Positions 1 to 64,000 of a stretch of 64,000 nt of DNA are shown here, in pieces (position 1 is the stretch's first letter; every line of letters begins with the position of its first letter). A program made the translations under genes and the position numbers. Under the pieces are notes generated by a model. It saw only the letters and a list, made by a program, of their open reading frames with translations, had not been told where the DNA came from and did not search any database. The stretch spans positions 1 through 64,000 of the forward strand of contig JAJBTZ010000090.1 of NCBI GenBank assembly GCA_020860605.1, written 5' to 3'. The DNA comes from Ruminococcus sp. GTDB lineage: Bacteria > Bacillota > Clostridia > Oscillospirales > Ruminococcaceae.

Positions 1-1293
1 ATTCCAAGCAGCGTTACGAGCATTGGCGATGGTGCTTTTGAGTATTGTGAAAGCCTTACTTCTATATCAATTCCAAGCGGTGTGACAAGTATAGAAGCAA
101 GCGCTTTTGCACAGTCTGGGTTAACTTCAATAACCATTCCAAGTAGCGCCACAAGCATTGGAACTTATGCTTTCTATGGATGCTTAGGCCTGACTTCAGT
201 AACAATTCCAAGTGGCGTGACGAGCATTGGAATTTATGCGTTCTATGGTTGTACAAACCTGACTTCTGTTAAACTTGAAAGCTGTAAGACAGAGATTGGA
301 AACAAGGCTTTTGACAATACTGCTGCCTATACTAATGGTAACATTGTGACAAGTCACAGCCTGACTCGCGTAGAGACGCAAGAAGCAACCTGCACAAAGG
401 CGGGAAACAGTGAATACTTTTACTGCTCAGAGTGCGGAGGGTACTTCAGCGATACAGCAGGGGTGGTGCCAACAAGCCTGAGCGCTGTGACGATTGCAGC
501 CACTGGCCACCAGAATGTTACACATTTCGTAGCTAATGATCCTACCTGCACCGAAGCTGGCAACATTGAATATTGGTACTGCTCCGATTGCAAGTGTTAT
601 TTCAGCGACGCTGATTGCACTCAAGAAATCACTCAGGCTGAAACCATCACTTCTGCCCTTGGCCACACTTTGCAGCATTTTGAGGCTGTGGAGGCTGGGT
701 GTGATACGGTGGGGAATGTGGAGTATTGGTATTGTGGGGACTGTGATACTTACTTCAGTGACGCTGATGCAACGGCTGAGATTACTCTCAGTCAGACAGT
801 GGTTGCGGCTACTGGGGAGCATGAGTATGAGGTGAGTGCGATTGTCTGGAATTATGAGGATGGGACGGCGACGGTCAAGTGCCTTGAGTGTGGGGAGTAT
901 CACACGTTTGACGCGACAGTCACGTCGAAAAACGTCCTCGGTCAGACGACCTACACGATAACCACCACGATTAACGGCACAGAGTATACTGACACAAAGA
1001 CCACCGGCACAAGCCTTATGATGGTCCAGGCAAGCTACTCCGCCGTCACCGCAGCCATTGAGAAGGCCAACTCCCTGAATCCCGATGACTACGAGAACTT
1101 CTCCGCCGTCACCGACGCCATCAACGCGGTAGACTGGAGCCTGAGCGTCCTGAACCAAAAGCAAGTAAACTCCTACGCTGAGGCGATAGAAGAAGCAATC
1201 AATAACCTCGTCCTCGCCGAGACGGTAAATATCACCGAAGAGACCATCGAGGTAATCGACCCTGTTGAGGCAGGGGAGACGGATGGTGAATAA
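1..1293 (+). CDS. BspA-type leucine-rich repeat surface protein with Cys-rich repeats (5' end outside window)
   Basis: The frame is open from base 1, so the N-terminus is missing. It begins with about four 23-residue LRR_5 (BspA) repeats of the pattern SIxIPSxxTSIGxYAFYGC. Three tandem repeats of about 50 residues follow, each with a C-T-x-x-G-N-x-E-Y-x-Y/W-C-x-x-C-x-x-Y-F-S-D core that resembles an extracellular zinc ribbon. Then come a Cys-containing domain with ATVTS and a FIVAR-like helical segment ending near DPVEAGETDGE. No transmembrane or LPXTG-like anchor follows this tail. Such proteins are usually secreted adhesins or carbohydrate-associated surface proteins; the ligand is unknown. 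A strong terminator follows. Confidence 0.85.
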   Translation: MPSSVTSIGDGAFEYCESLTSISIPSGVTSIEASAFAQSGLTSITIPSSATSIGTYAFYGCLGLTSVTIPSGVTSIGIYAFYGCTNLTSVKLESCKTEIGNKAFDNTAAYTNGNIVTSHSLTRVETQEATCTKAGNSEYFYCSECGGYFSDTAGVVPTSLSAVTIAATGHQNVTHFVANDPTCTEAGNIEYWYCSDCKCYFSDADCTQEITQAETITSALGHTLQHFEAVEAGCDTVGNVEYWYCGDCDTYFSDADATAEITLSQTVVAATGEHEYEVSAIVWNYEDGTATVKCLECGEYHTFDATVTSKNVLGQTTYTITTTINGTEYTDTKTTGTSLMMVQASYSAVTAAIEKANSLNPDDYENFSAVTDAINAVDWSLSVLNQKQVNSYAEAIEEAINNLVLAETVNITEETIEVIDPVEAGETDGE

Positions 1294-1322
1294 TCTTGGC
1301 TCTCCCTGTGGGGAGCTGTCAA

Positions 1323-1342
1323 GAAGTTCGCAAGCGAACTTC
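1323..1342 (+). other. perfect 8-bp stem-loop ahead of the terminator
   Basis: GAAGTTCG, a CAAG loop, then CGAACTTC. There is no T-tract, so it probably only stabilises the 3' end of the upstream transcript. Confidence 0.5.
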
Positions 1343-1359
1343 CGAAGCCGACTGAGAGG

Positions 1360-1384
1360 GCGCTCCCGCAGGGAGCGCTTTTTT
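1360..1384 (+). terminator. intrinsic terminator after the LRR surface protein
   Basis: GCGCTCCC, a GCA loop and GGGAGCGC form a perfect 8-bp GC-rich stem, followed directly by six T. Confidence 0.9.
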
Positions 1385-1406
1385 GTGTTCAAATTCCCCC
1401 AATCCC

Positions 1407-1434
1407 TTGACATTCCCAAAATTTCTGCTAAAAT
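1407..1434 (+). promoter_or_regulatory. sigma-A promoter for the DUF1292 gene
   Basis: TTGACA (1407-1412), 16 bp, TAAAAT (1429-1434). It ends 35 bp before the start codon at 1470. Confidence 0.75.
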
Positions 1435-1469
1435 ATACCCTAATGCGTTTTGAAAAAGGAGGCTCCAGC

Positions 1470-1748
1470 ATGGCTGACAGAGCTATTATAACCGCACTTG
1501 GCGAGAACGACGAAATTATCGATTGTGACGTTCTATTCACCTTTAAGAACACCGCTACCAACCGCTGCTACATCGTTTACACCGAGAATACTTACGACGA
1601 AAACGGGGATATAGAGGTTTTCGCCTCCATTTTTGACCCCGACGACAAAACTCTCACCTTCCATCCTATTGAAACTGAGGAGGAGTGGGCGCTCTTGGAG
1701 TCAAAGCTCCGGGATTATGAGAGAAGCAAGGAGCAATCGGAGAGCTGA
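1470..1748 (+). CDS. DUF1292 family small protein
   Basis: 92 residues, acidic. The core (ALGENDEIIDCDVLFTF, then an IVYTE segment, then DKTLTFHPIETEEEW) matches the DUF1292 (YrzB-like) family of small Firmicute proteins of unknown role. The frame stays open upstream, but AAAGGAGG at 1455-1462 sits 7 bases before the ATG at 1470 and downstream of a good promoter, which fixes this start. The GH8 gene starts 24 bases after the stop, so the two are probably cotranscribed; no functional link is evident. Confidence 0.8.
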   Translation: MADRAIITALGENDEIIDCDVLFTFKNTATNRCYIVYTENTYDENGDIEVFASIFDPDDKTLTFHPIETEEEWALLESKLRDYERSKEQSES

Positions 1749-1772
1749 TTGCAGATTTGAAAGGAACATTAC

Positions 1773-2933
1773 ATGAAGAAATACCGTAACATTTTATCGG
1801 AGGTCGGAATCTCCGAGGCAGAAATCGATAAGAGAATCAACGACTCCTTTGAAACCATGTTCTTCGCCCCTCATGATGTCAGCATCTATCGTGAAGTGCC
1901 CGACGGCATGGGCTACATGGAGGACACCGGCAACATCGACGCCAGAACCGAGGGCATGTCCTATGGCATGATGATGGCTGTCCAGATGGACAGAAAAGAC
2001 GTTTTCGACCGCATCTGGAAGTGGTCGATGACGAATATGTATCTCTATGAGGGCAGATGCCAGGGCTATTTCGCTTGGTCCTGTGCTCCTGATGGCACCA
2101 AGAATGCCTATGGCCCTGCACCCGATGGCGAGGAATACTTCGCAATGGCTCTGATCTTCGCTTCCCATCGGTGGGGAGATGGGAAGGGGATTTATAACTA
2201 TTCCTCCTGGGCTCGCCATATTCTCAGAGACTGCATCCACCGTAACGGTGAAGGCGACAAGCCAGGCCAGACCATGTGGGATTTGGACAACCACCTCATC
2301 AAATTCGTCGTCGAGGTCGATTTCACCGACCCATCTTATCATCTCCCACATTTCTATGACCTTTTTGCTGAGAATTGCGATGAGCGCGACAGCGAATTCT
2401 GGAAAGAAGCAGCTTCTGCTTCGAGAGAATTTCTCCACCACGCCTGCCATCCTGTAACCGGCCTTTGTGCCGACTATTCGGCATATTCAGGCAAGCCAAT
2501 GGTTTTCCCAGAGGATAAGCCCTTCTGGAACCCTCAGGCGTTCTACCGCTACTATTCGGACTCCTATAGAACCGTCATGAACATGGCTCTCGACACCTCT
2601 TGGAACGCCGTTGATCCTTGGCAATGTGAAAACGCTGCCAAAGTTCAGGCCTTCTTTGAGAGCCTTGACGACAATTGGGACAGAGTCCCCCAGAGAGACG
2701 GCACTCTTCTTGATGAAAAAGCTATGCATCCTGTTGCAGTCATCGCCTCAAACGCTGCTGCGTCCCTTGCCTCATGGCAGGAGGGAGCTTCGGAAGAAGT
2801 CATAGAACGCGCCAAGAGATGCGTCCTGAAGTTCTGGAATACGCCACTACGTACTGGCAACCGTCGCTACTACGACAACTGCCTCTACTTCTTTGCTCTC
2901 CTCATGCTCAGCGGTCGCTACCGCCAATGGTAA
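1773..2933 (+). CDS. GH8 family enzyme, likely reducing-end xylose-releasing exo-oligoxylanase
   Basis: 386 residues without a signal peptide, so cytoplasmic. NIDARTEGMSYGMMMAVQ near residue 60 is the GH8 signature, with Glu60 placed as the catalytic acid. YYSDSYRTVMNMALD further on fits the second conserved block that carries the catalytic base. The length and cytoplasmic location match the Rex subgroup, which removes single xylose units from the reducing end of imported xylo-oligosaccharides (EC 3.2.1.156), rather than secreted GH8 endoglucanases. Neighbouring fucO suits sugar fermentation. The substrate is inferred from family resemblance only. A hairpin terminator follows the stop. Confidence 0.82.
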   Translation: MKKYRNILSEVGISEAEIDKRINDSFETMFFAPHDVSIYREVPDGMGYMEDTGNIDARTEGMSYGMMMAVQMDRKDVFDRIWKWSMTNMYLYEGRCQGYFAWSCAPDGTKNAYGPAPDGEEYFAMALIFASHRWGDGKGIYNYSSWARHILRDCIHRNGEGDKPGQTMWDLDNHLIKFVVEVDFTDPSYHLPHFYDLFAENCDERDSEFWKEAASASREFLHHACHPVTGLCADYSAYSGKPMVFPEDKPFWNPQAFYRYYSDSYRTVMNMALDTSWNAVDPWQCENAAKVQAFFESLDDNWDRVPQRDGTLLDEKAMHPVAVIASNAAASLASWQEGASEEVIERAKRCVLKFWNTPLRTGNRRYYDNCLYFFALLMLSGRYRQW

Positions 2934-2941
2934 TGATATTA

Positions 2942-2976
2942 TTTCGGTGGGAATTTGAATTTCCCACCGAATTTTT
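2942..2976 (+). terminator. intrinsic terminator after the GH8 gene
   Basis: TTCGGTGGGAA pairs with TTCCCACCGAA across a short AT loop. TTTTTA and a further run of seven T follow. Confidence 0.85.
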
Positions 2977-2999
2977 ATGCTTTTTTTAGCGAATAACTG

Positions 3000-3028
3000 T
3001 TGATTGTGTGAGGAAAACGGTGTATAAT
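3000..3028 (+). promoter_or_regulatory. sigma-A promoter for fucO
   Basis: TTGATT (3000-3005), 17 bp, TATAAT (3023-3028). Confidence 0.8.
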
Positions 3029-3090
3029 TATCTTATGTGATGGGGAATAATGCGCCTCATCGAAAAATATTTTAAGGAGTGTTTATAATT

Positions 3091-4239
3091 ATGGCAGATC
3101 GTATTGTACTGAATTCTGTTTCCTATCATGGACACGGAGCAATCGAAAACATTCTGGGTGAGCTCAAGTCTCACGGCTGCACCAAGGCTTTGGTTTGCAG
3201 TGACCCCGATTTAATCAAGTTCGGTGTTACTGGCAAAGTAACTGCTCTTCTGGACGCTGCTGGCTTCCCTTATGACGTTTACAGCGACATCAAGGCTAAC
3301 CCGACTATCGAGAACGTTCAGCATGGTGTAAGTGCTTTCAATGCTTCAGGTGCTGACAGTATCATCGCCATCGGTGGTGGCTCCGCAATGGACACCTCCA
3401 AGGCTATCGGAATTATTGCTAAGAACCCTGAATTTGCAGATGTAAGAAGCCTCGAGGGCGTTGCTCCCACCAAGAATCACGCTGTATTCACTATTGCTGT
3501 TCCTACAACAGCTGGTACTGCTGCTGAGGTCACCATCAACTACGTTATCACCGATGTTGAGAAGAAGCGCAAGTTCGTCTGTGTTGACACCAACGACATC
3601 CCTGAAGTTGCCGTTGTCGACCCTGATATGATGTCCACCATGCCCAAGAGCCTCACAGCTGCAACAGGTATGGACGCTCTCACTCACGCAATCGAAGGCT
3701 ACATCACCAAGGGCCACTGCACCATCAGCGATATGTTCCACCTCGAAGCTATCAGACTCATCTCTGCTAACTTAAGAGGCGCTGTCGAGAACACTCCTGA
3801 GGGCAGGGAAGGCATGGCTCTCGGTCAGTATATTGCTGGCATGGGCTTCTCAAACGTTGGCCTCGGCGTAGTTCACAGCATGGCTCATGGCCTTTCAGCT
3901 CTCTATGACACACCTCACGGTGTTGCCTGCGCTATCATTCTTCCTACAGGCCTCGAGTACAATCTCCCTGTCGCTGGAAATAGATATCGTGCAATCGGCA
4001 AGGCTATGTGTGTTGCTGGAATCGATGCTATGGATGACGATGAGGCGGCTCTCGCGACCATCGCAGAGGTCAAGAAGCTCTCTCACGACGTTGGAATTCC
4101 TGAGAACCTCAAGGGCATCCTCAAGGAGGAGGACATTCAGTTCCTCGCAGAGTCCGCTTATGCAGACGCTTGCCGTCCTGGCAACCCGAGAGACACCAGT
4201 GTCGAGGAAATCACCGAGCTCTATAAGAGCCTCATGTAA
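3091..4239 (+). CDS. fucO: lactaldehyde reductase / iron-containing alcohol dehydrogenase
   Basis: 382 residues of the group III, iron-dependent alcohol dehydrogenase family. The nucleotide-binding GGGSAMDTSKAIG, then PTTAGTAAEVT, and the metal-ligand blocks GMDALTHAIEGYIT and HSMAHGLSALYDTPHG are all present. PEFADVRSLEG and NYVITDxEKxRKFVCVD are nearly identical to E. coli FucO as I remember it, so it probably reduces L-lactaldehyde to 1,2-propanediol with NADH during fucose or rhamnose fermentation; ethanol or other alcohols are possible substrates. ATG 3091 is chosen because AAGGAG (3074-3079) precedes it and an in-frame GTG at 3079 overlaps that site. It has its own promoter and terminator. 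No fucose catabolic partners are in the window. Confidence 0.9.
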   Translation: MADRIVLNSVSYHGHGAIENILGELKSHGCTKALVCSDPDLIKFGVTGKVTALLDAAGFPYDVYSDIKANPTIENVQHGVSAFNASGADSIIAIGGGSAMDTSKAIGIIAKNPEFADVRSLEGVAPTKNHAVFTIAVPTTAGTAAEVTINYVITDVEKKRKFVCVDTNDIPEVAVVDPDMMSTMPKSLTAATGMDALTHAIEGYITKGHCTISDMFHLEAIRLISANLRGAVENTPEGREGMALGQYIAGMGFSNVGLGVVHSMAHGLSALYDTPHGVACAIILPTGLEYNLPVAGNRYRAIGKAMCVAGIDAMDDDEAALATIAEVKKLSHDVGIPENLKGILKEEDIQFLAESAYADACRPGNPRDTSVEEITELYKSLM

Positions 4240-4253
4240 TCTTTTGCATAACA

Positions 4254-4287
4254 AAACCGGCGAAGGCATCCTTCGCCGGTTTATTTT
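4254..4287. terminator. bidirectional terminator between fucO and the permease gene
   Basis: AAACCGGCGAAGG, a CAT loop and CCTTCGCCGGTTT form a perfect 13-bp stem. T-rich sequence follows on the plus strand and TTTTG on the minus strand. It lies between convergent genes. Confidence 0.9.
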
Positions 4288-4294
4288 TATTGGT

Positions 4295-6952
4295 TCAGCT
4301 TTCTGTATTCAGCATGTCCATGATATGAAGCCTGTTGAGCCCAAGCTTTGATATGAAACAAATCAGGAATACCACCAAAAACAGCGCCAGAAGTATCATA
4401 GCGAGCACTGGAGCGGTCAACCCGTAAACCGAAAGCGTTGTAAACATGTTCCCAAGAAGCGTTATCGGACTTGTTCCTTCGGCTAGAGCTGAAGCGTTCA
4501 TTATCAGATAATAGCCCAGGTAGCAGACAACCGACACGACCACTGAAACAATTCCTCTCACGGCCGATTTTCTCATAATCTCAAGATTTCTCTGCCTCTT
4601 CGACATTCCAATCGCCTGCAGGATTCCGTAATGCCTTCTCTCGCTTTCAGCTTCCAGTCTCAGAGTGCTCAGAAGAATCAGCAGCACCACCAGTGCAATG
4701 CAGATTCCGCTTACAAGAAGCGTTATAACCGATTGGAGATAAACCTGTGTGTTTGAGGATATGTATTCCCGTCGGTTTACCATTGAAAGGCTCAAGTTCT
4801 CCTTTGCAATGTTTGTTATCGCTGCATCTGTAGCATAGAAATTGGCATTGGCATCGGTATATATGTATGCGTAGGTATATTCCATGCTGCCGTCATTCTT
4901 AAAACGATAACCGGCATTTAGGGGAGTCCAGTATCCGCCGTCAGGCACCTGCTCTATAAGCCTGTTTACAAACTCGCGTGAGCATATGACGTTGGTACGC
5001 CAGAAGTCATTAAGAGCATAATAAAAACTTGAGTATGTGTCAGATGAGGAACCACGGCTGAAGTCATCCGCTAACTTTCGTAGACCATCGCCTGAGTCCA
5101 CTTTTTCAAGCGAGCATAAAACTGCTTCAACACTGATTATGCCTTCATCTTCTGCCGATAGGGGAAGACCATATCCGTTGCTGTAGTCGATAGAGATGGT
5201 AACGCTCGAACCAACACCGATATAATCCAACAGCCCAGTGTCGACTAAGGAAGAAGTAGTTATAAGCTCTTTTCCATAGCTGTCGTAATAAGTGGCGTAA
5301 CCCTCTTTCTCGTGATACTGAATTATAACGCTTTCACCGTTGTCGTAAGCTTCAGTATCAACCTTTGAAATGTCAGTATAGTTTTCGAGCTCATCTGAAT
5401 CCATTACGCAAATCTGAAGATATATCGGATCAAAATCGTCAATGGTAACCATGGCAATGAGAGTTTCAACACCTATAGCATCGCTGATGCCCTCAACGTT
5501 ACTGATAGTTGAGAGAAGTTCATCGTTGACTGGAGTCTCAATGCTATAGTTCTTGTAGCTTGAGGTCCAGAAATAATACGACCATTGAGACGACCAGCCA
5601 TTGTAATTATACAAGGGCCCAGCAAGGCTGAACGACGTAAAAACAACCGACACACAGAGAAGTATCGACATGAGCATAACGAGAGCATGGCGGAATTTCA
5701 GGTAGAATTTCGACTTGCCTCTCTGCATGACCATTCTTCCTGTAAGGGGAGTAGCCAAAGCTATCTGGAAGGTTATCATTCTTATGATAAGAACACCTGC
5801 AATCCAGAGTGCTGCCGATATCAGAAGATAATTCCAAGGAATATTGATGATTATCGAGGTCGAGCCGGTATAGGTGCTGATTCTGAGCAGCGCCCACAGT
5901 CCAAGACACCCGAGCGCAGTTCCCAGAATCATTGCTGGCAGGCATAAAATCATTGTCTCAACGAGTATAAGTGCCCTCAGTTGTCCCTTCGAAGCTCCTA
6001 TGCTCCGAAGTCTCACAATCCGCTTGACTTCTTCCTGCATCTGCAAAACATAGATAATAACAACCGCCAGCAAGGTTACAGCTAATATGAGCCATACATA
6101 GAAGGAGTTGACTTCAGCATTTTCTTCGTCAAGCTCAACTTTTGAGTTGACTGAAAGCTTGCGGGTAGCTGCTGTTGAGTGGTTAGATACAAGATAGGAG
6201 CTGACCTTACTCTGAACATTTTTCTCCATTCCATCTTTGATGGAAAAGAAGGTTGTAACCTCTGCTGGAATCTCAAGAGTATCCCTGAGCGCTTCATACA
6301 CGTTCGAAGTCGCTTCATTCCAGAGCTCATTGATGCAATCCTCGGTGACGATAGCGCTGTTGAGCGTTCCACTCACGTTCCAGATGCTCGTGTATGAGCT
6401 GATAATTCCTACAAGTGTGAACTCTCTTACAACCTCATACTCGTGATCGTCCACAGTGAAGGTAACAACGAGCTCAACCTTCTGGCCAAGGCTTGAACCT
6501 AAGCCGAGATTTGAAAGTACAGCTGATTCAACAGCGATTTCATCGCTCTTCTTCGGCATACGACCGCTTGACATCTGGATTCCCATGTCGATAAGAGATT
6601 CATCTACGGTGCCGATGCCCAAGGAATCAGCACCCTTGATTCCAAAATACAAGTAGTTTTCGTCACATTCCGATACTATGCCATAGTTGACACTCACGCC
6701 GACGCTGTCGAGCCAGTCGTTAGACTCGAGATATTCTCTGTCAGCAGCTTCATCTTCTGAGGTAAATGCTGCATACCAAGTGCCGAAGGTGTCGGTGTAG
6801 AGCTGTGAATTAGTCGAGGAGATACTGCTTGAATAGCTCAGAAGCATAATAGCAAACGCGAATGAGATTAGCAGAACGAAGAAAATCAATAACGATTGCC
6901 TTTTTCTACGCCTCATTCCTTGAATTGCAAGCGAAAAGATGTTTTTGACCAT
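4295..6952 (-). CDS. FtsX-family ABC transporter permease (MacB-like), orphan
   Basis: 885 residues. Basic SLAIQGMRRRKRQSL precedes TM1 (about residues 20-40), a large exported domain (about 45-290) follows, then three TM helices containing VKRIVRLRSIGASKGQ, a second exported domain and three C-terminal helices preceded by HYGILQAIGMSKRQRNLEIM. This is the duplicated FtsX/MacB-permease layout, with the usual coupling motif RxIGAS/QAIGMS twice. Such permeases work with a cytoplasmic ATPase in lipoprotein release, peptide export or bacitracin-type resistance. No ATPase gene lies nearby, so the partner must be elsewhere. The start at 6952 follows GAGG at a suitable distance; the promoter at 6991-7019 lies inside the longer open frame and rules out the far upstream start. 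Substrate unknown. Confidence 0.85.
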   Translation of the reverse strand: MVKNIFSLAIQGMRRRKRQSLLIFFVLLISFAFAIMLLSYSSSISSTNSQLYTDTFGTWYAAFTSEDEAADREYLESNDWLDSVGVSVNYGIVSECDENYLYFGIKGADSLGIGTVDESLIDMGIQMSSGRMPKKSDEIAVESAVLSNLGLGSSLGQKVELVVTFTVDDHEYEVVREFTLVGIISSYTSIWNVSGTLNSAIVTEDCINELWNEATSNVYEALRDTLEIPAEVTTFFSIKDGMEKNVQSKVSSYLVSNHSTAATRKLSVNSKVELDEENAEVNSFYVWLILAVTLLAVVIIYVLQMQEEVKRIVRLRSIGASKGQLRALILVETMILCLPAMILGTALGCLGLWALLRISTYTGSTSIIINIPWNYLLISAALWIAGVLIIRMITFQIALATPLTGRMVMQRGKSKFYLKFRHALVMLMSILLCVSVVFTSFSLAGPLYNYNGWSSQWSYYFWTSSYKNYSIETPVNDELLSTISNVEGISDAIGVETLIAMVTIDDFDPIYLQICVMDSDELENYTDISKVDTEAYDNGESVIIQYHEKEGYATYYDSYGKELITTSSLVDTGLLDYIGVGSSVTISIDYSNGYGLPLSAEDEGIISVEAVLCSLEKVDSGDGLRKLADDFSRGSSSDTYSSFYYALNDFWRTNVICSREFVNRLIEQVPDGGYWTPLNAGYRFKNDGSMEYTYAYIYTDANANFYATDAAITNIAKENLSLSMVNRREYISSNTQVYLQSVITLLVSGICIALVVLLILLSTLRLEAESERRHYGILQAIGMSKRQRNLEIMRKSAVRGIVSVVVSVVCYLGYYLIMNASALAEGTSPITLLGNMFTTLSVYGLTAPVLAMILLALFLVVFLICFISKLGLNRLHIMDMLNTES

Positions 6953-6990
6953 AGTTTTTACCTCGCTTATAATTTTTCTTTCCAATTCAT

Positions 6991-7019
6991 ATAATACCAC
7001 TTTTTGCAAGCTTTTGCAA
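6991..7019 (-). promoter_or_regulatory. sigma-A promoter for the FtsX-type permease
   Basis: On the minus strand: TTGCAA (7014-7019), 17 bp, TATTAT (6991-6996). It is inside the longest open frame, so translation must start downstream. Confidence 0.65.
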
Positions 7020-7062
7020 GGCCTTTTCGATATTTTTAGAAATTTTTTACTGTAAACAGACA

Positions 7063-7093
7063 AAAAACATCCCCAAGACTCAGGCCTTGGGGA
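7063..7093 (-). terminator. intrinsic terminator after the 7.1-8.0 kb membrane protein
   Basis: On the minus strand CCCCAAG pairs with CTTGGGG across an 8-base loop and is followed by ATGTTTTTTG. Confidence 0.85.
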
Positions 7094-7105
7094 CGCTTAT
7101 ATGCT

Positions 7106-7966
7106 TTAGTCCACATTCAGGAATGTGAGATAGTTCTTTTGCGTTGGTATGTTGATGGTCGAGGTCTTCCATTCGGCGTTTTCTCCGAAACGATACCTCA
7201 GCTTGTAGGAAGCAGCTGTCGTCTCGCCAGATTCGTTGTAGTCCTCGTTCACAACCCATTCGATGTCAGGAGTGACGCCACGGGTAGAGTACTTCGCAAT
7301 TCTTACCGAATAGCCCTCTTCAATAAGCGTGAAGAACCGATAGTTAACGTCCATGTCGTTTGGCTCAACTACGATGATAACCTTTCCTCTGTCGTTGTCC
7401 TGAACGTCGATGATGTAGTAGCGATACTTTCCGTCAGGGGAGACGCTGTTGGCATTTAGCTCAGCAATCTTACCCATGTCGTATTCTTCGGTGATAGCTG
7501 TGTCGGTAACGCTCGAATCGAGAATCGTCTCAACTGCAGAGCCTCCGAATAGGGTACTCATGATGTAGAATACTATAATGCCGACGATGAAGAGAATCAG
7601 GTAGAAGGAACCCCAGATAATCTTCGGGGTATCTCCGGCACCGCAGATAAAGAACATCAGCACTCCCACAACAAAAGGCGGGATAAACAGCGCCGGTGAA
7701 GAACTGAACAGAACCAATACAAAGACCGGAATTAACAATAGCAAGGAAACAATCCTTGTAAAGAACTGGTTTCTCGTCATCATCAGAAGTATGAAGAAGA
7801 TAACGTTCAGTGCGATGTAGACAACATAGAAGGTAGTTTCGTTCTTGAGCTCTATCGTGTAGAGAAACGTCCACATTGCTAGTACGCTTATGAGAAAAAG
7901 ATAAAGAAGATTAAAGCATGATATGCCGAACCGCACATATTTATTTGAGATCGTGAGTTTGTCCAA
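7106..7966 (-). CDS. membrane protein of unknown function (TTG start)
   Basis: 286 residues. Five or so hydrophobic helices occupy about residues 10-155 (FNLLYLFLISVLAMW; VVYIALNVIFFILLMM; IVSLLLLIPVFVLVLF; IPPFVVGVLMFFI; FYLILFIVGIIVFYI). The C-terminal 130 residues form a soluble, probably extracytoplasmic beta-rich domain (SVSPDGKYRYYIIDVQDNDRGKVIIVVEP). I do not recognise the family. TTG at 7966 is chosen because AAGGAG (7977-7982) lies 10 bases before it, and the -10 hexamer of a good promoter lies inside the longer frame that begins with ATG at 8023. It sits between lepA and the permease with its own promoter and terminator. Confidence 0.7.
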   Translation of the reverse strand: MDKLTISNKYVRFGISCFNLLYLFLISVLAMWTFLYTIELKNETTFYVVYIALNVIFFILLMMTRNQFFTRIVSLLLLIPVFVLVLFSSSPALFIPPFVVGVLMFFICGAGDTPKIIWGSFYLILFIVGIIVFYIMSTLFGGSAVETILDSSVTDTAITEEYDMGKIAELNANSVSPDGKYRYYIIDVQDNDRGKVIIVVEPNDMDVNYRFFTLIEEGYSVRIAKYSTRGVTPDIEWVVNEDYNESGETTAASYKLRYRFGENAEWKTSTINIPTQKNYLTFLNVD

Positions 7967-8002
7967 GCTGTTATCGCTCCTTTCAGAACAGTCGCTAGGA
8001 AA

Positions 8003-8031
8003 ATTATACATGTCAGGCAGCAAAAATGCAA
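8003..8031 (-). promoter_or_regulatory. sigma-A promoter of the membrane protein gene
   Basis: On the minus strand: TTGCAT (8026-8031), 17 bp, TATAAT (8003-8008). It decides the TTG start at 7966. Confidence 0.75.
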
Positions 8032-8073
8032 CCCAAACGTGGAATTTGTATTTGAATTGTAATCTGAAGGGAG

Positions 8074-9888
8074 TCAGTCGGAGTCAAGCTTCAGAACACT
8101 CATGAAGGCTTCCTGCGGTATCTCGACAGAGCCAAGCTGCCTCATCCGCTTTTTGCCTTCCTTCTGCTTTTCGAGGAGCTTCTTCTTACGAGTGATATCA
8201 CCGCCGTAGCACTTCGCCAGAACGTCCTTACGATAAGCCTTGACGGTTTCACGGGCGATAATCTTTCCACCGATAGCAGCCTGAATCGGAATCTCGAAGA
8301 GTTGGCGGGGAATGTTGTCCCGAAGCTTCTCACAAAGTCTTCTCGCTCTCGGATACGCTCTGTCCTGATGGACGATAAGCGAAAGAGCATCAACAATCTC
8401 GCCGTTGAGAAGAAGATCCAGCTTGACAAGCTTGCTCTCCTGGTACCCGATAGGTTCGTAGTCATAGGAAGCGTAACCACGGGTTCTTGATTTGAGAGTG
8501 TCGAAGAAGTCGTAAATAACCTCATTCAGCGGGAGGACATAATGGATATCGACTCTTGTGTCGTCAATATATTTCATGTCCTTGAAGGTCCCTCTTCGCT
8601 CCTGGCAGAGTTCCATAATGTTTCCGACATACTCGCTTGGAGAGAAGATATGAGCGCTGATTATCGGCTCCTCCGCAAGCTTGATGAGAGAAGGATCAGG
8701 GTAATTGGTTGGGTTGTCGATATATCTGACCTCGCCATTCATCATTGTTACCCTGTAGATAACTGATGGAGCAGTAGTTATGAGATCTAAGTTGTATTCT
8801 CTTTCGAGCCTCTCCTGAATAATATCCATATGGAGCAGTCCCAAAAATCCGCATCTGAAGCCAAATCCCAATGCGACAGAATTCTCTGGTTCAAAAGTAA
8901 GCGAAGCATCGTTGAGCTGAAGCTTCTCAAGAGCGTCTCTCAAATCGCCATACTTGGAGCCATCAGCAGGATATATTCCCGAGAAGACCATCGACTGCAC
9001 GTTTCTGTATCCAGGAAGAGGCTTTTCGCAAGGATTTGCAGCGTTGGTGACCGTGTCGCCGACCTTGGTATCTCTGATGCTCTTGATGGATGCTGCGATA
9101 TATCCAACTTCTCCAGCCTTCAGGCATCCAGAAGGAATAAGCTCAGTAGCACCCATGTAGCCGATTTCAACCGTCTGGAATTCAGAGCCAGTCGCCATCA
9201 GGTGAATGGTGTCTCCGACATTCAGAGTGCCTTCCTTGACACGGACAAATATGATAACCCCTTTGTATGAGTCATAATAGCTGTCAAAAATCAGGCACTG
9301 AAGAGGCGCATCAGGATTGCCTTTAGGGGCAGGAAAGTCGGTAATAACTCTTTCAAGAACCTCTCTTATGTTGATTCCTAATTTTGCTGAAATTCTCGGA
9401 GCGTCCTCAGCCGGAAGTCCGATGACGTTTTCGATCTCCGCAATCGCCCCCTCTGGGTTAGCGCTCGGAAGATCAATCTTGTTGATAACCGGCAGAATCT
9501 CGAGGCCATGCTCAAGCGCCAGATAAGTATTGGCGAGCGTCTGAGCCTCAATTCCCTGAGAGGCATCCACAACTAAGATAGCTCCCTCACAGGCTGCCAG
9601 CGAACGGGAAACCTCATAGTTGAAGTCGACGTGACCAGGGGTGTCGATAAGATTGAATACATAGGTCTTGCCGTTATCCGCCTTGTAGTTCAGGCGGACA
9701 GCACGAGCCTTGATTGTGATTCCTCTTTCGCGTTCTATATCCATATTGTCAAGAAGCTGGTCTGACATATCTCTTAATGCGACAGTTTCTGTAATCTCAA
9801 GAATTCTGTCCGCGAGGGTAGACTTTCCGTGGTCTATGTGTGCGATAATGCAGAAGTTTCTTATGTTTTCCTGTTCAATGTTGTCCAT
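8074..9888 (-). CDS. lepA: elongation factor 4 (back-translocating GTPase LepA)
   Basis: 604 residues, the normal LepA length. G1 [10 protein letters not shown]2 region [13 protein letters not shown]3 DTPGHVDF and G4 NKIDLPSA are intact. The LepA-specific C-terminal domain ends [28 protein letters not shown]. The protein binds ribosomes and can reverse translocation. ATG 9888 is preferred over an in-frame ATG 30 bases upstream because AAAGGTG precedes it and it matches the usual N-terminus of the family. It is transcribed from 9934-9962. The hemN and hrcA genes that often follow lepA in Clostridia are absent here. Confidence 0.97.
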
Positions 9889-9933
9889 TGCCGCCCACAC
9901 CTTTCTTATAATAATCATTATCCATAGACATCT

Positions 9934-9962
9934 ATTATAGCATATTTTGCCCTCCGTGTAAA
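9934..9962 (-). promoter_or_regulatory. sigma-A promoter for lepA
   Basis: On the minus strand: TTTACA (9957-9962), 17 bp, TATAAT (9934-9939). Confidence 0.75.
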
Positions 9963-10074
9963 CCTTGGAATCGTTAATTTTTTCACAGGAGCGATATTTG
10001 ATGAAAGCTCAGACATAAAGTCGGATTTCAATTTGCACATTCGGTGAAATCGAAATGAAAGTTTATCAATTCGT

Positions 10075-10102
10075 TTGCATTCTCAAAAAAACGTGTTATA
10101 CT
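10075..10102 (+). promoter_or_regulatory. sigma-A promoter for the RING-finger gene
   Basis: TTGCAT (10075-10080), 16 bp, TATACT (10097-10102). Confidence 0.65.
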
Positions 10103-10135
10103 TAGATTAGTACGAATGTAGAAAGGAGAGAGCCA

Positions 10136-11215
10136 ATGCCAATTTATGTAGGTCAGCCCTGCTCGTCGTGTGGCAGGATATTAACCAAAACAGATGATAT
10201 AGTAGTTTGCCCAGAATGTGGTTCTCCGTATCATAGAGATTGTTATATAAGCGAAGGAAAGTGCACCAACCAAAAGCTCCATGAAACAGGTGAGAGCTGG
10301 CAGCCAACCATAAAGCAAGAGGAGAAGAAGCCTGAAAAGCTCATCTGCCCCAACTGCGGTGCCGAAAACGATCCTGATGCAGCGTTCTGCTGCAATTGTG
10401 GTTCGCCTGTCAATATGGATAAGGCTTCGGGAGGCTACCAGAGGACTAATAACGGAGCATACAACCAGAACCAATACGGCAATTATCAGAATGGTGGATA
10501 CCAGAACGGTGGCTATCAGAATGGTGGTTATCAGAACAGTGGTTATCAGAACCAGAATGGCAGCTACCAGAACCAGAATGGCTATGGCCGTCCATATGGA
10601 AATCCTTATATGGGAGGAATGGGCAGAGGATTCTCGTTCTTCGGCAACGGTGCATACAGCGCTGATTATGCCATAGGAAATCATACGGTGGCTGAATATG
10701 CCGATTATGTCGGCTCAAACAGCCCATATTTCATCCCGAAATTCGTCAGATTCGAGAATGGAAAGAAGTGGTCATTCAACTTCTCGGCCTTCTTCTTCCC
10801 GCATATCTATTTCTTCTATCGCAAGATGATTACCGAGGGAATAGTGATGCTTCTCCTGACCGCTGCCATGTCAATTCCGACACTTATTTACTATCTTTAC
10901 TTGTATGGCTTTATAGGCGAGGCGATTGTCAGCACATCTTCGTTTGCAGTGATTTATAACGCTTGCTCAATACTTTCCTACGTCCTGAGTCTTTTTGCTG
11001 GACTCTTTGCAAACTATCTCTACTACAGGAAGGCAAAAACCGACCTTGACAAGATCAAGACAGAAGTCGTGGAATACGGTTCTCAGCGTGAAGCTCTCAT
11101 GAGCAAAGGCGGAACCTCGATGGCTTATGCGATAGGCTCAGTTGTAGCGCTTACTGTAATCTTCCTGGCGGTTATGATGATAGTTATGGGAGTAAGCAGC
11201 GGATCGTCAACATAG
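10136..11215 (+). CDS. prokaryotic RING finger / zinc-ribbon / DUF2628 membrane protein
   Basis: 359 residues. Residues 8-45 carry CxxC, CxxC, H-x2-C and C ligands (CSSCGR; CPECGSPYHRDC), a prokaryotic RING finger. Residues about 70-90 form a second zinc ribbon, CPNCGAENDPDAAFCCNCG. Residues 100-155 are a Q/N/G/Y low-complexity linker built on GGYQN units. The C-terminal half (SFNFSAFFFPHIYFFYRKM and three or four TM helices) matches DUF2628. The architecture recurs in Clostridia without a known function. Having N-terminal zinc modules on the cytoplasmic side is inference. GAAAGGAG precedes the ATG. No functional link to rpsF downstream is evident. Confidence 0.8.
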   Translation: MPIYVGQPCSSCGRILTKTDDIVVCPECGSPYHRDCYISEGKCTNQKLHETGESWQPTIKQEEKKPEKLICPNCGAENDPDAAFCCNCGSPVNMDKASGGYQRTNNGAYNQNQYGNYQNGGYQNGGYQNGGYQNSGYQNQNGSYQNQNGYGRPYGNPYMGGMGRGFSFFGNGAYSADYAIGNHTVAEYADYVGSNSPYFIPKFVRFENGKKWSFNFSAFFFPHIYFFYRKMITEGIVMLLLTAAMSIPTLIYYLYLYGFIGEAIVSTSSFAVIYNACSILSYVLSLFAGLFANYLYYRKAKTDLDKIKTEVVEYGSQREALMSKGGTSMAYAIGSVVALTVIFLAVMMIVMGVSSGSST

Positions 11216-11258
11216 GACGCATCATGAAAAAATAATTCGGGTTTGTCAGAAATTTTCC

Positions 11259-11287
11259 TTGACAAATCCGATTTGTTTTGGTATACT
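11259..11287 (+). promoter_or_regulatory. sigma-A promoter for rpsF-ssb-rpsR
   Basis: TTGACA (11259-11264), 17 bp, TATACT (11282-11287). Confidence 0.85.
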
Positions 11288-11301
11288 ATTTTAGTTATCC
11301 T

Positions 11302-11327
11302 TGTCCGTCGTAAGAGGCGGGCGGAAT
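11302..11327 (+). promoter_or_regulatory. possible S6:S18 autoregulatory leader hairpin
   Basis: CCGTC (11305-11309) can pair with GGCGG (11316-11320), or TCCG with CGGA (11322-11325), just ahead of the rpsF ribosome site. rpsF leaders of many bacteria carry a CCG-containing hairpin bound by the S6:S18 dimer. The fit here is by eye and weak. Confidence 0.35.
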
Positions 11328-11345
11328 CCAAAAGGAGGTGCAATT

Positions 11346-11642
11346 ATGGCAAAATTATCAGAGAACTATGAAGCTATGGTGGTATTCTCAACCAAAGCGG
11401 GCGACGAGGCAGTTGCTGAGCTTGTCGCTAAATTCAAGGACATGATTGAAGCAAACGGAACTCTTGCCGAAGTTGACGAATGGGGAAAGCGCAAGCTTGC
11501 CTATGCTATCAACTACGAGACTGAGGGCTACTACGTTGTCTACACTTTCGAGTCCAAGCCCGACTTCCCGGCCGAGTTTGACCGTGTCCTCAACATTACC
11601 GACGGTGTCCTTCGTTCCTTAGTCATCGCTAAAAACAGCTGA
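11346..11642 (+). CDS. rpsF: 30S ribosomal protein S6
   Basis: 98 residues with the S6 fold signature: NYEAMVVFSTKAGDE at the N-terminus, DEWGKRKLAYAINYETEGYYV in the middle and LNITDGVLRSLVI at the end. S6 binds S18 and the central domain of 16S rRNA. Start: AAGGAGGT lies just upstream of ATG 11346; an upstream in-frame GTG would put the ribosome site inside the gene. It is first in the classic rpsF-ssb-rpsR operon. Confidence 0.97.
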   Translation: MAKLSENYEAMVVFSTKAGDEAVAELVAKFKDMIEANGTLAEVDEWGKRKLAYAINYETEGYYVVYTFESKPDFPAEFDRVLNITDGVLRSLVIAKNS

Positions 11643-11657
11643 TTGGAGGAATGAGTA

Positions 11658-12137
11658 ATGCTTAACAGAGTAATTTTGATGGGTAGAATAACCCGTGACC
11701 TCGAAATCAGACAGTCTCAGGGTGGCACAGCCGTTTTGAGATTCAGTATCGCTGTAGATAGGAATTTTGCAAGACAGGGCGAAGAGCGTCAGACCGACTT
11801 CTTTACCTGTGTAGCGTTCGGACAGAGAGCCGAGTTCATCAACAAATACTTCAGAAAAGGTAGTATGATTGCCATTGAAGGACAGCTTCGTGAGAATAAT
11901 TACGAAGATAGAAATCAGGTAAAGCACTACAGTGTAGAAGTTATTGTTGACGGCGTCTCGTTCACTGGTGAAAAGGCATCTGACCGTGATAACAGCGGTT
12001 CATCCTCGTATCAGTCATCCTATCGTCAGCCTACCCAGCAGCAACCCGCTTATAATGAGCCGGCGTCGAATCCTATCGCCATCGGAAACATGGACGATTT
12101 CGAAGAGATTCTGAGCGACGACGGCGTTCCGTTCTGA
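11658..12137 (+). CDS. ssb: single-stranded DNA-binding protein
   Basis: 159 residues. An N-terminal OB fold (MLNRVILMGRITRDLEIR, TDFFTCVAFGQRAEFINKY, GSMIAIEGQLRENNYED) is followed by a flexible Ser/Gln/Pro-rich linker and the acidic tip DDGVPF, a small variant of the usual DDDIPF that recruits partner proteins. It lies 15 bases after rpsF with GGAGG upstream. It coats single-stranded DNA in replication and repair. Confidence 0.97.
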   Translation: MLNRVILMGRITRDLEIRQSQGGTAVLRFSIAVDRNFARQGEERQTDFFTCVAFGQRAEFINKYFRKGSMIAIEGQLRENNYEDRNQVKHYSVEVIVDGVSFTGEKASDRDNSGSSSYQSSYRQPTQQQPAYNEPASNPIAIGNMDDFEEILSDDGVPF

Positions 12138-12178
12138 CCTGAAGAACGGGATAATCTTTGAAAGGAGAATATTTCATC

Positions 12179-12424
12179 ATGGAAAGAAATACTGCCGGTG
12201 CAAGACCGACAAAGAGACCTAGAAAAAAGGTTTGCATGTTCTGTGTTGACAGAGCAGAGACCATCGATTACAAAGACACTGCAAAGCTTCGTAAGTGCCT
12301 CACTGAGCGTTCCAAGATTTTACCCAGACGCGTAACTGGAACCTGTGCTTACCATCAGCGTGAACTCACCAAGGCTGTCAAGAGGGCAAGGTACGTAGCT
12401 CTTCTGCCTTATTCTTCCGACTGA
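12179..12424 (+). CDS. rpsR: 30S ribosomal protein S18
   Basis: 81 residues: [37 protein letters not shown] and [20 protein letters not shown] are typical S18. The CMFC pair plus later Cys residues suggests the zinc-binding C+ form. ATG 12179 is chosen because AAAGGAG (12160-12166) lies inside a longer TTG-started frame. It is the last gene of the operon, followed by a strong terminator. Confidence 0.97.
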
Positions 12425-12445
12425 TTTGAAGGTCAAGTAATTTTA

Positions 12446-12477
12446 AAAGCCGAAGGTTTTATCCTTCGGCTTTTTTT
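12446..12477. terminator. terminator after rpsR, also serving the convergent GNAT gene
   Basis: AAAGCCGAAGG pairs with CCTTCGGCTTT across a 6-base loop and is followed by seven T. The minus-strand reading is followed by TTTT. Confidence 0.92.
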
Positions 12478-12932
12478 CATGCCTGTTTGTCTTTGTACAT
12501 CTGACAGTAGTCGAGCTTCTGATAGCCCAATCTCTCGTAGAGTCTCGCTGCAGCTTCGTTCTCAGGCTCAGTCTCGAGGCGATATCTCATCGCTGGATGC
12601 TCTTTTTCCACGAATCTTAGGAACTCGCTTCCGATCCCAGAGCCTCGATAGCCATCTCTTACGTAAAGCTCCTCGATCCAGACGGTAAGTCCACCCGCTT
12701 CATGGGCAAACATCTTGTTGAGAAGCCCATACCCGATTACATCCTCGCCACTCTTGAAAACATAGATGACGACGTAGCAATCACTCCTCATGGCTTCATC
12801 AAAGACGTTCCCATGAAACTCAGGATTAATATCCGAGAGAACGGCAGGGGAGGAGTAGAACTCCTTCGACATCTCGATAAAGACGTCTCTGTCGCTCTCA
12901 GCTGCTCTTACGAATGAAACCCCGTCAGACAT
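12477..12932 (-). CDS. GNAT family N-acetyltransferase
   Basis: 151 residues. The acetyl-CoA motif A, LYVRDGYRGSGIGSEFLRFVE, is clear, followed by ENEAAARLYERLGYQ (motif B). The acceptor cannot be told. It is the last gene of the minus-strand operon. Its start overlaps the end of the M42 peptidase gene by 8 bases, suggesting translational coupling. Confidence 0.88.
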   Translation of the reverse strand: MSDGVSFVRAAESDRDVFIEMSKEFYSSPAVLSDINPEFHGNVFDEAMRSDCYVVIYVFKSGEDVIGYGLLNKMFAHEAGGLTVWIEELYVRDGYRGSGIGSEFLRFVEKEHPAMRYRLETEPENEAAARLYERLGYQKLDYCQMYKDKQA

Positions 12933-13971
12933 TCAAGTACCCCTTCAATACCTTCAGGGTGTTCATGATGCCATCAACATGGCTTCTTTCATAGCCGTGG
13001 CTGGCGTATACGCCAGCGCCGATGAGACCATGGCGAACGTCATACCCAGCTCTCAAAGTTGCCTCAACATCCGAACCATAGTGAGGGTAAACATCGACAG
13101 CATAGTCGGCACCTTCCTTTTTGGCAGCGGCTATGAGCCTTGAAACCACTTGATAGTTGTAAGGCCCGCCAGAGTCCTTGGCGCAGATTGAAACCTGCCT
13201 TTCGGTGCAGGAAAGCCCGTTTCCGACGCAACCCATATCCACGCTGATAGCTTCGGTAACTCCTTCAGGAACAGAACCTGAACCGCCGTGGCCGACTTCC
13301 TCATAAACTGTAACGTGAACGAAGGTCTTTCTCGGAAGCTTGATATTGTTGTCGGCAACATATTTCGCAAAACCTAAAAGAATCCCGACAGAAAGCTTGT
13401 CATCCAAAAATCTTGACTTGATATATCCCGACTGAGTGAGCCTCGTCCTCGGCTCGAAGCAGACTATATCTCCAACAGCGATACCGAGTTTCTTGACATC
13501 ATCGGCAGAGCTGACATTCTCATCAATCACGACTTCCATCGTGTCGAAGCTTCTCTTTGTTGAGTGATATTCGCCGTTGACGTGAACGCTTGCATTGCAG
13601 AGCTGAAGTGTTCCTTCGTAGACGAACTGCTCACGGGTGTAGATTCTGACGTTCTCAGCTTCAGCATTATTTGCCTCCATGCCACCTAAGTTTGTGATCT
13701 TAAGCCGACCTGAGCCTGTGATTTCACAGACCATGCCGCCCAAGGTGTCAGCATGAGCCTCCAAAAGAAGAGCATCGTCCTTTGCAACTCCACCTAAGTC
13801 AGCGATAACTCCGCCTTTTTCGGTGATAGTAGCCTTGAAGCCAAGGTTCTCGAATTCATCCTTGACCCATGAAGCTGCCCTTTCTGTATATCCAGAAGGG
13901 CTGTCGATGGCAAGGAGCTCACAGGCCTTTTTCCTCGCAAAATCGCGGTATTTAGTGTCCATTTCAGGCAT
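12925..13971 (-). CDS. M42 family metallo-aminopeptidase
   Basis: 348 residues. M42 zinc-ligand and catalytic blocks are present: LLEAHADTLGGMV, LDDKLSVGILLGFA, VYEEVGHGGSG, SVDMGCVG and a C-terminal YASHGYERSHVDG. M42 enzymes are cobalt- or zinc-dependent cytoplasmic aminopeptidases that form TET-like dodecamers and trim peptides; some homologues were named endoglucanases historically. AAGGAG precedes the ATG. It lies 12 bases after the glycosyltransferase gene in the same operon. Confidence 0.92.
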   Translation of the reverse strand: MPEMDTKYRDFARKKACELLAIDSPSGYTERAASWVKDEFENLGFKATITEKGGVIADLGGVAKDDALLLEAHADTLGGMVCEITGSGRLKITNLGGMEANNAEAENVRIYTREQFVYEGTLQLCNASVHVNGEYHSTKRSFDTMEVVIDENVSSADDVKKLGIAVGDIVCFEPRTRLTQSGYIKSRFLDDKLSVGILLGFAKYVADNNIKLPRKTFVHVTVYEEVGHGGSGSVPEGVTEAISVDMGCVGNGLSCTERQVSICAKDSGGPYNYQVVSRLIAAAKKEGADYAVDVYPHYGSDVEATLRAGYDVRHGLIGAGVYASHGYERSHVDGIMNTLKVLKGYLNV

Positions 13972-13983
13972 ATTTACATCTCC

Positions 13984-15114
13984 TTAATTATTTTTAGCAT
14001 CGTCAGCAACAAGCTTTTCAGCAAGATTGCATATGTCTGCTGTTGCATTTTGATTTATGGTTTCGTGCTGTCGCTTTATCATATCGAGGCGATGCTGTCG
14101 ATCGCCAAAATACTCCAAAGTCTTGTATATGCTTTTCTTATCAGGCTTGACCTTAAGGCTCATGCCCTTGTCGGAAAAGTAGTTCATGTTTATCGTCTCA
14201 CACCCAGGAATCGGCGTGATATGAGCTATCGGAACGCCAGCTGCTGCAGCCTCGGTTGAAGAGAGCCCGCCTGGCTTTGTGAAGCAGACCTCACTGAGCT
14301 TGAAAAGCTCTGGCATTTTGTCTGTGAAGCGATATAGGATTATATCATTTCCGTAAATCGCAAAGAGCTTCTCAAAAAGCTTATTATTGTTTCCACAGAC
14401 GACGATGAGCTTCGTGTGTCCGTCCTGATGGCACCACTCTTCGAGAATTCTTACTATTTTCTTGAGCTTCCCGGCGCCCATGCTTCCACCGCAAACCAAG
14501 AGATACTTATATCCGGGATCGAGCTCAAGCTCTTTCTTTAAATCTTCTTTGGAAGCCTTTTCGGAGAATTTCGCATTTGTTGGAATCCCATAGCCATATA
14601 TGCTGTGGAGTGAAATGCCTTTCTGAGCAAACTCTGATTTATGCTCCTCAGTTGGTGCGATGAAAGCATCAGTCCTGACCTCATTCTCAAATGGGATGCA
14701 GGTGTAATCAGTAGCGATAAACATTGTTTTCGGAAGCTTCACGCCGTCGTTTTTAAGTGCTGTCAGCATCTCACCAGCAAAAAGGTGAGTGGTGATGATG
14801 ACGTCATAGTGATATTCTTCCAGATGTTCTTCAAGAGCCTTTGCTGGCTTGCGGTTGGCAAAATATATCGGCGAACGACATGGGAGTTTTGCCACGGCAT
14901 CGCCGATTTTGTAAACAAGACCGAATAGCTTCGGAGTTGCTGTAACCGTTTTTATGTATGCGTTATCGACGAACCGAGCCAACACACTGCTTTTCAGCGT
15001 GTATGGATTTATAAACTCTGTTTCGTGCCCACGCCTTTCTAATTCTTCCTTGACAGCACGGGCAGCAGCATTGTGACCGCCACCAGTGCCCATAGAAAGT
15101 ATCAATGCTTCCAT
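13984..15114 (-). CDS. MGDG-synthase/MurG-like glycosyltransferase, likely diacylglycerol glycosyltransferase
   Basis: 376 residues, GT28-like. The N-terminal MGDG_synth domain opens with ILSMGTGGGHNAAARAVKEEL. The C-terminal nucleotide-sugar site reads CFTKPGGLSSTEAAAAGVPI. The family moves glucose or galactose from UDP-sugar to diacylglycerol, giving membrane glycolipids that can anchor lipoteichoic acid (as UgtP does in Bacillus). The gene overlaps the plsY stop by 13 bases, which fits a shared role in membrane lipid synthesis. The sugar donor cannot be told. Confidence 0.85.
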   Translation of the reverse strand: MEALILSMGTGGGHNAAARAVKEELERRGHETEFINPYTLKSSVLARFVDNAYIKTVTATPKLFGLVYKIGDAVAKLPCRSPIYFANRKPAKALEEHLEEYHYDVIITTHLFAGEMLTALKNDGVKLPKTMFIATDYTCIPFENEVRTDAFIAPTEEHKSEFAQKGISLHSIYGYGIPTNAKFSEKASKEDLKKELELDPGYKYLLVCGGSMGAGKLKKIVRILEEWCHQDGHTKLIVVCGNNNKLFEKLFAIYGNDIILYRFTDKMPELFKLSEVCFTKPGGLSSTEAAAAGVPIAHITPIPGCETINMNYFSDKGMSLKVKPDKKSIYKTLEYFGDRQHRLDMIKRQHETINQNATADICNLAEKLVADDAKNN

Positions 15115-15743
15115 GCTAAATTAACCTCAATTTCTTCCCGTTCTTCTGGACTCCTGTGGAGCCGATACATCACAGCAACCGTGATGATGACAAACCCAAT
15201 CGGCAGTGCAACCATTCCTGTCTTAAGGCCAAAAATACTCATCGCGACCAATGTGGTTAAATATGATACTACAGTTCTGTACAAATGCGGTGATATCTTC
15301 AGGATAAGTGAGAAGAAGATAAACGAAATTGCAATGAAGAGTATCGGCTGATATACGGGGACCAACCCGAGTAGGGTTCCGAATGTGGTCGCAATCCCTT
15401 TTCCACCGTTAAAGCTGTTGAAGATGGAAAAAGCATGTCCGATAACAGGAGCTGCAAGAACAAATGCAAAAGCAATATCAGTGCAGGGTGTTGAATCTGA
15501 ATATGTACCAAACGTGAAGAACAATCTTATCGGGATTATGCCCTTGAGAACGTCACAGATAAGTGTGAGCATTCCGCACCAGAATCCACCGTATGCAAAC
15601 GCATTAGATGCACCGGGATTGTGGTCCTTCGCTTTTTCGATTATGTCTCCCTTATGAAAGATTTTTGCCCATATCGGTGCAAAAAGAACGCTGCCACAGA
15701 GATAACCGATTATGACAAATGGCAATACTGTCAACGGGAACAT
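15102..15743 (-). CDS. plsY: glycerol-3-phosphate acyltransferase PlsY
   Basis: 213 residues, about five TM helices. The PlsY motifs can be read: GYLCGSVLFAP at the N-terminus, HNPGASNAFAYGG (motif 1), and GHAFSIFNSFNGGKGIATTFG (motif 2). The second differs slightly from the usual GHxFPxFxxFKGGKG. PlsY transfers acyl groups from acyl phosphate to glycerol-3-phosphate, the first step of phospholipid synthesis. It is the first gene of the minus-strand lipid operon. Confidence 0.85.
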   Translation of the reverse strand: MFPLTVLPFVIIGYLCGSVLFAPIWAKIFHKGDIIEKAKDHNPGASNAFAYGGFWCGMLTLICDVLKGIIPIRLFFTFGTYSDSTPCTDIAFAFVLAAPVIGHAFSIFNSFNGGKGIATTFGTLLGLVPVYQPILFIAISFIFFSLILKISPHLYRTVVSYLTTLVAMSIFGLKTGMVALPIGFVIITVAVMYRLHRSPEEREEIEVNLAWKH

Positions 15744-15805
15744 GAAATCACATCCTTTTGAAATAAATGGTTGTTACTGCACATCAATTATTTATCTCTT
15801 GTTTG

Positions 15806-15834
15806 ATTATAACCGATATTCATCTGTTTTTCAA
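15806..15834 (-). promoter_or_regulatory. sigma-A promoter for the plsY operon
   Basis: On the minus strand: TTGAAA (15829-15834), 17 bp, TATAAT (15806-15811). Confidence 0.75.
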
Positions 15835-15883
15835 GCCTTTTCTGCATAAAAAGGCTTTTACCTCGGACAATCTGTGAAAACTG

Positions 15884-15913
15884 TTGCAAATCTTCCGATA
15901 GGGGGAGTACAAT
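15884..15913 (+). promoter_or_regulatory. candidate promoter of the two-component system
   Basis: TTGCAA (15884-15889), 18 bp, TACAAT (15908-15913). A second TACAAT at 16001-16006 has a poor -35. The leader to 16049 would be about 130 bases. Confidence 0.5.
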
Positions 15914-16014
15914 AGAAGTTGATATGCTGAATCGGCAATTATTAAGAAATCGGCCGAAATCTTAATATCTTTATGTATGGCGTCTTAATCTTTTTTGTGG
16001 TACAATAGCTATAT

Positions 16015-16026
16015 CAACTTAAGTTG
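16015..16026 (+). promoter_or_regulatory. 12-bp palindrome upstream of the response regulator
   Basis: CAACTTAAGTTG is a perfect palindrome, 22 bp before the start codon. AGTTGATAT at 15917-15925 and ATATCAACT at 16011-16019 also form an inverted pair across the leader. Possible autoregulatory operator; this is inference. Confidence 0.4.
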
Positions 16027-16048
16027 GAAAAGAAAAGAGGAAAAATTC

Positions 16049-16750
16049 ATGGGAAGCTATAACGTTTTGATTTGTGACGATGAGCCTGACATTGTGAATG
16101 CTCTCAAAATATATCTTAAGAACGAGGACTACGATTTCTTCACGGCAGGAAACGGCAAGGATGCCCTGAGAATACTTCGTGATGAGAGAATTGACCTCGT
16201 TCTGATGGACATAATGATGCCTGAAATGGACGGAATCAGGACTCTGAGCGAGCTGAGAAGCTTTTCAAACGTCCCGGTTATATTCCTGACGGCAAAGTCT
16301 GAGGACACCGACAAAGTTTTGGGACTCAATCTTGGTGCCGATGACTACGTCACCAAGCCCTTCAACGCCGTTGAACTCACAGCCAGGATTCGTTCTCAGA
16401 TCAGAAGATACACAATGTTGGGCAGTGCTCCTGCCAGCCCTGACACTCTGAAAATCGGCGGTGTTCAGATAAGATATGAGGACAAGCAGGTGACGGTTGA
16501 CGGTGAGCAAGTCTTTCTCACTCCGAAGGAATACAGCATCTTAAGATTTCTCATGGAGCACCCTGGAGAATGTTTCTCGCCTCCTGAGATATACCGTGCT
16601 GTCTGGGGAGATGTTCCGATAGGCGTCAACAACGCTGTAGCAGTACATATGAGGCACCTAAGGGAGAAGATAGAGATTGACTCAGCAGCTCCGAGATACT
16701 TAAAAGTTGTCTGGGGAAAGGGCTATAAATTTGAAAAGCCAAAGAATTAA
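16049..16750 (+). CDS. OmpR/PhoB-family response regulator
   Basis: 233 residues. Receiver domain with acidic pocket D10-D11, phosphoacceptor D54 in LVLMDIMMPEMDG, the LTAK threonine switch and DDYVTKPF lysine. A winged-helix DNA-binding domain follows (LTPKEYSILRFLMEHPGECFS, NNAVAVHMRHLREKIE, VVWGKGYKFE). AAGAGG precedes the ATG. The cognate histidine kinase gene starts 51 bases downstream. Target genes are unknown. Confidence 0.95.
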   Translation: MGSYNVLICDDEPDIVNALKIYLKNEDYDFFTAGNGKDALRILRDERIDLVLMDIMMPEMDGIRTLSELRSFSNVPVIFLTAKSEDTDKVLGLNLGADDYVTKPFNAVELTARIRSQIRRYTMLGSAPASPDTLKIGGVQIRYEDKQVTVDGEQVFLTPKEYSILRFLMEHPGECFSPPEIYRAVWGDVPIGVNNAVAVHMRHLREKIEIDSAAPRYLKVVWGKGYKFEKPKN

Positions 16751-16755
16751 TTGTA

Positions 16756-16776
16756 GGGGCGGATATCATCCGCCCG
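16756..16776 (+). repeat. hairpin between the response regulator and kinase genes
   Basis: GGGCGGAT (16757-16764), ATC, ATCCGCCC (16768-16775). The stem is perfect with no T-tract, so it is not a terminator. The surrounding TTGTAGGGGCG...CGCCCG form resembles short dispersed palindromes seen in some Clostridia. Confidence 0.55.
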
Positions 16777-16801
16777 TACGGGAGAACAGGAGGCTTGAAT
16801 T

Positions 16802-19195
16802 ATGACCAGTGGTACAAGAAAACGGGGGAGGCTCTGGATAAAAGTAACGGCATTCGTCGGCCTTGTCTTAGCTGTGATGATATTCGCAGGCAGTGCCCTT
16901 GCTACAATTATTCTTTATTATAACGACGCCTACTATCTTGATAACTACACTATTATCGATGATTATATCTCAAATGAAACTGAGCTCAAGAAGAATCTCG
17001 CTGAGGTATATCTTTCGTGGTATGAGCCATACGGATATTCTGCTGAAGCGCTGGATGAGGCTGTTTTCTACGATTCGTATGAACAGGAAACAACGTCGGC
17101 ATATGACGCTGCCACTGGATATAGCTATCTCTTCGATGATGAATTTATCGAGTACTATGCCATTAACTACGACGATTACGAAGATATTTCTCCGCTGTTT
17201 GGCTTCTACTATTACGACGGCGAAACGCCTATAGAGTGGCTCGAAGAAATTTTCAATGTTTCATATGCGGAATCTGAAACCCTGATTACCGAAGAAGACC
17301 TCGAAAGCTTTGGCAATTATATCGAGATCTACTATCCCGAAGGCAGAAGTAATTTCAGAATTGCTGTAAGTAATACAGCGGACGAAACTCTCTACTCCAA
17401 TATAGCCCCTACGGATGACGAAGACGTTGAGCTGACTTCCTCATCGGAGGATTGCACCGTCACCGTAATGGGTGAGCCGATGGTTGTCGAGGTTATCACC
17501 TACAGTTATGAAGAAGCCGTAAGCTGTCTCAGTATGTTTTCTGAGATCGACGACATGGTAAAAGTTCTTGGATTTGAGATTTCCATTGATCAGGAGGACG
17601 GCGAGATAATTTATTGCACCCATATTGTGCTCTCTCAAGCTCTGTCCGAAACTCTGACTGTAACCGTAAGTCTTCCCCTTAATCTCACCGATTTCACAGT
17701 TAGTGATGATGTTTACGTAAAGCTTTCGAGGATCAACACGCTTCTCAGCAACAAGGACAATTTCATAGCGTTGATGGCTATAACTGCAATAGTGGCAATG
17801 ATTTGCTTTGTTGTCCTGATGACTACTGCCGGGCATTTCCCGGAATACGAGGGCGTTCACTTCACTTTTGCCGACAAGATTCCGCTTGAACTATACCTGA
17901 TTCCTGTTGGCGTGGTGCTTTTCGGCTCTTTGTACATCGTCTCTGAAATTATCTATATTGACCTTGAAGCAAGGTTGCTTCAGTATCTGATTTTTGCACT
18001 TTGTGCAGGAGTTTCAGCAGGGGCAGTAATGCTTGTTCTGATGACCTGCTCCGCAAGAATCAAGTCAAGGCGGTTCTTCAAGAACACTATTATCTTCGGC
18101 TCACTGATATGGCTTTTCGGCTTCCTGAGAAGGCTTATTACGAACCGCAAATATGCAACAAAGCTTAAATTCATCTTCATAGGCGTTCTGATATACGATT
18201 TCCTATGTTTCCTGCTTCTGCTCGTGGATGCCTTTATGGGGCTTCTAATGTTCACTGTAGGAAACCTTGTAGTCCTGATCGCAGCTCTTGCCTATGCAAT
18301 GGGTGTCCATAAGCTCGAAGAGGGGGCCAAGGATATCTCAGAAGGAAAGACTCAGACCGTTGTCGATAACGACGGACTATATTTCGGACTCAGCAAGTTT
18401 GCTGGTTATCTCAACAATATCAACGACGGCATCCAGACAGCAGTTGACGAGAGCCTTCGCTCAGAACGGTTGAAAACAGAGCTCATAACCAACGTCTCTC
18501 ACGACCTGAAAACGCCTCTCACTTCCATCGTCAACTATGTTGACATTCTTTCAAAGGAGGATATCCAGCCGGATTCTGCAAGAGAGTATGTGGATGTTTT
18601 AGTAAGACAGTCTCAGAGAATGAAGAAACTCATCGATGATTTGGTCGAAGCCTCGAAGGCTCAGGCAGGAGCGATTCCTGTAGCACTTGAAAAGACGGAT
18701 ATGTCGATTCTCTTAACTCAGGCGACTGGCGAATATGAAGACAGGCTCGAAGCGAATTCTCTCAAGCTGGTTGTCACAACTCCCGAAAAGCCTCTGATGG
18801 CGCTTGTCGATGGAAGGCTTATGTGGCGGGTATTCGACAATCTGATGGGGAATATTGTGAAATATGCCCAGCCTGACACGCGGGTCTATGTCTCCGCAGA
18901 AGAGCTTGACGGAAAAATACAGATTATCTTCAAGAACATCTCGAAGTATGAGCTCAACATTTCAAGCGATGAGCTTATGGAGCGCTTTGTCAGGGGAGAC
19001 TCCTCCCGTTCAACTGAAGGCAGCGGGTTAGGACTCTCAATCGCAAAGAGCCTCTGTGCTCTCAATAACGTCGATTTCAATATTGTAATTGATGGAGACC
19101 TGTACAAGGCTGAACTCACTATGGATGAGCTCCCATGGGAGCCGGAACCACCGAACGAAGAAACGCTTCCGGCAATAGTAGTTGATACAGAATGA
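16802..19195 (+). CDS. sensor histidine kinase, multi-pass membrane
   Basis: 797 residues. TM1 (about 13-37) leads into an unusual extracytoplasmic region (about 38-320) very rich in Tyr, Asp and Glu. Five or six TM helices (about 322-515) follow, then the kinase core: H-box LITNVSHDLKTPLTS with His567, N-box DNLMGNIVKYAQ and G-box GSGLGLSIAKSL. No HAMP domain is evident. It pairs with the upstream OmpR-type regulator. The acidic ectodomain could sense cations or cationic peptides, but nothing in the window shows the signal. A terminator follows directly. Confidence 0.93.
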   Translation: MTSGTRKRGRLWIKVTAFVGLVLAVMIFAGSALATIILYYNDAYYLDNYTIIDDYISNETELKKNLAEVYLSWYEPYGYSAEALDEAVFYDSYEQETTSAYDAATGYSYLFDDEFIEYYAINYDDYEDISPLFGFYYYDGETPIEWLEEIFNVSYAESETLITEEDLESFGNYIEIYYPEGRSNFRIAVSNTADETLYSNIAPTDDEDVELTSSSEDCTVTVMGEPMVVEVITYSYEEAVSCLSMFSEIDDMVKVLGFEISIDQEDGEIIYCTHIVLSQALSETLTVTVSLPLNLTDFTVSDDVYVKLSRINTLLSNKDNFIALMAITAIVAMICFVVLMTTAGHFPEYEGVHFTFADKIPLELYLIPVGVVLFGSLYIVSEIIYIDLEARLLQYLIFALCAGVSAGAVMLVLMTCSARIKSRRFFKNTIIFGSLIWLFGFLRRLITNRKYATKLKFIFIGVLIYDFLCFLLLLVDAFMGLLMFTVGNLVVLIAALAYAMGVHKLEEGAKDISEGKTQTVVDNDGLYFGLSKFAGYLNNINDGIQTAVDESLRSERLKTELITNVSHDLKTPLTSIVNYVDILSKEDIQPDSAREYVDVLVRQSQRMKKLIDDLVEASKAQAGAIPVALEKTDMSILLTQATGEYEDRLEANSLKLVVTTPEKPLMALVDGRLMWRVFDNLMGNIVKYAQPDTRVYVSAEELDGKIQIIFKNISKYELNISSDELMERFVRGDSSRSTEGSGLGLSIAKSLCALNNVDFNIVIDGDLYKAELTMDELPWEPEPPNEETLPAIVVDTE

Positions 19196-19232
19196 AAAAA
19201 TGCACCGCACTGAATTAACAGGCGGTGCATTT
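19196..19232. terminator. bidirectional terminator between the kinase and gap
   Basis: AATGCACCGC pairs with GCGGTGCATT around a 13-base loop. On the minus strand it runs into TTTTTTC and on the plus strand into TTTTGC. Confidence 0.8.
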
Positions 19233-19247
19233 TGCATAAAACTCTGA

Positions 19248-20324
19248 TTATGCGAGCTCTGCGAAGTACTTGATGGTTCTGACCATCTGGCTGGTGTAGG
19301 AGTTCTCGTTGTCATACCAAGAAACTACCTGTACCTGATAGAGGTCGTCAGCAAGCTTAGCAACCATAGTCTGAGTAGCATCGAAGAGAGAACCATATCT
19401 CATACCGACAACGTCGGAAGAAACGATAGGATCTTCATTGTAGCCGAAGGACTCAGAAGAAGCAGCCTTCATAGCAGCGTTGATGCCTTCCTTGGTGATG
19501 TTCTCGCCCTTGACAACAGCGGTGAGGATAGTGGTGGAACCAGTGGTAACAGGAACTCTCTGAGCAGAGCCGATGAGCTTGCCGTTGAGTTCAGGAATTA
19601 CCAGGCCGATAGCCTTAGCAGCACCAGTGGAGTTAGGAACGATGTTAGCAGCACCTGCTCTTGCACGACGGAGGTCGCCCTTACGGTGAGGACCATCGAG
19701 GATCATCTGGTCGCCAGTGTAAGCATGGATGGTGGACATGATACCGCTCTGGATAGGAGCATAATCATTGAGCGCCTTAGCCATAGGAGCGAGGCAGTTG
19801 GTTGTGCAGGAAGCTGCGGAGATGATGGTGTCCTCAGTGGTGAGGGTCTTCTCGTTAACGCTGTAAACGATGGTAGGAAGATCATTTCCTGCAGGAGCAG
19901 AGATAACAACCTTCTTAGCGCCAGCGTCGATATGAGCCTGGCTCTTAGCCTTTGAGCAGTAGAAGCCAGTGCACTCGAGAACTACGTCAACACCGAGCTC
20001 ACCCCAAGGAAGCTCAGAAGCGTTGGGCTTTGCATAAATGGTGATTTCCTTGCCGTCAACGATGATAGCGCCAGGAACTGTAACGGTCTTGCCGTCCTCT
20101 GCATAAACAGCGGGCTTGACGTCAACAGTGTGAGCGTTCTCGCCGATTCTTCCGCAGTAACCGCCCTGAGCGGTATCATACTTGAGAAGATGAGCGAGCA
20201 TCTCGGGCTTTGTGAGATCATTGATTGCTACGATTTCGTATCCTTCAGCACCGAACATCTGGCGGAAAGCAAGACGTCCGATTCTGCCAAATCCGTTAAT
20301 CGCAACTTTTACAGACTTAGACAT
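19248..20324 (-). CDS. gap: glyceraldehyde-3-phosphate dehydrogenase
   Basis: 358 residues, slightly longer than the usual 335 because of an insertion around residues 60-90. NAD site [14 protein letters not shown], active-site [12 protein letters not shown] with Cys173, the [10 protein letters not shown] histidine block and [13 protein letters not shown] are all intact. It catalyses the phosphorylating oxidation step of glycolysis. GGAGG precedes the ATG. It is monocistronic, with its own promoter and terminator; no pgk or tpi follows. Confidence 0.97.
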
Positions 20325-20362
20325 AATATAAAAACCTCCAATAGTGTTTTTTATGCTCTTAT

Positions 20363-20391
20363 ATTCTACACCATTTTCTCGCAGTTTGCAA
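20363..20391 (-). promoter_or_regulatory. sigma-A promoter for gap
   Basis: On the minus strand: TTGCAA (20386-20391), 17 bp, TAGAAT (20363-20368). Confidence 0.7.
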
Positions 20392-20581
20392 GACCTTTAT
20401 CCGAAAATTGATAATGTTTATACCGATTTTTTTCATCCTGACACTATCATGTCACAGATTGTGCCTTCTATGTTGCCGATTTTTGTGAAAGATTCTCTTT
20501 CTCAGTCCAAAAGCCATGTACTTCTAAAATCCGTCGGTCTGTAATATACATTACTAAAACCCATTAGAAGAGAGTGAGCTT

Positions 20582-20851
20582 ATGACGGAAATACCGAGGG
20601 ACAGAGAACGCCCTGTTATTTTAGGCGAATACATAGTTGAAAACAGGGCGACCGTCCGACAGACGGCAAAAGAATTCGGAATCAGCAAGTCGACAGTCCA
20701 CAAGGACGTGTCCGACAGACTGCAAAAAGTAGAGCCGTCACTTTATCAAGAAGTCAAGGTTATTCTCGACATCAACAAGAAGGAAAGACACATCCGTGGT
20801 GGAGAAGCCACCAAGAGGAAATATGAGATGGCGGCAATGCACAACCGCTGA
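20582..20851 (+). CDS. spoIIID: sporulation transcription factor SpoIIID
   Basis: 89 residues. VRQTAKEFGISKSTVHKDVSDRL is the helix-turn-helix, followed by EVKVILDINKKERHIRGGEATKRKY, nearly the same as Bacillus SpoIIID. It is a mother-cell DNA-binding protein that turns sigma-E genes on or off and helps make sigma-K. Upstream, a weak sigma-E-like -10 (TATACATT at 20545-20552) can be placed, but its -35 partner is poor. It is consistent with spoIIGA-sigE-sigG at 57-59.5 kb. Confidence 0.95.
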   Translation: MTEIPRDRERPVILGEYIVENRATVRQTAKEFGISKSTVHKDVSDRLQKVEPSLYQEVKVILDINKKERHIRGGEATKRKYEMAAMHNR

Positions 20852-20858
20852 AGTCAAT

Positions 20859-20887
20859 AAAAAGCCGTCCACATGGACGGCTTTTAT
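20859..20887. terminator. bidirectional terminator between spoIIID and the HMA gene
   Basis: AAAAGCCGTCCA pairs with TGGACGGCTTTTA across a 2-base loop, with T-rich flanks on both strands. Confidence 0.85.
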
Positions 20888-20889
20888 AA

Positions 20890-21138
20890 TTATTTCGAGA
20901 AGAGCCCCTTCTTGACGTATGGATGGCTGTCAACCGACAAGACCTTGTATCCAGTCGCTCCTATGGCTTCCGAAAGCTCTGAAGCGTTCAGACTCGACTC
21001 GGATACTATAACAGTCTCGCCTTTTTTATGGGAGGAAGTAACTTTCTTTACATTAAACTTGCTTCTCACAACGTCGTTGACGTGCGATTCACACATTGGG
21101 CAGCTCATTCCGTCAATCTTAAGAACAGTTTCAGTCAT
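20890..21138 (-). CDS. heavy-metal-associated (HMA) domain protein
   Basis: 82 residues, a single HMA domain. The metal-binding loop is KIDGMSCPMCESHV, a CxxC motif as in CopZ-type chaperones. It is the last gene of the feo operon, 2 bases after the Cys-rich membrane protein. Location suggests a metal-handling role linked to ferrous uptake, but HMA domains usually bind copper(I), so the metal is uncertain. Confidence 0.88.
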   Translation of the reverse strand: MTETVLKIDGMSCPMCESHVNDVVRSKFNVKKVTSSHKKGETVIVSESSLNASELSEAIGATGYKVLSVDSHPYVKKGLFSK

Positions 21139-21140
21139 TC

Positions 21141-21335
21141 TTAATTTCCTTTCTTCTGACTGACTGAGCAGGATGCTGCATGGGCACAGCCACCGCAGCT
21201 GCCACAGTTTCCGCCACAGCTGAGCTTGCCACTCTTCTTGTCCTTTCGCATTGCAAGAACTATGCCGGTAACAATCGCAATAAGAACTATAAGCACTACT
21301 ATTGTGCCGATATTTTCAGCGAGCCATGTAACCAT
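21141..21335 (-). CDS. FeoB-associated Cys-rich membrane protein
   Basis: 64 residues. One TM helix (IGTIVVLIVLIAIVTGIVLAM) is followed by a basic stretch and the Cys-rich tail SCGGNCGSCGGCAHAASC, which matches the FeoB-associated Cys-rich family. AAGGGGTG precedes ATG 21335; an in-frame GTG 9 bases earlier is part of that ribosome site. It lies right after feoB. It probably assists FeoB by binding iron at the inner face; the exact role is not established. Confidence 0.85.
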   Translation of the reverse strand: MVTWLAENIGTIVVLIVLIAIVTGIVLAMRKDKKSGKLSCGGNCGSCGGCAHAASCSVSQKKGN

Positions 21336-21356
21336 TACAAACACCCCTTTTATAGA

Positions 21357-23867
21357 TTATTTTGTACCAACAGTGAGCTTCTCAGCTGGCTTATAGGGCT
21401 TAGCAAGCATGTAAACCATAAGTACGATAAGAGCAACTGCAACGATGAGCGAAACAACGTTTACAACACTCATGACCACGCTGTCGACGATAAGAGCGCC
21501 AGTGAAGAGGTTTCCGAGCTGATTTACGATGAGGGCGATAGCATAGGCGAATCCACACTCATAACCGATTGCAAACCAGAACCACTTTGTGTTGTTCATT
21601 TCGCGCTTGATTGCACCCATAGCAGCGAAGCAAGGAGCACAGAGAAGGTTGAAGATGAGGAATGATAGGCCAGAAACTGTTGTGAATGCTGCTGCGATGG
21701 AAGCATATGCGGAGGATTCTCCTGCATAGAGGATGCCCATTGTAGCAACAATGTTTTCCTTTGCAACAAGTCCTGTAACAGCTGCAACAGCTGCCTGCCA
21801 GTTGCCCCAGCCGAGAGGAGCGAATATCCATGCAACGAGTGAACCGATCTTAGCTAAGATGCTATATTCCATCTCTTCCTCAGCAAGCATTCTGAAGCCG
21901 TCGGGAGCCCATCCGAAGAAGGATGTGAACCAGATAACGATGGTCGAGAGAAGGATGATTGTGCCAGCCTTCTTGATGAAGGACCAGCCACGCTCCCACA
22001 TGGATCTCAGGACGTTTCCGAGTGTCGGCATATGGTAAGCAGGAAGCTCCATGACGAACGGAGCAGGGTCTCCAGCAAACATCTTTGTTTTCTTTAACAT
22101 GATACCTGAAACGATTATAGCAGCCATACCAAGGAAGTATGCACCGACTGCGATAACAGGTGAGCCACCGAAGATAGCACCAGCCATCATCGAGATAAAC
22201 GGCATCTTTGCACCACAGGGGATAAAGGTTGTGGTCATGATGGTCATACGTCTGTCGCGTTCGTTTTCAATCGTTCGGGACGCCATGATTCCTGGAATTC
22301 CGCATCCAGTACCGATAAGAATTGGGATGAAGGACTTTCCAGAGAGGCCAAATCTGCGGAAGATTCTGTCGAGTACGAATGCGATTCTTGCCATATATCC
22401 GCAAGCCTCAAGGAAAGCAAGCAAGAGGAACAGAACAAGCATCTGAGGAACAAATCCCAAAACAGCTCCGACACCGGCAACTATACCGTCAAGGATGAGT
22501 CCCTTGAGCCAGTCAGCACAGCCAATAGCATCAAGTCCGCTTTCGATAAGAACCGGGATACCTGGAACCCAGACGCCATAATCAGCAGGGTCCGGCTCTG
22601 TGTATTCATACTTTTCAAGAATCTCTGCTGCAGCGACCAGATCTTCATATGTAGCGGTTTCAGTCTCAACTGCAAGCGTTTCTTCGTCTTCTACTTCATA
22701 CTCAGCCGTAGCGGATGAATCAACAGAAGCAATCAAAGCGTTTATTTCAGCCTTAGCAACTGCTGCATTGAAGTCTTCAGACTCGGTGTCGAGAACTTCT
22801 TCAAGGCCACTATCTTCGTCAGCAAATGCAAGAACGATGTCAGGTGAATTTCCATACTCTTCAGCATCTTCGCTATAAGCTGAGCTTCCTATTCCGAAGA
22901 GGTGCCAGCCATCTCCGAACAGGCCATCATTAGCCCAGTCTGTAGCTGCTGCACCAACTGTGACCATCGAGATATAGTAAACCAGGAACATGACAACCGC
23001 AAATATCGGAAGGCCGAGCCAACGGTTTGTGACGACCTTATCGATCTTATCCGAAACGGTGAGGCTTCCTGCGTTCTTCTTGACGTGGCAGGACTTGATA
23101 ATAGAACCGATATAGACATATCTTTCGTTAGTTATGATGGACTCAGCATCGTCATCGAGCTCCTTCTCAGCGGCTGCGATATCAGCTTCGATGTGGGAAA
23201 GAACTCCCGGGTCGAGCTTGAGCTGTTCGAGGACCTTTTCGTCTCTCTCGAAAATCTTGATCGCATACCAGCGCTGCTGCTCCTCAGGAAGATTATGTAC
23301 AGCAGCCTCCTCGATGTGAGCGATAGCGTGCTCAACTGGACCTGAGAAGGTATGCATCGGAACTGTCTTAGCGTTCTTGGCAGCATCCAAAGCTGCTTCA
23401 GCAGCCTCCATAACGCCGTCACCCTTGAGCGCTGACATTTCTAAAACTTTACAGCCAAGCTGCTTTGAGAGCTCTGAAAGATTAATCTTATCGCCATTCT
23501 TGCGGACAATATCCATCATGTTGACAGCAACGACAACCGGGATACCGAGCTCGGTGAGCTGAGTTGTCAGGTAAAGGTTTCTTTCAAGGTTAGTTCCGTC
23601 GACCAGATTTAAGATTGCGTCAGGACGCTCGCCTATAAGATAGTTTCTCGCTACAACCTCTTCGAGGGTGTAGGGGGACAGTGAGTAGATACCCGGAAGG
23701 TCGGTGACGATAACGCCGTCATGCTTTTTGAGCTTGCCTTCCTTCTTTTCAACCGTTACGCCAGGCCAGTTTCCGACAAATTGGTTGGAACCAGTCAGGG
23801 CATTGAACAGCGTAGTTTTACCGCAGTTCGGATTACCCGCAAGGGCAATTCTTATTTCCTTATCCAT
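21357..23867 (-). CDS. feoB: ferrous iron transport protein B
   Basis: 836 residues, longer than most FeoB (about 650-770). The N-terminal G domain has ALAGNPNCGKTTLFNALTG, GNWPGVTVE, DLPGIYSL and NMMD. The membrane domain carries the two gate motifs (GTGCGIPGIMASRTI; FIPCGAKMPF). Between the first helix and the next conserved part lies an acidic insertion of about 110 residues (about 327-438: repeats of EDEET, EDSGLEEV and similar) that should face outward. ATG 23867 follows AGAGAGGA. Preceded by two feoA genes and followed by a Cys-rich partner. DtxR-type palindromes lie just upstream. Confidence 0.97.
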   Translation of the reverse strand: MDKEIRIALAGNPNCGKTTLFNALTGSNQFVGNWPGVTVEKKEGKLKKHDGVIVTDLPGIYSLSPYTLEEVVARNYLIGERPDAILNLVDGTNLERNLYLTTQLTELGIPVVVAVNMMDIVRKNGDKINLSELSKQLGCKVLEMSALKGDGVMEAAEAALDAAKNAKTVPMHTFSGPVEHAIAHIEEAAVHNLPEEQQRWYAIKIFERDEKVLEQLKLDPGVLSHIEADIAAAEKELDDDAESIITNERYVYIGSIIKSCHVKKNAGSLTVSDKIDKVVTNRWLGLPIFAVVMFLVYYISMVTVGAAATDWANDGLFGDGWHLFGIGSSAYSEDAEEYGNSPDIVLAFADEDSGLEEVLDTESEDFNAAVAKAEINALIASVDSSATAEYEVEDEETLAVETETATYEDLVAAAEILEKYEYTEPDPADYGVWVPGIPVLIESGLDAIGCADWLKGLILDGIVAGVGAVLGFVPQMLVLFLLLAFLEACGYMARIAFVLDRIFRRFGLSGKSFIPILIGTGCGIPGIMASRTIENERDRRMTIMTTTFIPCGAKMPFISMMAGAIFGGSPVIAVGAYFLGMAAIIVSGIMLKKTKMFAGDPAPFVMELPAYHMPTLGNVLRSMWERGWSFIKKAGTIILLSTIVIWFTSFFGWAPDGFRMLAEEEMEYSILAKIGSLVAWIFAPLGWGNWQAAVAAVTGLVAKENIVATMGILYAGESSAYASIAAAFTTVSGLSFLIFNLLCAPCFAAMGAIKREMNNTKWFWFAIGYECGFAYAIALIVNQLGNLFTGALIVDSVVMSVVNVVSLIVAVALIVLMVYMLAKPYKPAEKLTVGTK

Positions 23868-23905
23868 AATAGTTATTCCTCTCTTCTGATCAGCCATATC
23901 TGAGA

Positions 23906-23935
23906 GTTAGCTCAGGCTTATTAGCATAGGCTAAT
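23906..23935 (-). promoter_or_regulatory. DtxR-family operator pair between feoA and feoB
   Basis: ATTAGC-N4-GCTAAT at 23920-23935 is a perfect-arm palindrome. GTTAGC-N4-GCTTAT at 23906-23921 is a weaker overlapping copy. The pattern matches the sites at 24491 and 24591. Confidence 0.65.
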
Positions 23936-23974
23936 CGAATGATTTAAATAATGGGGAATCAATCCCCGAATTGT

Positions 23975-24196
23975 TTACTGAACCTCGATGGTTTCAGCGT
24001 CGGCTTTTCTTATGGAAAGCTCGTAGCCTCTGACGGTTATCTCGACTGGATCTCCGAGAGGAGCAACCTTTCGGACGTAAATCTCCACACCCTTTGTAAT
24101 GCCCATGTCCATAATACGGCGCTTGATAGCACCCTCTCCATGAAGCTTTACAACTGTGCAGGTTTCGCCGATTTTAACATCTCTGAGCGTTTTCAC
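23975..24196 (-). CDS. feoA: ferrous iron transport protein A (second copy)
   Basis: 73 residues with the FeoA SH3-like fold: LRDVKIGETCTVVKLHGEG, IKRRIMDMGITKGVEIYVRK, LGDPVEITVRGYELSIRK. GTG start at 24196, chosen because AAGGAGG lies 8 bases upstream. FeoA supports FeoB-mediated iron(II) uptake. Two separate feoA genes precede feoB. Confidence 0.92.
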   Translation of the reverse strand: MKTLRDVKIGETCTVVKLHGEGAIKRRIMDMGITKGVEIYVRKVAPLGDPVEITVRGYELSIRKADAETIEVQ

Positions 24197-24231
24197 CTGA
24201 CATACCTCCTTATATCTATTTGAAATAAATT

Positions 24232-24444
24232 TCAGACCATGATTTTTCTTGCAAGCTCTTCGCTTATAGCAATTCTCGAGTCCTTGATGTTGACTATTAC
24301 GTTGCCACCCATGACGGTCACAATCGAAATTACTGCACCTGGCACAAATCCGAGATCTTCAAGATGGGATTTGACATCAGGAACGCCGTTTACCTTTTTT
24401 ATTACACATTCTTCCCCGACATCAGCCATCGGCAAAGGAATCAT
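24232..24444 (-). CDS. feoA: ferrous iron transport protein A (first copy)
   Basis: 70 residues: PLPMADVGEECVIKKVNG, LEDLGFVPGAVISIVT, GGNVIVNIKDSRIAIS, a complete FeoA fold. ATG 24444 is preferred because AGAGGTG lies 6 bases before it; an in-frame GTG upstream overlaps that site. First gene of the feoA-feoA-feoB-Cys-rich-HMA operon, read from the promoter at 24518-24546. Confidence 0.9.
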   Translation of the reverse strand: MIPLPMADVGEECVIKKVNGVPDVKSHLEDLGFVPGAVISIVTVMGGNVIVNIKDSRIAISEELARKIMV

Positions 24445-24490
24445 AAATGTCACCTCTTGTTGAAATACCCGCTTGAAGCGGAGCTTGGGG

Positions 24491-24506
24491 GTTAGCTCGA
24501 GCTAAC
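24491..24506. promoter_or_regulatory. DtxR-family operator at the feo promoter
   Basis: GTTAGCTCGAGCTAAC is a perfect 16-bp palindrome, 11 bp downstream of the feo -10, placed to block initiation. Confidence 0.8.
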
Positions 24507-24517
24507 CGTACATATAT

Positions 24518-24546
24518 AGGATAGCGCATTTTCGAGCTTTTGTCAA
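24518..24546 (-). promoter_or_regulatory. sigma-A promoter for the feo operon
   Basis: On the minus strand: TTGACA (24541-24546), 17 bp, TATCCT (24518-24523). Confidence 0.75.
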
Positions 24547-24590
24547 TATCTTTTTCCCGATTTTTTCACATTCGTCAGGATTCACAATGA

Positions 24591-24606
24591 GTTAGCTCTG
24601 GCTAAC
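24591..24606. promoter_or_regulatory. DtxR-family operator between the divergent promoters
   Basis: GTTAGC-N4-GCTAAC, same arms as the 24491 site. It lies upstream of the -35 of both the feo operon and the regulator gene. Confidence 0.75.
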
Positions 24607-24653
24607 AGCAAAAATTGTGCAGAATTTTTGTTGGACAAATATTCATCTTTTGC

Positions 24654-24682
24654 TTGCATTTTTTGCGCTGTGATGATATTAT
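24654..24682 (+). promoter_or_regulatory. sigma-A promoter for the DtxR-family gene
   Basis: TTGCAT (24654-24659), 17 bp, TATTAT (24677-24682). Confidence 0.65.
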
Positions 24683-24729
24683 AAATATATAGACCATGGA
24701 TGTATTGTTTTTAAGAAGGAGGAGTCAGA

Positions 24730-25116
24730 ATGCATCTTGCAGAGTCAGGTGAAATGTACCTTGAGACTATATATATACTCTCACACCAGAAAGGATATGT
24801 CCGCTCTTTGGACGTTGCTGAATATATGGGGTTTTCGAAGCCGAGTGTAAGTCGTGCAGTCGGCCTTCTCAAAAACGGATTGTATATAACCGTTGATAAA
24901 GACGGCTATCTCTCACTGACAGAAGCTGGCCTTGAGGTCGCCGAAAAGATATATGAGCGTCACACAGTCCTTACAAAGATACTTGTCAGGCTCGGAGTCG
25001 ACGAGGAAACAGCCCAGAATGATGCCTGCAAAATGGAGCATGACATCAGCGACAAATCCTTTGCAGCAATCAAGGAATTCGCTGCTGGATATGGCATCAC
25101 CGGCATTGAGTGGTAA
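24730..25116 (+). CDS. DtxR/MntR-family metal-dependent repressor
   Basis: 128 residues. SGEMYLETIYILSHQKGYVRSLDVAEYMGFSKPSVSRAVGLL is the winged helix-turn-helix. The dimerisation and metal domain follows (RHTVLTKILVRLGVDEETAQNDACKMEHDIS, with the Cys/Glu/His ligand cluster). There is no SH3 domain, as in MntR-size members. AGAAGGAGG precedes the ATG. It is divergent from the feo operon, and shared palindromes lie between them. It most likely represses feo in iron-replete cells; manganese control is the alternative. Confidence 0.9.
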   Translation: MHLAESGEMYLETIYILSHQKGYVRSLDVAEYMGFSKPSVSRAVGLLKNGLYITVDKDGYLSLTEAGLEVAEKIYERHTVLTKILVRLGVDEETAQNDACKMEHDISDKSFAAIKEFAAGYGITGIEW

Positions 25117-25142
25117 GGCTAAAACCAAAAATTTATAAAAAA

Positions 25143-25164
25143 TTGTCCCGCTTTACAACGGGAC
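25143..25164 (+). other. stem-loop after the DtxR-family gene
   Basis: TGTCCCG and CGGGACA form a 7-bp stem around an 8-base loop without a T-tract. It is a weak terminator or RNA stabiliser before the MFS gene. Confidence 0.45.
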
Positions 25165-25196
25165 ATAACTTTGCATAAACACAAAAGGGGTTTAAT

Positions 25197-26393
25197 ATGA
25201 AACTTAGCTACAAGAATACAATTTACTGTTCATATGTGGGTTACATAACCCAAGCGGTAGTAAATCTCTTTGCACCGCTTTTATTTGTGACCTTCAGCAG
25301 TGAATTCGGAATATCCGTCAGCCAGATAACGCTTATAACGACACTAAACTTTCTGACACAGCTGATAGTCGATTTACTCAGCACCAAGATTATCGACAAG
25401 CTTGGCTACAGAGTCTGCATAGTTGCTGCACATATCTTCTCGGCAACAGGACTTGTAATGCTTGCGGTCCTGCCGACAGTTCTTCCCAGTGCCTATGCAG
25501 GCCTTCTCATTTCAGTTATAGTTTATGCGGTAGGCGGTGGCCTTATCGAGGTCCTTATAAGCCCGATTGTCGAGGCCTGTCCGACTGACGACAAGGCATC
25601 AGCTATGAGCCTTCTCCATTCATTCTACTGCTGGGGAGCGGTGCTGGTTATACTCGTCTCAACAGCCTTCTTCAGCATTTTCGGAATAGAAAACTGGCGG
25701 ATAATGAGCTGCGTCTGGGCACTGGTTCCTGCTGTAAATGCATTCATGTTCACCAAAGTCCCAATTGAAACGCTGACAGAAGACGGAAGCTCAATGAAAA
25801 TTCGGGATTTGCTCTCTTCAAAAGTGTTTATACTATTCATAATAATGATTCTCTGTGCCGGTGCGAGTGAACTGGCAATGAGCCAGTGGTCATCTGCATT
25901 TGCCGAAAGTGGTCTCGGAGTTTCGAAGGCGATGGGAGACCTTGCGGGGCCATGCTTATTCGCGATTCTCATGGGAATTGCAAGAGTTATTAACTCGAAG
26001 ATTTCCCACAGGATCGATATACTCCCAGTAATGATCGGAAGCGCTGGCCTCTGTGTGATTTCTTACATTCTGACCGTTCTCTCTCCTGTGCCACTTCTGT
26101 CTCTCTTGGGCTGTGCTCTTTGCGGACTGTCTGTCGGAGTTATGTGGCCCGGAGTTTTCAGTCTCGCATCCGCTAAGTTCCCTAAAGGCGGAACTGCGCT
26201 CTTTGCACTTTTAGCATTTGCCGGAGATGTTGGCTGCACAAGCGGACCGACACTCGTAGGCTTCGTTTCAGGACTCAACGGCGACAGCCTGAAGTCAGGC
26301 CTTTCCGCAGCAATGATCTTCCCGATTGTGCTGATAATCTGCTGCCTGGCATACATGAAGCTTCGGAAAAATCCTGAAAAGTCTGACAGGTGA
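25197..26393 (+). CDS. major facilitator superfamily transporter
   Basis: 398 residues, about twelve hydrophobic helices (for example LLISVIVYAVGGGLIEVLISPIVEA, VFILFIIMILCAGASELAMSQW, LLSLLGCALCGLSVGVMWPGVFSLA). The loop between helices 2 and 3, STKIIDKLGYRVCIVAA, is a degenerate MFS signature. LSVGVMWPGVFSLA and the overall layout resemble the FucP/sugar-symporter-like subgroup; the substrate is unknown. AAGGGG precedes the ATG. It sits 80 bases after the metal regulator and may share its transcript. Confidence 0.85.
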   Translation: MKLSYKNTIYCSYVGYITQAVVNLFAPLLFVTFSSEFGISVSQITLITTLNFLTQLIVDLLSTKIIDKLGYRVCIVAAHIFSATGLVMLAVLPTVLPSAYAGLLISVIVYAVGGGLIEVLISPIVEACPTDDKASAMSLLHSFYCWGAVLVILVSTAFFSIFGIENWRIMSCVWALVPAVNAFMFTKVPIETLTEDGSSMKIRDLLSSKVFILFIIMILCAGASELAMSQWSSAFAESGLGVSKAMGDLAGPCLFAILMGIARVINSKISHRIDILPVMIGSAGLCVISYILTVLSPVPLLSLLGCALCGLSVGVMWPGVFSLASAKFPKGGTALFALLAFAGDVGCTSGPTLVGFVSGLNGDSLKSGLSAAMIFPIVLIICCLAYMKLRKNPEKSDR

Positions 26394-26400
26394 CGGCAAT

Positions 26401-27381
26401 CTATTCTGAAAGGAAGTTCATGCCCTCTTCCATGAGAAATTGCATTGCTTCACCACTCGGCATATGTCCAGAGTTCGGAATCACTTTGAATCTGATATTT
26501 TCGTTAGGACATTCGCTGAGATAATCTCTTATAGTATTAGTCGACGTAACTAGGTCTGAGCTTCCCTGCACAATGAGGTAGGGGAGCTTGATTTTTGCAA
26601 GAGTGTCTTTCATGTCAACATCCATCAGCTGCCTGATAATTATGGGCTTGCGATGAGTGCCGTTGTCAAAAACAGCTTTGAAATCCTTCAGGTGATAATC
26701 TGGGCTGGTAAGCATCCCGACGACAAACTTTCCGACAGGAGTTTTGCCACCGTTCGGGTTGTGATAGCCGTCAGTGCATTTCTTGATGAGATTTTCCATG
26801 TCTGCAATGTCAGAATCGGTTCTCGGGACGGTGCTCTTCTTCACTCTTTCGTAAGCCTCGAGCTCGCTCTTGCTCATATTTGAAACGTTCTTCTCAAGAG
26901 CCGAGAAAACCTCATCGTTGAAGAAAAGCTCTTTCGTTATCTGCCCGTAGACCATCACTTTATCCAAAAGCTCAGGAACCTCCACAGCACATCTTGCTGC
27001 CAGAACAGAGCCCCATGAGACGCCGAAGAGGCAAATCTTGTGGTCGGGATAGTCTTTATGCAAGGCTTTAATCAGATCCAGCGCCATAGTGACGTAGCTT
27101 TCGATGCAGATTGAATCGTCAAGCTCAGCATCATTAATCCCACAGCCGAGCTGATCCCAGTATACCATCGTACACTTTTCTTCGAGAGTGGGGAAGAGAC
27201 CGCTGCAGCCTTCACCGAACGGAATCGGGTTGCCGGGTCCACCGTGAAGATATATAACAAGTGGATTATCCGCCTTTCTTCCTTCGATCAGAACCTTCTG
27301 CTCGTAGCCACCGAGATTATAAATCTTGTGCTCGACCATTTCACAGCTTTCTATAAACTTTTTGCGACTGCTCATATTCAA
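26401..27381 (-). CDS. alpha/beta hydrolase (proline iminopeptidase-like)
   Basis: 326 residues. Oxyanion motif YLHGGPGNPIPFGEG, nucleophile elbow FGVSWGSVLAAR and C-terminal NSGHMPSGEAM (catalytic His) fit the S33 peptidase-like subfamily of alpha/beta hydrolases. The helical lid lies at about residues 150-240. The substrate is uncertain. TTG 27381 is 6 bases after AAGGGAG; ATG 27375 is 12 bases after it, so the true start could be either. It is convergent with the MFS gene, with only 7 bases between stops and no terminator seen. Confidence 0.82.
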   Translation of the reverse strand: MNMSSRKKFIESCEMVEHKIYNLGGYEQKVLIEGRKADNPLVIYLHGGPGNPIPFGEGCSGLFPTLEEKCTMVYWDQLGCGINDAELDDSICIESYVTMALDLIKALHKDYPDHKICLFGVSWGSVLAARCAVEVPELLDKVMVYGQITKELFFNDEVFSALEKNVSNMSKSELEAYERVKKSTVPRTDSDIADMENLIKKCTDGYHNPNGGKTPVGKFVVGMLTSPDYHLKDFKAVFDNGTHRKPIIIRQLMDVDMKDTLAKIKLPYLIVQGSSDLVTSTNTIRDYLSECPNENIRFKVIPNSGHMPSGEAMQFLMEEGMNFLSE

Positions 27382-27505
27382 GAGAAACTCCCTTCATTAT
27401 TCGATTATAATCGAGTCGTTCTCATCAAATTTACCATACATTGGCGTTAAAGTCAAGCCTGTTAGTGTGCTATCTGACGATTCAAAAGAAAATATTACTC
27501 ACCCC

Positions 27506-27534
27506 TTGAAATGTCAAAAAGCCTGTGATATAAT
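27506..27534 (+). promoter_or_regulatory. sigma-A promoter for the GH130 gene
   Basis: TTGAAA (27506-27511), 17 bp, TATAAT (27529-27534). Confidence 0.75.
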
Positions 27535-27597
27535 AATTTTGCAGAAGCCCGAAGGGGATATAAATTCTGAATTTTGACCGAAAGGACAGACTAAAAA

Positions 27598-28623
27598 ATG
27601 GACAAGGTAAAGATTATAAACGGCGAAAATCTTCCCAACATTCCTTGGCAGGACAAGCCGGAAAACTACAATCTCCCAGTTTGGAGATACACTGAAAACC
27701 CGATCATCGGAAGAAATCCGATCGAGGGAATTGCAAGAATATTCAACAGCTCCGTAGTTACCTACGGCGGACGCTTTGTCGGCATCTTCAGAGCTGAATC
27801 GATCAACGGTGTTCCGTTCCTCTATCTCGGCTATAGCGATGATGCTATTCACTGGGAATTCGAGAAGGACAGAATCAACTTCGTAGACGAGGAAGGCAAG
27901 ACCTTCATGCCTTCTTACATGTATGACCCGAGACTCCTTAAGATTGAGGATACCTTCTACATGATCTGGTGTCAGGATGGCTATGGCGCAACCCTTGGTA
28001 TCGCAAAGACCACCGACATCAAGACCTTCACAAGAATCGAAAATCCCTTCCTTCCGTTCAACAGAAACGGCGTTCTCTTCCCGAGAAAGATCAATGGCAA
28101 GTATATGCTCCTCTCTCGTCCTAGCGACTCTGGCCACACTCCCTTCGGCGATATCTTCCTCTCTGAGAGCTATGATATGGAATACTGGGGACATCACCGT
28201 CACGTAATGGGCATCTCCTACAACAACTGGTGGGAGGGAACCAAGATCGGCGCTGGCGCTGTTCCGATCGAGACCTCTGAAGGCTGGCTCCTCATTTATC
28301 ACGGCGTTGCCAACACCTGCAACGGCTTTGTTTACTCTATCGGTGGAGCTATTCTCGACATCGATGAGCCTTCAAAGGTTATTCACCGCTGCTCTACTTA
28401 CCTTCTCACTCCTGAGGAGTGGTATGAGGAGAGAGGCTTCGTTCCGAACGTTGCTTTTCCATGTGCTACACTTCAGGATGCTGAAACCGGCAGGATGGCT
28501 ATCTACTATGGCTGCGCTGACAGCTATGTCGGACTTGCTTTCACTCAGGTTGACGACCTCGTCAAGTACATCATCGACCACGACAACGCTGGTCCTGCTG
28601 AGCTTGAAATTGGCAGAAGATAA
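27598..28623 (+). CDS. GH130 family glycoside phosphorylase (beta-mannoside type)
   Basis: 341 residues, single five-bladed beta-propeller domain without a signal peptide. Family features: NPIIGRNPIEGIARIFNSSV at the N-terminus, FRAES, MYDPRLLKIEDTFYMIWCQD with the likely catalytic Asp, TFTRIENPFLPFNRNGVLFPRKI, and GAGAVPIETSEGWLLIYHGV. GH130 enzymes phosphorolyse beta-mannosidic bonds; the 2-type subfamily acts on beta-1,4-mannooligosaccharides, giving mannose-1-phosphate. With the GH8 enzyme it suggests hemicellulose use. The exact substrate (mannooligosaccharide or mannosylglucose) is not settled. Promoter and terminator both present, so likely monocistronic. Confidence 0.92.
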   Translation: MDKVKIINGENLPNIPWQDKPENYNLPVWRYTENPIIGRNPIEGIARIFNSSVVTYGGRFVGIFRAESINGVPFLYLGYSDDAIHWEFEKDRINFVDEEGKTFMPSYMYDPRLLKIEDTFYMIWCQDGYGATLGIAKTTDIKTFTRIENPFLPFNRNGVLFPRKINGKYMLLSRPSDSGHTPFGDIFLSESYDMEYWGHHRHVMGISYNNWWEGTKIGAGAVPIETSEGWLLIYHGVANTCNGFVYSIGGAILDIDEPSKVIHRCSTYLLTPEEWYEERGFVPNVAFPCATLQDAETGRMAIYYGCADSYVGLAFTQVDDLVKYIIDHDNAGPAELEIGRR

Positions 28624-28649
28624 TTTCAAAAGTTTGCTTCTCTGTAAAG

Positions 28650-28690
28650 CAAAAGCGCCGTTCTCATCTCGAGAGCGGTGCTTTTGTAAA
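28650..28690 (+). terminator. intrinsic terminator after the GH130 gene
   Basis: AAAAGCGCCGTTCTC pairs with GAGAGCGGTGCTTTT across ATCTC, followed by TTTTG. Confidence 0.8.
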
Positions 28691-28803
28691 AAATCATATA
28701 ACACGGGATATGTCAGGCAGGACAGGACATAATATCTTTGGCGTGATTCGGGGCAGGGGACCTATACTTCCGAATGGATGTCAAGAAAAAGTCGAATTTT
28801 GTC

Positions 28804-28832
28804 TTTACAAATCCCTAAAAGTGTGATATGAT
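28804..28832 (+). promoter_or_regulatory. sigma-A promoter for the HATPase gene
   Basis: TTTACA (28804-28809), 17 bp, TATGAT (28827-28832). AGTCGAA at 28790-28796, resembling a Spo0A box, lies 7 bp upstream of the -35. Confidence 0.6.
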
Positions 28833-28882
28833 ATCCTTATGGATATGGATATCAATAAATTAAGATTTCAGGCGGTGTTACT

Positions 28883-29629
28883 ATGGAAGAATTACTCGAA
28901 CTCAACAAGCATGAATGTACAGTTATCAGAAGCAACCTCATGGAGGTTGTCAATTGTGCTGAGCGCCTTGAGCTTGCTCTCGAGGATGCCGATGTCTATG
29001 AAGAAATGGGCGCCGTTCGTAGAATCGTCTCTTCCTGCTACAAGGTTCTTTCCGCCGTCATCAATTCCGAAGAAATGGCCAAGCTTGATGAGTACAGGCC
29101 TGTTTACTTCTGCCTTTCTGACCTGGTTGAGGACATGGTCAATGTCTGCCGTTCACAATTGAGGCGTTCAAATGTTGAGATTATCTCCGAAATCGAAACT
29201 GGCGTCTATGTTGAGTCCGACCCAGACAGACTTACCTCCTGCCTTATGAATCTTATAGTTAACGCTATTAAGAATGTTGACAAAGACGAAGGAAAAATCA
29301 GAATCAGGATCTCCAAGCTCAGTGGCAGTGCCTCTCTGACCGTTTCCGACAACGGCTATGGTGCAGAGCTCGAGGAAATCGAAGAGTGCCTTTGCGACGA
29401 AGAGTCCACCTCCGGCCTCGCAGTCGTAGGCAAGTTCTGCCGTGAAGCAGGCACCAACATTGTAGTAGACGAAAGCGTCGACGGTGGCCTCCTTTTCTCC
29501 TTCCGTCTCCCTCTCGCCTCCTTCAACGAAATCACCCTCAAGTCCCGCAAGTCTTTCATCCCAGCCAACTCTTTCTCGCCCATACGAGTGTATCTTGCGA
29601 AGGTGGAGGATGACGAAGCGGAGGATTAG
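28883..29629 (+). CDS. orphan cytoplasmic histidine-kinase-like ATPase
   Basis: 248 residues, no TM helix or sensor domain. The N-terminal helical part (1-80) occupies the place of a DHp domain but has no normal H-box; the only candidate is His9 in NKHECTVIRSNL. The HATPase_c domain is readable: N-box LMNLIVNAIKNVDKDEGK, G1 SDNGYGAELEE and a GLAVV segment in place of GLGL. The C-terminal tail is basic then acidic. No response regulator is adjacent. It may be an anti-sigma or phosphorelay-like ATPase, or a degenerate kinase. AGGCGGTG precedes the ATG. Confidence 0.75.
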   Translation: MEELLELNKHECTVIRSNLMEVVNCAERLELALEDADVYEEMGAVRRIVSSCYKVLSAVINSEEMAKLDEYRPVYFCLSDLVEDMVNVCRSQLRRSNVEIISEIETGVYVESDPDRLTSCLMNLIVNAIKNVDKDEGKIRIRISKLSGSASLTVSDNGYGAELEEIEECLCDEESTSGLAVVGKFCREAGTNIVVDESVDGGLLFSFRLPLASFNEITLKSRKSFIPANSFSPIRVYLAKVEDDEAED

Positions 29630-29665
29630 CTCCTATTTTTTTGTCTATTTTTTGGGCAAAAAGGG

Positions 29666-29694
29666 TTGACAACCTGAGAATAGTGTGCTACAAT
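29666..29694 (+). promoter_or_regulatory. sigma-A promoter for the NPTTG surface protein
   Basis: TTGACA (29666-29671), 17 bp, TACAAT (29689-29694). Confidence 0.85.
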
Positions 29695-29701
29695 TTCAAC
29701 G

Positions 29702-29815
29702 TAGGGTGAATGTTCTGTAAAACGTTTAACTTGCAAAAATCATTTCGGGGGGTAGTACCTTCGGTACACCCAATTTCAACCTCCGACACTAAAGAGTGCT
29801 GCGGGGGATTTTTTA
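29702..29815 (+). ncRNA. structured 5' leader with terminator/antiterminator-like pairing
   Basis: Between the promoter and a gene 165 bases away lie a G-run (29747-29752), a hairpin GTACC-TTC-GGTAC (29755-29767) with flanking GGGT/ACCC pairing, and a terminator-like stem: CCTCCG (29780-29785) with CGGGGG (29802-29807) enclosing CACT-AAAG-AGTG, then six T (29809-29814). ACCTCC can instead pair with GGGGGT upstream, a classic antiterminator alternative. It matches no riboswitch class I know. A similar leader lies at 36346-36430. Confidence 0.55.
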
Positions 29816-29859
29816 TATCTGTTTTTCGTCCTCCTTGGCACAACTGAGGAGGATATATT

Positions 29860-32800
29860 ATGAAAAAATTAAACAAACTTCTGGCTGTCATCACAGCCTT
29901 GGCAATTGCGTTGAGCATGATGAGCTTGGTCACGATTGCGGATGAATATGAGTATACTGTATACATTAACAGTGTAGATGAGTTCCTTGCTCTAGCTACA
30001 GCTGAAGATGCAGATAATGATGGTCAAATTTATAAGGGCTATTTGATTGTGCTTAACATAGATATTGACTTTTCCGAATTTACGAGTGTTCAAGAGTCTT
30101 ATGCGAGCAATTTATTCCCGCTATTTTCTGGAACTGGTGCTGGGTTTGCGGGAACATTCGACGGTAACGGTCATATCATTTCTAATTACAATATCGACTC
30201 ATCAGGAAGCTATGTCGGATTGTTTGCCTCTATAAATGGTGGTATAGTCAAGAATTTAACCATAACAGGTTCTGTCTCAGGCGGAAGTAATGTAGGTGCT
30301 ATTGCTGGGACTGTTACTGATGGCACAATCAGTAATTGTACGAGTTATGTTACTGTCAGTAGTATATATGAAGAAGCATGGTCATACGACATCGGCGGCA
30401 TAGTTGGCTATGCCAAGGAAAGCACAATCACTAATTGCAAAAACTATGGAAGCAGTGTTGATGGCGATAATGATGTTGGTGGTATCGTTGGAGTTATGTA
30501 TGATACTACTATAAGTAATTGTGTAAATTACAGTAATGTGACGATGCATGAAACATGGGGAGTTGGAGGAATCGCAGGAGAAATTCATGGCGACAGTCTT
30601 GTTTCAAGCTGTTCAAACTATGGTGATGTCGTTTCCGTTGACGATGGCGGTATGGTTGGTGGAATAGCCGGATCATTTAATTCTGGCGATGGTGAAGGTA
30701 CTGTTGACAATTGTTACAATTGCGGAGCTATAAGTGGTCCTACCAGTGTTGGTGGAATTGTTGGTAAAATGACGAATGCATATCAAATTACTAACTGCAC
30801 CAACGATGGAGATGTTGTCGGAACTGGAAATAGGGTAGGCGGCGTTATTGGATATGCACTCAACCTTTATTCTATTGAAAATTGTCACAATAATGGTGAT
30901 GTAACTTCAAGTGGCTATTATGTAGGTGGAATAGCTGGACGAACCAGTTTAGATGATTTTAATTCATGTTCCGCAAGCTTTGACTACATCATTGTTAGTG
31001 ACTGCTCTAACACAGGCGATATTTGTGGCGGTTACAATTACATCAGTGGTATTTTTGGAGATGCAAAGGCTGTTATAGTGACCGATTGCTACAATACCGG
31101 TAGCATATCCACCACATCAGACAGAGGTGCTAGTATGGGTGGAATTACAGGCTACTTATATGATGACAGCTCGTTAACTGATTGCTACAACGAAGGAACA
31201 GTAACTGGCTACCAACTTATTGGTGGAGTTGTAGGTAACTCAGCAGGTGGCAATATTGAAAGGTGCTACAACACTGGAAGTGTTACTGGTGCAGTTGGCT
31301 ATATAGGCGGTGTAGTTGCTCGTGCAACTAGTGAGACTGGTTATGACGATGTGACTTGTATACTGAAAGATTCATATAATACCGGAAGTGTAACAAGCAC
31401 GGGGACAAGCGCATATATTGGTGGAATAGCTGGAATTTTAAATTGTGTTTATTGTGAAAATTGTTATAATGCGGGTTCGGTAATAGCTGATGATAGTGGT
31501 CATATCGGCGCAGCGTTTGGCAGTGCTAATCTTAACAATAGCGGCGAGATGTTGGGTACTGTAAGCAACGTATACTATCTTGACACATCCGCAGAATCTG
31601 CTGTTGGCTCTTTGTCTACTAACAGTTTCACCTCTTATGTCACTGCCGGATTAACCTCAAAGACCGAAGAAGAATTTAATTCCGGTGAAGTGACATATTT
31701 GCTTAACGGTAGCACTTGCTCTGGCGACTTGATTTGGCATCAGACTGTAGTAGATAGCTCTACAGATCAATATCCTGTTTTGAATGATAAATCGAAGACT
31801 GTTCTTCAAATAACTGTCATACTGGATGATGATATATATGGCGTTTGCTACACAAATGTTGATTGCATACTTGAGGAATATCCTACTTCTAATTTGGGCG
31901 ATCTTCTCTTCTATTATGATAAAGAGTTAACCTCAGAGATTGAAACTGCGACGGGTATATACAGTAATGATACAATAATTTATGCAGCATATGCTCAAGA
32001 AGACGTTGAGTACAGCATATCCGTATCTAAAGCAGAAAACGGCACCGTAACCGCTTCCCCAGAAACTGCTGCTGCAGGAGATACGGTTGCTTTGACGATT
32101 ACTCCTGCTGAAGGCTATGAGGTGTCAAGTGTAACCGTGACTTATGGCAGTGGGACTGAGGTTACTGTTGCTGCCGACTATACATTCACGATGCCTGAGA
32201 ATGATGTTACTGTAACTGTTGTATTTGCAGAAAAGTCTGGCGGTTCTTCGACTGATGATCCTTCAACCACCACGACCCATACTGTGACAACTACTCAGAC
32301 TTCTCTCGGCACAGTCACAGTCACCCCGACATCCGCCGAAGCTGGTGCAACTGTAACTGTTACGGTTACCGCAAACACTGGATACACTGTTGCTGGAATC
32401 ACTGTTAAGGATGCGAGTGGTAGCTCTGTAACGGTGAGTGGTTCTAATGGGGTGTACACTTTCACGATGCCTTCATCTGCTGTTACAATAACTCCATTAT
32501 TTACAGCCGATTCGAGCTCATCTACAACTGAGCATACCCATACTTATGTATTCGTTGGCTGGACATGGTCCAGTGATCTGAATTCAGCTATAGGCACATT
32601 CTATTGCAGCACCTGTGGAAATAAGGCGATTTATCCTGCTACAGTTACATCTTCCACTACATACGGAGTTGTGACCAAGAATGCTGCTATCTATCTCAAT
32701 GGCGTTTGGTATACCGATAGTAAGATTGACACTTCATCTACTTCAAGCACAAGTACTTCAACCACGAATACCACCACTACCACAACTACGGAGACAGTGG

Positions 32801-32982
32801 ATGAGGTTATTCAGGTAGAAGACCCCATCGAATCCACCGAAACCGACACTGAGCCTGACGACTCCGAGCCGGAAGAGGTCACAGAGCCTGAGGCGGAGTC
32901 GAACCCGACTACTGGCATTGCAATTTCATTGATTCCAATGGCAATAGCTGCTCTCGCAGCCGTCTCCTCAAAGAGAAGATGA
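29860..32982 (+). CDS. cell-wall-anchored surface protein with GLUG-type repeats
   Basis: 1040 residues. Signal peptide 1-27 (KKLNKLLAVITALAIALSMM). Residues about 90-560 hold some 18 repeats of roughly 20-25 residues of the type GGIVG...ISNCYNTGSV (GLUG-like, probably a beta-solenoid). Two bacterial-repeat modules (about 713-790 and 806-880) have the NGTVTASPETAAAGDTV...YTFTMPENDVTVT pattern. A CxxC domain with YPATVTSSTTYG resembles the C-terminal domain of the 1-1293 protein. A Thr-rich linker, EDPIES and an acidic stretch precede NPTTG (1015-1019), a hydrophobic helix and KRR: a sortase-type anchor. No sortase is in the window. The role is probably adhesion. Confidence 0.88.
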   Translation: MKKLNKLLAVITALAIALSMMSLVTIADEYEYTVYINSVDEFLALATAEDADNDGQIYKGYLIVLNIDIDFSEFTSVQESYASNLFPLFSGTGAGFAGTFDGNGHIISNYNIDSSGSYVGLFASINGGIVKNLTITGSVSGGSNVGAIAGTVTDGTISNCTSYVTVSSIYEEAWSYDIGGIVGYAKESTITNCKNYGSSVDGDNDVGGIVGVMYDTTISNCVNYSNVTMHETWGVGGIAGEIHGDSLVSSCSNYGDVVSVDDGGMVGGIAGSFNSGDGEGTVDNCYNCGAISGPTSVGGIVGKMTNAYQITNCTNDGDVVGTGNRVGGVIGYALNLYSIENCHNNGDVTSSGYYVGGIAGRTSLDDFNSCSASFDYIIVSDCSNTGDICGGYNYISGIFGDAKAVIVTDCYNTGSISTTSDRGASMGGITGYLYDDSSLTDCYNEGTVTGYQLIGGVVGNSAGGNIERCYNTGSVTGAVGYIGGVVARATSETGYDDVTCILKDSYNTGSVTSTGTSAYIGGIAGILNCVYCENCYNAGSVIADDSGHIGAAFGSANLNNSGEMLGTVSNVYYLDTSAESAVGSLSTNSFTSYVTAGLTSKTEEEFNSGEVTYLLNGSTCSGDLIWHQTVVDSSTDQYPVLNDKSKTVLQITVILDDDIYGVCYTNVDCILEEYPTSNLGDLLFYYDKELTSEIETATGIYSNDTIIYAAYAQEDVEYSISVSKAENGTVTASPETAAAGDTVALTITPAEGYEVSSVTVTYGSGTEVTVAADYTFTMPENDVTVTVVFAEKSGGSSTDDPSTTTTHTVTTTQTSLGTVTVTPTSAEAGATVTVTVTANTGYTVAGITVKDASGSSVTVSGSNGVYTFTMPSSAVTITPLFTADSSSSTTEHTHTYVFVGWTWSSDLNSAIGTFYCSTCGNKAIYPATVTSSTTYGVVTKNAAIYLNGVWYTDSKIDTSSTSSTSTSTTNTTTTTTTETVDEVIQVEDPIESTETDTEPDDSEPEEVTEPEAESNPTTGIAISLIPMAIAALAAVSSKRR

Positions 32983-32992
32983 CACACTCTGT

Positions 32993-33027
32993 AAAAAGCT
33001 CCCCACCACGTGTGGGGAGCTTTTTCG
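32993..33027 (+). terminator. intrinsic terminator after the NPTTG protein
   Basis: AAAAAGCTCCCCAC pairs with GTGGGGAGCTTTTT around a small loop; the closing arm supplies five T. Confidence 0.9.
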
Positions 33028-33069
33028 CATAATGCCTTATAGCGCTTTTCTCCCCTTTCTAAAAAATTT

Positions 33070-33086
33070 TTTCGAAAATTGTCGAA
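33070..33086 (+). promoter_or_regulatory. tandem Spo0A-box-like heptamers
   Basis: TTTCGAA (33070-33076) and TGTCGAA (33080-33086) are exactly 10 bp apart, 17 bp upstream of the -35 at 33104. TGTCGAA is the classic 0A box. Confidence 0.5.
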
Positions 33087-33103
33087 ATTGCTCACAAATA
33101 ATC

Positions 33104-33132
33104 TTGACAACTTGGCTTTTTCGTGTTAAACT
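33104..33132 (+). promoter_or_regulatory. sigma-A promoter for the 33.2-35.8 kb secreted protein operon
   Basis: TTGACA (33104-33109), 17 bp, TAAACT (33127-33132). Confidence 0.8.
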
Positions 33133-33191
33133 ATAACATACTATATGATACAATAAAGTTTATGAAGGAGTAAACCGAAGGAGTGAAAGGC

Positions 33192-34889
33192 ATGTTCAAA
33201 CGAATATCTTGTATACTAACAGTTTTAGCCCTGGTTTTATGCCTTTCCTCAGGCAGCTTGGCGGGGATAACTGCTGTTGCCGACGAAGATGTAACATACA
33301 TTGAGAATACGACAAGCAGTAGCAGTGTTACGCTTACAGATGGAACTTATAAACTTAATAGTAATATCACGGTTAAACTATTGAATGTAACTGGAGACGC
33401 GACGCTTGACCTGTGTGGGTATTCTATCACGAGCTCTAATGGCTATGTTGTCCTTGTTAATGGTGGAACTTTTACTTTGATTGATAGTAGCACTGAGAAA
33501 ACTGGTGCTATTATAAATACTTTGACTAGTACAACAAAATGTGGAATCAAGATTTCTAGTAGCGGTACTTTGAATATGAATGGTGGCAATATCAGCGCTC
33601 CACGTGGAATATGGGTTGCAAATGGCTCCGCAACAATTACTTCTGGCACTGTTCAGGCAACTAAGGATTATGGAATTTACGCTGAGGATGGCTCGGTTGT
33701 AATTTCTGGTACCGATAAAGTTGAAATATATGCTCAGAGTACCAATTCATCTTACTTTGGAATATGCTGTAGTCCCGCTACTTTGGCTATTTCAAATCCA
33801 TCTGCGTATATTGGCTCTGGTAATTCTTCTAACGCCATTAAGCAGAATTCTGCAACAAAGGTTATCACTGCTGGCTATTACAGCAATGACATTTCTAATT
33901 GTGTTTATGCTGGCTACTCCTGCGTCGCCTCAGGCAACGAAGATTATCCCTATGTCGTCAAGTCTGATACCCCTGAAGTCGATGAGGATGACGAGGGCGA
34001 TGCCGATAGTGGTGATGGTGAGGAAGAAGAGGATTCTTGGCTTTATGGGTTTAGTCTGAGGCTCGATGGGGCTGTTGGAGTGAATTTTTACTTTGATACA
34101 GCCGAGATGGGAGCGCCGGAGGGATATTATCTAGTCGCAAGAATTGGAGAAGGTGGTGAGGAAGAGGAGATATGTAGCTACAGTGAGTATACAGATTATG
34201 TAGAAGACGAAACAGGGAATACTTATGAAGTCAATTGCATTTGTTACACTGTTTATGTGAAACCGAATCAGTTCAGCGACATGATTTACGTTTACTTGAC
34301 TGATGGAACTTCAGTCACTGACACCTATGAGTATTCCGTGGATACTTACTGCTTGGAGGCGATTAATAAAAACTTGGAGGAAACCGACCTCTGTAAAGCT
34401 CTTCTCAATTACGGCTATTATGCCAGCATTTATGACTCAGAAAGTGGGACTAATATTCTTGATGATATTGACGGATGGGTTGATCCCGTCGCTGAAGAGT
34501 GGACGGTTGATCTGAGCAGCTATTCTGGGACTACAACGGATGGAGTTGCAAAGACACTGATTCTCGGAAGCTCGGTTGTAATCAGGCTTTATCTGACAGC
34601 AGATGTTGCTGATGATAATGATGTGTTCACTTTCGAAGGAAATACTCTCGAGAAATATGCGATTGACGATGAATACTATTCATACTATATCGAATTCAAG
34701 GTTCCTGCAAGGAAAATGAGCGAGATGCTCACCGTTTCGAAAAACGGGGAAGAATTCACAAAATACAGCGTTTTGTCCTATGTGAATAACGTGATCAATT
34801 CAGACGAATATGATGATGCATTAAAAAATCTCTGTAAAGCTATTTACCATTACAGTGTAGCAGCCGACAATTATTCAGGCTGGATTTAA
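33192..34889 (+). CDS. secreted protein with beta-helix-like N-terminal domain, function unknown
   Basis: 565 residues. Signal peptide (FKRISCILTVLALVLCLSSG) is followed by about 230 residues with parallel beta-helix character (SGTLNMNGGNISAPRGIWVANGS and similar turns), an acidic linker (DEDDEGDADSGDGEEEEDS), and two related modules starting at SLRLDGAVGVNFYFD and SVVIRLYLTADVADDND, each ending in a helix like AINKNLEETDLCKALLNYGYYAS or LKNLCKAIYHYSVAAD. No cell-wall anchor. ATG 33192 is 8 bases after GAAGGAG; an in-frame GTG overlaps that site. Family not recognised beyond similar secreted proteins of rumen Clostridia. Confidence 0.78.
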   Translation: MFKRISCILTVLALVLCLSSGSLAGITAVADEDVTYIENTTSSSSVTLTDGTYKLNSNITVKLLNVTGDATLDLCGYSITSSNGYVVLVNGGTFTLIDSSTEKTGAIINTLTSTTKCGIKISSSGTLNMNGGNISAPRGIWVANGSATITSGTVQATKDYGIYAEDGSVVISGTDKVEIYAQSTNSSYFGICCSPATLAISNPSAYIGSGNSSNAIKQNSATKVITAGYYSNDISNCVYAGYSCVASGNEDYPYVVKSDTPEVDEDDEGDADSGDGEEEEDSWLYGFSLRLDGAVGVNFYFDTAEMGAPEGYYLVARIGEGGEEEEICSYSEYTDYVEDETGNTYEVNCICYTVYVKPNQFSDMIYVYLTDGTSVTDTYEYSVDTYCLEAINKNLEETDLCKALLNYGYYASIYDSESGTNILDDIDGWVDPVAEEWTVDLSSYSGTTTDGVAKTLILGSSVVIRLYLTADVADDNDVFTFEGNTLEKYAIDDEYYSYYIEFKVPARKMSEMLTVSKNGEEFTKYSVLSYVNNVINSDEYDDALKNLCKAIYHYSVAADNYSGWI

Positions 34890-34907
34890 AAGAATGGGGG
34901 AAGGGAC

Positions 34908-35759
34908 ATGAAGAATCGGAAGGTTGCGATTTCAATATCGGCGGTTCTTGTGTCTCTTTTGCTTACGGGCTGTGTGAAAATAACCGTCTCCAAGGCCTCA
35001 ACAACTGATGACTCTGCTTCTGCCACGGTCATCACATATGCTGAGACGACTTCCTCTGAAGCCACTACTACCACAGCTCCTGAGGAGATAACCTCTCCCA
35101 CAACAACTGCTCCGCAGACTTCTGCATCCACTTCAGCTGTGACGACATCTGAAAGCGAGCCTGTAGTCACTACATCTCCCGAAGCTACACTGTCAATTCA
35201 GGCTGCGACAACCTCTGCCCCAACTACAACCATAGTGCCAACCGAAGCGCCAGTTTCTGCTGTGACTTCATATGATGATTCTGAGGATGTTGATCTTGGA
35301 GATTCTGAAAACGTGATGATTCTTGATGAAGACGAAGAATTGGTGGAGCTTGATGAATCTGAGGAGTATGTTGACTTGTCTGACGAATATTCAGATCCCT
35401 ATTACTATTACTACTATCCGGGCTATTCTCCCGATGTCACTACAATAATGGAGTTTGATATTGAGGGACTGGTGACGACAGCCGCTGAAGCCTCAACATC
35501 TGAAGCCACAGCTGCTGTGACCACCACAGCAACCGAGGCTACTACCACAGAATCTCCTGCAACTACCGTCACAACCACGGTTACCGAGACCCCTGCGACC
35601 ACTACTACGACGAAATCAACAACCACCACAACCACAACGACAAAAGCTACGACAACGACCCAGCCCACGACCACAACGCCTGCCACAACAACCAAGCCCT
35701 ACATATCCGTTTCCGATCCTGAAGGCAGGATGACACTTCCGATCGACAGGGTTGGGTAA
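34908..35759 (+). CDS. Thr/Ser-rich lipoprotein, function unknown
   Basis: 283 residues. Signal peptide with lipobox LLTGC (Cys22). The mature part is low-complexity Thr, Ser, Ala, Glu and Pro, with a central acidic and Tyr-rich patch (DEDEELVELDESEEYVDLS; YYYYYYPGYSP) and long runs of Thr near the C-terminus, ending ISVSDPEGRMTLPIDRVG. It looks like a glycosylatable stalk. It starts 18 bases after the upstream gene with GGGGAAGG as ribosome site, so it shares its transcript. A terminator follows. Confidence 0.75.
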   Translation: MKNRKVAISISAVLVSLLLTGCVKITVSKASTTDDSASATVITYAETTSSEATTTTAPEEITSPTTTAPQTSASTSAVTTSESEPVVTTSPEATLSIQAATTSAPTTTIVPTEAPVSAVTSYDDSEDVDLGDSENVMILDEDEELVELDESEEYVDLSDEYSDPYYYYYYPGYSPDVTTIMEFDIEGLVTTAAEASTSEATAAVTTTATEATTTESPATTVTTTVTETPATTTTTKSTTTTTTTTKATTTTQPTTTTPATTTKPYISVSDPEGRMTLPIDRVG

Positions 35760-35775
35760 CAAAAGCATAACATTT

Positions 35776-35805
35776 AAGCCTGAGGCATATAGTCTCAGGC
35801 TTTTT
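35776..35805 (+). terminator. intrinsic terminator after the lipoprotein gene
   Basis: AAGCCTGAG pairs with CTCAGGCTT around a 9-base loop, followed by TTT. Confidence 0.88.
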
Positions 35806-35843
35806 AAACACTGGTTTCGGAAATTAAGGCGAATAAAACCATC

Positions 35844-35872
35844 GAAGCCCTCCGATATTTCAGGAAGGCTTC
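35844..35872 (-). terminator. hairpin terminator of micro-gene copy A
   Basis: On the minus strand GAAGCCTTCC pairs with GGAGGGCTTC. The T-tract is weak (GGTTTTATT a few bases on). Confidence 0.6.
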
Positions 35873-35904
35873 AGAAATTACACAAGAAAAGCTTCAGTTA
35901 TCTA

Positions 35905-36054
35905 CTACTTAAAATTCTCATCAGGATCATCAGTCGAGTATGTCTGAATCCTAGTGCTGTTGAAATTATTAGATGAGACTGTCACCGCCACAAACGCGCA
36001 ATCATCCTCAAACAATATAATTTCCATCTCATGCTTAATATATCTTCCGCCCAT
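35905..36054 (-). CDS. 49-residue micro-protein, copy A
   Basis: 49 residues starting MGGRYIKHEMEIILFEDD and ending QTYSTDDPDENFK, with a variable middle. No TM helix; acidic, probably a small cytoplasmic beta-rich protein. Ribosome site GAGGGAT lies just before the ATG at 36054. It has a consensus promoter (36094-36122) and a hairpin terminator. The paralogue at 40892-41035 keeps the reading frame despite a 6-base indel and most changes fall in one central block, so the frame is under selection. Family not recognised. Confidence 0.72.
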   Translation of the reverse strand: MGGRYIKHEMEIILFEDDCAFVAVTVSSNNFNSTRIQTYSTDDPDENFK

Positions 36055-36093
36055 AGCGATCCCTCGATTCTGATTTTTTTATTTGGTGAAAAT

Positions 36094-36122
36094 ATTATAC
36101 AATATCCTCGGCAAGGTGTCAA
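36094..36122 (-). promoter_or_regulatory. consensus promoter of micro-gene copy A
   Basis: On the minus strand: TTGACA (36117-36122), 17 bp, TATAAT (36094-36099). Perfect consensus, identical in copy B. Confidence 0.9.
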
Positions 36123-36261
36123 GCAGTTTTTGACTGAATTTCTAATGTTTCTTTACGATAAGTTGTAGAATCACTCTTGGTCAATTCTATGGCTCTCTCC
36201 AATTGTGTCGGCAGCGAATCCATCTTTATCTTCTACAGTCCAAGAACTCCTCTTCCGACAT
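36119..36261 (-). other. short degenerate reading frames upstream of copy A
   Basis: On the minus strand a frame begins MSEEEFLDC at 36261 behind GGGAGG (36265-36270) and stops after 11 codons. Shifted frames continue with protein-like text (VEDKDGFAADTIGESHRIDQE in pieces, and a 34-codon frame 36119-36223). It could be the remnant of a frameshifted small gene. Apart from this and the promoter and leader at 36317-36430, the 36055-36531 gap holds nothing else I can support. Confidence 0.25.
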
Positions 36262-36316
36262 GAACCTCCCGAAGTTCAAACTTTTTAAAAAAGGCCTAAA
36301 TTACCCGAAAAATATC

Positions 36317-36345
36317 TTGACACCGCAACGTATTTGTGATAAACT
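36317..36345 (+). promoter_or_regulatory. sigma-A promoter for the surface protein/SGNH operon
   Basis: TTGACA (36317-36322), 17 bp, TAAACT (36340-36345). The -35 and -10 hexamers equal those at 33104. Confidence 0.8.
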
Positions 36346-36470
36346 GTTGATTGCTTGAGAGCGAAGTTCTCAAACTGTTAAAATTGTGTGGGGGGTAATG
36401 CCTGTAATACAGGCGCTGTCTATCCTCTAACACTTCCCTGTAGGCGTCCGGAAGGTTCGTGTGTCGTGTG
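36346..36470 (+). ncRNA. structured 5' leader similar to that at 29.7 kb
   Basis: GTTCT, AAAC, GTTAAA and TTG blocks precede GGGGGGTAAT (36390-36399), then a perfect hairpin GCCTGT-AAT-ACAGGC (36400-36414) and TCCTC (36423-36427). The same order occurs in the 29.7 kb leader. A further stem CTTCC/GGAAG (about 36433-36454) follows without a T-tract. The leader runs about 185 bases to the start codon. Class unknown. Confidence 0.45.
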
Positions 36471-36531
36471 TATCTTATTTATCTCTTTCGATTCGTCGGA
36501 GGAAATTTTTATTTTGGAAGGAAGAAAAGCC

Positions 36532-37788
36532 ATGATGTTTAGAAAAATTATTTCGGTTTTGTTTGTTGCTGTGCTATGCTTTAGCACTTTGACCATTAGC
36601 TTGGCAGCTACAACTGTAACGCAAGACGGTCTTGAGGTCACACTTAGCGCTGACAAATCATCGTATACTGTTGGTGAGCAGATTATTGTTACTATCACGC
36701 TAACTAACACAAATGATTTTGCGTTGACAGATGTGACCATTGAAGGAATAACCTCAGAAGGATATGAGCTTGTAAGTAATTATCAAAGCGGTACCCAAAT
36801 AGGAACGCTGACTGCTGGCGAAAGCGCTACTTTTTCTGCTACGTATAAGGCAACTTCTTCAAGTGGAAATGCTTACCCGTTTAATATTCCTATCTTTTAC
36901 AGTACGGGTGATGAGGGAAACGGTGGAGAGACAACTGAGGTTGTTGTTATAGAGGACCCCGTTGAAGGGGGCATGGAGGCCTCTGAATCTGAGAGCTTCG
37001 CAAGCAACGGCAGAAATAATGATTATATTATTATAATTTTTGCTTTAGGAATAGTAGCTGTTGTAGCAACTGTATTTGTAATTGTATCAAAGTTTAAACA
37101 AGGCAAAAGGCTTTTGGCGTTGTTCTTGTGTATATCGATGACTGGCTCTATGATTATTGCTATGTCAGTTGTAGTTGAAACTGAAGAAGTGCAAAGTAAA
37201 ACAATTAGTGTAGTGGCAAGTGTAACTGTTTCTGGTCAAGAAGTGAAGATTAATGGAACTGTTAGCTACGGATTTGGCCTGACTATTCCTGATGATCCAT
37301 CTGAGGCTGATGAGTACTATTGGTCAAATGCAACTGTTATTGATGTTATTAGTGCTGATGAGTCAGACAATATTATGAATGAGGCAGAAGCTACCTCGTT
37401 CTTAGAGTCTAGAGGATTTGATAGCTTTGAAATTGTTTGCGAGTATTCGATGACAGGCGATTATGATAGCAGTAGTACTGCTACAGAAGATTCAACTACA
37501 GAGCATCCGATGTACACAACTTACTATTATTCTGCAAACAGCGAGCTATGGACGATATACATAATTGATGGTGACATTTTTGCGTACCCGGTATCCTACA
37601 TTATTGAGACTGAGGCTGAGATTCCAGTACTTATATCAGAATCAAGTGAGACGATCAGTTATGATGGTGATACTAATCAATTCTACGTCACGGTACCGTT
37701 TGAATCGTCCGTTATAGTAAAAGTTGTTGATACAATCAATGCAGAGACACTTGATAATTTGACAGTAGAGGAGATTGACAAGTTATGA
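36532..37788 (+). CDS. membrane-anchored surface protein with two ectodomains (possible fusion)
   Basis: 418 residues. Signal peptide (FRKIISVLFVAVLCFSTLTI); a DUF11/CARDB-like domain (SSYTVGEQIIVTITLTNTNDFALTDV, about 40-115); VVIEDPVEGG and an acidic stretch; a TM helix (about 165-185, IIIIFALGIVAVVATVFVIV); a basic loop KFKQGKRL; a second hydrophobic helix; then a second ectodomain of about 210 residues with unknown fold. The join looks like a C-terminal anchor fused to an N-terminal signal anchor. ATG 36532 follows TTGGAAGGAAG. The stop overlaps the next ATG (ATGA), so translation is coupled to the SGNH gene. The region is visibly more A+T-rich than its surroundings. Confidence 0.75.
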   Translation: MMFRKIISVLFVAVLCFSTLTISLAATTVTQDGLEVTLSADKSSYTVGEQIIVTITLTNTNDFALTDVTIEGITSEGYELVSNYQSGTQIGTLTAGESATFSATYKATSSSGNAYPFNIPIFYSTGDEGNGGETTEVVVIEDPVEGGMEASESESFASNGRNNDYIIIIFALGIVAVVATVFVIVSKFKQGKRLLALFLCISMTGSMIIAMSVVVETEEVQSKTISVVASVTVSGQEVKINGTVSYGFGLTIPDDPSEADEYYWSNATVIDVISADESDNIMNEAEATSFLESRGFDSFEIVCEYSMTGDYDSSSTATEDSTTEHPMYTTYYYSANSELWTIYIIDGDIFAYPVSYIIETEAEIPVLISESSETISYDGDTNQFYVTVPFESSVIVKVVDTINAETLDNLTVEEIDKL

Positions 37789-39965
37789 TGAACAAAACTT
37801 TAAAGTTATATACTACGTTACTTTGTTCAATGATAGTGATAGTTTTAACTATCATGGCTATCACGATTGGAGTATTTGCGACAAATTCAAACGACGATCC
37901 AGTTATAATCGTTTCTCTTGGCGATTCATACTCGTCAGGAGAAGGAATTGAGCCGTTTTATGGGCAGGATAAGTCTGGCTCAGATAAGTGTTATGATTTA
38001 AACTGGGTTTGCCATAGATCCGAGAAGAGTTGGGGATCTTTATTGAAGTTTCCCAATACGGAGATATTAACAGGAAGCAAATTTGTTGATGTTCAGAGCG
38101 ACGACGGAAATGCCAGCAGTTATTCAGCATACCAGTGGTATTTTGTCGCATGTTCTGGAGCAACCGTTGAAAATGTTAATGCAACTCCACAAACTAAGTC
38201 TGTGTCCAAAAGGATTTCTCTTCGTGAAAAAGTTGAGTATGATGCTTCAATTCCAGTTCAGCTAGATGTTTTCAATGATATAAGCGGTGATGTTGACTAT
38301 GTCACGATAACTATTGGAGGAAATGATCTAGGATTCTCAGACATTATTACATCGTGTGTTACAAGTTGTAGTTTTTTGAATAATAGGTCACTATATAAGC
38401 AAATGAATGTTGCTTTATCGAAGATTGAGCAAACGAGTAATGATCTTACAGAACTTTATAATGACATAGCTGAGGCAGCGGGAGAACAAGCTTGTATTTT
38501 AGTAGCTGGTTATCCAGAGTTACTTGATTATAGTGGAAAAGGTGCTATATTCAATCAGGAGGAAGCGACAGTAATCAACGAAGCAGTAAGGCTTTTTAAT
38601 CAAAGAATTGAAGTCTTAGTTGCTCAATGTAGGATAATGGATGGCTTGAACATATACTATGTTGATGTTGAAAGCGAATTTACTGATCATCAGGCATATT
38701 CTGATGATTCTTGGATTAATGGGATTGATCTAGTAACAAATGATGAAGATATTACTGACGGAATGGTGAGTGCTTACTCTATCCATCCGAATGCTAAAGG
38801 TGCCGAAGCCTACGCTCGATGCGTAAACGCTAAAATTGCTGAGATAGAAAGCACCAAGGTTAACTATGGTACTCTCTCTGGCATGGTTTGTAAGGCTTCG
38901 GACAGAACAACACCTATCGGGGCAGCTGTTATTTCAATTTACAGTGGTGACACGTTGTATAGCGCCTGCACTTCAAGTTCAACAGGCAATTATACTATCT
39001 TCGTTCCAGAGGGAGATTATAAGGTTGTAATCTCAGCTGACGGATACATATCATTTACTGCTTACGTTACGGTTACAGCAGACACTGTTACATACACTGA
39101 GACGTATTTGATGGTTCAGGGAGCCGTGGGGACAACTGGGGCTGCTACTGGAACAATAACAAGTGCGCTTACAGGAACAGGGGTGAGCGGTGTATCCCTA
39201 GTGGTTAGAGAAGGATGGGATAACACGAGTGTTGGCGATGTCATTACTACTGTAACAACTGGTTCTTCTGGAGCATATTCTGTCACCCTACCAATTGGTA
39301 ATTATACTATGTATGCAACTAAAGATGGTTACATTGCTACATCTATCAATATAGTTGTACAGGCTGGAACTACATCATCACAGAATGGTTCCATATCTCC
39401 AATAATTTCAGGAGATAACTTCAGAGTCGTTTTAACATGGGGCGCAAATCCGAGGGATTTGGATTCTCATGTTGTTGGAACACTGTCCAACGGCTCCTCA
39501 TTCCATACTTATTTTGCAAAAAAGTCTGCCTATGATGGAAGCGTTGAAGTTTGTAATTTGGATGTAGACGATACGACAAGCTATGGCCCGGAAACTATAA
39601 CTTTGCAGCTAACCACATCTAACCCTTATTACTATTACATCTATCTCTATGCTGGCACTGGCTCATTGGCAACTTCTGAAGCTCAGATCAACTTATACCA
39701 GGGAGACACATTGGTTGCCACATTTAATGTGCCAACTGATCAAGGAAGCGGAAGATACTGGAATGTATTTGCAATTGTAGATGGTCAACTTACTGTGAGA
39801 AATACTATTGCTTCTTCTGCTGATGTTTCCTATGCCTCAACAAGTGGAATTAGCGTAGCGTCTATTGATTTAGATTTGGACGTAGACGAAAGCAAGGATG
39901 GAGCTGAGGAAGAAGATCTAGATGAAGATGGCACTATTGAAACGATAATTGAATACGTCGAGTAG
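37785..39965 (+). CDS. secreted SGNH/GDSL hydrolase with carboxypeptidase-regulatory and YfaP-like domains
   Basis: 726 residues. Signal peptide/anchor 8-32. The SGNH domain (about 38-345) has block I VSLGDSYSSGEG (Ser48), block III GGND and block V SIHPNAKG (Asp/His). Two carboxypeptidase-regulatory-like beta modules follow (about 365-445 and 455-540), then a YfaP/DUF2135-like domain with VVLTWGANPRDLDSHVVG, and an acidic C-terminus (VDESKDGAEEEDLDEDGT). It is likely an esterase or lipase acting outside the cell, perhaps deacetylating polysaccharide. Substrate unknown. The ATGA overlap couples it to the upstream gene. Confidence 0.85.
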   Translation: MMNKTLKLYTTLLCSMIVIVLTIMAITIGVFATNSNDDPVIIVSLGDSYSSGEGIEPFYGQDKSGSDKCYDLNWVCHRSEKSWGSLLKFPNTEILTGSKFVDVQSDDGNASSYSAYQWYFVACSGATVENVNATPQTKSVSKRISLREKVEYDASIPVQLDVFNDISGDVDYVTITIGGNDLGFSDIITSCVTSCSFLNNRSLYKQMNVALSKIEQTSNDLTELYNDIAEAAGEQACILVAGYPELLDYSGKGAIFNQEEATVINEAVRLFNQRIEVLVAQCRIMDGLNIYYVDVESEFTDHQAYSDDSWINGIDLVTNDEDITDGMVSAYSIHPNAKGAEAYARCVNAKIAEIESTKVNYGTLSGMVCKASDRTTPIGAAVISIYSGDTLYSACTSSSTGNYTIFVPEGDYKVVISADGYISFTAYVTVTADTVTYTETYLMVQGAVGTTGAATGTITSALTGTGVSGVSLVVREGWDNTSVGDVITTVTTGSSGAYSVTLPIGNYTMYATKDGYIATSINIVVQAGTTSSQNGSISPIISGDNFRVVLTWGANPRDLDSHVVGTLSNGSSFHTYFAKKSAYDGSVEVCNLDVDDTTSYGPETITLQLTTSNPYYYYIYLYAGTGSLATSEAQINLYQGDTLVATFNVPTDQGSGRYWNVFAIVDGQLTVRNTIASSADVSYASTSGISVASIDLDLDVDESKDGAEEEDLDEDGTIETIIEYVE

Positions 39966-40045
39966 ATTTTTTGAGATTTGTCCCACATGGTATGTGATAA
40001 AACATTTGATGTGGACTAAAATAGGCATAAAATTTTGAAATTCTG

Positions 40046-40099
40046 AAAAAATATAATCCCCTTAAAACAGAAAAACAATGTCTGTTTCAAGGGGATATA
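40046..40099 (-). terminator. long hairpin terminator after the Spo0A-like gene
   Basis: TCTGTTT-AAGGGGAT pairs with ATCCCCTT-AAACAGA around a 9-base loop. The minus-strand reading continues into ATATTTTTTC. It may also stop the SGNH transcript. The rest of 39966-40201 shows nothing I can support. Confidence 0.8.
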
Positions 40100-40201
40100 T
40101 TATGTAAGATTATAGAAATAGAGATTTGCATGACTAAGGGGCGGATAAATACACTGGAAAAATGAAGAAAGAACGTTTAATACTATATGAAGCGAGACAC
40201 G

Positions 40202-40720
40202 TTATCCCAACAGGTCCATCTCTGCTTTTTGGCATAAAGCTTCTGCCTTCACAACCTCTACAATTCTTGCAATATATTCTGAATTAGTCAGTTTTCCAGC
40301 CATTTCCAAAATACTGCTGCCGAAAAGTCTGTTAAGATAGCTCCTGTCTCCTCGATCCCAGGAGACGGCAACGGCATGCCTTATTGCTTTCTCAACACTC
40401 GTTGCCTTTGTTCCGAACTTGTTGGCAATAGCTGGATATAGCCTGGAGGTTATTTTGCGTCGTAGATAAGTCGGGTCATAAATGACGTATAGTATCGCTG
40501 CTTTGATGTAATCATAGCCTCGAAGGCTTGCTGGAATTCCGAGATTGATCAAAAAGTCGGAGAGGTATTGTTGTATTTCCAAATTTTCTGTAAAGCATCC
40601 ACCGCTCTCATCATCCGATAACATCGTAACATTCACAGGTAGCCTGGACTTGCTAATTATTTCTAAGAAGACCTCTCGATATGATTCATCGATTTCCACA
40701 ATAAATCTTATTCTATTCAT
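40202..40720 (-). CDS. stand-alone Spo0A C-terminal (DNA-binding) domain protein
   Basis: 172 residues. Residues about 60-160 match the Spo0A effector domain: GIPASLRGYDYIKAAILYV, LYPAIANKFGTKATSVEKAIRHAVAVSWDRG and LTNSEYIARIVEVV align with the Spo0A helices, including the recognition helix region SVEKAIRHA. The first 58 residues (MNRIRFIVEIDESYREVFLEI) are too short and lack the acidic pocket and phospho-Asp of a receiver. It would bind TGTCGAA-type boxes without phosphorylation control. ATG 40720 is preferred; an in-frame TTG 12 bases earlier overlaps the weak GGGG site. Tandem AGTCGAA heptamers abut its promoter. Confidence 0.85.
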   Translation of the reverse strand: MNRIRFIVEIDESYREVFLEIISKSRLPVNVTMLSDDESGGCFTENLEIQQYLSDFLINLGIPASLRGYDYIKAAILYVIYDPTYLRRKITSRLYPAIANKFGTKATSVEKAIRHAVAVSWDRGDRSYLNRLFGSSILEMAGKLTNSEYIARIVEVVKAEALCQKAEMDLLG

Positions 40721-40742
40721 ACTGAACCCCAAAATTAATATT

Positions 40743-40757
40743 GAACGACGTTGTTCG
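40743..40757. promoter_or_regulatory. near-palindrome in the Spo0A-like gene leader
   Basis: GAACGACGTTGTTC is a 14-bp near-palindrome (one mismatched pair) between promoter and start codon; possible operator. Confidence 0.35.
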
Positions 40758-40769
40758 CCGATTTTCTAC

Positions 40770-40797
40770 ATTATACCATACATTTTGAGCTTAGCAA
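40770..40797 (-). promoter_or_regulatory. sigma-A promoter of the Spo0A-like gene
   Basis: On the minus strand: TTGCTA (40792-40797), 16 bp, TATAAT (40770-40775). Confidence 0.7.
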
Positions 40798-40813
40798 GTC
40801 GAATAAAGTCGAA
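40797..40813 (+). promoter_or_regulatory. tandem AGTCGAA heptamers (Spo0A-box-like)
   Basis: AGTCGAA at 40797-40803 and 40807-40813, 10 bp apart, touching the -35 of the Spo0A-like gene. Each is one base from TGTCGAA. Confidence 0.5.
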
Positions 40814-40828
40814 TTTTAAAAATTTTTG

Positions 40829-40861
40829 ATATAAAAGCCCTCCGATATTTCAGGAGGGCTT
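40829..40861 (-). terminator. hairpin terminator of micro-gene copy B
   Basis: On the minus strand AAGCCCTCC pairs with GGAGGGCTT around a 9-base loop, followed by TTTAT. Confidence 0.8.
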
Positions 40862-40891
40862 CAGACATTACACAAGAAAAGTTTCAGTTAT

Positions 40892-41035
40892 CTACTTAAA
40901 ATTCTCATCAGGATCATCAGTCGAGTATGTCTGGATCCTAAGGCTGTTTAAACCGGAACACACTACCGACAAAAACGCGCAGTCATCCTCAAACAGTATA
41001 ATTTCCATCTCATGCTTAACATATCTTCCATCCAT
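40892..41035 (-). CDS. 47-residue micro-protein, copy B
   Basis: 47 residues: MDGRYVKHEMEIILFEDD at the start, QTYSTDDPDENFK at the end, and a middle (CAFLSVVCSGLNSL) two residues shorter than copy A. GAGGGAT precedes the ATG at 41035. Consensus promoter and hairpin terminator are present. No recognised family; no membrane segment. It lies between the Spo0A-like gene and lepB. See copy A. Confidence 0.72.
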   Translation of the reverse strand: MDGRYVKHEMEIILFEDDCAFLSVVCSGLNSLRIQTYSTDDPDENFK

Positions 41036-41073
41036 AGCAATCCCTCGATTCTGATTTTTTATTTGGTGAAAAT

Positions 41074-41102
41074 ATTATACAATATCCTCGGCAAGGTGTC
41101 AA
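41074..41102 (-). promoter_or_regulatory. consensus promoter of micro-gene copy B
   Basis: On the minus strand: TTGACA (41097-41102), 17 bp, TATAAT (41074-41079). Confidence 0.9.
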
Positions 41103-41163
41103 GCAGTTTTGCTGTAAAAGTTCTCTTTTAGTCTGTCTTTTTCAAATATTCGCTCTTAAACTC

Positions 41164-41192
41164 TTGCTTTTTCGAGAAAAACTTGCTACAAT
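41164..41192 (+). promoter_or_regulatory. sigma-A promoter for the lepB operon
   Basis: TTGCTT (41164-41169), 17 bp, TACAAT (41187-41192). Confidence 0.65.
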
Positions 41193-41221
41193 AGAGATAC
41201 TTATTTTTGGGAGACATGATC

Positions 41222-41776
41222 ATGAAAGATACTGTAGATGCAAATAAGACTGAAAAAAATTCAGATGGCGTTCTTGACTGGCTCAAGTCGCTTTGCATAA
41301 CATTCGCCGTTGTGGTTTTGCTCTTCACTTTCGTTGTGAGAACAGCTGTCGTCAACGGCAGTTCTATGACTGACACTCTTCAGGACGGTGATTTCCTGAT
41401 TCTCTGGAGCCTTTTCTATTCTCCTGACCAAGGTGACATCATTGCAGCCAACTGTGAAGGCCTTGACGAGGTTATCGTCAAGAGAATTATTGCCACTGAA
41501 GGTCAGACTGTTGATATCGATTTTTCGACGGGAAGCGTTTATGTTGACGGTGAGCTCCTTGACGAGCCTTATATAAGAAATCTTACCCTCAACGATGAAG
41601 GCGGATTTGCCTATCCTGTTACAGTTGGAGAAGGGCAGTACTTTGTCATGGGTGACAACCGTCAGGGCTCACGTGACTCAAGAGATGCTTCTGTAGGACT
41701 TGTTGACCGTGAGGATATTTTAGGAAAAGTAGTGCTCCGGCTCTATCCGTTCTCTGATCTAACGGTATTCTCATAA
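41222..41776 (+). CDS. lepB: signal peptidase I
   Basis: 184 residues. One N-terminal TM helix (LCITFAVVVLLFTFVV), then VVNGSSMTDTLQDGD with catalytic Ser48, EVIVKRIIATEG with catalytic Lys87, and the conserved MGDNRQGSRDSR box. It removes signal peptides from exported proteins, which suits the many secreted proteins upstream. ATG 41222 lies 8 bases after GGGAG; earlier in-frame codons overlap the ribosome site. First gene of lepB-rbgA-rnhB-yraN-thrC. Confidence 0.95.
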   Translation: MKDTVDANKTEKNSDGVLDWLKSLCITFAVVVLLFTFVVRTAVVNGSSMTDTLQDGDFLILWSLFYSPDQGDIIAANCEGLDEVIVKRIIATEGQTVDIDFSTGSVYVDGELLDEPYIRNLTLNDEGGFAYPVTVGEGQYFVMGDNRQGSRDSRDASVGLVDREDILGKVVLRLYPFSDLTVFS

Positions 41777-41787
41777 CGGAGGTTTAT

Positions 41788-42651
41788 GTGGCTGAAAACG
41801 ATATAACAATACAGTGGTTCCCCGGACACATGGCGAAAACGAGATGCCTGATGACAGATAGCCTCGAGCTTGTTGATGCCGTTGTCGAGGTAACCGATGC
41901 GAGAATTCCTCAGTCTAGCAGAAATCCAGAGATGGACGAGCTCGTCGGCAGGAAACCAAGAATAGTTCTTTTAAACAAATGCGATACCGCTGATGAAACA
42001 GTCACAAGCCGTTGGATTCAGAAGTATAAAGAATCCGGGATCCCAGCTCTTGCTACCGACTGCAAAAGTGGCAAGAATGTCTCGAAGGTTCTTCCTCTCG
42101 TCCGTGATACCCTGAAGGACACAATCGAACGCTGGAACGCCAAAGGCATGACTGGCAGGGCGGTAAGGCTTATGATAGTTGGCATCCCGAATGTCGGGAA
42201 ATCGTCGCTCATAAACCGCCTTTCTGGAACGAAGAGCACCAAGGTGGAAGACCGTCCGGGAGTTACCAAGGGCAAGCAGTGGGTGACTTTATCGAAGGAT
42301 TTCGAGATTCTTGACATGCCCGGGGTTCTCTGGCCAAAGTTTGAAGATCAGAATGTCGGACTGGCGCTTGCGTTTACAGGTGCGGTAAAAGACGATATCA
42401 TGGACATGGAGTCTTTGGCAGTTCACTTTATCTCTACACTTAGAGCCGTAAGTGTGGCACCATTGGAAACAAGATACAAAATCTCCGTTTCTGAGAATCT
42501 TTCGGACCATGAGATTTTAGAGCTTATCGGAAAGAAGAGAGGCTTCCTCGTTTCTGGCGGCGAAATCGATACTGAGAGAGCTGCTATTATGCTTCTTGAC
42601 GAATTCCGCTCAGGAAAGCTTGGAAGGATCTCACTTGAGGAGCCGAAATGA
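41788..42651 (+). CDS. rbgA: ribosome biogenesis GTPase RbgA (YlqF)
   Basis: 287 residues, circularly permuted GTPase: G4 LLNKCDTAD first, then G1 IVGIPNVGKSSLINRL, G2 region DRPGVTKGKQWV and G3 DMPG. IQWFPGHMAKT at the N-terminus is characteristic. It acts late in 50S subunit assembly. GTG start at 41788, 5 bases after GGAGG; the ATG two bases earlier is out of frame. It overlaps rnhB by ATGA. Confidence 0.96.
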   Translation: MAENDITIQWFPGHMAKTRCLMTDSLELVDAVVEVTDARIPQSSRNPEMDELVGRKPRIVLLNKCDTADETVTSRWIQKYKESGIPALATDCKSGKNVSKVLPLVRDTLKDTIERWNAKGMTGRAVRLMIVGIPNVGKSSLINRLSGTKSTKVEDRPGVTKGKQWVTLSKDFEILDMPGVLWPKFEDQNVGLALAFTGAVKDDIMDMESLAVHFISTLRAVSVAPLETRYKISVSENLSDHEILELIGKKRGFLVSGGEIDTERAAIMLLDEFRSGKLGRISLEEPK

Positions 42652-43253
42652 CGCTATTTGAATTTGACCGACAGTTTGACAGCGAAGCCAACCTGATCGT
42701 GGGAATAGATGAAGCCGGCAGGGGACCACTTGCGGGAGATGTCTATGCTGCTGCGGTGGTTTTCGACAGGGAAACTGTCATAGGAGGCATCAACGACTCA
42801 AAGAAGCTCTCCCCCAAAAAGAGAGAGGCACTGTTTGACGTCATAAAAGATAAAGCCCTCAGCTACTCAATCGCCACGGCAACTGTAGAAGAAATTGAAG
42901 AGCTGAATATCTTGGAAGCTGCAATGCTTGCGATGAGAAGAGCTTATGATGGCCTTGGAATTGATCCAGACAAAGCAGTTGCACTGATTGATGGCAACCG
43001 TTCGCCGAAGCTTCCGTGCAGATGCCAGACCATAATCCATGGTGATGCCCTATCTCAGTCGATAGCAGCTGCTTCAGTTCTCGCAAAAGTCCAGAGAGAC
43101 AGATACATGGTTGAGCTTTCGGAAAAGTATCCCGAGTACCAGTTCGAGAAGCACAAGGGCTACGGCACAAAGCTTCATTATGAGATGATAAAAAAGTATG
43201 GCATAAGCGAAGTTCACAGAAGGAGCTTTTTAAAGAATCTGAGTGAGAAATAA
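42648..43253 (+). CDS. rnhB: ribonuclease HII
   Basis: 201 residues. LIVGIDEAGRGPLAGDVYAAAV carries the DEAG catalytic acids, with later SKKLSPKKR and the ALIDGN and SIAAASVLAKVQRDR blocks. It nicks RNA-DNA hybrids and single ribonucleotides in DNA. It overlaps rbgA by 4 bases and yraN by 1, so all three are translationally coupled. Confidence 0.96.
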   Translation: MTLFEFDRQFDSEANLIVGIDEAGRGPLAGDVYAAAVVFDRETVIGGINDSKKLSPKKREALFDVIKDKALSYSIATATVEEIEELNILEAAMLAMRRAYDGLGIDPDKAVALIDGNRSPKLPCRCQTIIHGDALSQSIAAASVLAKVQRDRYMVELSEKYPEYQFEKHKGYGTKLHYEMIKKYGISEVHRRSFLKNLSEK

Positions 43254-43609
43254 TGAACACAAGGCAGATAGGAAATATTGGCGAGGACTATACAGTCAGA
43301 TTCCTTGAGAAAAACGGTTGCGAAATCCTCAGCCGAAACTTCACAATCAAAGGCGGAGAGATCGACATAGTCGCAAAGAAGGGCGATATTGTCCACTTTG
43401 TCGAGGTCAAATCCCGCAAGCCTGCTCCGTATGAGACAGGAGAAGAGGCCGTTCGCCCTTCAAAGATTGCTCATATAGTGAAAACCGCAAAGGTCTATAT
43501 CAATCGCTACAACATTGACTGCTCGTGTGTGTTTGATGTTGCCGTTGTTGAGATAACGGGAACCAAGGTCACGGGCTTCAAATACATTCAACGTGCCTTC
43601 ACAGCATAA
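43253..43609 (+). CDS. yraN: UPF0102 (YraN) family nuclease-like protein
   Basis: 118 residues. NTRQIGNIGEDYTVRFLEKNG, GGEIDIVAKKGDIVHFVEVKSR shows the restriction-endonuclease-like core (E...GEIDI...EVK). Function in vivo is unclear; usually next to rnhB as here. It starts on TAATG overlapping the rnhB stop. Confidence 0.93.
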   Translation: MNTRQIGNIGEDYTVRFLEKNGCEILSRNFTIKGGEIDIVAKKGDIVHFVEVKSRKPAPYETGEEAVRPSKIAHIVKTAKVYINRYNIDCSCVFDVAVVEITGTKVTGFKYIQRAFTA

Positions 43610-43630
43610 GAAGACACGAAAGGAGAAAAT

Positions 43631-45121
43631 ATGTTCTACCAAAGTACAAGAAACAAAAATCTTCATCTCAGCTCTGCTGAGGCAATTTCACAGGGCATTT
43701 CTTCCGACGGAGGACTCTTCATTCCGTCAGAGGTTCCGACGCTCACAGAAGCTGACCTGATTGCGCTTCAGGACATGAGCTACCAGGAGAAAGCGTCCTT
43801 TGTCCTTGCAAAGTATCTCACCGACTTCACCGAAGCTGAACTCAGATACTGCACTGAAGGAGCCTACAACACCCGCAACTTCGACAGCGAGAGCATCATG
43901 GAGCTTGCCCATCTTTTTGATGGCAGATACATGCTCGAACTCTGGCATGGTCCAACATGTGCCTTCAAGGATATGGCGCTTCAGATTCTGCCATATCTTC
44001 TGACTGTCTCCGTCAAGAAGCTCGGAATCGACAAGAAGGTTGTAATCTTAGTTGCAACTTCAGGTGATACCGGAAAGGCAGCTCTTGAAGGCTTCAAGGA
44101 TGTTGAAGGCACCAGCATCATGGTCTTCTATCCTGCTCATGGAGTCAGTGCAATGCAGAAGCTTCAGATGACCACTCAGGAGGGAAGTAATGTCTCCGTC
44201 TGCGCTATCGACGGCAACTTCGATGATGCTCAGACTGGCGTCAAGAAGATTTTCACTGATAGCGAGGTTCTTAAGAAGCTCGACGAAGGCGGAATGATGT
44301 TCTCAAGCGCTAACTCGATCAACTGGGGCAGACTTGTTCCTCAAATTGTTTACTATGTTTCTTCCTACGTAGAGCTCGTCAAGGATGGCGAGATAAAGAT
44401 GGGCGACAAGCTCAACTTCTGTGTTCCCACAGGTAATTTCGGCAATATCTTAGCTGCTTATTATGCCAAGATGATGGGAATCCCTGTTGGCAAGCTCATC
44501 TGCGCTTCCAACTCGAATAATGTTCTGACCGACTTCATCCGTACTGGTGTCTACGACAGGAACAGGAAGTTCTATACAACAATTTCTCCTTCGATGGATA
44601 TCCTCATCTCGTCCAATATCGAAAGACTTCTCTTCCTGCTCTCAGGCGGAGATGATGAGTATATCAGAAGCCTCTATAAAGACCTCTCCGAAACCGGCAG
44701 GTTCGAAGTCTCAGATGAAATCAAGGCTAAGCTGAAAGATATATTCTATGCTGACTACTGCAACGACGACGAAACCAAGGCTGAGATAAACAGTGTCTTC
44801 GAGAAGTATTCCTACACCATGGACACTCATACAGCAGTAGCTGCAAAGGTCTATGAGAGCTACGTTCAGGCAACAGGTGACATGACAAAGACTGTCATCG
44901 CCTCTACTGCGAGCCCCTATAAGTTCTCAGCTTCTGTACTCGGTGCTCTCGGCAGTGATGCTGATGGAGCTGATGAATTCGAGATGGTCAAGCTTCTTGA
45001 GGAGAAGTGTGGAGTTCCTGCACCCGAGACATTGGCTTCCATCAAGAATAAGACTGTCAGATTTACTAAAACCGTTGCTCCCGACAAGATGAGCGAAGCA
45101 GTCTTAGATTTCCTGTTCTGA
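43631..45121 (+). CDS. thrC: threonine synthase
   Basis: 496 residues, PLP fold type II of the longer, fungal-type threonine synthases. LWHGPTCAFKDMALQ carries the PLP lysine, followed by LVATSGDTGKAALEG and VPTGNFGNILAAYYAKMMG. It makes threonine from O-phosphohomoserine. GAAAGGAG precedes the ATG. No T-box or thr leader is seen; it probably reads from the lepB operon promoter. Confidence 0.96.
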   Translation: MFYQSTRNKNLHLSSAEAISQGISSDGGLFIPSEVPTLTEADLIALQDMSYQEKASFVLAKYLTDFTEAELRYCTEGAYNTRNFDSESIMELAHLFDGRYMLELWHGPTCAFKDMALQILPYLLTVSVKKLGIDKKVVILVATSGDTGKAALEGFKDVEGTSIMVFYPAHGVSAMQKLQMTTQEGSNVSVCAIDGNFDDAQTGVKKIFTDSEVLKKLDEGGMMFSSANSINWGRLVPQIVYYVSSYVELVKDGEIKMGDKLNFCVPTGNFGNILAAYYAKMMGIPVGKLICASNSNNVLTDFIRTGVYDRNRKFYTTISPSMDILISSNIERLLFLLSGGDDEYIRSLYKDLSETGRFEVSDEIKAKLKDIFYADYCNDDETKAEINSVFEKYSYTMDTHTAVAAKVYESYVQATGDMTKTVIASTASPYKFSASVLGALGSDADGADEFEMVKLLEEKCGVPAPETLASIKNKTVRFTKTVAPDKMSEAVLDFLF

Positions 45122-45123
45122 AA

Positions 45124-45160
45124 TAAAAAATCAGCATCAGACTGGTTTAGCCTGATGCTG
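45124..45160 (-). terminator. terminator after the DUF1540 gene (minus), also after thrC
   Basis: CAGCATCAG pairs with CTGATGCTG around an 11-base loop. The T-tract (TTTTTT) is on the minus strand only. Confidence 0.8.
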
Positions 45161-45167
45161 AATAACC

Positions 45168-45338
45168 TTAAAAGCTTCTCGGCTTGAAGGTTTTGCACTC
45201 TGTCTGAGCGGAGCAGTTGGGATGTGAGCATCCACAGGAGCACACGTCAATCTTGCCTGCAACACACTCCTTCGCTTCTCTGTTGAAGACACATTCGGAT
45301 ACATCACATTTGATACCGTAAATTTTATCGTTTTCCAT
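45168..45338 (-). CDS. DUF1540 family Cys-rich micro-protein
   Basis: 56 residues, nine Cys. IKCDVSECVFNREAKECVAG, then VCSCGCSHPNCS and TECKTFKPRSF fit DUF1540, a short Firmicute family that often binds metal through C-x4-C and CxC-type sites. Role unknown. AAAGGA lies 9 bases before the ATG at 45338. It has a terminator immediately downstream and is convergent with thrC. No convincing promoter was found, although AGGAATAATACA occurs twice upstream (45340-45351 and 45388-45399, minus sense). Confidence 0.82.
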   Translation of the reverse strand: MENDKIYGIKCDVSECVFNREAKECVAGKIDVCSCGCSHPNCSAQTECKTFKPRSF

Positions 45339-45459
45339 CTGTATTATTCCTTTCGGACAGTATTAATCCATGCAAAGACGGACTAAATGTATTATTCCTC
45401 TTTGTCTGGATTATATTCTGCCTGAATGTTTGGTTATTTTGTAAGGATTGGTCACCAAG

Positions 45460-46170
45460 ATGTCTTTGTTTACTATCGCAGATCTCCATCTTTCTTTATC
45501 GTCGGATAAGCCGATGGACATATTCGGCGGTTGGGACAACTATGTCGAAAGGCTCGAAAGAAACTGGCAGAATGTAGTGAAGCCTGAGGACACAGTCGTC
45601 ATCCCTGGCGACATATCATGGGCGATGGACCTTGAAGGAGCACTTGAGGATTTCAGATTTATAAGCAATCTGAATGGCCATAAAATCATCTCAAAAGGCA
45701 ATCACGACTACTGGTGGTCAACGAAGACCAAGGCTGATAAGTTCTTAGCCGAGAACGGTATCAACAACATAAGCTTTCTTCATAACAATCACTATAAGTA
45801 TGAGGATTTTGGAATCTGTGGAACGAGAGGCTGGATAAACGACGGTAGCGAGCCTGCTGATGCCAAGGTAATAGCAAGAGAGGTTATAAGGCTCGAGTTG
45901 TCGATTCAGAGCGCTCTTTCGGAAGGACTTACACCAATTGTCTTCATGCACTATCCGCCTGTCTATGCTGGGGTTGAAAATCCTGTTATATTGGAGATTC
46001 TGAAGAAGTATGAGGTCAGGCTCTGCTTCTATGGCCATCTTCACGGAAAATCGCATGGTCTGGCAATAAATGGCGAGAAATATGGCATAAACTTCAGACT
46101 GATTTCAAGTGATTATTTACAATTTATGCCTCTTAATATCACGGAAATTGTGCATAATTGCAAAAAATAG
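45460..46170 (+). CDS. metallophosphoesterase
   Basis: 236 residues. Calcineurin-like motifs: FTIADLHLS (D-x-H), IPGDISWAMD (GD), SKGNHDYWWS (GNHD), FMHYPP and YGHLHGK (GHxH). All metal ligands are present. Substrate unknown; the family includes YhaM/YfcE-like diesterases and nucleotide phosphatases. ATG 45460 is chosen over an in-frame TTG next to AAGGA. Confidence 0.88.
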   Translation: MSLFTIADLHLSLSSDKPMDIFGGWDNYVERLERNWQNVVKPEDTVVIPGDISWAMDLEGALEDFRFISNLNGHKIISKGNHDYWWSTKTKADKFLAENGINNISFLHNNHYKYEDFGICGTRGWINDGSEPADAKVIAREVIRLELSIQSALSEGLTPIVFMHYPPVYAGVENPVILEILKKYEVRLCFYGHLHGKSHGLAINGEKYGINFRLISSDYLQFMPLNITEIVHNCKK

Positions 46171-46213
46171 TTTTGAGGTTTTATTATGTGGTGCAAAGAG
46201 AACGAATATGTGC

Positions 46214-46219
46214 TATAAT
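46214..46219 (+). promoter_or_regulatory. -10 element of the tig promoter
   Basis: TATAAT at 46214-46219; the -35 (GTGCAA, 17 bp upstream) is poor. Confidence 0.5.
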
Positions 46220-46233
46220 AAAAAGACGTATGA

Positions 46234-46280
46234 AAAACGCAGGAACCGTGAGATATTTGTCTCATAGTTCCAATGCGATT
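46234..46280 (+). ncRNA. long hairpin in the tig 5' leader
   Basis: GCA-GGAAC-CG-TGAGA, loop TATTTG, TCTCA-TA-GTTCC-AA-TGC form a stepped stem of about 13 bp with small symmetric internal loops, followed by GATTTTAC. It ends 33 bases before the start codon. Possible attenuator or stability element. Confidence 0.55.
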
Positions 46281-46312
46281 TTACATAAACAATAATAAAT
46301 CGGAGGTTCAGT

Positions 46313-47647
46313 ATGTTAAAGACAAAGAATCAAGTTGAGACAAACAAGTATGAATTGGAGATAGAGATTTCGCCTGAGGCGTTCGAAGACGCTCTCCAGA
46401 GGGCTTATCTAAAGAATAAATCTAAGATCACCGTTGCCGGCTTCCGCCCTGGCAAGGCTCCGAGAAAGGTAATCGAGAAGGAGTACGGTGAGGCTTGCTT
46501 CTTCGAGGATGCAGCCAATGAGCTCTATGGCCCCGCTGTAGAAGAGGCTGTAAAGGAAGCAGAGCTCGATCTCGTTGCAACTCCTGATGTTGAAATCACC
46601 GAGATTTCCAAGGAGATCGGCATCAAGATGAAGGCTACCTGCACTGTAAGACCGAATGTTGAGGTCAAGGACTATCTTGGAATCAAGGCAACAAAGACTC
46701 TTCATCCCGTCACCGAGCATGAAGTTGAGCATGAAATCGGCCATCTCCTCGAAAAGGAAGAGAGAACCATCAGCATCGACTCGAGACCTTGTGAAATGGG
46801 CGATGATGTAGTTATCGACTACGAAGGCTTCAAGGATGGCGTTCCTTTCGAAGGCGGCAAAGACGAAGGCTTCACCCTCACCTTAGGCAGCGGACAGTTC
46901 ATCCCTGGCTTCGAGGAGCAGGTTGTCGGTCACAGTGTTGACGAAGAGTTTGAAATCAACGTCAAGTTCCCTGAGGAATATCATTCTGCAGATCTCGCCG
47001 GCGCTGATGCCACATTTAAGATCAAGCTTCATGAGATCCAGAAGAAGGAGCTCCCTGACTTCGATGATGACTTTGCTAAGGACACTTCCGACTTTGATAC
47101 CGCTGAAGAGCTTCGTGCAGACGTCAAGAGACAGATTGAAGAGCATATGGAGGAGCACGCTCAGGCAGAAGCTGAGGATGCCGTTATGGATGCTCTTATT
47201 GAGAAGGTCGAGGGCGAAATCCCTGAGGTTATGTATGAGAACAAGGTCAACGACATGATCGATCAGCTCTCCGCAAGACTTCAGCAGCAGGGAATTCCGC
47301 TTGATGTCTATCTCCAGTACACTGGCATGACTGAGGAATCCTTGAGAGAAACCTACAAGGAGCCTGCTGAGAAGCAGGTAAAACTTCGACTCGCTCTTGA
47401 GAAAATCGTTGAGCTCGAGAACATTGAAGCTACCGACGAGGACATCGAGAAGGAATATGCAGATATCGCTTCCTACTACGAGATGCCTGTTGACACTGTC
47501 AAGCAGTACATCCCTGTTGCTGATATCAGGGCTGATGCTTGTGTTGGTAAGGCAGCTGACCTTGTCAAGGATAATGCAGTTATCGAGACTGTAACAGCTG
47601 AGCCTGACGAGGATGACGAGCATATCCACAATCATCTCTCTCACTGA
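46313..47647 (+). CDS. tig: trigger factor
   Basis: 444 residues. The ribosome-binding tail contains GFRPGKAPRKVIEKEYG, the signature loop. An FKBP-type prolyl isomerase domain (about 150-240: GDDVVIDYEGFKDGVPFEGG, GSGQFIPGFEEQVVG) and the long helical chaperone arms follow. It catches nascent chains at the exit tunnel. CGGAGG precedes the ATG. It heads tig-clpP-clpX, a usual order in Firmicutes. Confidence 0.97.
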   Translation: MLKTKNQVETNKYELEIEISPEAFEDALQRAYLKNKSKITVAGFRPGKAPRKVIEKEYGEACFFEDAANELYGPAVEEAVKEAELDLVATPDVEITEISKEIGIKMKATCTVRPNVEVKDYLGIKATKTLHPVTEHEVEHEIGHLLEKEERTISIDSRPCEMGDDVVIDYEGFKDGVPFEGGKDEGFTLTLGSGQFIPGFEEQVVGHSVDEEFEINVKFPEEYHSADLAGADATFKIKLHEIQKKELPDFDDDFAKDTSDFDTAEELRADVKRQIEEHMEEHAQAEAEDAVMDALIEKVEGEIPEVMYENKVNDMIDQLSARLQQQGIPLDVYLQYTGMTEESLRETYKEPAEKQVKLRLALEKIVELENIEATDEDIEKEYADIASYYEMPVDTVKQYIPVADIRADACVGKAADLVKDNAVIETVTAEPDEDDEHIHNHLSH

Positions 47648-47710
47648 GAGTCTCGCTTAAATCAAAGAAAAGTAAGTTACAAACCATTGAATAAGTAAGG
47701 AGGTTATATA

Positions 47711-48301
47711 ATGGCTCTTGTACCAAACGTAATTGAACAGACAAGTCACGGCGAAAGATTTTACGATATCTTTTCCCGCCTTCTGAACGACAGAATCATT
47801 GTGCTTTCTGACCAGGTCGATGATTCTACTGCAAGCATAGTAGTAGCACAGCTTTTGTTCCTTGAAGGACAGGATGCTGATAAGGATATCTATCTCTACA
47901 TCAACAGCCCTGGAGGTTCCATCACTGCTGGAATGGCTATTTATGATACAATGCAGTACGTCAAGTGTGACGTATCAACCATCTGTGTTGGTATGGCTGC
48001 TTCAATGGGAGCAGTACTTTTAGCAGGCGGAACGAAGGGAAAGAGAATCGCTCTTCCCAACAGTGAAATTCTTATCCACCAGCCTCTTATCGGTGGCGGA
48101 GGACTTTCTGGACAGTGCACCGACATAAAGATTCAGTCTGACCACATGGTCAAGACTCGTGAAAAGCTCAACCGCATTCTTTCAGAATGTACCGGCAAGC
48201 CGATTGAGGAGATAACCAAGGACACTGAAAGGGACAACTATATGACTCCCGAGGAAGCTTTGGAGTATGGTCTTATCGACAAGATAATGGTAAGACAGTA
48301 G
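47711..48301 (+). CDS. clpP: ATP-dependent Clp protease proteolytic subunit
   Basis: 196 residues. Catalytic Ser98 in [14 protein letters not shown], His123 in LIHQPL and Asp171 in KDTERDNYM. The N-terminal [17 protein letters not shown] is typical. It forms the tetradecameric chamber that works with ClpX, encoded next. Confidence 0.98.
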
Positions 48302-48393
48302 AAAGTAAAGATAATACTGCCGGACCCGCATAGCGTCAAGGCTTAATGACTTATGCGGTTCGGCAGGATATTTTTGAGAAGGAGGAGTCCTGG

Positions 48394-49650
48394 ATGCCGG
48401 GATTCGATGGCGGTGGCATGAAAAGATGCAATTTTTGCGGAAAGCCTGAAAGCCAGGTAAAGAGCCTGTTTTCAGCAGGAGATGTTCACATCTGCGATGA
48501 TTGCGTCATGTTCTGCTACGACATACTTGAAGAAAGAGATTTGGTCGACAAGAGCATTCGCAAGAATTCCGATATCACGCTCACAAGGCCGATTGAAATA
48601 AAGAAAGAACTTGATAAATACGTAATTGGACAGGATGAAGCAAAGCTCGCTCTCTCTGTTGCCGTATATAATCACTATAAGAGAATCATTTCCAATGATT
48701 CTGGAAACGATGTTGAGATTCAGAAGTCTAACGTTCTCCTGTTAGGACCTACTGGCGTCGGAAAGACACTTCTTGCCCAGACTCTTGCAAAGACGTTAAA
48801 CGTTCCGTTTGCGATAGCTGACGCAACAACACTTACCGAAGCCGGATATGTTGGCGATGACGTTGAGAATATCCTTTTAAGGCTTCTTCAGGCTGCTGAT
48901 TACGATGTACATGCTGCCGAGCACGGCATCATCTATATCGACGAGATAGATAAGATTGCAAGAAAGTCAGAAAACAAGTCTATTGCCCGTGACGTAAGTG
49001 GCGAAGGCGTCCAGCAGGCACTCTTAAAGATTGTTGAGGGCACACTTTCAAACGTTCCTCCTCAAGGAGGAAGAAAGCACCCGACACAGGAGTTCATCCA
49101 GATGGACACAAAGAATATCCTATTCATCTGTGGTGGTGCTTTTGACGGACTTGAAACCATCATCCGCAGAAGAACAGATTCTTCGAAGATCGGTTTCGGC
49201 GGAACCCTCAATCAGGGCAAGAAGCTCGATTCCGAAGAGGTTTTAAGAAAGGTTATTCCTCAGGATCTTGTCAAGTTCGGAATGATTCCTGAGCTTGTCG
49301 GAAGACTTCCTGTTCTGACCGTTTTGTCGCCTTTGGATGAGGATGCACTCGTATCCATTCTCTCAGAACCGAAGAATTCTCTTGAGAAGCAATATAAGAA
49401 GCTCTTTGATTATGACAACATTGACCTCGAAATCACGGATGAGGCAAAGTCAGAAATCGCCAAGAAGGCTCTTGAGCAGAAGACAGGTGCAAGAGGACTC
49501 CGTTCGATAGTCGAAGGAATTCTCATGAAGTCGATGTTTGAAGCTCCGTCAGACCCAAGTATTGTCAGTGTTGTGATTACCCCTGAGTGCGTGACCGAAG
49601 GGGCAGAGCCGGAAATAGTCAGAAAGTCTACGTCAGACAAAAAGAAGTAA
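48394..49650 (+). CDS. clpX: ATP-dependent Clp protease ATP-binding subunit ClpX
   Basis: 418 residues. N-terminal zinc-binding domain [26 protein letters not shown], Walker A GPTGVGKT, Walker [12 protein letters not shown], sensor and pore motifs, and LVGRLPVL. It unfolds tagged proteins for ClpP. ATG 48394 is chosen because AAGGAGGAG lies just upstream; the frame is open 48 bases further but that part lies before the ribosome site. A terminator follows. Confidence 0.97.
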
Positions 49651-49653
49651 ATT

Positions 49654-49702
49654 ACAAGGGCGCACTTTCTCGACTGGTTGAGAAAATGCGTCCTTGTTTT
49701 TT
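49654..49702 (+). terminator. terminator after clpX
   Basis: ACAAGGGCGCACTTTCTC pairs with GAGAAAATGCGTCCTTGT with few mismatches, followed by TTTTTT. Confidence 0.88.
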
Positions 49703-49727
49703 GATTGCAAAAGAAAGGGGATATAAG

Positions 49728-50996
49728 ATGAATTCACCGCTTGCTGATAAGATAAGGCCGAAAACGCTTGACGATGTAGTCGGCCAGACTCATTTACTGG
49801 GCAAAAACAAGCCCTTAAGAAGAATAATCGACAGCGGACATATCCCCAACATGATTTTCTATGGTCCCTCTGGAATAGGGAAGACCACTGTTGCAAGAAT
49901 TATCGCTGATAATACCAACATGAGAATGTATAAGCTAAATGGTACATCAGCCTCTGTTCAGGATATCAAGGACATAATCGCTGATGCCGATTCTCTTTTC
50001 GGCTATAACGGAATTCTTCTGTACTTAGATGAGATCCAGTATCTCAACAAGAAGCAACAGCAGTCGCTCCTTGAATACATTGAAAACGGAAAAATCACTC
50101 TAATATCTTCAACTACTGAAAACCCCTATTTCTCAGTTTACAATGCCATTATCAGCCGTTCCACCGTCTTCGAATTTCTGCCGGTGCCTCCTGACGAAAT
50201 AGCTCCAGCAATCGAGCGGGCTTTCCAGATTTCTGCCGATGAAATGGGGAAGAAGCTTCGCCTCGAAGGCGGAGTTATCGAACACATTGCTCATGGCTGC
50301 GGTGGAGACGTCAGAAAGTCAATAAATACGGTTGAGCTGTGTATCCTGTCTGCTGATATGAAGGAAGACTGCATCACAGTAACTCTCGAAAACGCCAAGC
50401 TTCTCACACAAAGGAGTAATATGCGATATGACCGTGACGGCGATGAGCACTATAACATTCTGTCAGCTCTTCAGAAATCCATCCGTGGCTCCGACGAAAA
50501 CGCTGCTCTTCACTATGCTGCAAGGCTTATGGAAGCAGGGGACATAATTTCACTTTCAAGAAGGCTTCTTGTAATAGCTTGTGAAGACGTCGGACTTGCA
50601 TATCCTCAGGCAATTTCGATCGTCAAGGCCTGTGTCGACAGCGCAATGCAGTTAGGCCTTCCAGAAGCAAGACTTCCGCTTGCAGAAGCGGTAATCCTTC
50701 TTGCAACTGCCCCGAAATCAAATAGTGGAATCTGTGCTATTGATGAAGCATTAGCTGATATCAGAGCTGGTGATGCAGGAGATATCCCAAGCTACCTTCA
50801 GGACGGTCACTATGCCGGCTCAAAAGAGCTCGGCAAAGCTCAGGGCTATAAATATCCTCATTCCTATCCTAATTCATGGGTTGAGCAGCAGTATCTGCCG
50901 GACAATCTCAAGGACAGAAAGTATTACACCTATGGTGACAACAAGACCGAACAGGCTGCCAAGGAGTATTGGGAGAAAATTAAGGGCAAAAAATAA
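49728..50996 (+). CDS. rarA: replication-associated recombination protein A (MgsA/RarA)
   Basis: 422 residues, AAA+ clamp-loader-like ATPase. NSPLADKIRPKTLDDVVGQ, Walker A YGPSGIGKTTVARI, Walker B LYLDEIQYLNKKQQ, sensor STTENP and the C-terminal CEDVGLAYPQA tetramer domain. It acts at stalled replication forks. ATG 49728 is 7 bases after AAAGGGG; upstream in-frame codons overlap the clpX terminator. Confidence 0.95.
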   Translation: MNSPLADKIRPKTLDDVVGQTHLLGKNKPLRRIIDSGHIPNMIFYGPSGIGKTTVARIIADNTNMRMYKLNGTSASVQDIKDIIADADSLFGYNGILLYLDEIQYLNKKQQQSLLEYIENGKITLISSTTENPYFSVYNAIISRSTVFEFLPVPPDEIAPAIERAFQISADEMGKKLRLEGGVIEHIAHGCGGDVRKSINTVELCILSADMKEDCITVTLENAKLLTQRSNMRYDRDGDEHYNILSALQKSIRGSDENAALHYAARLMEAGDIISLSRRLLVIACEDVGLAYPQAISIVKACVDSAMQLGLPEARLPLAEAVILLATAPKSNSGICAIDEALADIRAGDAGDIPSYLQDGHYAGSKELGKAQGYKYPHSYPNSWVEQQYLPDNLKDRKYYTYGDNKTEQAAKEYWEKIKGKK

Positions 50997-51001
50997 AAGC
51001 C

Positions 51002-51916
51002 TTACTGAAATACCGTTTCTATAAGCCGTGATGATCTTTCAGGTGAATATTGCCAGCGTTTGATTATACCGTCGGTAATAAAATATCGGTTTTCAAACCG
51101 AATTGGTGTATCGGAAACGTCAACGATTATGAGCTTTATCTTCATCTTTTCCGGGTTTATTGACTTGATATAAACGCTTGCTGTCTGACCTACTTCAACG
51201 CCTTCCTTTGGCTCCGCAAGGCCAGCTAAATTCGGAGCAAGTTCAACGAAAATCCCGTAGCTCTCAACGCTTCTTACAATTCCAGGGACAGTCTCGCCAG
51301 CCGAGAACATCTCAGCGTTCTCTTTCCAACTGCCTAAAAGCTCTTTATGCGATATGTAGAACTTATCCGCATCAGTGCCTTTATATACCACCTTTATACT
51401 CTCACCGAGAGTGAATCTGTCAGCAGGGGAGGATATTCTCGATACTGAGATCTCATCAATTGGTATCATCGATGGGATTCCGCAGCCGATATCCACAAAG
51501 CAGCCGAACTGCTCAATATGAGTTACCCTTGCATCGATAATCTCACCACTTGAAAGCTTTGAAAGATATTCTGAAATGCACTTTTCCTGAGCCTTCCTTC
51601 GTGAAAGAATAGCTGTTTTTCCTTGATTTTCAGTAAAGCCATCAACCATGAACATAACAGGTCTTCCGACTCTTGAAATTATAGCGATATCCTTTGTTTT
51701 GCCCTCGCTGATGCCTATGGCACATTCCTCCCTTGGAATCAATGCATTCATGCAGGGCAGATTTACAATGAGATCATGTGAAGCTGTACACATGTCTGCC
51801 TTTGCTTCTAAGATTGTTTCGTTATCCATCGCTTTTCTGAGCCCTTCAACAGAGCGTAAATATTCGAGATTTTCTGACCTTTTTATCAGATAGCCCTCCG
51901 GCGGAAATTTTATCAT
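51002..51916 (-). CDS. S1 RNA-binding domain protein (RpsA-like)
   Basis: 304 residues with an incomplete first OB fold and at least two S1 domains: GEIIDARVTHIEQFGCFVDIG and GETVPGIVRSVESYGIFVELAP. The C-terminus is longer than in typical S1-like proteins. It resembles Clostridial partial S1 homologues that bind mRNA; the exact role is unknown. Convergent with rarA, 5 bases apart. Confidence 0.88.
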   Translation of the reverse strand: MIKFPPEGYLIKRSENLEYLRSVEGLRKAMDNETILEAKADMCTASHDLIVNLPCMNALIPREECAIGISEGKTKDIAIISRVGRPVMFMVDGFTENQGKTAILSRRKAQEKCISEYLSKLSSGEIIDARVTHIEQFGCFVDIGCGIPSMIPIDEISVSRISSPADRFTLGESIKVVYKGTDADKFYISHKELLGSWKENAEMFSAGETVPGIVRSVESYGIFVELAPNLAGLAEPKEGVEVGQTASVYIKSINPEKMKIKLIIVDVSDTPIRFENRYFITDGIIKRWQYSPERSSRLIETVFQ

Positions 51917-52003
51917 TATGGCGCCTTCCTTTCCCTATCGGTATACGACTGTTAAATAATATGTCAATCGGGATTTTTATAGACCTATAAGGAAAGTTCA
52001 ATA

Positions 52004-52032
52004 TTGCGAAGTTCGGAATACTGTGCTATAAT
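52004..52032 (+). promoter_or_regulatory. sigma-A promoter for the DUF951-prfA operon
   Basis: TTGCGA (52004-52009), 17 bp, TATAAT (52027-52032). Confidence 0.7.
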
Positions 52033-52068
52033 AACATGTTGACTATGAATAAGTCTGGAGGCAGGAAT

Positions 52069-52260
52069 ATGGACATAAGAAAAGGCGACGTTCTCACGAT
52101 GAAGAAACCGCATCCTTGTGGTTCCAATAAAATGAGGGTCCTCCGTTCTGGAATGGACTTTAAGCTTAAGTGTGAGGGCTGTGGGCATGAGTTCATGATA
52201 TTAAGATCCAAAGCCGAAAAGAACGTCAAAAGCATCAACACAGACGAAAGAGAAATATAA
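52069..52260 (+). CDS. DUF951 family small protein
   Basis: 63 residues: MDIRKGDVLTMKKPHPCGS, LRSGMDFKLKCEGCGHEFM. The HPCG and CEGCG pairs suggest one zinc site; function unknown (COG4481). ATG 52069 follows TGGAGG; an upstream in-frame ATG lacks one. First gene of the operon. Confidence 0.9.
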   Translation: MDIRKGDVLTMKKPHPCGSNKMRVLRSGMDFKLKCEGCGHEFMILRSKAEKNVKSINTDEREI

Positions 52261-52283
52261 GATTCAATAAAGGATTGATATGA

Positions 52284-53360
52284 ATGCTTGAAAAATTAGC
52301 TGCACTGCTCGACAGATACAACGAAATAAATGAGCGATTAATGCAGCCGGAAGTAGCTGGAAGTGGTGAGCTCTACAGAAGCTTGATGAAGGAGTACAAC
52401 CAGCTCACACCTATAATAGATATGTATAAGGCTTATCTCAAAGCAGAAGAAGCCAAGTCTGAGGCGGAGGAACTTTTAAAAAACGAGTCCGACCCTGATT
52501 TCAAAGCGATGGCTGAGGAACAGCTTAAAGAAGCGAAAGAGGAAATCGCAGAAACAACCGAGCAGCTCAAGCTTCTCCTTCTCCCAAAGGATCCTAACGA
52601 TTCAAGAAACGTTATTATAGAAATTCGTGCCGGTGCTGGTGGAGAGGAAGCAGCACTCTTTGCAGGTTCGCTTTTCAGAATGTACACCATGTATTCTGAC
52701 ACCAAGAGATGGAAAACCGAGGTCTTAGGCGCCAACAGAACCGAGCTTGGAGGCTTCAAGGAGGTTTCGTTCTCCGTTGAGGGGGAAGGAGCGTACTCAA
52801 GGTTCAAGTATGAAAGCGGTGTTCATCGCGTTCAGAGGGTTCCCGAGACCGAGTCCCAGGGGAGAATCCAGACCTCGACAGCTACGGTTGCAGTTCTCCC
52901 AGAAGCTGAAAATGTCGAGCTGAATATCGACGATAAAGACCTGAAGATAGACGTTTTCAGAGCATCTGGTGCTGGTGGCCAGCATATAAACAAGACCGAA
53001 TCGGCGGTAAGAATCACTCATCTTCCGACTGGAATGGTAGTCGAATGTCAGGACGAGCGAAGTCAGCAGAAGAACAAGGACAGAGCTATGAAGGTCCTTT
53101 GCTCGAGGCTTCTTGAAATGAAGCAGGAGGAGCAGGAAAAGGCCATTGCTGGTGAACGCCGTTCTCAGATAGGAACTGGCGACCGCTCCGAGAGAATAAG
53201 AACATATAACTTCCCCGAGGGAAGAGTGAGCGATCACAGAATTGGCCTGACTCTTTACAAGCTCGATTCTATACTAAATGGAGATTTGGACGAGGTGATT
53301 GACTCGCTTGCAACAGCCGATCAGGCTGCAAAGCTTGCCAGGCAAGCGGGTGAAATATGA
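52284..53360 (+). CDS. prfA: peptide chain release factor 1
   Basis: 358 residues. [18 protein letters not shown], the GGQ loop [18 protein letters not shown] (around residue 230) and [21 protein letters not shown] are typical. It recognises UAA and UAG. The stop overlaps the next start (ATGA). The prmC gene that often follows is absent. Confidence 0.97.
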
Positions 53361-54370
53361 TGGAAACGCTTTTATTAGGGACATCTGACAGCGATATATT
53401 CAAGGCAGCAGAGCTGATAAAACAAGGCGAAGTGGTTGCGATCCCGACTGAAACGGTCTATGGACTTGCTGCAAACGCTTTCGATGAAGACGCCGTCAGA
53501 AAGATATTCCAGGCGAAGAATCGCCCCTGCGATAACCCCTTGATTGTTCATATTTGCAGATTTGACATGGTCTATGACATCGCCGAAAGCGTGCCAGAGC
53601 TTGCTTATAAGTGTGCTGAACTCTTCTGGCCAGGGCCTCTGACTATGATCATGCCGAAGAAGGACGCTATTCCTCTTGTAACAAGCGGAGGCCTTGACAC
53701 TGTCGGGATTAGATTTCCTTCGAATCCTATAGCACAGAAGATAATTTCAGAATGTGGCCTTCCTCTTGCAGCACCATCAGCAAATCTTTCCGGCAGCCCA
53801 AGCCCAACTAATGCTCAGAGAGTATTCGAAGACATGTCTGGCAGGATTGCTGCCATCGTTGACGGCGGAGAATCGGATGTCGGAGTTGAATCCACAGTCA
53901 TTACTTTTGAGAATGACGGCATCAGAATCCTTCGCCCAGGAGGAATTTCACGGGAGGACTTGCTGAGAGTTTGTGACAACGTGATAATTGACGAAGGCGT
54001 TTCGGCAAAGCTTCCGAGTGGCACTGTTGCCCGCTCGCCGGGAATGAAGTATAAGCACTATTCGCCGAAAGCGGATGTGATACTTATCGACAGCGACGTT
54101 GAGAGCTTCGGAAAGTATGTTGCTGAAAATAAGACTGAAAACACATATTGCCTCTTGTTTGACGAAGATGAAGCAGTTGAGGGAGTGCCTTTTCTCACTT
54201 ATGGCGACGACTCGATAGAACAGGCTCATAACCTTTTCGAAAGGCTTAGGCAGTTCGATGAGATGGGTGCCGAGCGAGTTTATGCAAGATGCCCTGAACG
54301 CTCAGGAGTAGGGCTTGCCGTATACAACAGAATCCTTCGTTCAGCAGGGTTCAACCTCATAAAGCTTTAA
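53357..54370 (+). CDS. tsaC: L-threonylcarbamoyladenylate synthase (Sua5 type)
   Basis: 337 residues. N-terminal YrdC domain: [68 protein letters not shown] linker and a C-terminal Sua5 domain follow, so it is the longer Sua5 form (sometimes called ywlC). It makes threonylcarbamoyl-AMP for the t6A base of tRNA. Coupled to prfA by ATGA. Confidence 0.95.
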
Positions 54371-54386
54371 GATTGGAGACTAACCG

Positions 54387-55016
54387 ATGGGACTATTTGA
54401 ATCGGAAAACTTAAGAATAATAGGCCTCACCGGGCAAAGCGGTGCTGGAAAGTCTACCGTCAGCGGAATTTTCTCTGAAGAAGGCTTCCCGACAATCAAT
54501 GCCGACGAGATATCGCATATGGTCTCTAAAAATCAGGACTTCTTAGGCGAAGTGAGAAAGCTTTTCCCTGACTGTGTGACTGAAAATGGTCTCGAAAGAC
54601 AAAAGCTGGCAGGAATAGTCTTCTGCGACAGCGAGAAGCTGGGGGCTTATACAGACTTAATTTTTCCGTACATATCGAGAGAGATTTTCAGACGGATTGA
54701 AGCCTATAAATCCGAAGGCAAGAGCCTTATTCTCCTCGATGCTCCAACTCTATTTGAAAGCGGCCTCGATGATATTTGCTCGTCTGTAGTCAGCGTTATC
54801 GCTCCGATGGAGCTGAAAATCCAAAGAGTTTTAGAGCGCGATGGAATCCCTGTTGAGATGGTCCGTTCAAGGCTCGGCTCCCAGAAATCGGACGACATGT
54901 TTATTAGCAAATCACAGTTCACTATAGTTAACAATTCAGATATTGAAAGCCTACGGGAAAAAACTCTCAGCGTTATAGAAGAATTAAGGCGGTTATATAC
55001 AGATGAATGTAATTAA
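54387..55016 (+). CDS. coaE: dephospho-CoA kinase
   Basis: 209 residues. Walker A IIGLTGQSGAGKSTVSGIF, INADEISHMV, FPYISREIFRRIE and LLDAPTLFESG. Last step of CoA synthesis. The stop lies 14 bases into the lytic transglycosylase gene, implying coupling. Confidence 0.95.
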   Translation: MGLFESENLRIIGLTGQSGAGKSTVSGIFSEEGFPTINADEISHMVSKNQDFLGEVRKLFPDCVTENGLERQKLAGIVFCDSEKLGAYTDLIFPYISREIFRRIEAYKSEGKSLILLDAPTLFESGLDDICSSVVSVIAPMELKIQRVLERDGIPVEMVRSRLGSQKSDDMFISKSQFTIVNNSDIESLREKTLSVIEELRRLYTDECN

Positions 55017-55566
55017 GAGAATAGGCGCTTTTATTCTGCTGATACTGTTTGTCTGTTTCTTGGGAGCGTTTCTGTTCGGCTACATGCCATACTGGTTTGG
55101 CCAGGAAAGCTATCGGACCGACTATCAGGAGATAGTTGAGAAGTACAGCGAAGAATTCGGAATCGACGAAGCATTCGTCTTCGCAGTAATCAAGACAGAG
55201 TCAAACTTTGATCCAAGTGCTGTTTCAGACGCGGGGGCAATAGGCCTCATGCAGATTATGGAGGACTCCTTCGACTGGGTGAGCTCAAAGCTCAGCGAAA
55301 GTGAATTGACATATGAAGACATGTTCACGCCCGAATACAGCATCATGTATGGGTCCTATATGCTGTCGTTCTTATATGAGAGATATGGTAGCTATGAGCT
55401 TGCAGCTGCTGCATATCATTCGGGAATCGGAGAAGTCGACAGCTGGATAGAGGAGGGGACTGTTTCCCTTGAAAATCCCGATATTGCGGACTTTGAGGGA
55501 AGCAATACCCGACACTATGTCAGAAAGATAATGAAAGCATACTCAAGATATTCTGAGATTTTATAG
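55003..55566 (+). CDS. lytic transglycosylase (SLT domain)
   Basis: 187 residues. N-terminal TM anchor (IGAFILLILFVCFLGAFLFGY), then SLT motif VFAVIKTESNFDPSAVSDAGAIGLMQIM with catalytic Glu in KTES and the AAYHSGIGEVDSWI block. It cleaves peptidoglycan. It may remodel the wall in growth or sporulation; the nearby spo cluster is suggestive only. Confidence 0.92.
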   Translation: MNVIKRIGAFILLILFVCFLGAFLFGYMPYWFGQESYRTDYQEIVEKYSEEFGIDEAFVFAVIKTESNFDPSAVSDAGAIGLMQIMEDSFDWVSSKLSESELTYEDMFTPEYSIMYGSYMLSFLYERYGSYELAAAAYHSGIGEVDSWIEEGTVSLENPDIADFEGSNTRHYVRKIMKAYSRYSEIL

Positions 55567-55582
55567 AAAGGATGATATTATC

Positions 55583-57001
55583 ATGTCAGAAGTAAAAAAC
55601 GAAAAAGAAAAGTCAGTTGGTAAGGCACTTCAGGAGAAGCTCTTTACCCAGAAGAAGAACGGTTTGCTCAAGATAAGCGACCAGGAGAAGGAGGCTGTTG
55701 ACAGCTTCTGCGAAGGCTACAAGAGCTTCCTCGACAGCTCCAAGACCGAACGTGAAGCTACAGACACAGCTATCAAGCTTGCGGTTGCTAATGGCTTCAA
55801 GGAGTACGACCCGAAGAAGGCTTATTCCGCAGGCGAGAAGGTCTACTGGAACAACCATGGCAAGAGCATTGTTCTCTGTGTATTTGGTACCGAGCCTCTT
55901 GAGAACGGTGTCAAGATTGCAGCAGCTCATATCGATTCCCCAAGACTCGACTTAAAGCAGCACCCTGTTTACGAGTCAAACGAGCTTTGCCTGTTCAAGA
56001 CTCACTACTATGGTGGTATCAGAAAGTACCAGTGGCCCACCATCCCGCTTGCTCTTCACGGCGTTATCTGCAAGGCAAACGGCGAGAAGGTTACCGTTAC
56101 AGTTGGTGAGGACGAGACTGATCCTATCTTCATAATCACCGACCTCCTTCCGCATCTTGCTCAGGAGCAGTCAAAGAGAACTCTTGGCGACGGCATCAGA
56201 GGCGAAGAACTCAACGTTCTCATCGGCTCCCGTCCCTTCAACGACGATGAAGTTTCCGAGAAGGTCAAGCTCAATGTTCTTTCAATTCTCTTCGAGAAAT
56301 ACGGCATAGTTGAGGACGACTTCATCTCAGCTGAGCTCGAAATCGTTCCTACCTTCAAGGCAAGAGATGTCGGCTTCGACAGAGGACTCATCGCTGCTTA
56401 TGGACAGGATGACAGATCCTGTGCTTACACCGCTCTCGAGGCAATCCTTGATTGCGAGAACCCGACGACCACCTGCGTCACTGTTCTCACCGATAAAGAA
56501 GAAATCGGAAGCATGGGCAACACAGGACTTCAGAGCCGCTATCTTGAAGACTTCATCTTCCACATCGCAAAGAATGCTGGAACCGATGCTCCCACGGTTT
56601 TATCTCATTCCTCCTGCCTCTCTGCTGATGTTTCCGCAGCGTTCGATCCCACCTTTCCTGAAGTTAACGAGCCGAGAAATGCTTCCTATTGCAACTATGG
56701 CGTTGCAATGTGCAAGTTCACTGGTTCCAGAGGAAAGAGTGGCTGTAACGACGCCCATGCTGAATTTGTTTCCCACGTCAGAAATATCTTCGATTCAAAT
56801 GATGTTATCTGGCAGACCTGCGAATTAGGCAGAGTTGACCTTGGCGGTGGCGGAACTGTTGCTGCATATGTAGCAAACTTAGGCATTGATGTTGTCGATG
56901 TCGGAGTTCCCGTTCTCTCGATGCATTCTCCTTATGAAGTCACTGCTAAGCTTGACGTTTACATGGCTTACAAGGGCTTCTCAGTATTCTTCAAGAACTG
57001 A
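55583..57001 (+). CDS. M18 family aminopeptidase
   Basis: 472 residues. Zinc ligands in AAHIDSPRLDLKQ, YGQDDRSCAYTALE, TDKEEIGSMGNTGLQSRY, SCLSADVSAAFDPTFPEVNEP and VPVLSMHSPYEVTAK. M18 enzymes are large cytoplasmic metallo-aminopeptidases, often preferring acidic or neutral N-terminal residues. AGAAAGGA precedes the ATG. A terminator follows. Confidence 0.94.
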   Translation: MSEVKNEKEKSVGKALQEKLFTQKKNGLLKISDQEKEAVDSFCEGYKSFLDSSKTEREATDTAIKLAVANGFKEYDPKKAYSAGEKVYWNNHGKSIVLCVFGTEPLENGVKIAAAHIDSPRLDLKQHPVYESNELCLFKTHYYGGIRKYQWPTIPLALHGVICKANGEKVTVTVGEDETDPIFIITDLLPHLAQEQSKRTLGDGIRGEELNVLIGSRPFNDDEVSEKVKLNVLSILFEKYGIVEDDFISAELEIVPTFKARDVGFDRGLIAAYGQDDRSCAYTALEAILDCENPTTTCVTVLTDKEEIGSMGNTGLQSRYLEDFIFHIAKNAGTDAPTVLSHSSCLSADVSAAFDPTFPEVNEPRNASYCNYGVAMCKFTGSRGKSGCNDAHAEFVSHVRNIFDSNDVIWQTCELGRVDLGGGGTVAAYVANLGIDVVDVGVPVLSMHSPYEVTAKLDVYMAYKGFSVFFKN

Positions 57002-57014
57002 TTACATAGCTTTA

Positions 57015-57050
57015 AAAAGGCTTCGCTTCACTGGCGGAGCCTTTATTTTT
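57015..57050 (+). terminator. terminator after the M18 peptidase gene
   Basis: AAAGGCTTCGC pairs with GCGGAGCCTTT around a 7-base loop, followed by ATTTTTATC. Confidence 0.8.
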
Positions 57051-57068
57051 ATCTCTGCTTGTACCATA

Positions 57069-57102
57069 TCCGACAAATTACGCGGACCAGCTGATATAGA
57101 AT
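57069..57102 (+). promoter_or_regulatory. candidate spoIIGA promoter with a Spo0A-like box
   Basis: TAGAAT at 57097-57102 is a fair -10. TCCGACA at 57069-57075 is the reverse of TGTCGGA, one base off the 0A box. In Bacillus spoIIG, 0A boxes lie near the -35. Weak by itself. Confidence 0.35.
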
Positions 57103-57118
57103 AAAACTGGTGACAGAC

Positions 57119-57907
57119 ATGAGCATTTATCTTGACACTCTCGTAATTGTTAACGCGTATATAACCTGGCTTACGCTGAGCCTGACTTCAAAGCTTTCGC
57201 ATCAGTATTCGCCTCCAATAAGAATGGCGATAGGTGCCTTTCTCGGCGGATTCTCAGCACTCATAATCATAATTCCAGAAAACATGGGCGTTATATTCCT
57301 GAAGATTATTTCGTTTGTAATAATTATCGTTGCTGCCTTCGTAAGAAAAGGCCTGAGCAGGCAGAGATTTCTGATTATCTGTGCTGAATTTTTAGGGGTG
57401 AACATTGTCTTCGGAGGGGCAGTGTATCTTCTTCAATCGCTTATGGGAGCTGATATCATCTACATAAATAATGCCTCGTTTTATTTCGATATATCCCTCG
57501 GCACTCTGATATTCTTCACCGCTGTGATTTACGTCCTGACAGTGATAATTTCAGGCCTTCTTGAGCGAAAAGCGGACAGGAACCATGCTTATCGGGTAAT
57601 GTTCGATTATGGTGGCACCAGTTACAGCTTCGATGGCGTTGCGGATACAGGAAACACAGTTACCGATTTATTCACTGGGAAACCAGTTATAATCTGTACT
57701 GGCTCAAATGAAAAGCCTGATTTCGAGCGATTTTCTGCTGTGCCGTATTCAACTATAGATGGCGAAGGGCTTCTTTATGCCTTTTCGCCAGATGAGCTTT
57801 ACATAGAGGATGAAACAGGGAAGAAGAAAACTGTAAATGCTCTCCTTGCCTTTACCGAAAGAGGAGAACGCCGTGCAGTATTCAATCCCGCAATTTTACA
57901 TGAATGA
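57119..57907 (+). CDS. spoIIGA: sigma-E processing peptidase SpoIIGA
   Basis: 262 residues. Five N-terminal TM helices ([21 protein letters not shown] and others) and a C-terminal aspartic-protease-like domain with [18 protein letters not shown] (catalytic Asp). It cleaves the pro-peptide of sigma-E after a signal from the forespore. ATG 57119 fits the MxIYLD start of the family; a GTG 9 bases earlier overlaps the weak ribosome site. The sigE gene starts 13 bases after the stop. Confidence 0.92.
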
Positions 57908-57920
57908 AAGGACCAAAGCC

Positions 57921-58634
57921 ATGAAAAAGCCGAAATTTTTGAGAGAAATCAGGATAAGAATTCTTAAGCTTTTAGGAAGAGCTTCGCCAGTTGACTATAT
58001 CAACGGCTCCGACACTCTTCCGCCACCACTAAAAGGCGAGGAAGAGAAACGAGTCTTTGAAATGCTCACAACGAATCCTAAGAAGGCAAGAGAAATCCTG
58101 ATTACTCATAATCTCAGACTTGTCGTATACATATCCAAAAAATTCGAATCCACAGGAATTGGAATAGAGGACTTGATTTCGATCGGGACAATCGGACTAA
58201 TCAAAGCTGTCAACACCTTCAATCCCGAAAAGAACATCAAGCTCGCAACTTATGCTTCAAGGTGCATCGAAAACGAAATACTCATGTACTTAAGAAAGAC
58301 CAATCAGCAGAAGAACGAGGTTTCAATAGATGAGCCACTCAATATCGACTGGGACGGAAACGAGCTTCTTCTGTCAGATGTTATTGGCACGGAGCCAGAC
58401 GAAGTCTATCAAAGAATAGAAGGCGAGACGGAGGTTCAGCTTCTCATAAAGGCGGTGGATTCACTTAATGGCAGGGAAAAGCTCATCATGCAGATGCGCT
58501 TCGGATTAAATGGTGGCAGGGAGATGACCCAGAAGGAAGTAGCAGATGTTGTAGGGATTTCACAGTCCTATATTTCAAGACTCGAAAAGCGAATTTTAAA
58601 AGAGCTCAGAAAAGAATTGGAGGCTATCTGCTGA
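57921..58634 (+). CDS. sigE: RNA polymerase sporulation sigma factor SigE
   Basis: 237 residues. Basic pro-sequence ([19 protein letters not shown]) up to [12 protein letters not shown], cleaved by SpoIIGA. Region 2: [37 protein letters not shown]; region 4: [25 protein letters not shown]. It drives early mother-cell genes, including spoIIID. ATG 57921 follows GAAAGGA. Confidence 0.96.
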
Positions 58635-58656
58635 CTTCTTTTTCCAGATAGCTTTT
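58623..58656 (+). terminator. partial terminator hairpin after sigE
   Basis: GCTATCTG pairs with CAGATAGC around a 14-base loop, followed by TTTT; read-through into sigG is plausible. Confidence 0.5.
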
Positions 58657-58659
58657 CCT

Positions 58660-58688
58660 GAATAGCAAAGATACACTCCGGCAATAAT
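58660..58688 (+). promoter_or_regulatory. sigma-F-like promoter for sigG
   Basis: GAATA (58660-58664), 15 bp, GGCAATAAT (58680-58688) fits GHATR-N15-GGNRANANT of sigma-F. The start site would fall about 58695, inside the inverted repeat. Confidence 0.6.
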
Positions 58689-58737
58689 GATATAAGATTT
58701 CCCATTTGGGAAGCATCAATCATTATTCGGAGTGTAT
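58671..58737 (+). promoter_or_regulatory. long inverted repeat that buries the sigG ribosome site
   Basis: ATACACTCCG (58671-58680) pairs with CGGAGTGTAT (58728-58737), and AATAATGAT (58683-58691) with ATCATTATT (58719-58727). An inner hairpin TTCCCA/TGGGAA lies at 58699-58712. The GGAGTG ribosome site is in the 3' arm. Confidence 0.8.
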
Positions 58738-58741
58738 ACTT

Positions 58742-59515
58742 ATGATGCAATACAGTAAGGTTGAGATAAGTGGAGTCAACACCCGTGACTTAAAGGTCCT
58801 GAGTGAAGACAAAAAGATGGAGCTTTTAGCAAAAGTAAAACAGGGTGACAAAAAGGCGAGGGACGAGCTTATTCGGGGAAACCTTCGCCTTGTTTTAAGC
58901 GTGATTCAGAAATTCATGTCAAGAGGGACACCTCCTGACGACTTGTTTCAGGTCGGCGTTGTCGGACTTATCAAGGCAATAGACAACTTCAACATGAACC
59001 TCGATGTGAAGTTTTCGACCTACGCCGTTCCAATGATAACAGGTGAACTTAGAAGATATCTTCGGGATGACAATTCCATAAGAGTCTCCCGTTCAACAAG
59101 AGATCTGGCTTACAGAGCAATGCAGGCAAAAGAGAGGCTGACAGCCTCAAGCGACACCGAGCCTACTGCCAGAGATATAGCAAAAGAGCTTGATGTGAAA
59201 GAATCAGAGGTCGTCTTTGCTCTTGAATCCATAAGTGACCCTGTTTCGATATACGAGCCGGTATATTCGAGCACAGGTGACACCCTCTATGTCCTTGACC
59301 AGCTCGGCGACAGCTCAAGCGATGAAGGCTGGATTGATGAATTATTGCTTCGCGAAGCGATAAAAATGCTCTCGGACAGGGAGAAAAATATTTTGTATCT
59401 CAGGTTCTATCAGGGCAAAACTCAGGTTGAAGTTGCAAACGAAATCGGAATATCCCAGGCGCAGATATCGAGAGTCGAAAAAAGTGCTCTGTCAAGGATA
59501 AAATCTAAGGTATAG
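58742..59515 (+). CDS. sigG: RNA polymerase sporulation sigma factor SigG
   Basis: 257 residues. YSKVEISGVNTRDLKVLS at the N-terminus, region 2 NLRLVLSVIQKFMSRGTPPDDLFQVGVVGLIKAIDNF, TYAVPMITGELRRYLRDDNSIRVSRS, and region 4 KTQVEVANEIGISQAQISRVEKSAL. Late forespore sigma factor. ATG 58742 is 4 bases after GGAGTGTA; ATG 58745 is also possible. Its translation from spoIIG read-through RNA is probably blocked by the inverted repeat upstream. Confidence 0.96.
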   Translation: MMQYSKVEISGVNTRDLKVLSEDKKMELLAKVKQGDKKARDELIRGNLRLVLSVIQKFMSRGTPPDDLFQVGVVGLIKAIDNFNMNLDVKFSTYAVPMITGELRRYLRDDNSIRVSRSTRDLAYRAMQAKERLTASSDTEPTARDIAKELDVKESEVVFALESISDPVSIYEPVYSSTGDTLYVLDQLGDSSSDEGWIDELLLREAIKMLSDREKNILYLRFYQGKTQVEVANEIGISQAQISRVEKSALSRIKSKV

Positions 59516-59518
59516 CTC

Positions 59519-59547
59519 TTGACAATTTTAATTTCCCGTGTTAAGAT
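59519..59547 (+). promoter_or_regulatory. sigma-A promoter for tyrS
   Basis: TTGACA (59519-59524), 17 bp, TAAGAT (59542-59547). Confidence 0.75.
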
Positions 59548-59586
59548 GGTTTATCTACTACAAAGAGATGAAACGAGGAAATTATA

Positions 59587-60786
59587 ATGCAGATTTATGA
59601 AGAACTCAAGGCGAGAGGGCTTATCGCTCAGGTTACCGATGAGGAAGAAATAAGAGAGCTTATCAACAACGGCAAGGCCACATTTTATATCGGCTTTGAC
59701 CCGACAGCGGATTCACTTCATGTTGGACACTTCATGGCTCTTTGCTTGATGAAGAGGCTTCAGATGGCTGGAAATCGCCCTGTTGTACTTATTGGTGGTG
59801 GAACCGGCTATATCGGCGATCCTTCGGGAAGAACCGATATGAGATCCATGATGACACCTGAGGTGATCCAGCACAATTGTGACTGCTTCAAGAAGCAGAT
59901 GGAGCGCTTCATCGAATTCGGTGACGACAAGGCTATAATGGTCAACAATGCCGACTGGCTTTTGAATCTTAATTATATCGAGCTCCTAAGAGAGGTAGGA
60001 CCCTGCTTCTCGGTCAATAATATGTTAAGAGCTGAGTGCTACAAGCAGAGAATGGAGAAGGGACTTTCCTTCCTTGAATTCAACTACATGATCATGCAGT
60101 CCTACGACTTCTACTATCTCTATCAGCATTATGGCTGCAACATGCAGTTCGGCGGTGACGATCAGTGGTCGAACATGCTCGGTGGAACTGAGCTCATAAG
60201 AAAGAAGCTTGGCAAGGACGCCTATGCGATGACGATCACCCTTCTTCTCAACTCTGAGGGCAAGAAGATGGGCAAGACCCAAAGTGGTGCCGTCTGGCTT
60301 GATCCAAACAAGACCTCTCCTTATGACTTCTTCCAATATTGGAGAAATGTCGGCGATGCTGACGTCATGAAGTGCATCAGAATGCTCACATTCCTTCCTC
60401 TCGAACAGATCGACGAGATGGATTCCTGGGAGGGAAGCGAGCTCAACAAGGCCAAGGAGATTCTCGCTTATGAGCTCACCAAGCTCGTTCACGGTGAAGA
60501 GGAAGCCAACAAGGCTCTCACTGCTGCAAAGGCTGTCTTCGGTGGCTCTGGCTCCAGCGAGAACATGCCTACATTCGAATTCGAGACAGATACTGTCGGA
60601 ATTTTAGATGCCATGGTAACAGCCAAGCTTGCACCCAGCAAGGGCGAAGCAAGAAGACTTATCCAGCAGGGCGGAGTTACCCTTAACGATGAGAAAGTCA
60701 GCGATGTGTCACTCGTTGTTGACTTGTCTTCAGAGGCAATCCTCAAGAGAGGCAAGAAGCAGGTTGTAAAAATCATAAAGAAATAA
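59587..60786 (+). CDS. tyrS: tyrosyl-tRNA synthetase
   Basis: 399 residues. HVGH replaces HIGH in [11 protein letters not shown]; the KMSKS loop reads KKMGKTQSG. TyrS-specific [11 protein letters not shown] is present, and a C-terminal S4 domain ([19 protein letters not shown]) binds tRNA. It is the TyrZ-like shorter-loop form (KMGKT). The leader is too short for a T-box. A strong terminator follows. Confidence 0.96.
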
Positions 60787-60793
60787 TCAGACA

Positions 60794-60830
60794 TAAAAAA
60801 GCCGCCTCCGTAAATCGGAGGCGGTTTTTA
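60794..60830. terminator. bidirectional terminator between tyrS and the hydrolase gene
   Basis: CCGCCTCCG, a TAAAT loop and CGGAGGCGG, flanked by AAAAAA upstream and TTTTT downstream. Confidence 0.93.
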
Positions 60831-60839
60831 AGTATAGTG

Positions 60840-61814
60840 TTATTCACAGCGCTCCCAGAACGACTTGATTTCCGCTTCATAGCCAGCCTTGTCCATGAAG
60901 TAGTTCATGCAATGGCCAGCACCATCGACTGCATACAGCCTCTTCGGAGCGGAGCAGGAATTGTAGTTCTCATAAGCCATTTCGATGGGAACTATATCGT
61001 CCTCAGTACCGTGTATGAGAAGAACAGGGATGTAGCAGTTTTCAAGAGCTTCTGAAACGGTAAAGGAAGTGTCGGTGTGAAGCTTCTTGTCTGCTGTGGT
61101 GTTGAAGATTGTCTCAACCCTGTTGTAGGGGATGCGGGAATTCTTTTCAAAAACATGCTGCCAGATTTCCCTTGCAGACGAGAAGGCACTGTCTGCGATA
61201 ACTCCCTTGACATTCTCAGGTGGATTTGTCCCAGCTGCCATCAGAACTGTAGCTGCTCCCATTGAAAGACCATAGAGATAAACAGGCAACTCGCTTCCGC
61301 ATTTTTCGTTAACCCATGCAATCCAGTCAAGGCAGTCGTATTTCTCCAAAAGTCCGAAGGCTGTGTATTCGCCTTCACTGTTTCCGTGAGCTCTCTGCTC
61401 AGCGAACAGGATATTGCAGCCGTTATCATGGAGGAAATCAGCAGAAAGGCCGAAATCATAATCCCAAGTAACGTGCCAGCCGTGGAAGCAGATAACCGTT
61501 TTCCTGGCGTCTTCACAAGGCCACCAGTGTCCGACAAGCTTGAGCTCGTCGCGGCTTGTTATGCTGACCTCTTCGAGACCACGTTCATCGAGCTTCTCAG
61601 CAGCAAGCTTCTTGCTGTTTTCAAAGCTATCGAAAACTGTTTCCTCGACGTTTTCGTCTTTCTGACGCTTGGTGATTTTGCTCTTCTTCGGTTTTTCTCT
61701 CTTCAAAGCTGTTTCCGCAACCTTCTGAAGCATAAGATATGTCGAAGCCGCCGTCAAGGCACATGCAGCAACAACTGAAGCACCTATTACTATTTTCTTT
61801 GTTTTCTTATTCAT
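60840..61814 (-). CDS. membrane-anchored alpha/beta hydrolase
   Basis: 324 residues. N-terminal TM anchor (IVIGASVVAACALTAASTYLM) and a basic linker, then an alpha/beta fold: oxyanion CFHGWHVTWDYD, AEQRAHGNSEGEYTAFG, nucleophile elbow LYGLSMGAATVLMA, Asp in HGTEDDIVPIEMA, and catalytic His in DGAGHCMNYF. Similar to YqkD/cell-surface esterases of Firmicutes; substrate unknown. ATG 61814 follows GGAGATG; the longer frame upstream has no ribosome site. Confidence 0.88.
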   Translation of the reverse strand: MNKKTKKIVIGASVVAACALTAASTYLMLQKVAETALKREKPKKSKITKRQKDENVEETVFDSFENSKKLAAEKLDERGLEEVSITSRDELKLVGHWWPCEDARKTVICFHGWHVTWDYDFGLSADFLHDNGCNILFAEQRAHGNSEGEYTAFGLLEKYDCLDWIAWVNEKCGSELPVYLYGLSMGAATVLMAAGTNPPENVKGVIADSAFSSAREIWQHVFEKNSRIPYNRVETIFNTTADKKLHTDTSFTVSEALENCYIPVLLIHGTEDDIVPIEMAYENYNSCSAPKRLYAVDGAGHCMNYFMDKAGYEAEIKSFWERCE

Positions 61815-61884
61815 AATTTCATCTCCATTTATATAAAAACACTTGTCCTCGTGTCCGATAGCTTTATTATAGCACCGAACTGTC

Positions 61885-61924
61885 AAAAAAGCATTAGACA
61901 AACAAGAAAGCTTGTCTAATGCTT
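61885..61924 (-). terminator. terminator after the dnaC-like gene
   Basis: On the minus strand AAGCATTAGACAAG pairs with TTTGTCTAATGCTT, then TTTTTGAC. Confidence 0.85.
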
Positions 61925-61954
61925 GGTGAAGATTTAAAGAAAAGTTTGGGGATA

Positions 61955-62968
61955 TCAGTTGAAGATGCCCTCACGCCTCTTGATCTGCCGGATATCTTCT
62001 CCGATGAATCTGAGGGTGCGGTAGTTGCCAATCAGCCTCGATATAATTCTGTCGTCATACCTTTCGGACAATTCGTTGATCGACAGGTTAGAAGAAACTA
62101 TAGTCGGCTTTCCCATATTGCATCTTGAATTGATGAGGTTATAGATAGTGGCAGAATTGAAGGAAGACTTGAATTCGCAGCCGAGGTCGTCAAGAATCAG
62201 AAGCTCAGCGTTGAGAAGAAGCTCCAGTGTGTCTCCTTCTGCCCTTCCAAAATGCTCGCTTTCTATGTACCTGAGATAATTCTGAATCGAGTCAAAAGCT
62301 ACATTCACGCCTTTACTGATGAGCTCATTTGCAATACACGAAGACAAAAACGTCTTTCCAAGCCCTGTTTTTCCAAGCATAAAGAGGCTCTGCGACCCAT
62401 CAGAGAATCCGTTTGCGTAGCCAATACAGAAGTTAAGAATTTCTGCCATTCTGTCTCGGCAGCTATATGTTGTCCCGTTAATCTGATATGTTTCAGGATA
62501 GAAGCTGAGATCGAATTCTGAAAAGCTGTGAAGTTTGATTTTGCACTGCTCGTTGAGCTTCGAAATTGTGAACGAGGTCATGAGCTCTTCAGCACACTTA
62601 CAGCGGTTTCCAAGATGGATTCCAGTGTCCCCACAAATTGGACAGGTATACTTGACTGTAAGATAGTCGTCAGGATATCCGAAAGCTATGAGAGCGTTCT
62701 TAAGCTTCTCCTGATTCTCCAGGTTCTCGTTTTTGATTTTCTCGACTGCTTCAGAGACGTTGACAAGTGGCTTGCCATCCTTATCTTTTGAGAAGATGAC
62801 TTTTGCAAGCTTTGAAGAGGTCTTGGATATATCAACGAATATCCCGTAAATTTCAGGATGCTTCTTTTTGATATTCGCAACGTGAGCATCATAGGTACTC
62901 AAGGCGTCCTGGCGTCTTGATTCGATGACTGAATAGGCGGCGTTTACCGCTTCCTGACTGTATTTCAT
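61955..62968 (-). CDS. dnaC: helicase loader, DnaC/DnaI-like ATPase
   Basis: 337 residues. A zinc-binding module CPICGDTG...CKC lies at about 110-130; AAA+ ATPase with Walker A LGKTGLGKTFLSSC and Walker B LLILDDLGCEF, then IYNLINSRCNMGKPTIVSSNL and YDDRIISRLIG. It loads the replicative helicase onto DNA with DnaD. It lies 14 bases after the dnaD-domain gene. Symbol by family (Bacillus dnaI is the counterpart). Confidence 0.93.
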   Translation of the reverse strand: MKYSQEAVNAAYSVIESRRQDALSTYDAHVANIKKKHPEIYGIFVDISKTSSKLAKVIFSKDKDGKPLVNVSEAVEKIKNENLENQEKLKNALIAFGYPDDYLTVKYTCPICGDTGIHLGNRCKCAEELMTSFTISKLNEQCKIKLHSFSEFDLSFYPETYQINGTTYSCRDRMAEILNFCIGYANGFSDGSQSLFMLGKTGLGKTFLSSCIANELISKGVNVAFDSIQNYLRYIESEHFGRAEGDTLELLLNAELLILDDLGCEFKSSFNSATIYNLINSRCNMGKPTIVSSNLSINELSERYDDRIISRLIGNYRTLRFIGEDIRQIKRREGIFN

Positions 62969-62982
62969 TATGGTAACCTCCG

Positions 62983-63960
62983 CTATTTATTCGAATGTGA
63001 CTGGGAAAGAGTGAAGCTGTCGAACTCATTCAGATCAAATGAGCTGTTATTTTGCTTTCTTTCGTTCTGAGCTGCTGATTTAGTTCTGTTTGCCTCGTCA
63101 GCCTCAAGCATTTCACGGGTGAAGATTCTCTTTTCAGACCACGACTGCAAAATCTTGTTTATGTAAGGGAAGGAGAGCTTGTTTGTCTGGTTAACACAGC
63201 GCTCTCTCGCTTCTCCGATCATCTCAACGCTGAAGCCCATCTCCTGCCAGGAGGAGATATACTGCGATTGCTTTGCGGTAGGCTTTGTCTCGAGAAACAG
63301 CGCTCGTCTGACTTCGTTTTCGAAAGTGTTGTATTCGGTTCTCCGCTTGATTTCAGCATCAATCTCGAAGAACCCTGTAATTCCGTTCTGGAACAGCTCG
63401 GCAGCGAAATTTTCAACCGCCTTTGCAGATGTTCTCCCACAGTCACGGCAGTATTCTAAAATCAGTATGATCGACTGAGTATCAAACCCGTAGTAATCTC
63501 GGAGATTTATCAGGAGCTCCTGCTCAGCATGTTTAAGAAGCCTTCCGATGGTTCTCTCAGCTTCCGAGAAAAGCTCTTTTACAGATTCGTCAGTATCGAT
63601 CATCTCAGCAATGCTTTTCGGAGTGTAATTCAGGCGGACTTTCACATTAGTGGCAGGGGCTGGGGAAGCTTCAGGAGCTTTCATCTCCACAGCCTGCACA
63701 GTTTTCACACTGTCAGATTCAATGACGCCCATCTCTTTCCAAAAGGCGACTGCATCGTCGAAATTGCTTTCTCTGATTCCGAGCTTCTTGCAGACTTCAA
63801 ATTTATCTATCTCGTCCGATTCATCACACATAAGATACAGTATCAACTTCAGCGCCGATTCATCCGCAAGCCTTATGTAGTCATCCACGAGTGCACACGG
63901 CACGGAAAAGAACCGCTTCCATTTAGAATTATTCAGTTTTAAGGATACCTTTTCCGCCAT
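62983..63960 (-). CDS. DnaD/DnaB-domain replication initiation protein
   Basis: 325 residues. N-terminal winged-helix-like part (YIRLADESALKLILYLMCDESDEI, VCKKLGIRESNFDDAVAFWKEMGVI) and C-terminal DnaB_2 domain repeats with EQELLINLRDYYGFDTQSIILILEYCRDCG and YISSWQEMGFSVEMIGEARERCVNQTNKLSFPYINKILQSW (the YxxxI motif). It bridges origin DNA and helicase loader. GAGG precedes ATG 63960; its promoter lies outside the window. Confidence 0.93.
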   Translation of the reverse strand: MAEKVSLKLNNSKWKRFFSVPCALVDDYIRLADESALKLILYLMCDESDEIDKFEVCKKLGIRESNFDDAVAFWKEMGVIESDSVKTVQAVEMKAPEASPAPATNVKVRLNYTPKSIAEMIDTDESVKELFSEAERTIGRLLKHAEQELLINLRDYYGFDTQSIILILEYCRDCGRTSAKAVENFAAELFQNGITGFFEIDAEIKRRTEYNTFENEVRRALFLETKPTAKQSQYISSWQEMGFSVEMIGEARERCVNQTNKLSFPYINKILQSWSEKRIFTREMLEADEANRTKSAAQNERKQNNSSFDLNEFDSFTLSQSHSNK

Positions 63961-64000
63961 TATTACGCCTCATTCGACTTAAGATTGATAGAGATATTAT

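Follow-up and report, generated by a model that had tools for sequence, protein, structure and literature searches.

The leader that precedes the NPTTG surface protein gene in the 64,000-nucleotide stretch of Ruminococcus sp. DNA analyzed here (the window; contig JAJBTZ010000090.1, positions 1 to 64,000) is probably a cis-acting transcription attenuator belonging to a lineage-restricted, unclassified RNA family that precedes many cell-surface genes. Its segment B would pair either with an upstream G-run (segment A) around an inner hairpin, forming an antiterminator, or with the downstream segment C, forming an intrinsic terminator. Another hairpin, D:E, would hide the ribosome-binding site and thereby add a translation block. 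Through such a leader, dozens of surface genes that otherwise differ from one another would form one candidate regulon in uncultured Oscillospiraceae, and the leader may represent a common control of the cell surface in a few related members of this group.

The window copy is about 160 bases long (Table 1). A preliminary description had named a good promoter followed by a G-run, a hairpin, a terminator stem and six T, 45 bases before the gene. The promoter is borne out and each of the other elements is present: the terminator arms 29780-29785 (CCTCCG) and 29802-29807 (CGGGGG) enclose a CACT/AGTG stem, and the T-run at 29809-29814 lies 45 bases upstream of the ATG at 29860. P1 and D:E were absent from that description. 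In the full leader transcript the terminator folds (-35.3 kcal/mol; z -2.8 against dinucleotide shuffles, 1 of 200 shuffles equal); a simple terminator scan reported none in this region. In a transcript cut off short of the 3' arm of the terminator, UCGGG and UCCGA pair and enclose the inner hairpin (z -2.7, 1 of 200 shuffles equal), in agreement with the earlier proposal that the 5' strand of the terminator can pair with the upstream G-run instead.

Table 1. Features of the leader and its gene in the window.
Feature	Position	Strand	Basis or remark
Leader element	29696-29860	+	Order: 5' hairpin, A, inner hairpin, B, C and six T, D:E
Sigma-70-type promoter TTGACA-17-TACAAT, TG before -10	29666..29694	+	11/12 consensus matches
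5' hairpin P1, sequence subtype-dependent	29701..29734	+	Predicted fold; two-sided changes within subtypes I and III
Segment A: C and G-run (29747-29752), 5' strand of A:B	29746..29752	+	Truncated-transcript fold, pair counts
Inner hairpin GGGTA..CCC, enclosed by A:B	29750..29771	+	Folds and pair counts
Segment B, CCTCCGACAC: 3' strand of A:B and 5' strand of terminator	29780..29789	+	Near-invariant; pair counts
Terminator 3' strand: segment C, upper AGTG arm, U-tract	29795..29814	+	Fold and pair counts
Hairpin D:E burying Shine-Dalgarno AGGAGG (29847-29852)	29828..29854	+	Fold, Shine-Dalgarno pairing statistics, flanking-pair changes
NPTTG surface protein gene: signal peptide, GLUG motif, InlB-like repeats	29860..32982	+	ORF and domain search

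No known riboswitch consensus had been seen to fit the leader by eye, and the Rfam covariance search likewise assigned it to no known class. Rfam 15 gave no match at the gathering score in the 64-kb window, and the best match of the leader element alone was a eukaryotic snoRNA family (E 0.27). Among 39 related loci (37 with the element, the window copy included), Rfam returned only tRNAs and sub-threshold matches; of the latter, RsaJ scored highest, with 28 bits on the opposite strand of one locus (L044) compared with a gathering score of 100. The listings and abstract openings searched in open-licence literature contain no description of the motif. Attenuation itself is known; judged from Rfam and from these listings and openings, an RNA family with a Shine-Dalgarno hairpin after the terminator and with surface genes as targets appears undescribed.

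Distribution of the leader and the genes behind it

With BLAST, the source genome yielded five further copies at E<1e-4, and nine relatives of the genus together gave some thirty matches at E<1e-3. Of 40 loci retrieved, 36 went into a covariance model, A2, after removal of two loci with a different leader (L047 and L079), one with masked N (L057) and one near-duplicate (L071, of L069). This model found 116 matches at E<=0.01 in 11 of the 31 genomes of the genus, from which locus sets of 100 and then 89 were taken, near-duplicates and weak matches being left out. A second model, A4, comprised 90 matches and was fitted to the terminator structure; it returned 122 copies at E<=1e-3 (115 at 1e-5) in the same 11 of 31 genomes, with 3 to 20 copies per genome. 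The other 20 genomes of the genus yielded no copy at E<=1e-3 with A4, their best E values being 0.003, 0.018 and 0.037. Judging from the order in which the genomes are listed, the 11 carriers probably form one clade.

Outside the genus, 396 genomes of the family and 391 of the class, drawn evenly from larger groups and scanned with stricter filters than in the genus search, gave only weak matches below 34 bits. Thirty of these, located on the correct strand and forming part of a longer list, were inspected: none has the GGGGGTA hairpin start, and in none do the 80 bases downstream contain a CCTCC..GGAGG hairpin; nine have GGGGG near the start. From their sequences we treat them as ordinary terminators. 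An exact-pattern search of named genomes gave 19 stretches. Fifteen derive from Oscillospiraceae or Clostridiales MAGs, in which the covariance model confirmed the element; those in Lewinella, Corynebacterium and Luminiphilus lack a model match, and that in Cohnella scores 30 bits. Viral contigs and phage records contained no match to the leader.

The genes behind the leader appear to encode mostly surface proteins with signal peptides. In a crude signal-peptide test, 82 of 115 downstream ORFs passed compared with 8 of 50 genes of the window, the latter including the gene behind the leader. Inspection by eye of some of the 33 failures (e.g., L186, L188, L195, L233 and L236) pointed to missed signal peptides or a mispicked start. 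Thirty chosen downstream proteins, that of the window among them, were searched against Pfam. The domains found were LRR_5 (BspA LRR), GLUG, InlB-type repeats, SpaA and pilin backbone; PKD, Big_2, lipase, Wzz, S26 (a signal peptidase domain) and acyltransferase domains also occurred, as did FHA, PP2C, Sel1, YbjN, DUF4352 and dynamin. Nine of the 30 carry no Pfam domain.

Leaders and signal peptides are similar among copies, and the residues after them are different. One pair of leaders (L166 and L167) is identical in the core and the Shine-Dalgarno region, differs by one base in the 5' part and precedes different surface proteins, which suggests that leader and signal peptide were exchanged as a cassette. 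Both observations would suit a non-switching 5' UTR, in which a promoter, stabilizing hairpins and a leaky terminator spread as the 5' ends of genes were duplicated, signal peptide included. We regard this explanation as improbable, given that copies also precede PP2C, FHA, Sel1, Wzz and acyltransferase genes and that one position of segment B, B6, pairs with two partners.

Competing helices and the Shine-Dalgarno hairpin

Covariation supports both competing helices, A:B and B:C. The closing pair of A:B, read directly from 109 copies (7 more could not be parsed), was C-G in 65, U-G in 19, U-A in 24, A-G in 1 and C-A in none. The association is strong (Fisher 1e-12), though the copies are not independent; the U-A pair occurs in 6 of 19 sequence clusters. 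In the A4 alignment, the counted A:B pairs are formed in 98.9% of cells. Its closing pair is CG in 50, UG in 16, UA in 15 and another combination in 4 sequences, i.e., paired in 81 of 85 cells. The three other counted A:B pairs hardly vary, so that the covariation of this helix comes from the closing pair.

For the terminator B:C, the lower stem is paired in 97% and the upper stem in 93% of cells. Two-sided changes were seen in 6 of 10 pairs, three of these in one sequence each; a change from C-G (69) to U-A (12) is among the better ones. The inner hairpin shows two-sided changes in all five upper pairs, with 76% of cells paired. In the homologous leaders, covariation thus extends to the inner hairpin and the terminator and, within A:B, to the closing pair. 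None of 500 shuffles reached the covariation score of either structure, a control that is limited by kinship among the copies, and slid partners scored far lower; the fit of A4 to the terminator favors B:C, not A:B. B6 is paired with its partner in A in 81 of 85 cells and with its partner in C in 70 of 82. Segment B as a whole is near-invariant, as would fit a strand with two competing partners.

In unconstrained folds of 71 copies that met limits on distance and Shine-Dalgarno sequence, B:C exceeded a probability of 0.5 in 67. One copy (L155) forms A:B unaided (0.94), and three (L225, L242 and L250) form neither helix well. Folds and pair counts from homologous leaders together indicate a terminator and an antiterminator that compete for one strand and would exclude each other, in keeping with the attenuation layout proposed at the outset. 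By default, the leader would be OFF, with the terminator formed and the Shine-Dalgarno sequence hidden; L155 speaks against a uniform OFF default. A factor that holds A:B would allow RNA polymerase to pass.

The Shine-Dalgarno sequence has an unpaired probability below 0.1 in 73 of 74 leader genes, selected by limits on distance and Shine-Dalgarno sequence, compared with 4 of 37 window genes (means 0.007 and 0.35). The pair flanking CCTCC/GGAGG is TA in 51, GC in 6, AT in 1, GT in 2 and mismatched in 10 of 70 copies. Control mainly at the level of translation, or an RNA thermometer acting through this hairpin, would account for these numbers, and the upstream hairpin would then simply terminate another RNA. 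This reading is nevertheless very unlikely, as it leaves segment A and the A:B pairing unexplained. In addition, T's follow the last hairpin in several copies, including L147, L148, L151 and L156, where the gene is distant and starts 110-229 bases after segment C; this hairpin resembles a second terminator.

If the leader is an attenuator as we favor, D:E would have to open as well once A:B is held, in some copies perhaps through pairing of the freed segment C with D. When A:B was forced in the 71 copies, at a mean cost of 7.1 kcal/mol, the mean probability of C:D was 0.41, D:E was still formed at 0.56 and the Shine-Dalgarno sequence was unpaired at a mean of only 0.18. A general domino from A-B through C-D to a free E was therefore dropped and is retained for some copies only. 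By eye, D seems ill-matched to C where the last hairpin is of the TCTCTTTCGG..CCGAAAGAGA type (e.g., L157, L227 and L246).

Candidate signals and related control systems

Cyclic dinucleotides had been offered as candidate ligands. c-di-GMP riboswitches precede adhesin genes, such as cbpA of Bacillus thuringiensis (PMC7423583), and the leader described here would share with that case the control of a surface protein from a leader. It differs in having no Rfam match, and its carriers lack both the c-di-GMP riboswitch family RF01051, which occurs in 2 of the 31 genomes of the genus and in none of the 11 carriers, and GGDEF proteins, which were found in none of the 11 carriers and in 18 of the 20 non-carriers. 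The absence of GGDEF may go back to one shared ancestral event. For these reasons c-di-GMP is unlikely to be the signal, and the lack of GGDEF proteins sharpens the question of which signal controls the surface in these organisms.

A true riboswitch, in which a small metabolite binds the region of the A:B helix, the inner hairpin and the A-rich stretch and stabilizes the antiterminator, is a less probable reading than an attenuator of the kind favored above, albeit the strongest of its rivals. Four well-conserved residues that most copies leave unpaired (A4 columns A20, 94%; A146, 82%; A157, 92%; A158, 92%) lie inside the region enclosed by A:B and would suit a binding site, as would the many copies per genome. 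The targets, however, are surface proteins rather than a metabolic pathway, c-di-GMP is disfavored, and the leader is confined to one part of one genus, a restriction unusual for metabolite riboswitches. Because of this narrow distribution, we infer that a metabolite is a less likely candidate for the factor holding A:B than an RNA-binding protein specific to the clade. In either case the factor would, if found, define a new antiterminator or ligand class.

Two known types of protein-dependent antitermination resemble the leader. In BglG/LicT systems the RAT hairpin shares sequence with the 5' strand of an intrinsic terminator, an overlap that is also seen here. A protein of this type was rejected as the factor, since none of the 31 genomes of the genus has a CAT_RBD match; the control was matched in 4 of 14. 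Leaders bound by ANTAR proteins of the EutV type consist of two hairpins with the hexaloop AxxGxx, the second structure overlapping the terminator, and the present leader likewise has a 5' hairpin followed by a structure that overlaps the terminator. Only one AxxGxx loop was found among 95 folded 5' regions, the part of the leader that was scanned. An ANTAR protein is encoded in 29 of the 31 genomes, namely all 11 carriers (one match each) and 18 of the 20 leader-free genomes, and does not discriminate between them. We therefore rejected an ANTAR-type RNA.

With trp-type attenuators the leader shares a row of segments, A to E, with alternative partners. It differs in that C:D pairing has only partial support and that the family has no conserved leader peptide: a start codon preceded by a Shine-Dalgarno sequence and followed by at least five codons before the G-run is present in only 17 of 95 copies, and we dismissed a leader-peptide attenuator on this ground.

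A wider conjecture, possible though doubtful, is that the leaders are a new, signal-responsive class of antiterminator RNA, present in a genome up to about 20 times, through which one factor determines a large part of the repertoire of surface proteins and exopolysaccharides in a lineage without c-di-GMP synthesis, perhaps in place of c-di-GMP as the surface-control signal.

Variation among copies

The consensus order of the family is promoter, 5' hairpin, TG[C/T]GGGGGGTA, inner hairpin, CCC-A, AACCTCC[G/A], terminator, U-tract and Shine-Dalgarno hairpin. In 92 of 116 copies the promoter matches the consensus at 10 or more of 12 positions, the G-run lying a median of 45 bases past the predicted start, and 96 of 116 have at least five T within eight bases after segment C. 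The sequence of the 5' hairpin differs between subtypes: two-sided changes occur in 4 of 8 P1 pairs in subtype I and in 7 of 17 in subtype III, and no P1 structure was predicted for subtype II from the MAFFT alignment. Many copies, L158, L163, L169 and L219 among them, carry a variable insertion of tens of bases in the inner hairpin.

The two loci set aside for their different leader (L047, G000:C23:476317, and L079, G008:C9:90279) come from two species and share a leader of the form GGGGGGTA..CCTGCCGGAAGCAGTAA..TCCG. It has no Rfam match at E 1, and the genes behind it begin like signal-peptide genes. In the window itself, a weak covariance-model match (17 bits, E 0.05) lies on the minus strand at 32991-33063, just past the surface gene, and is perhaps a bidirectional terminator.
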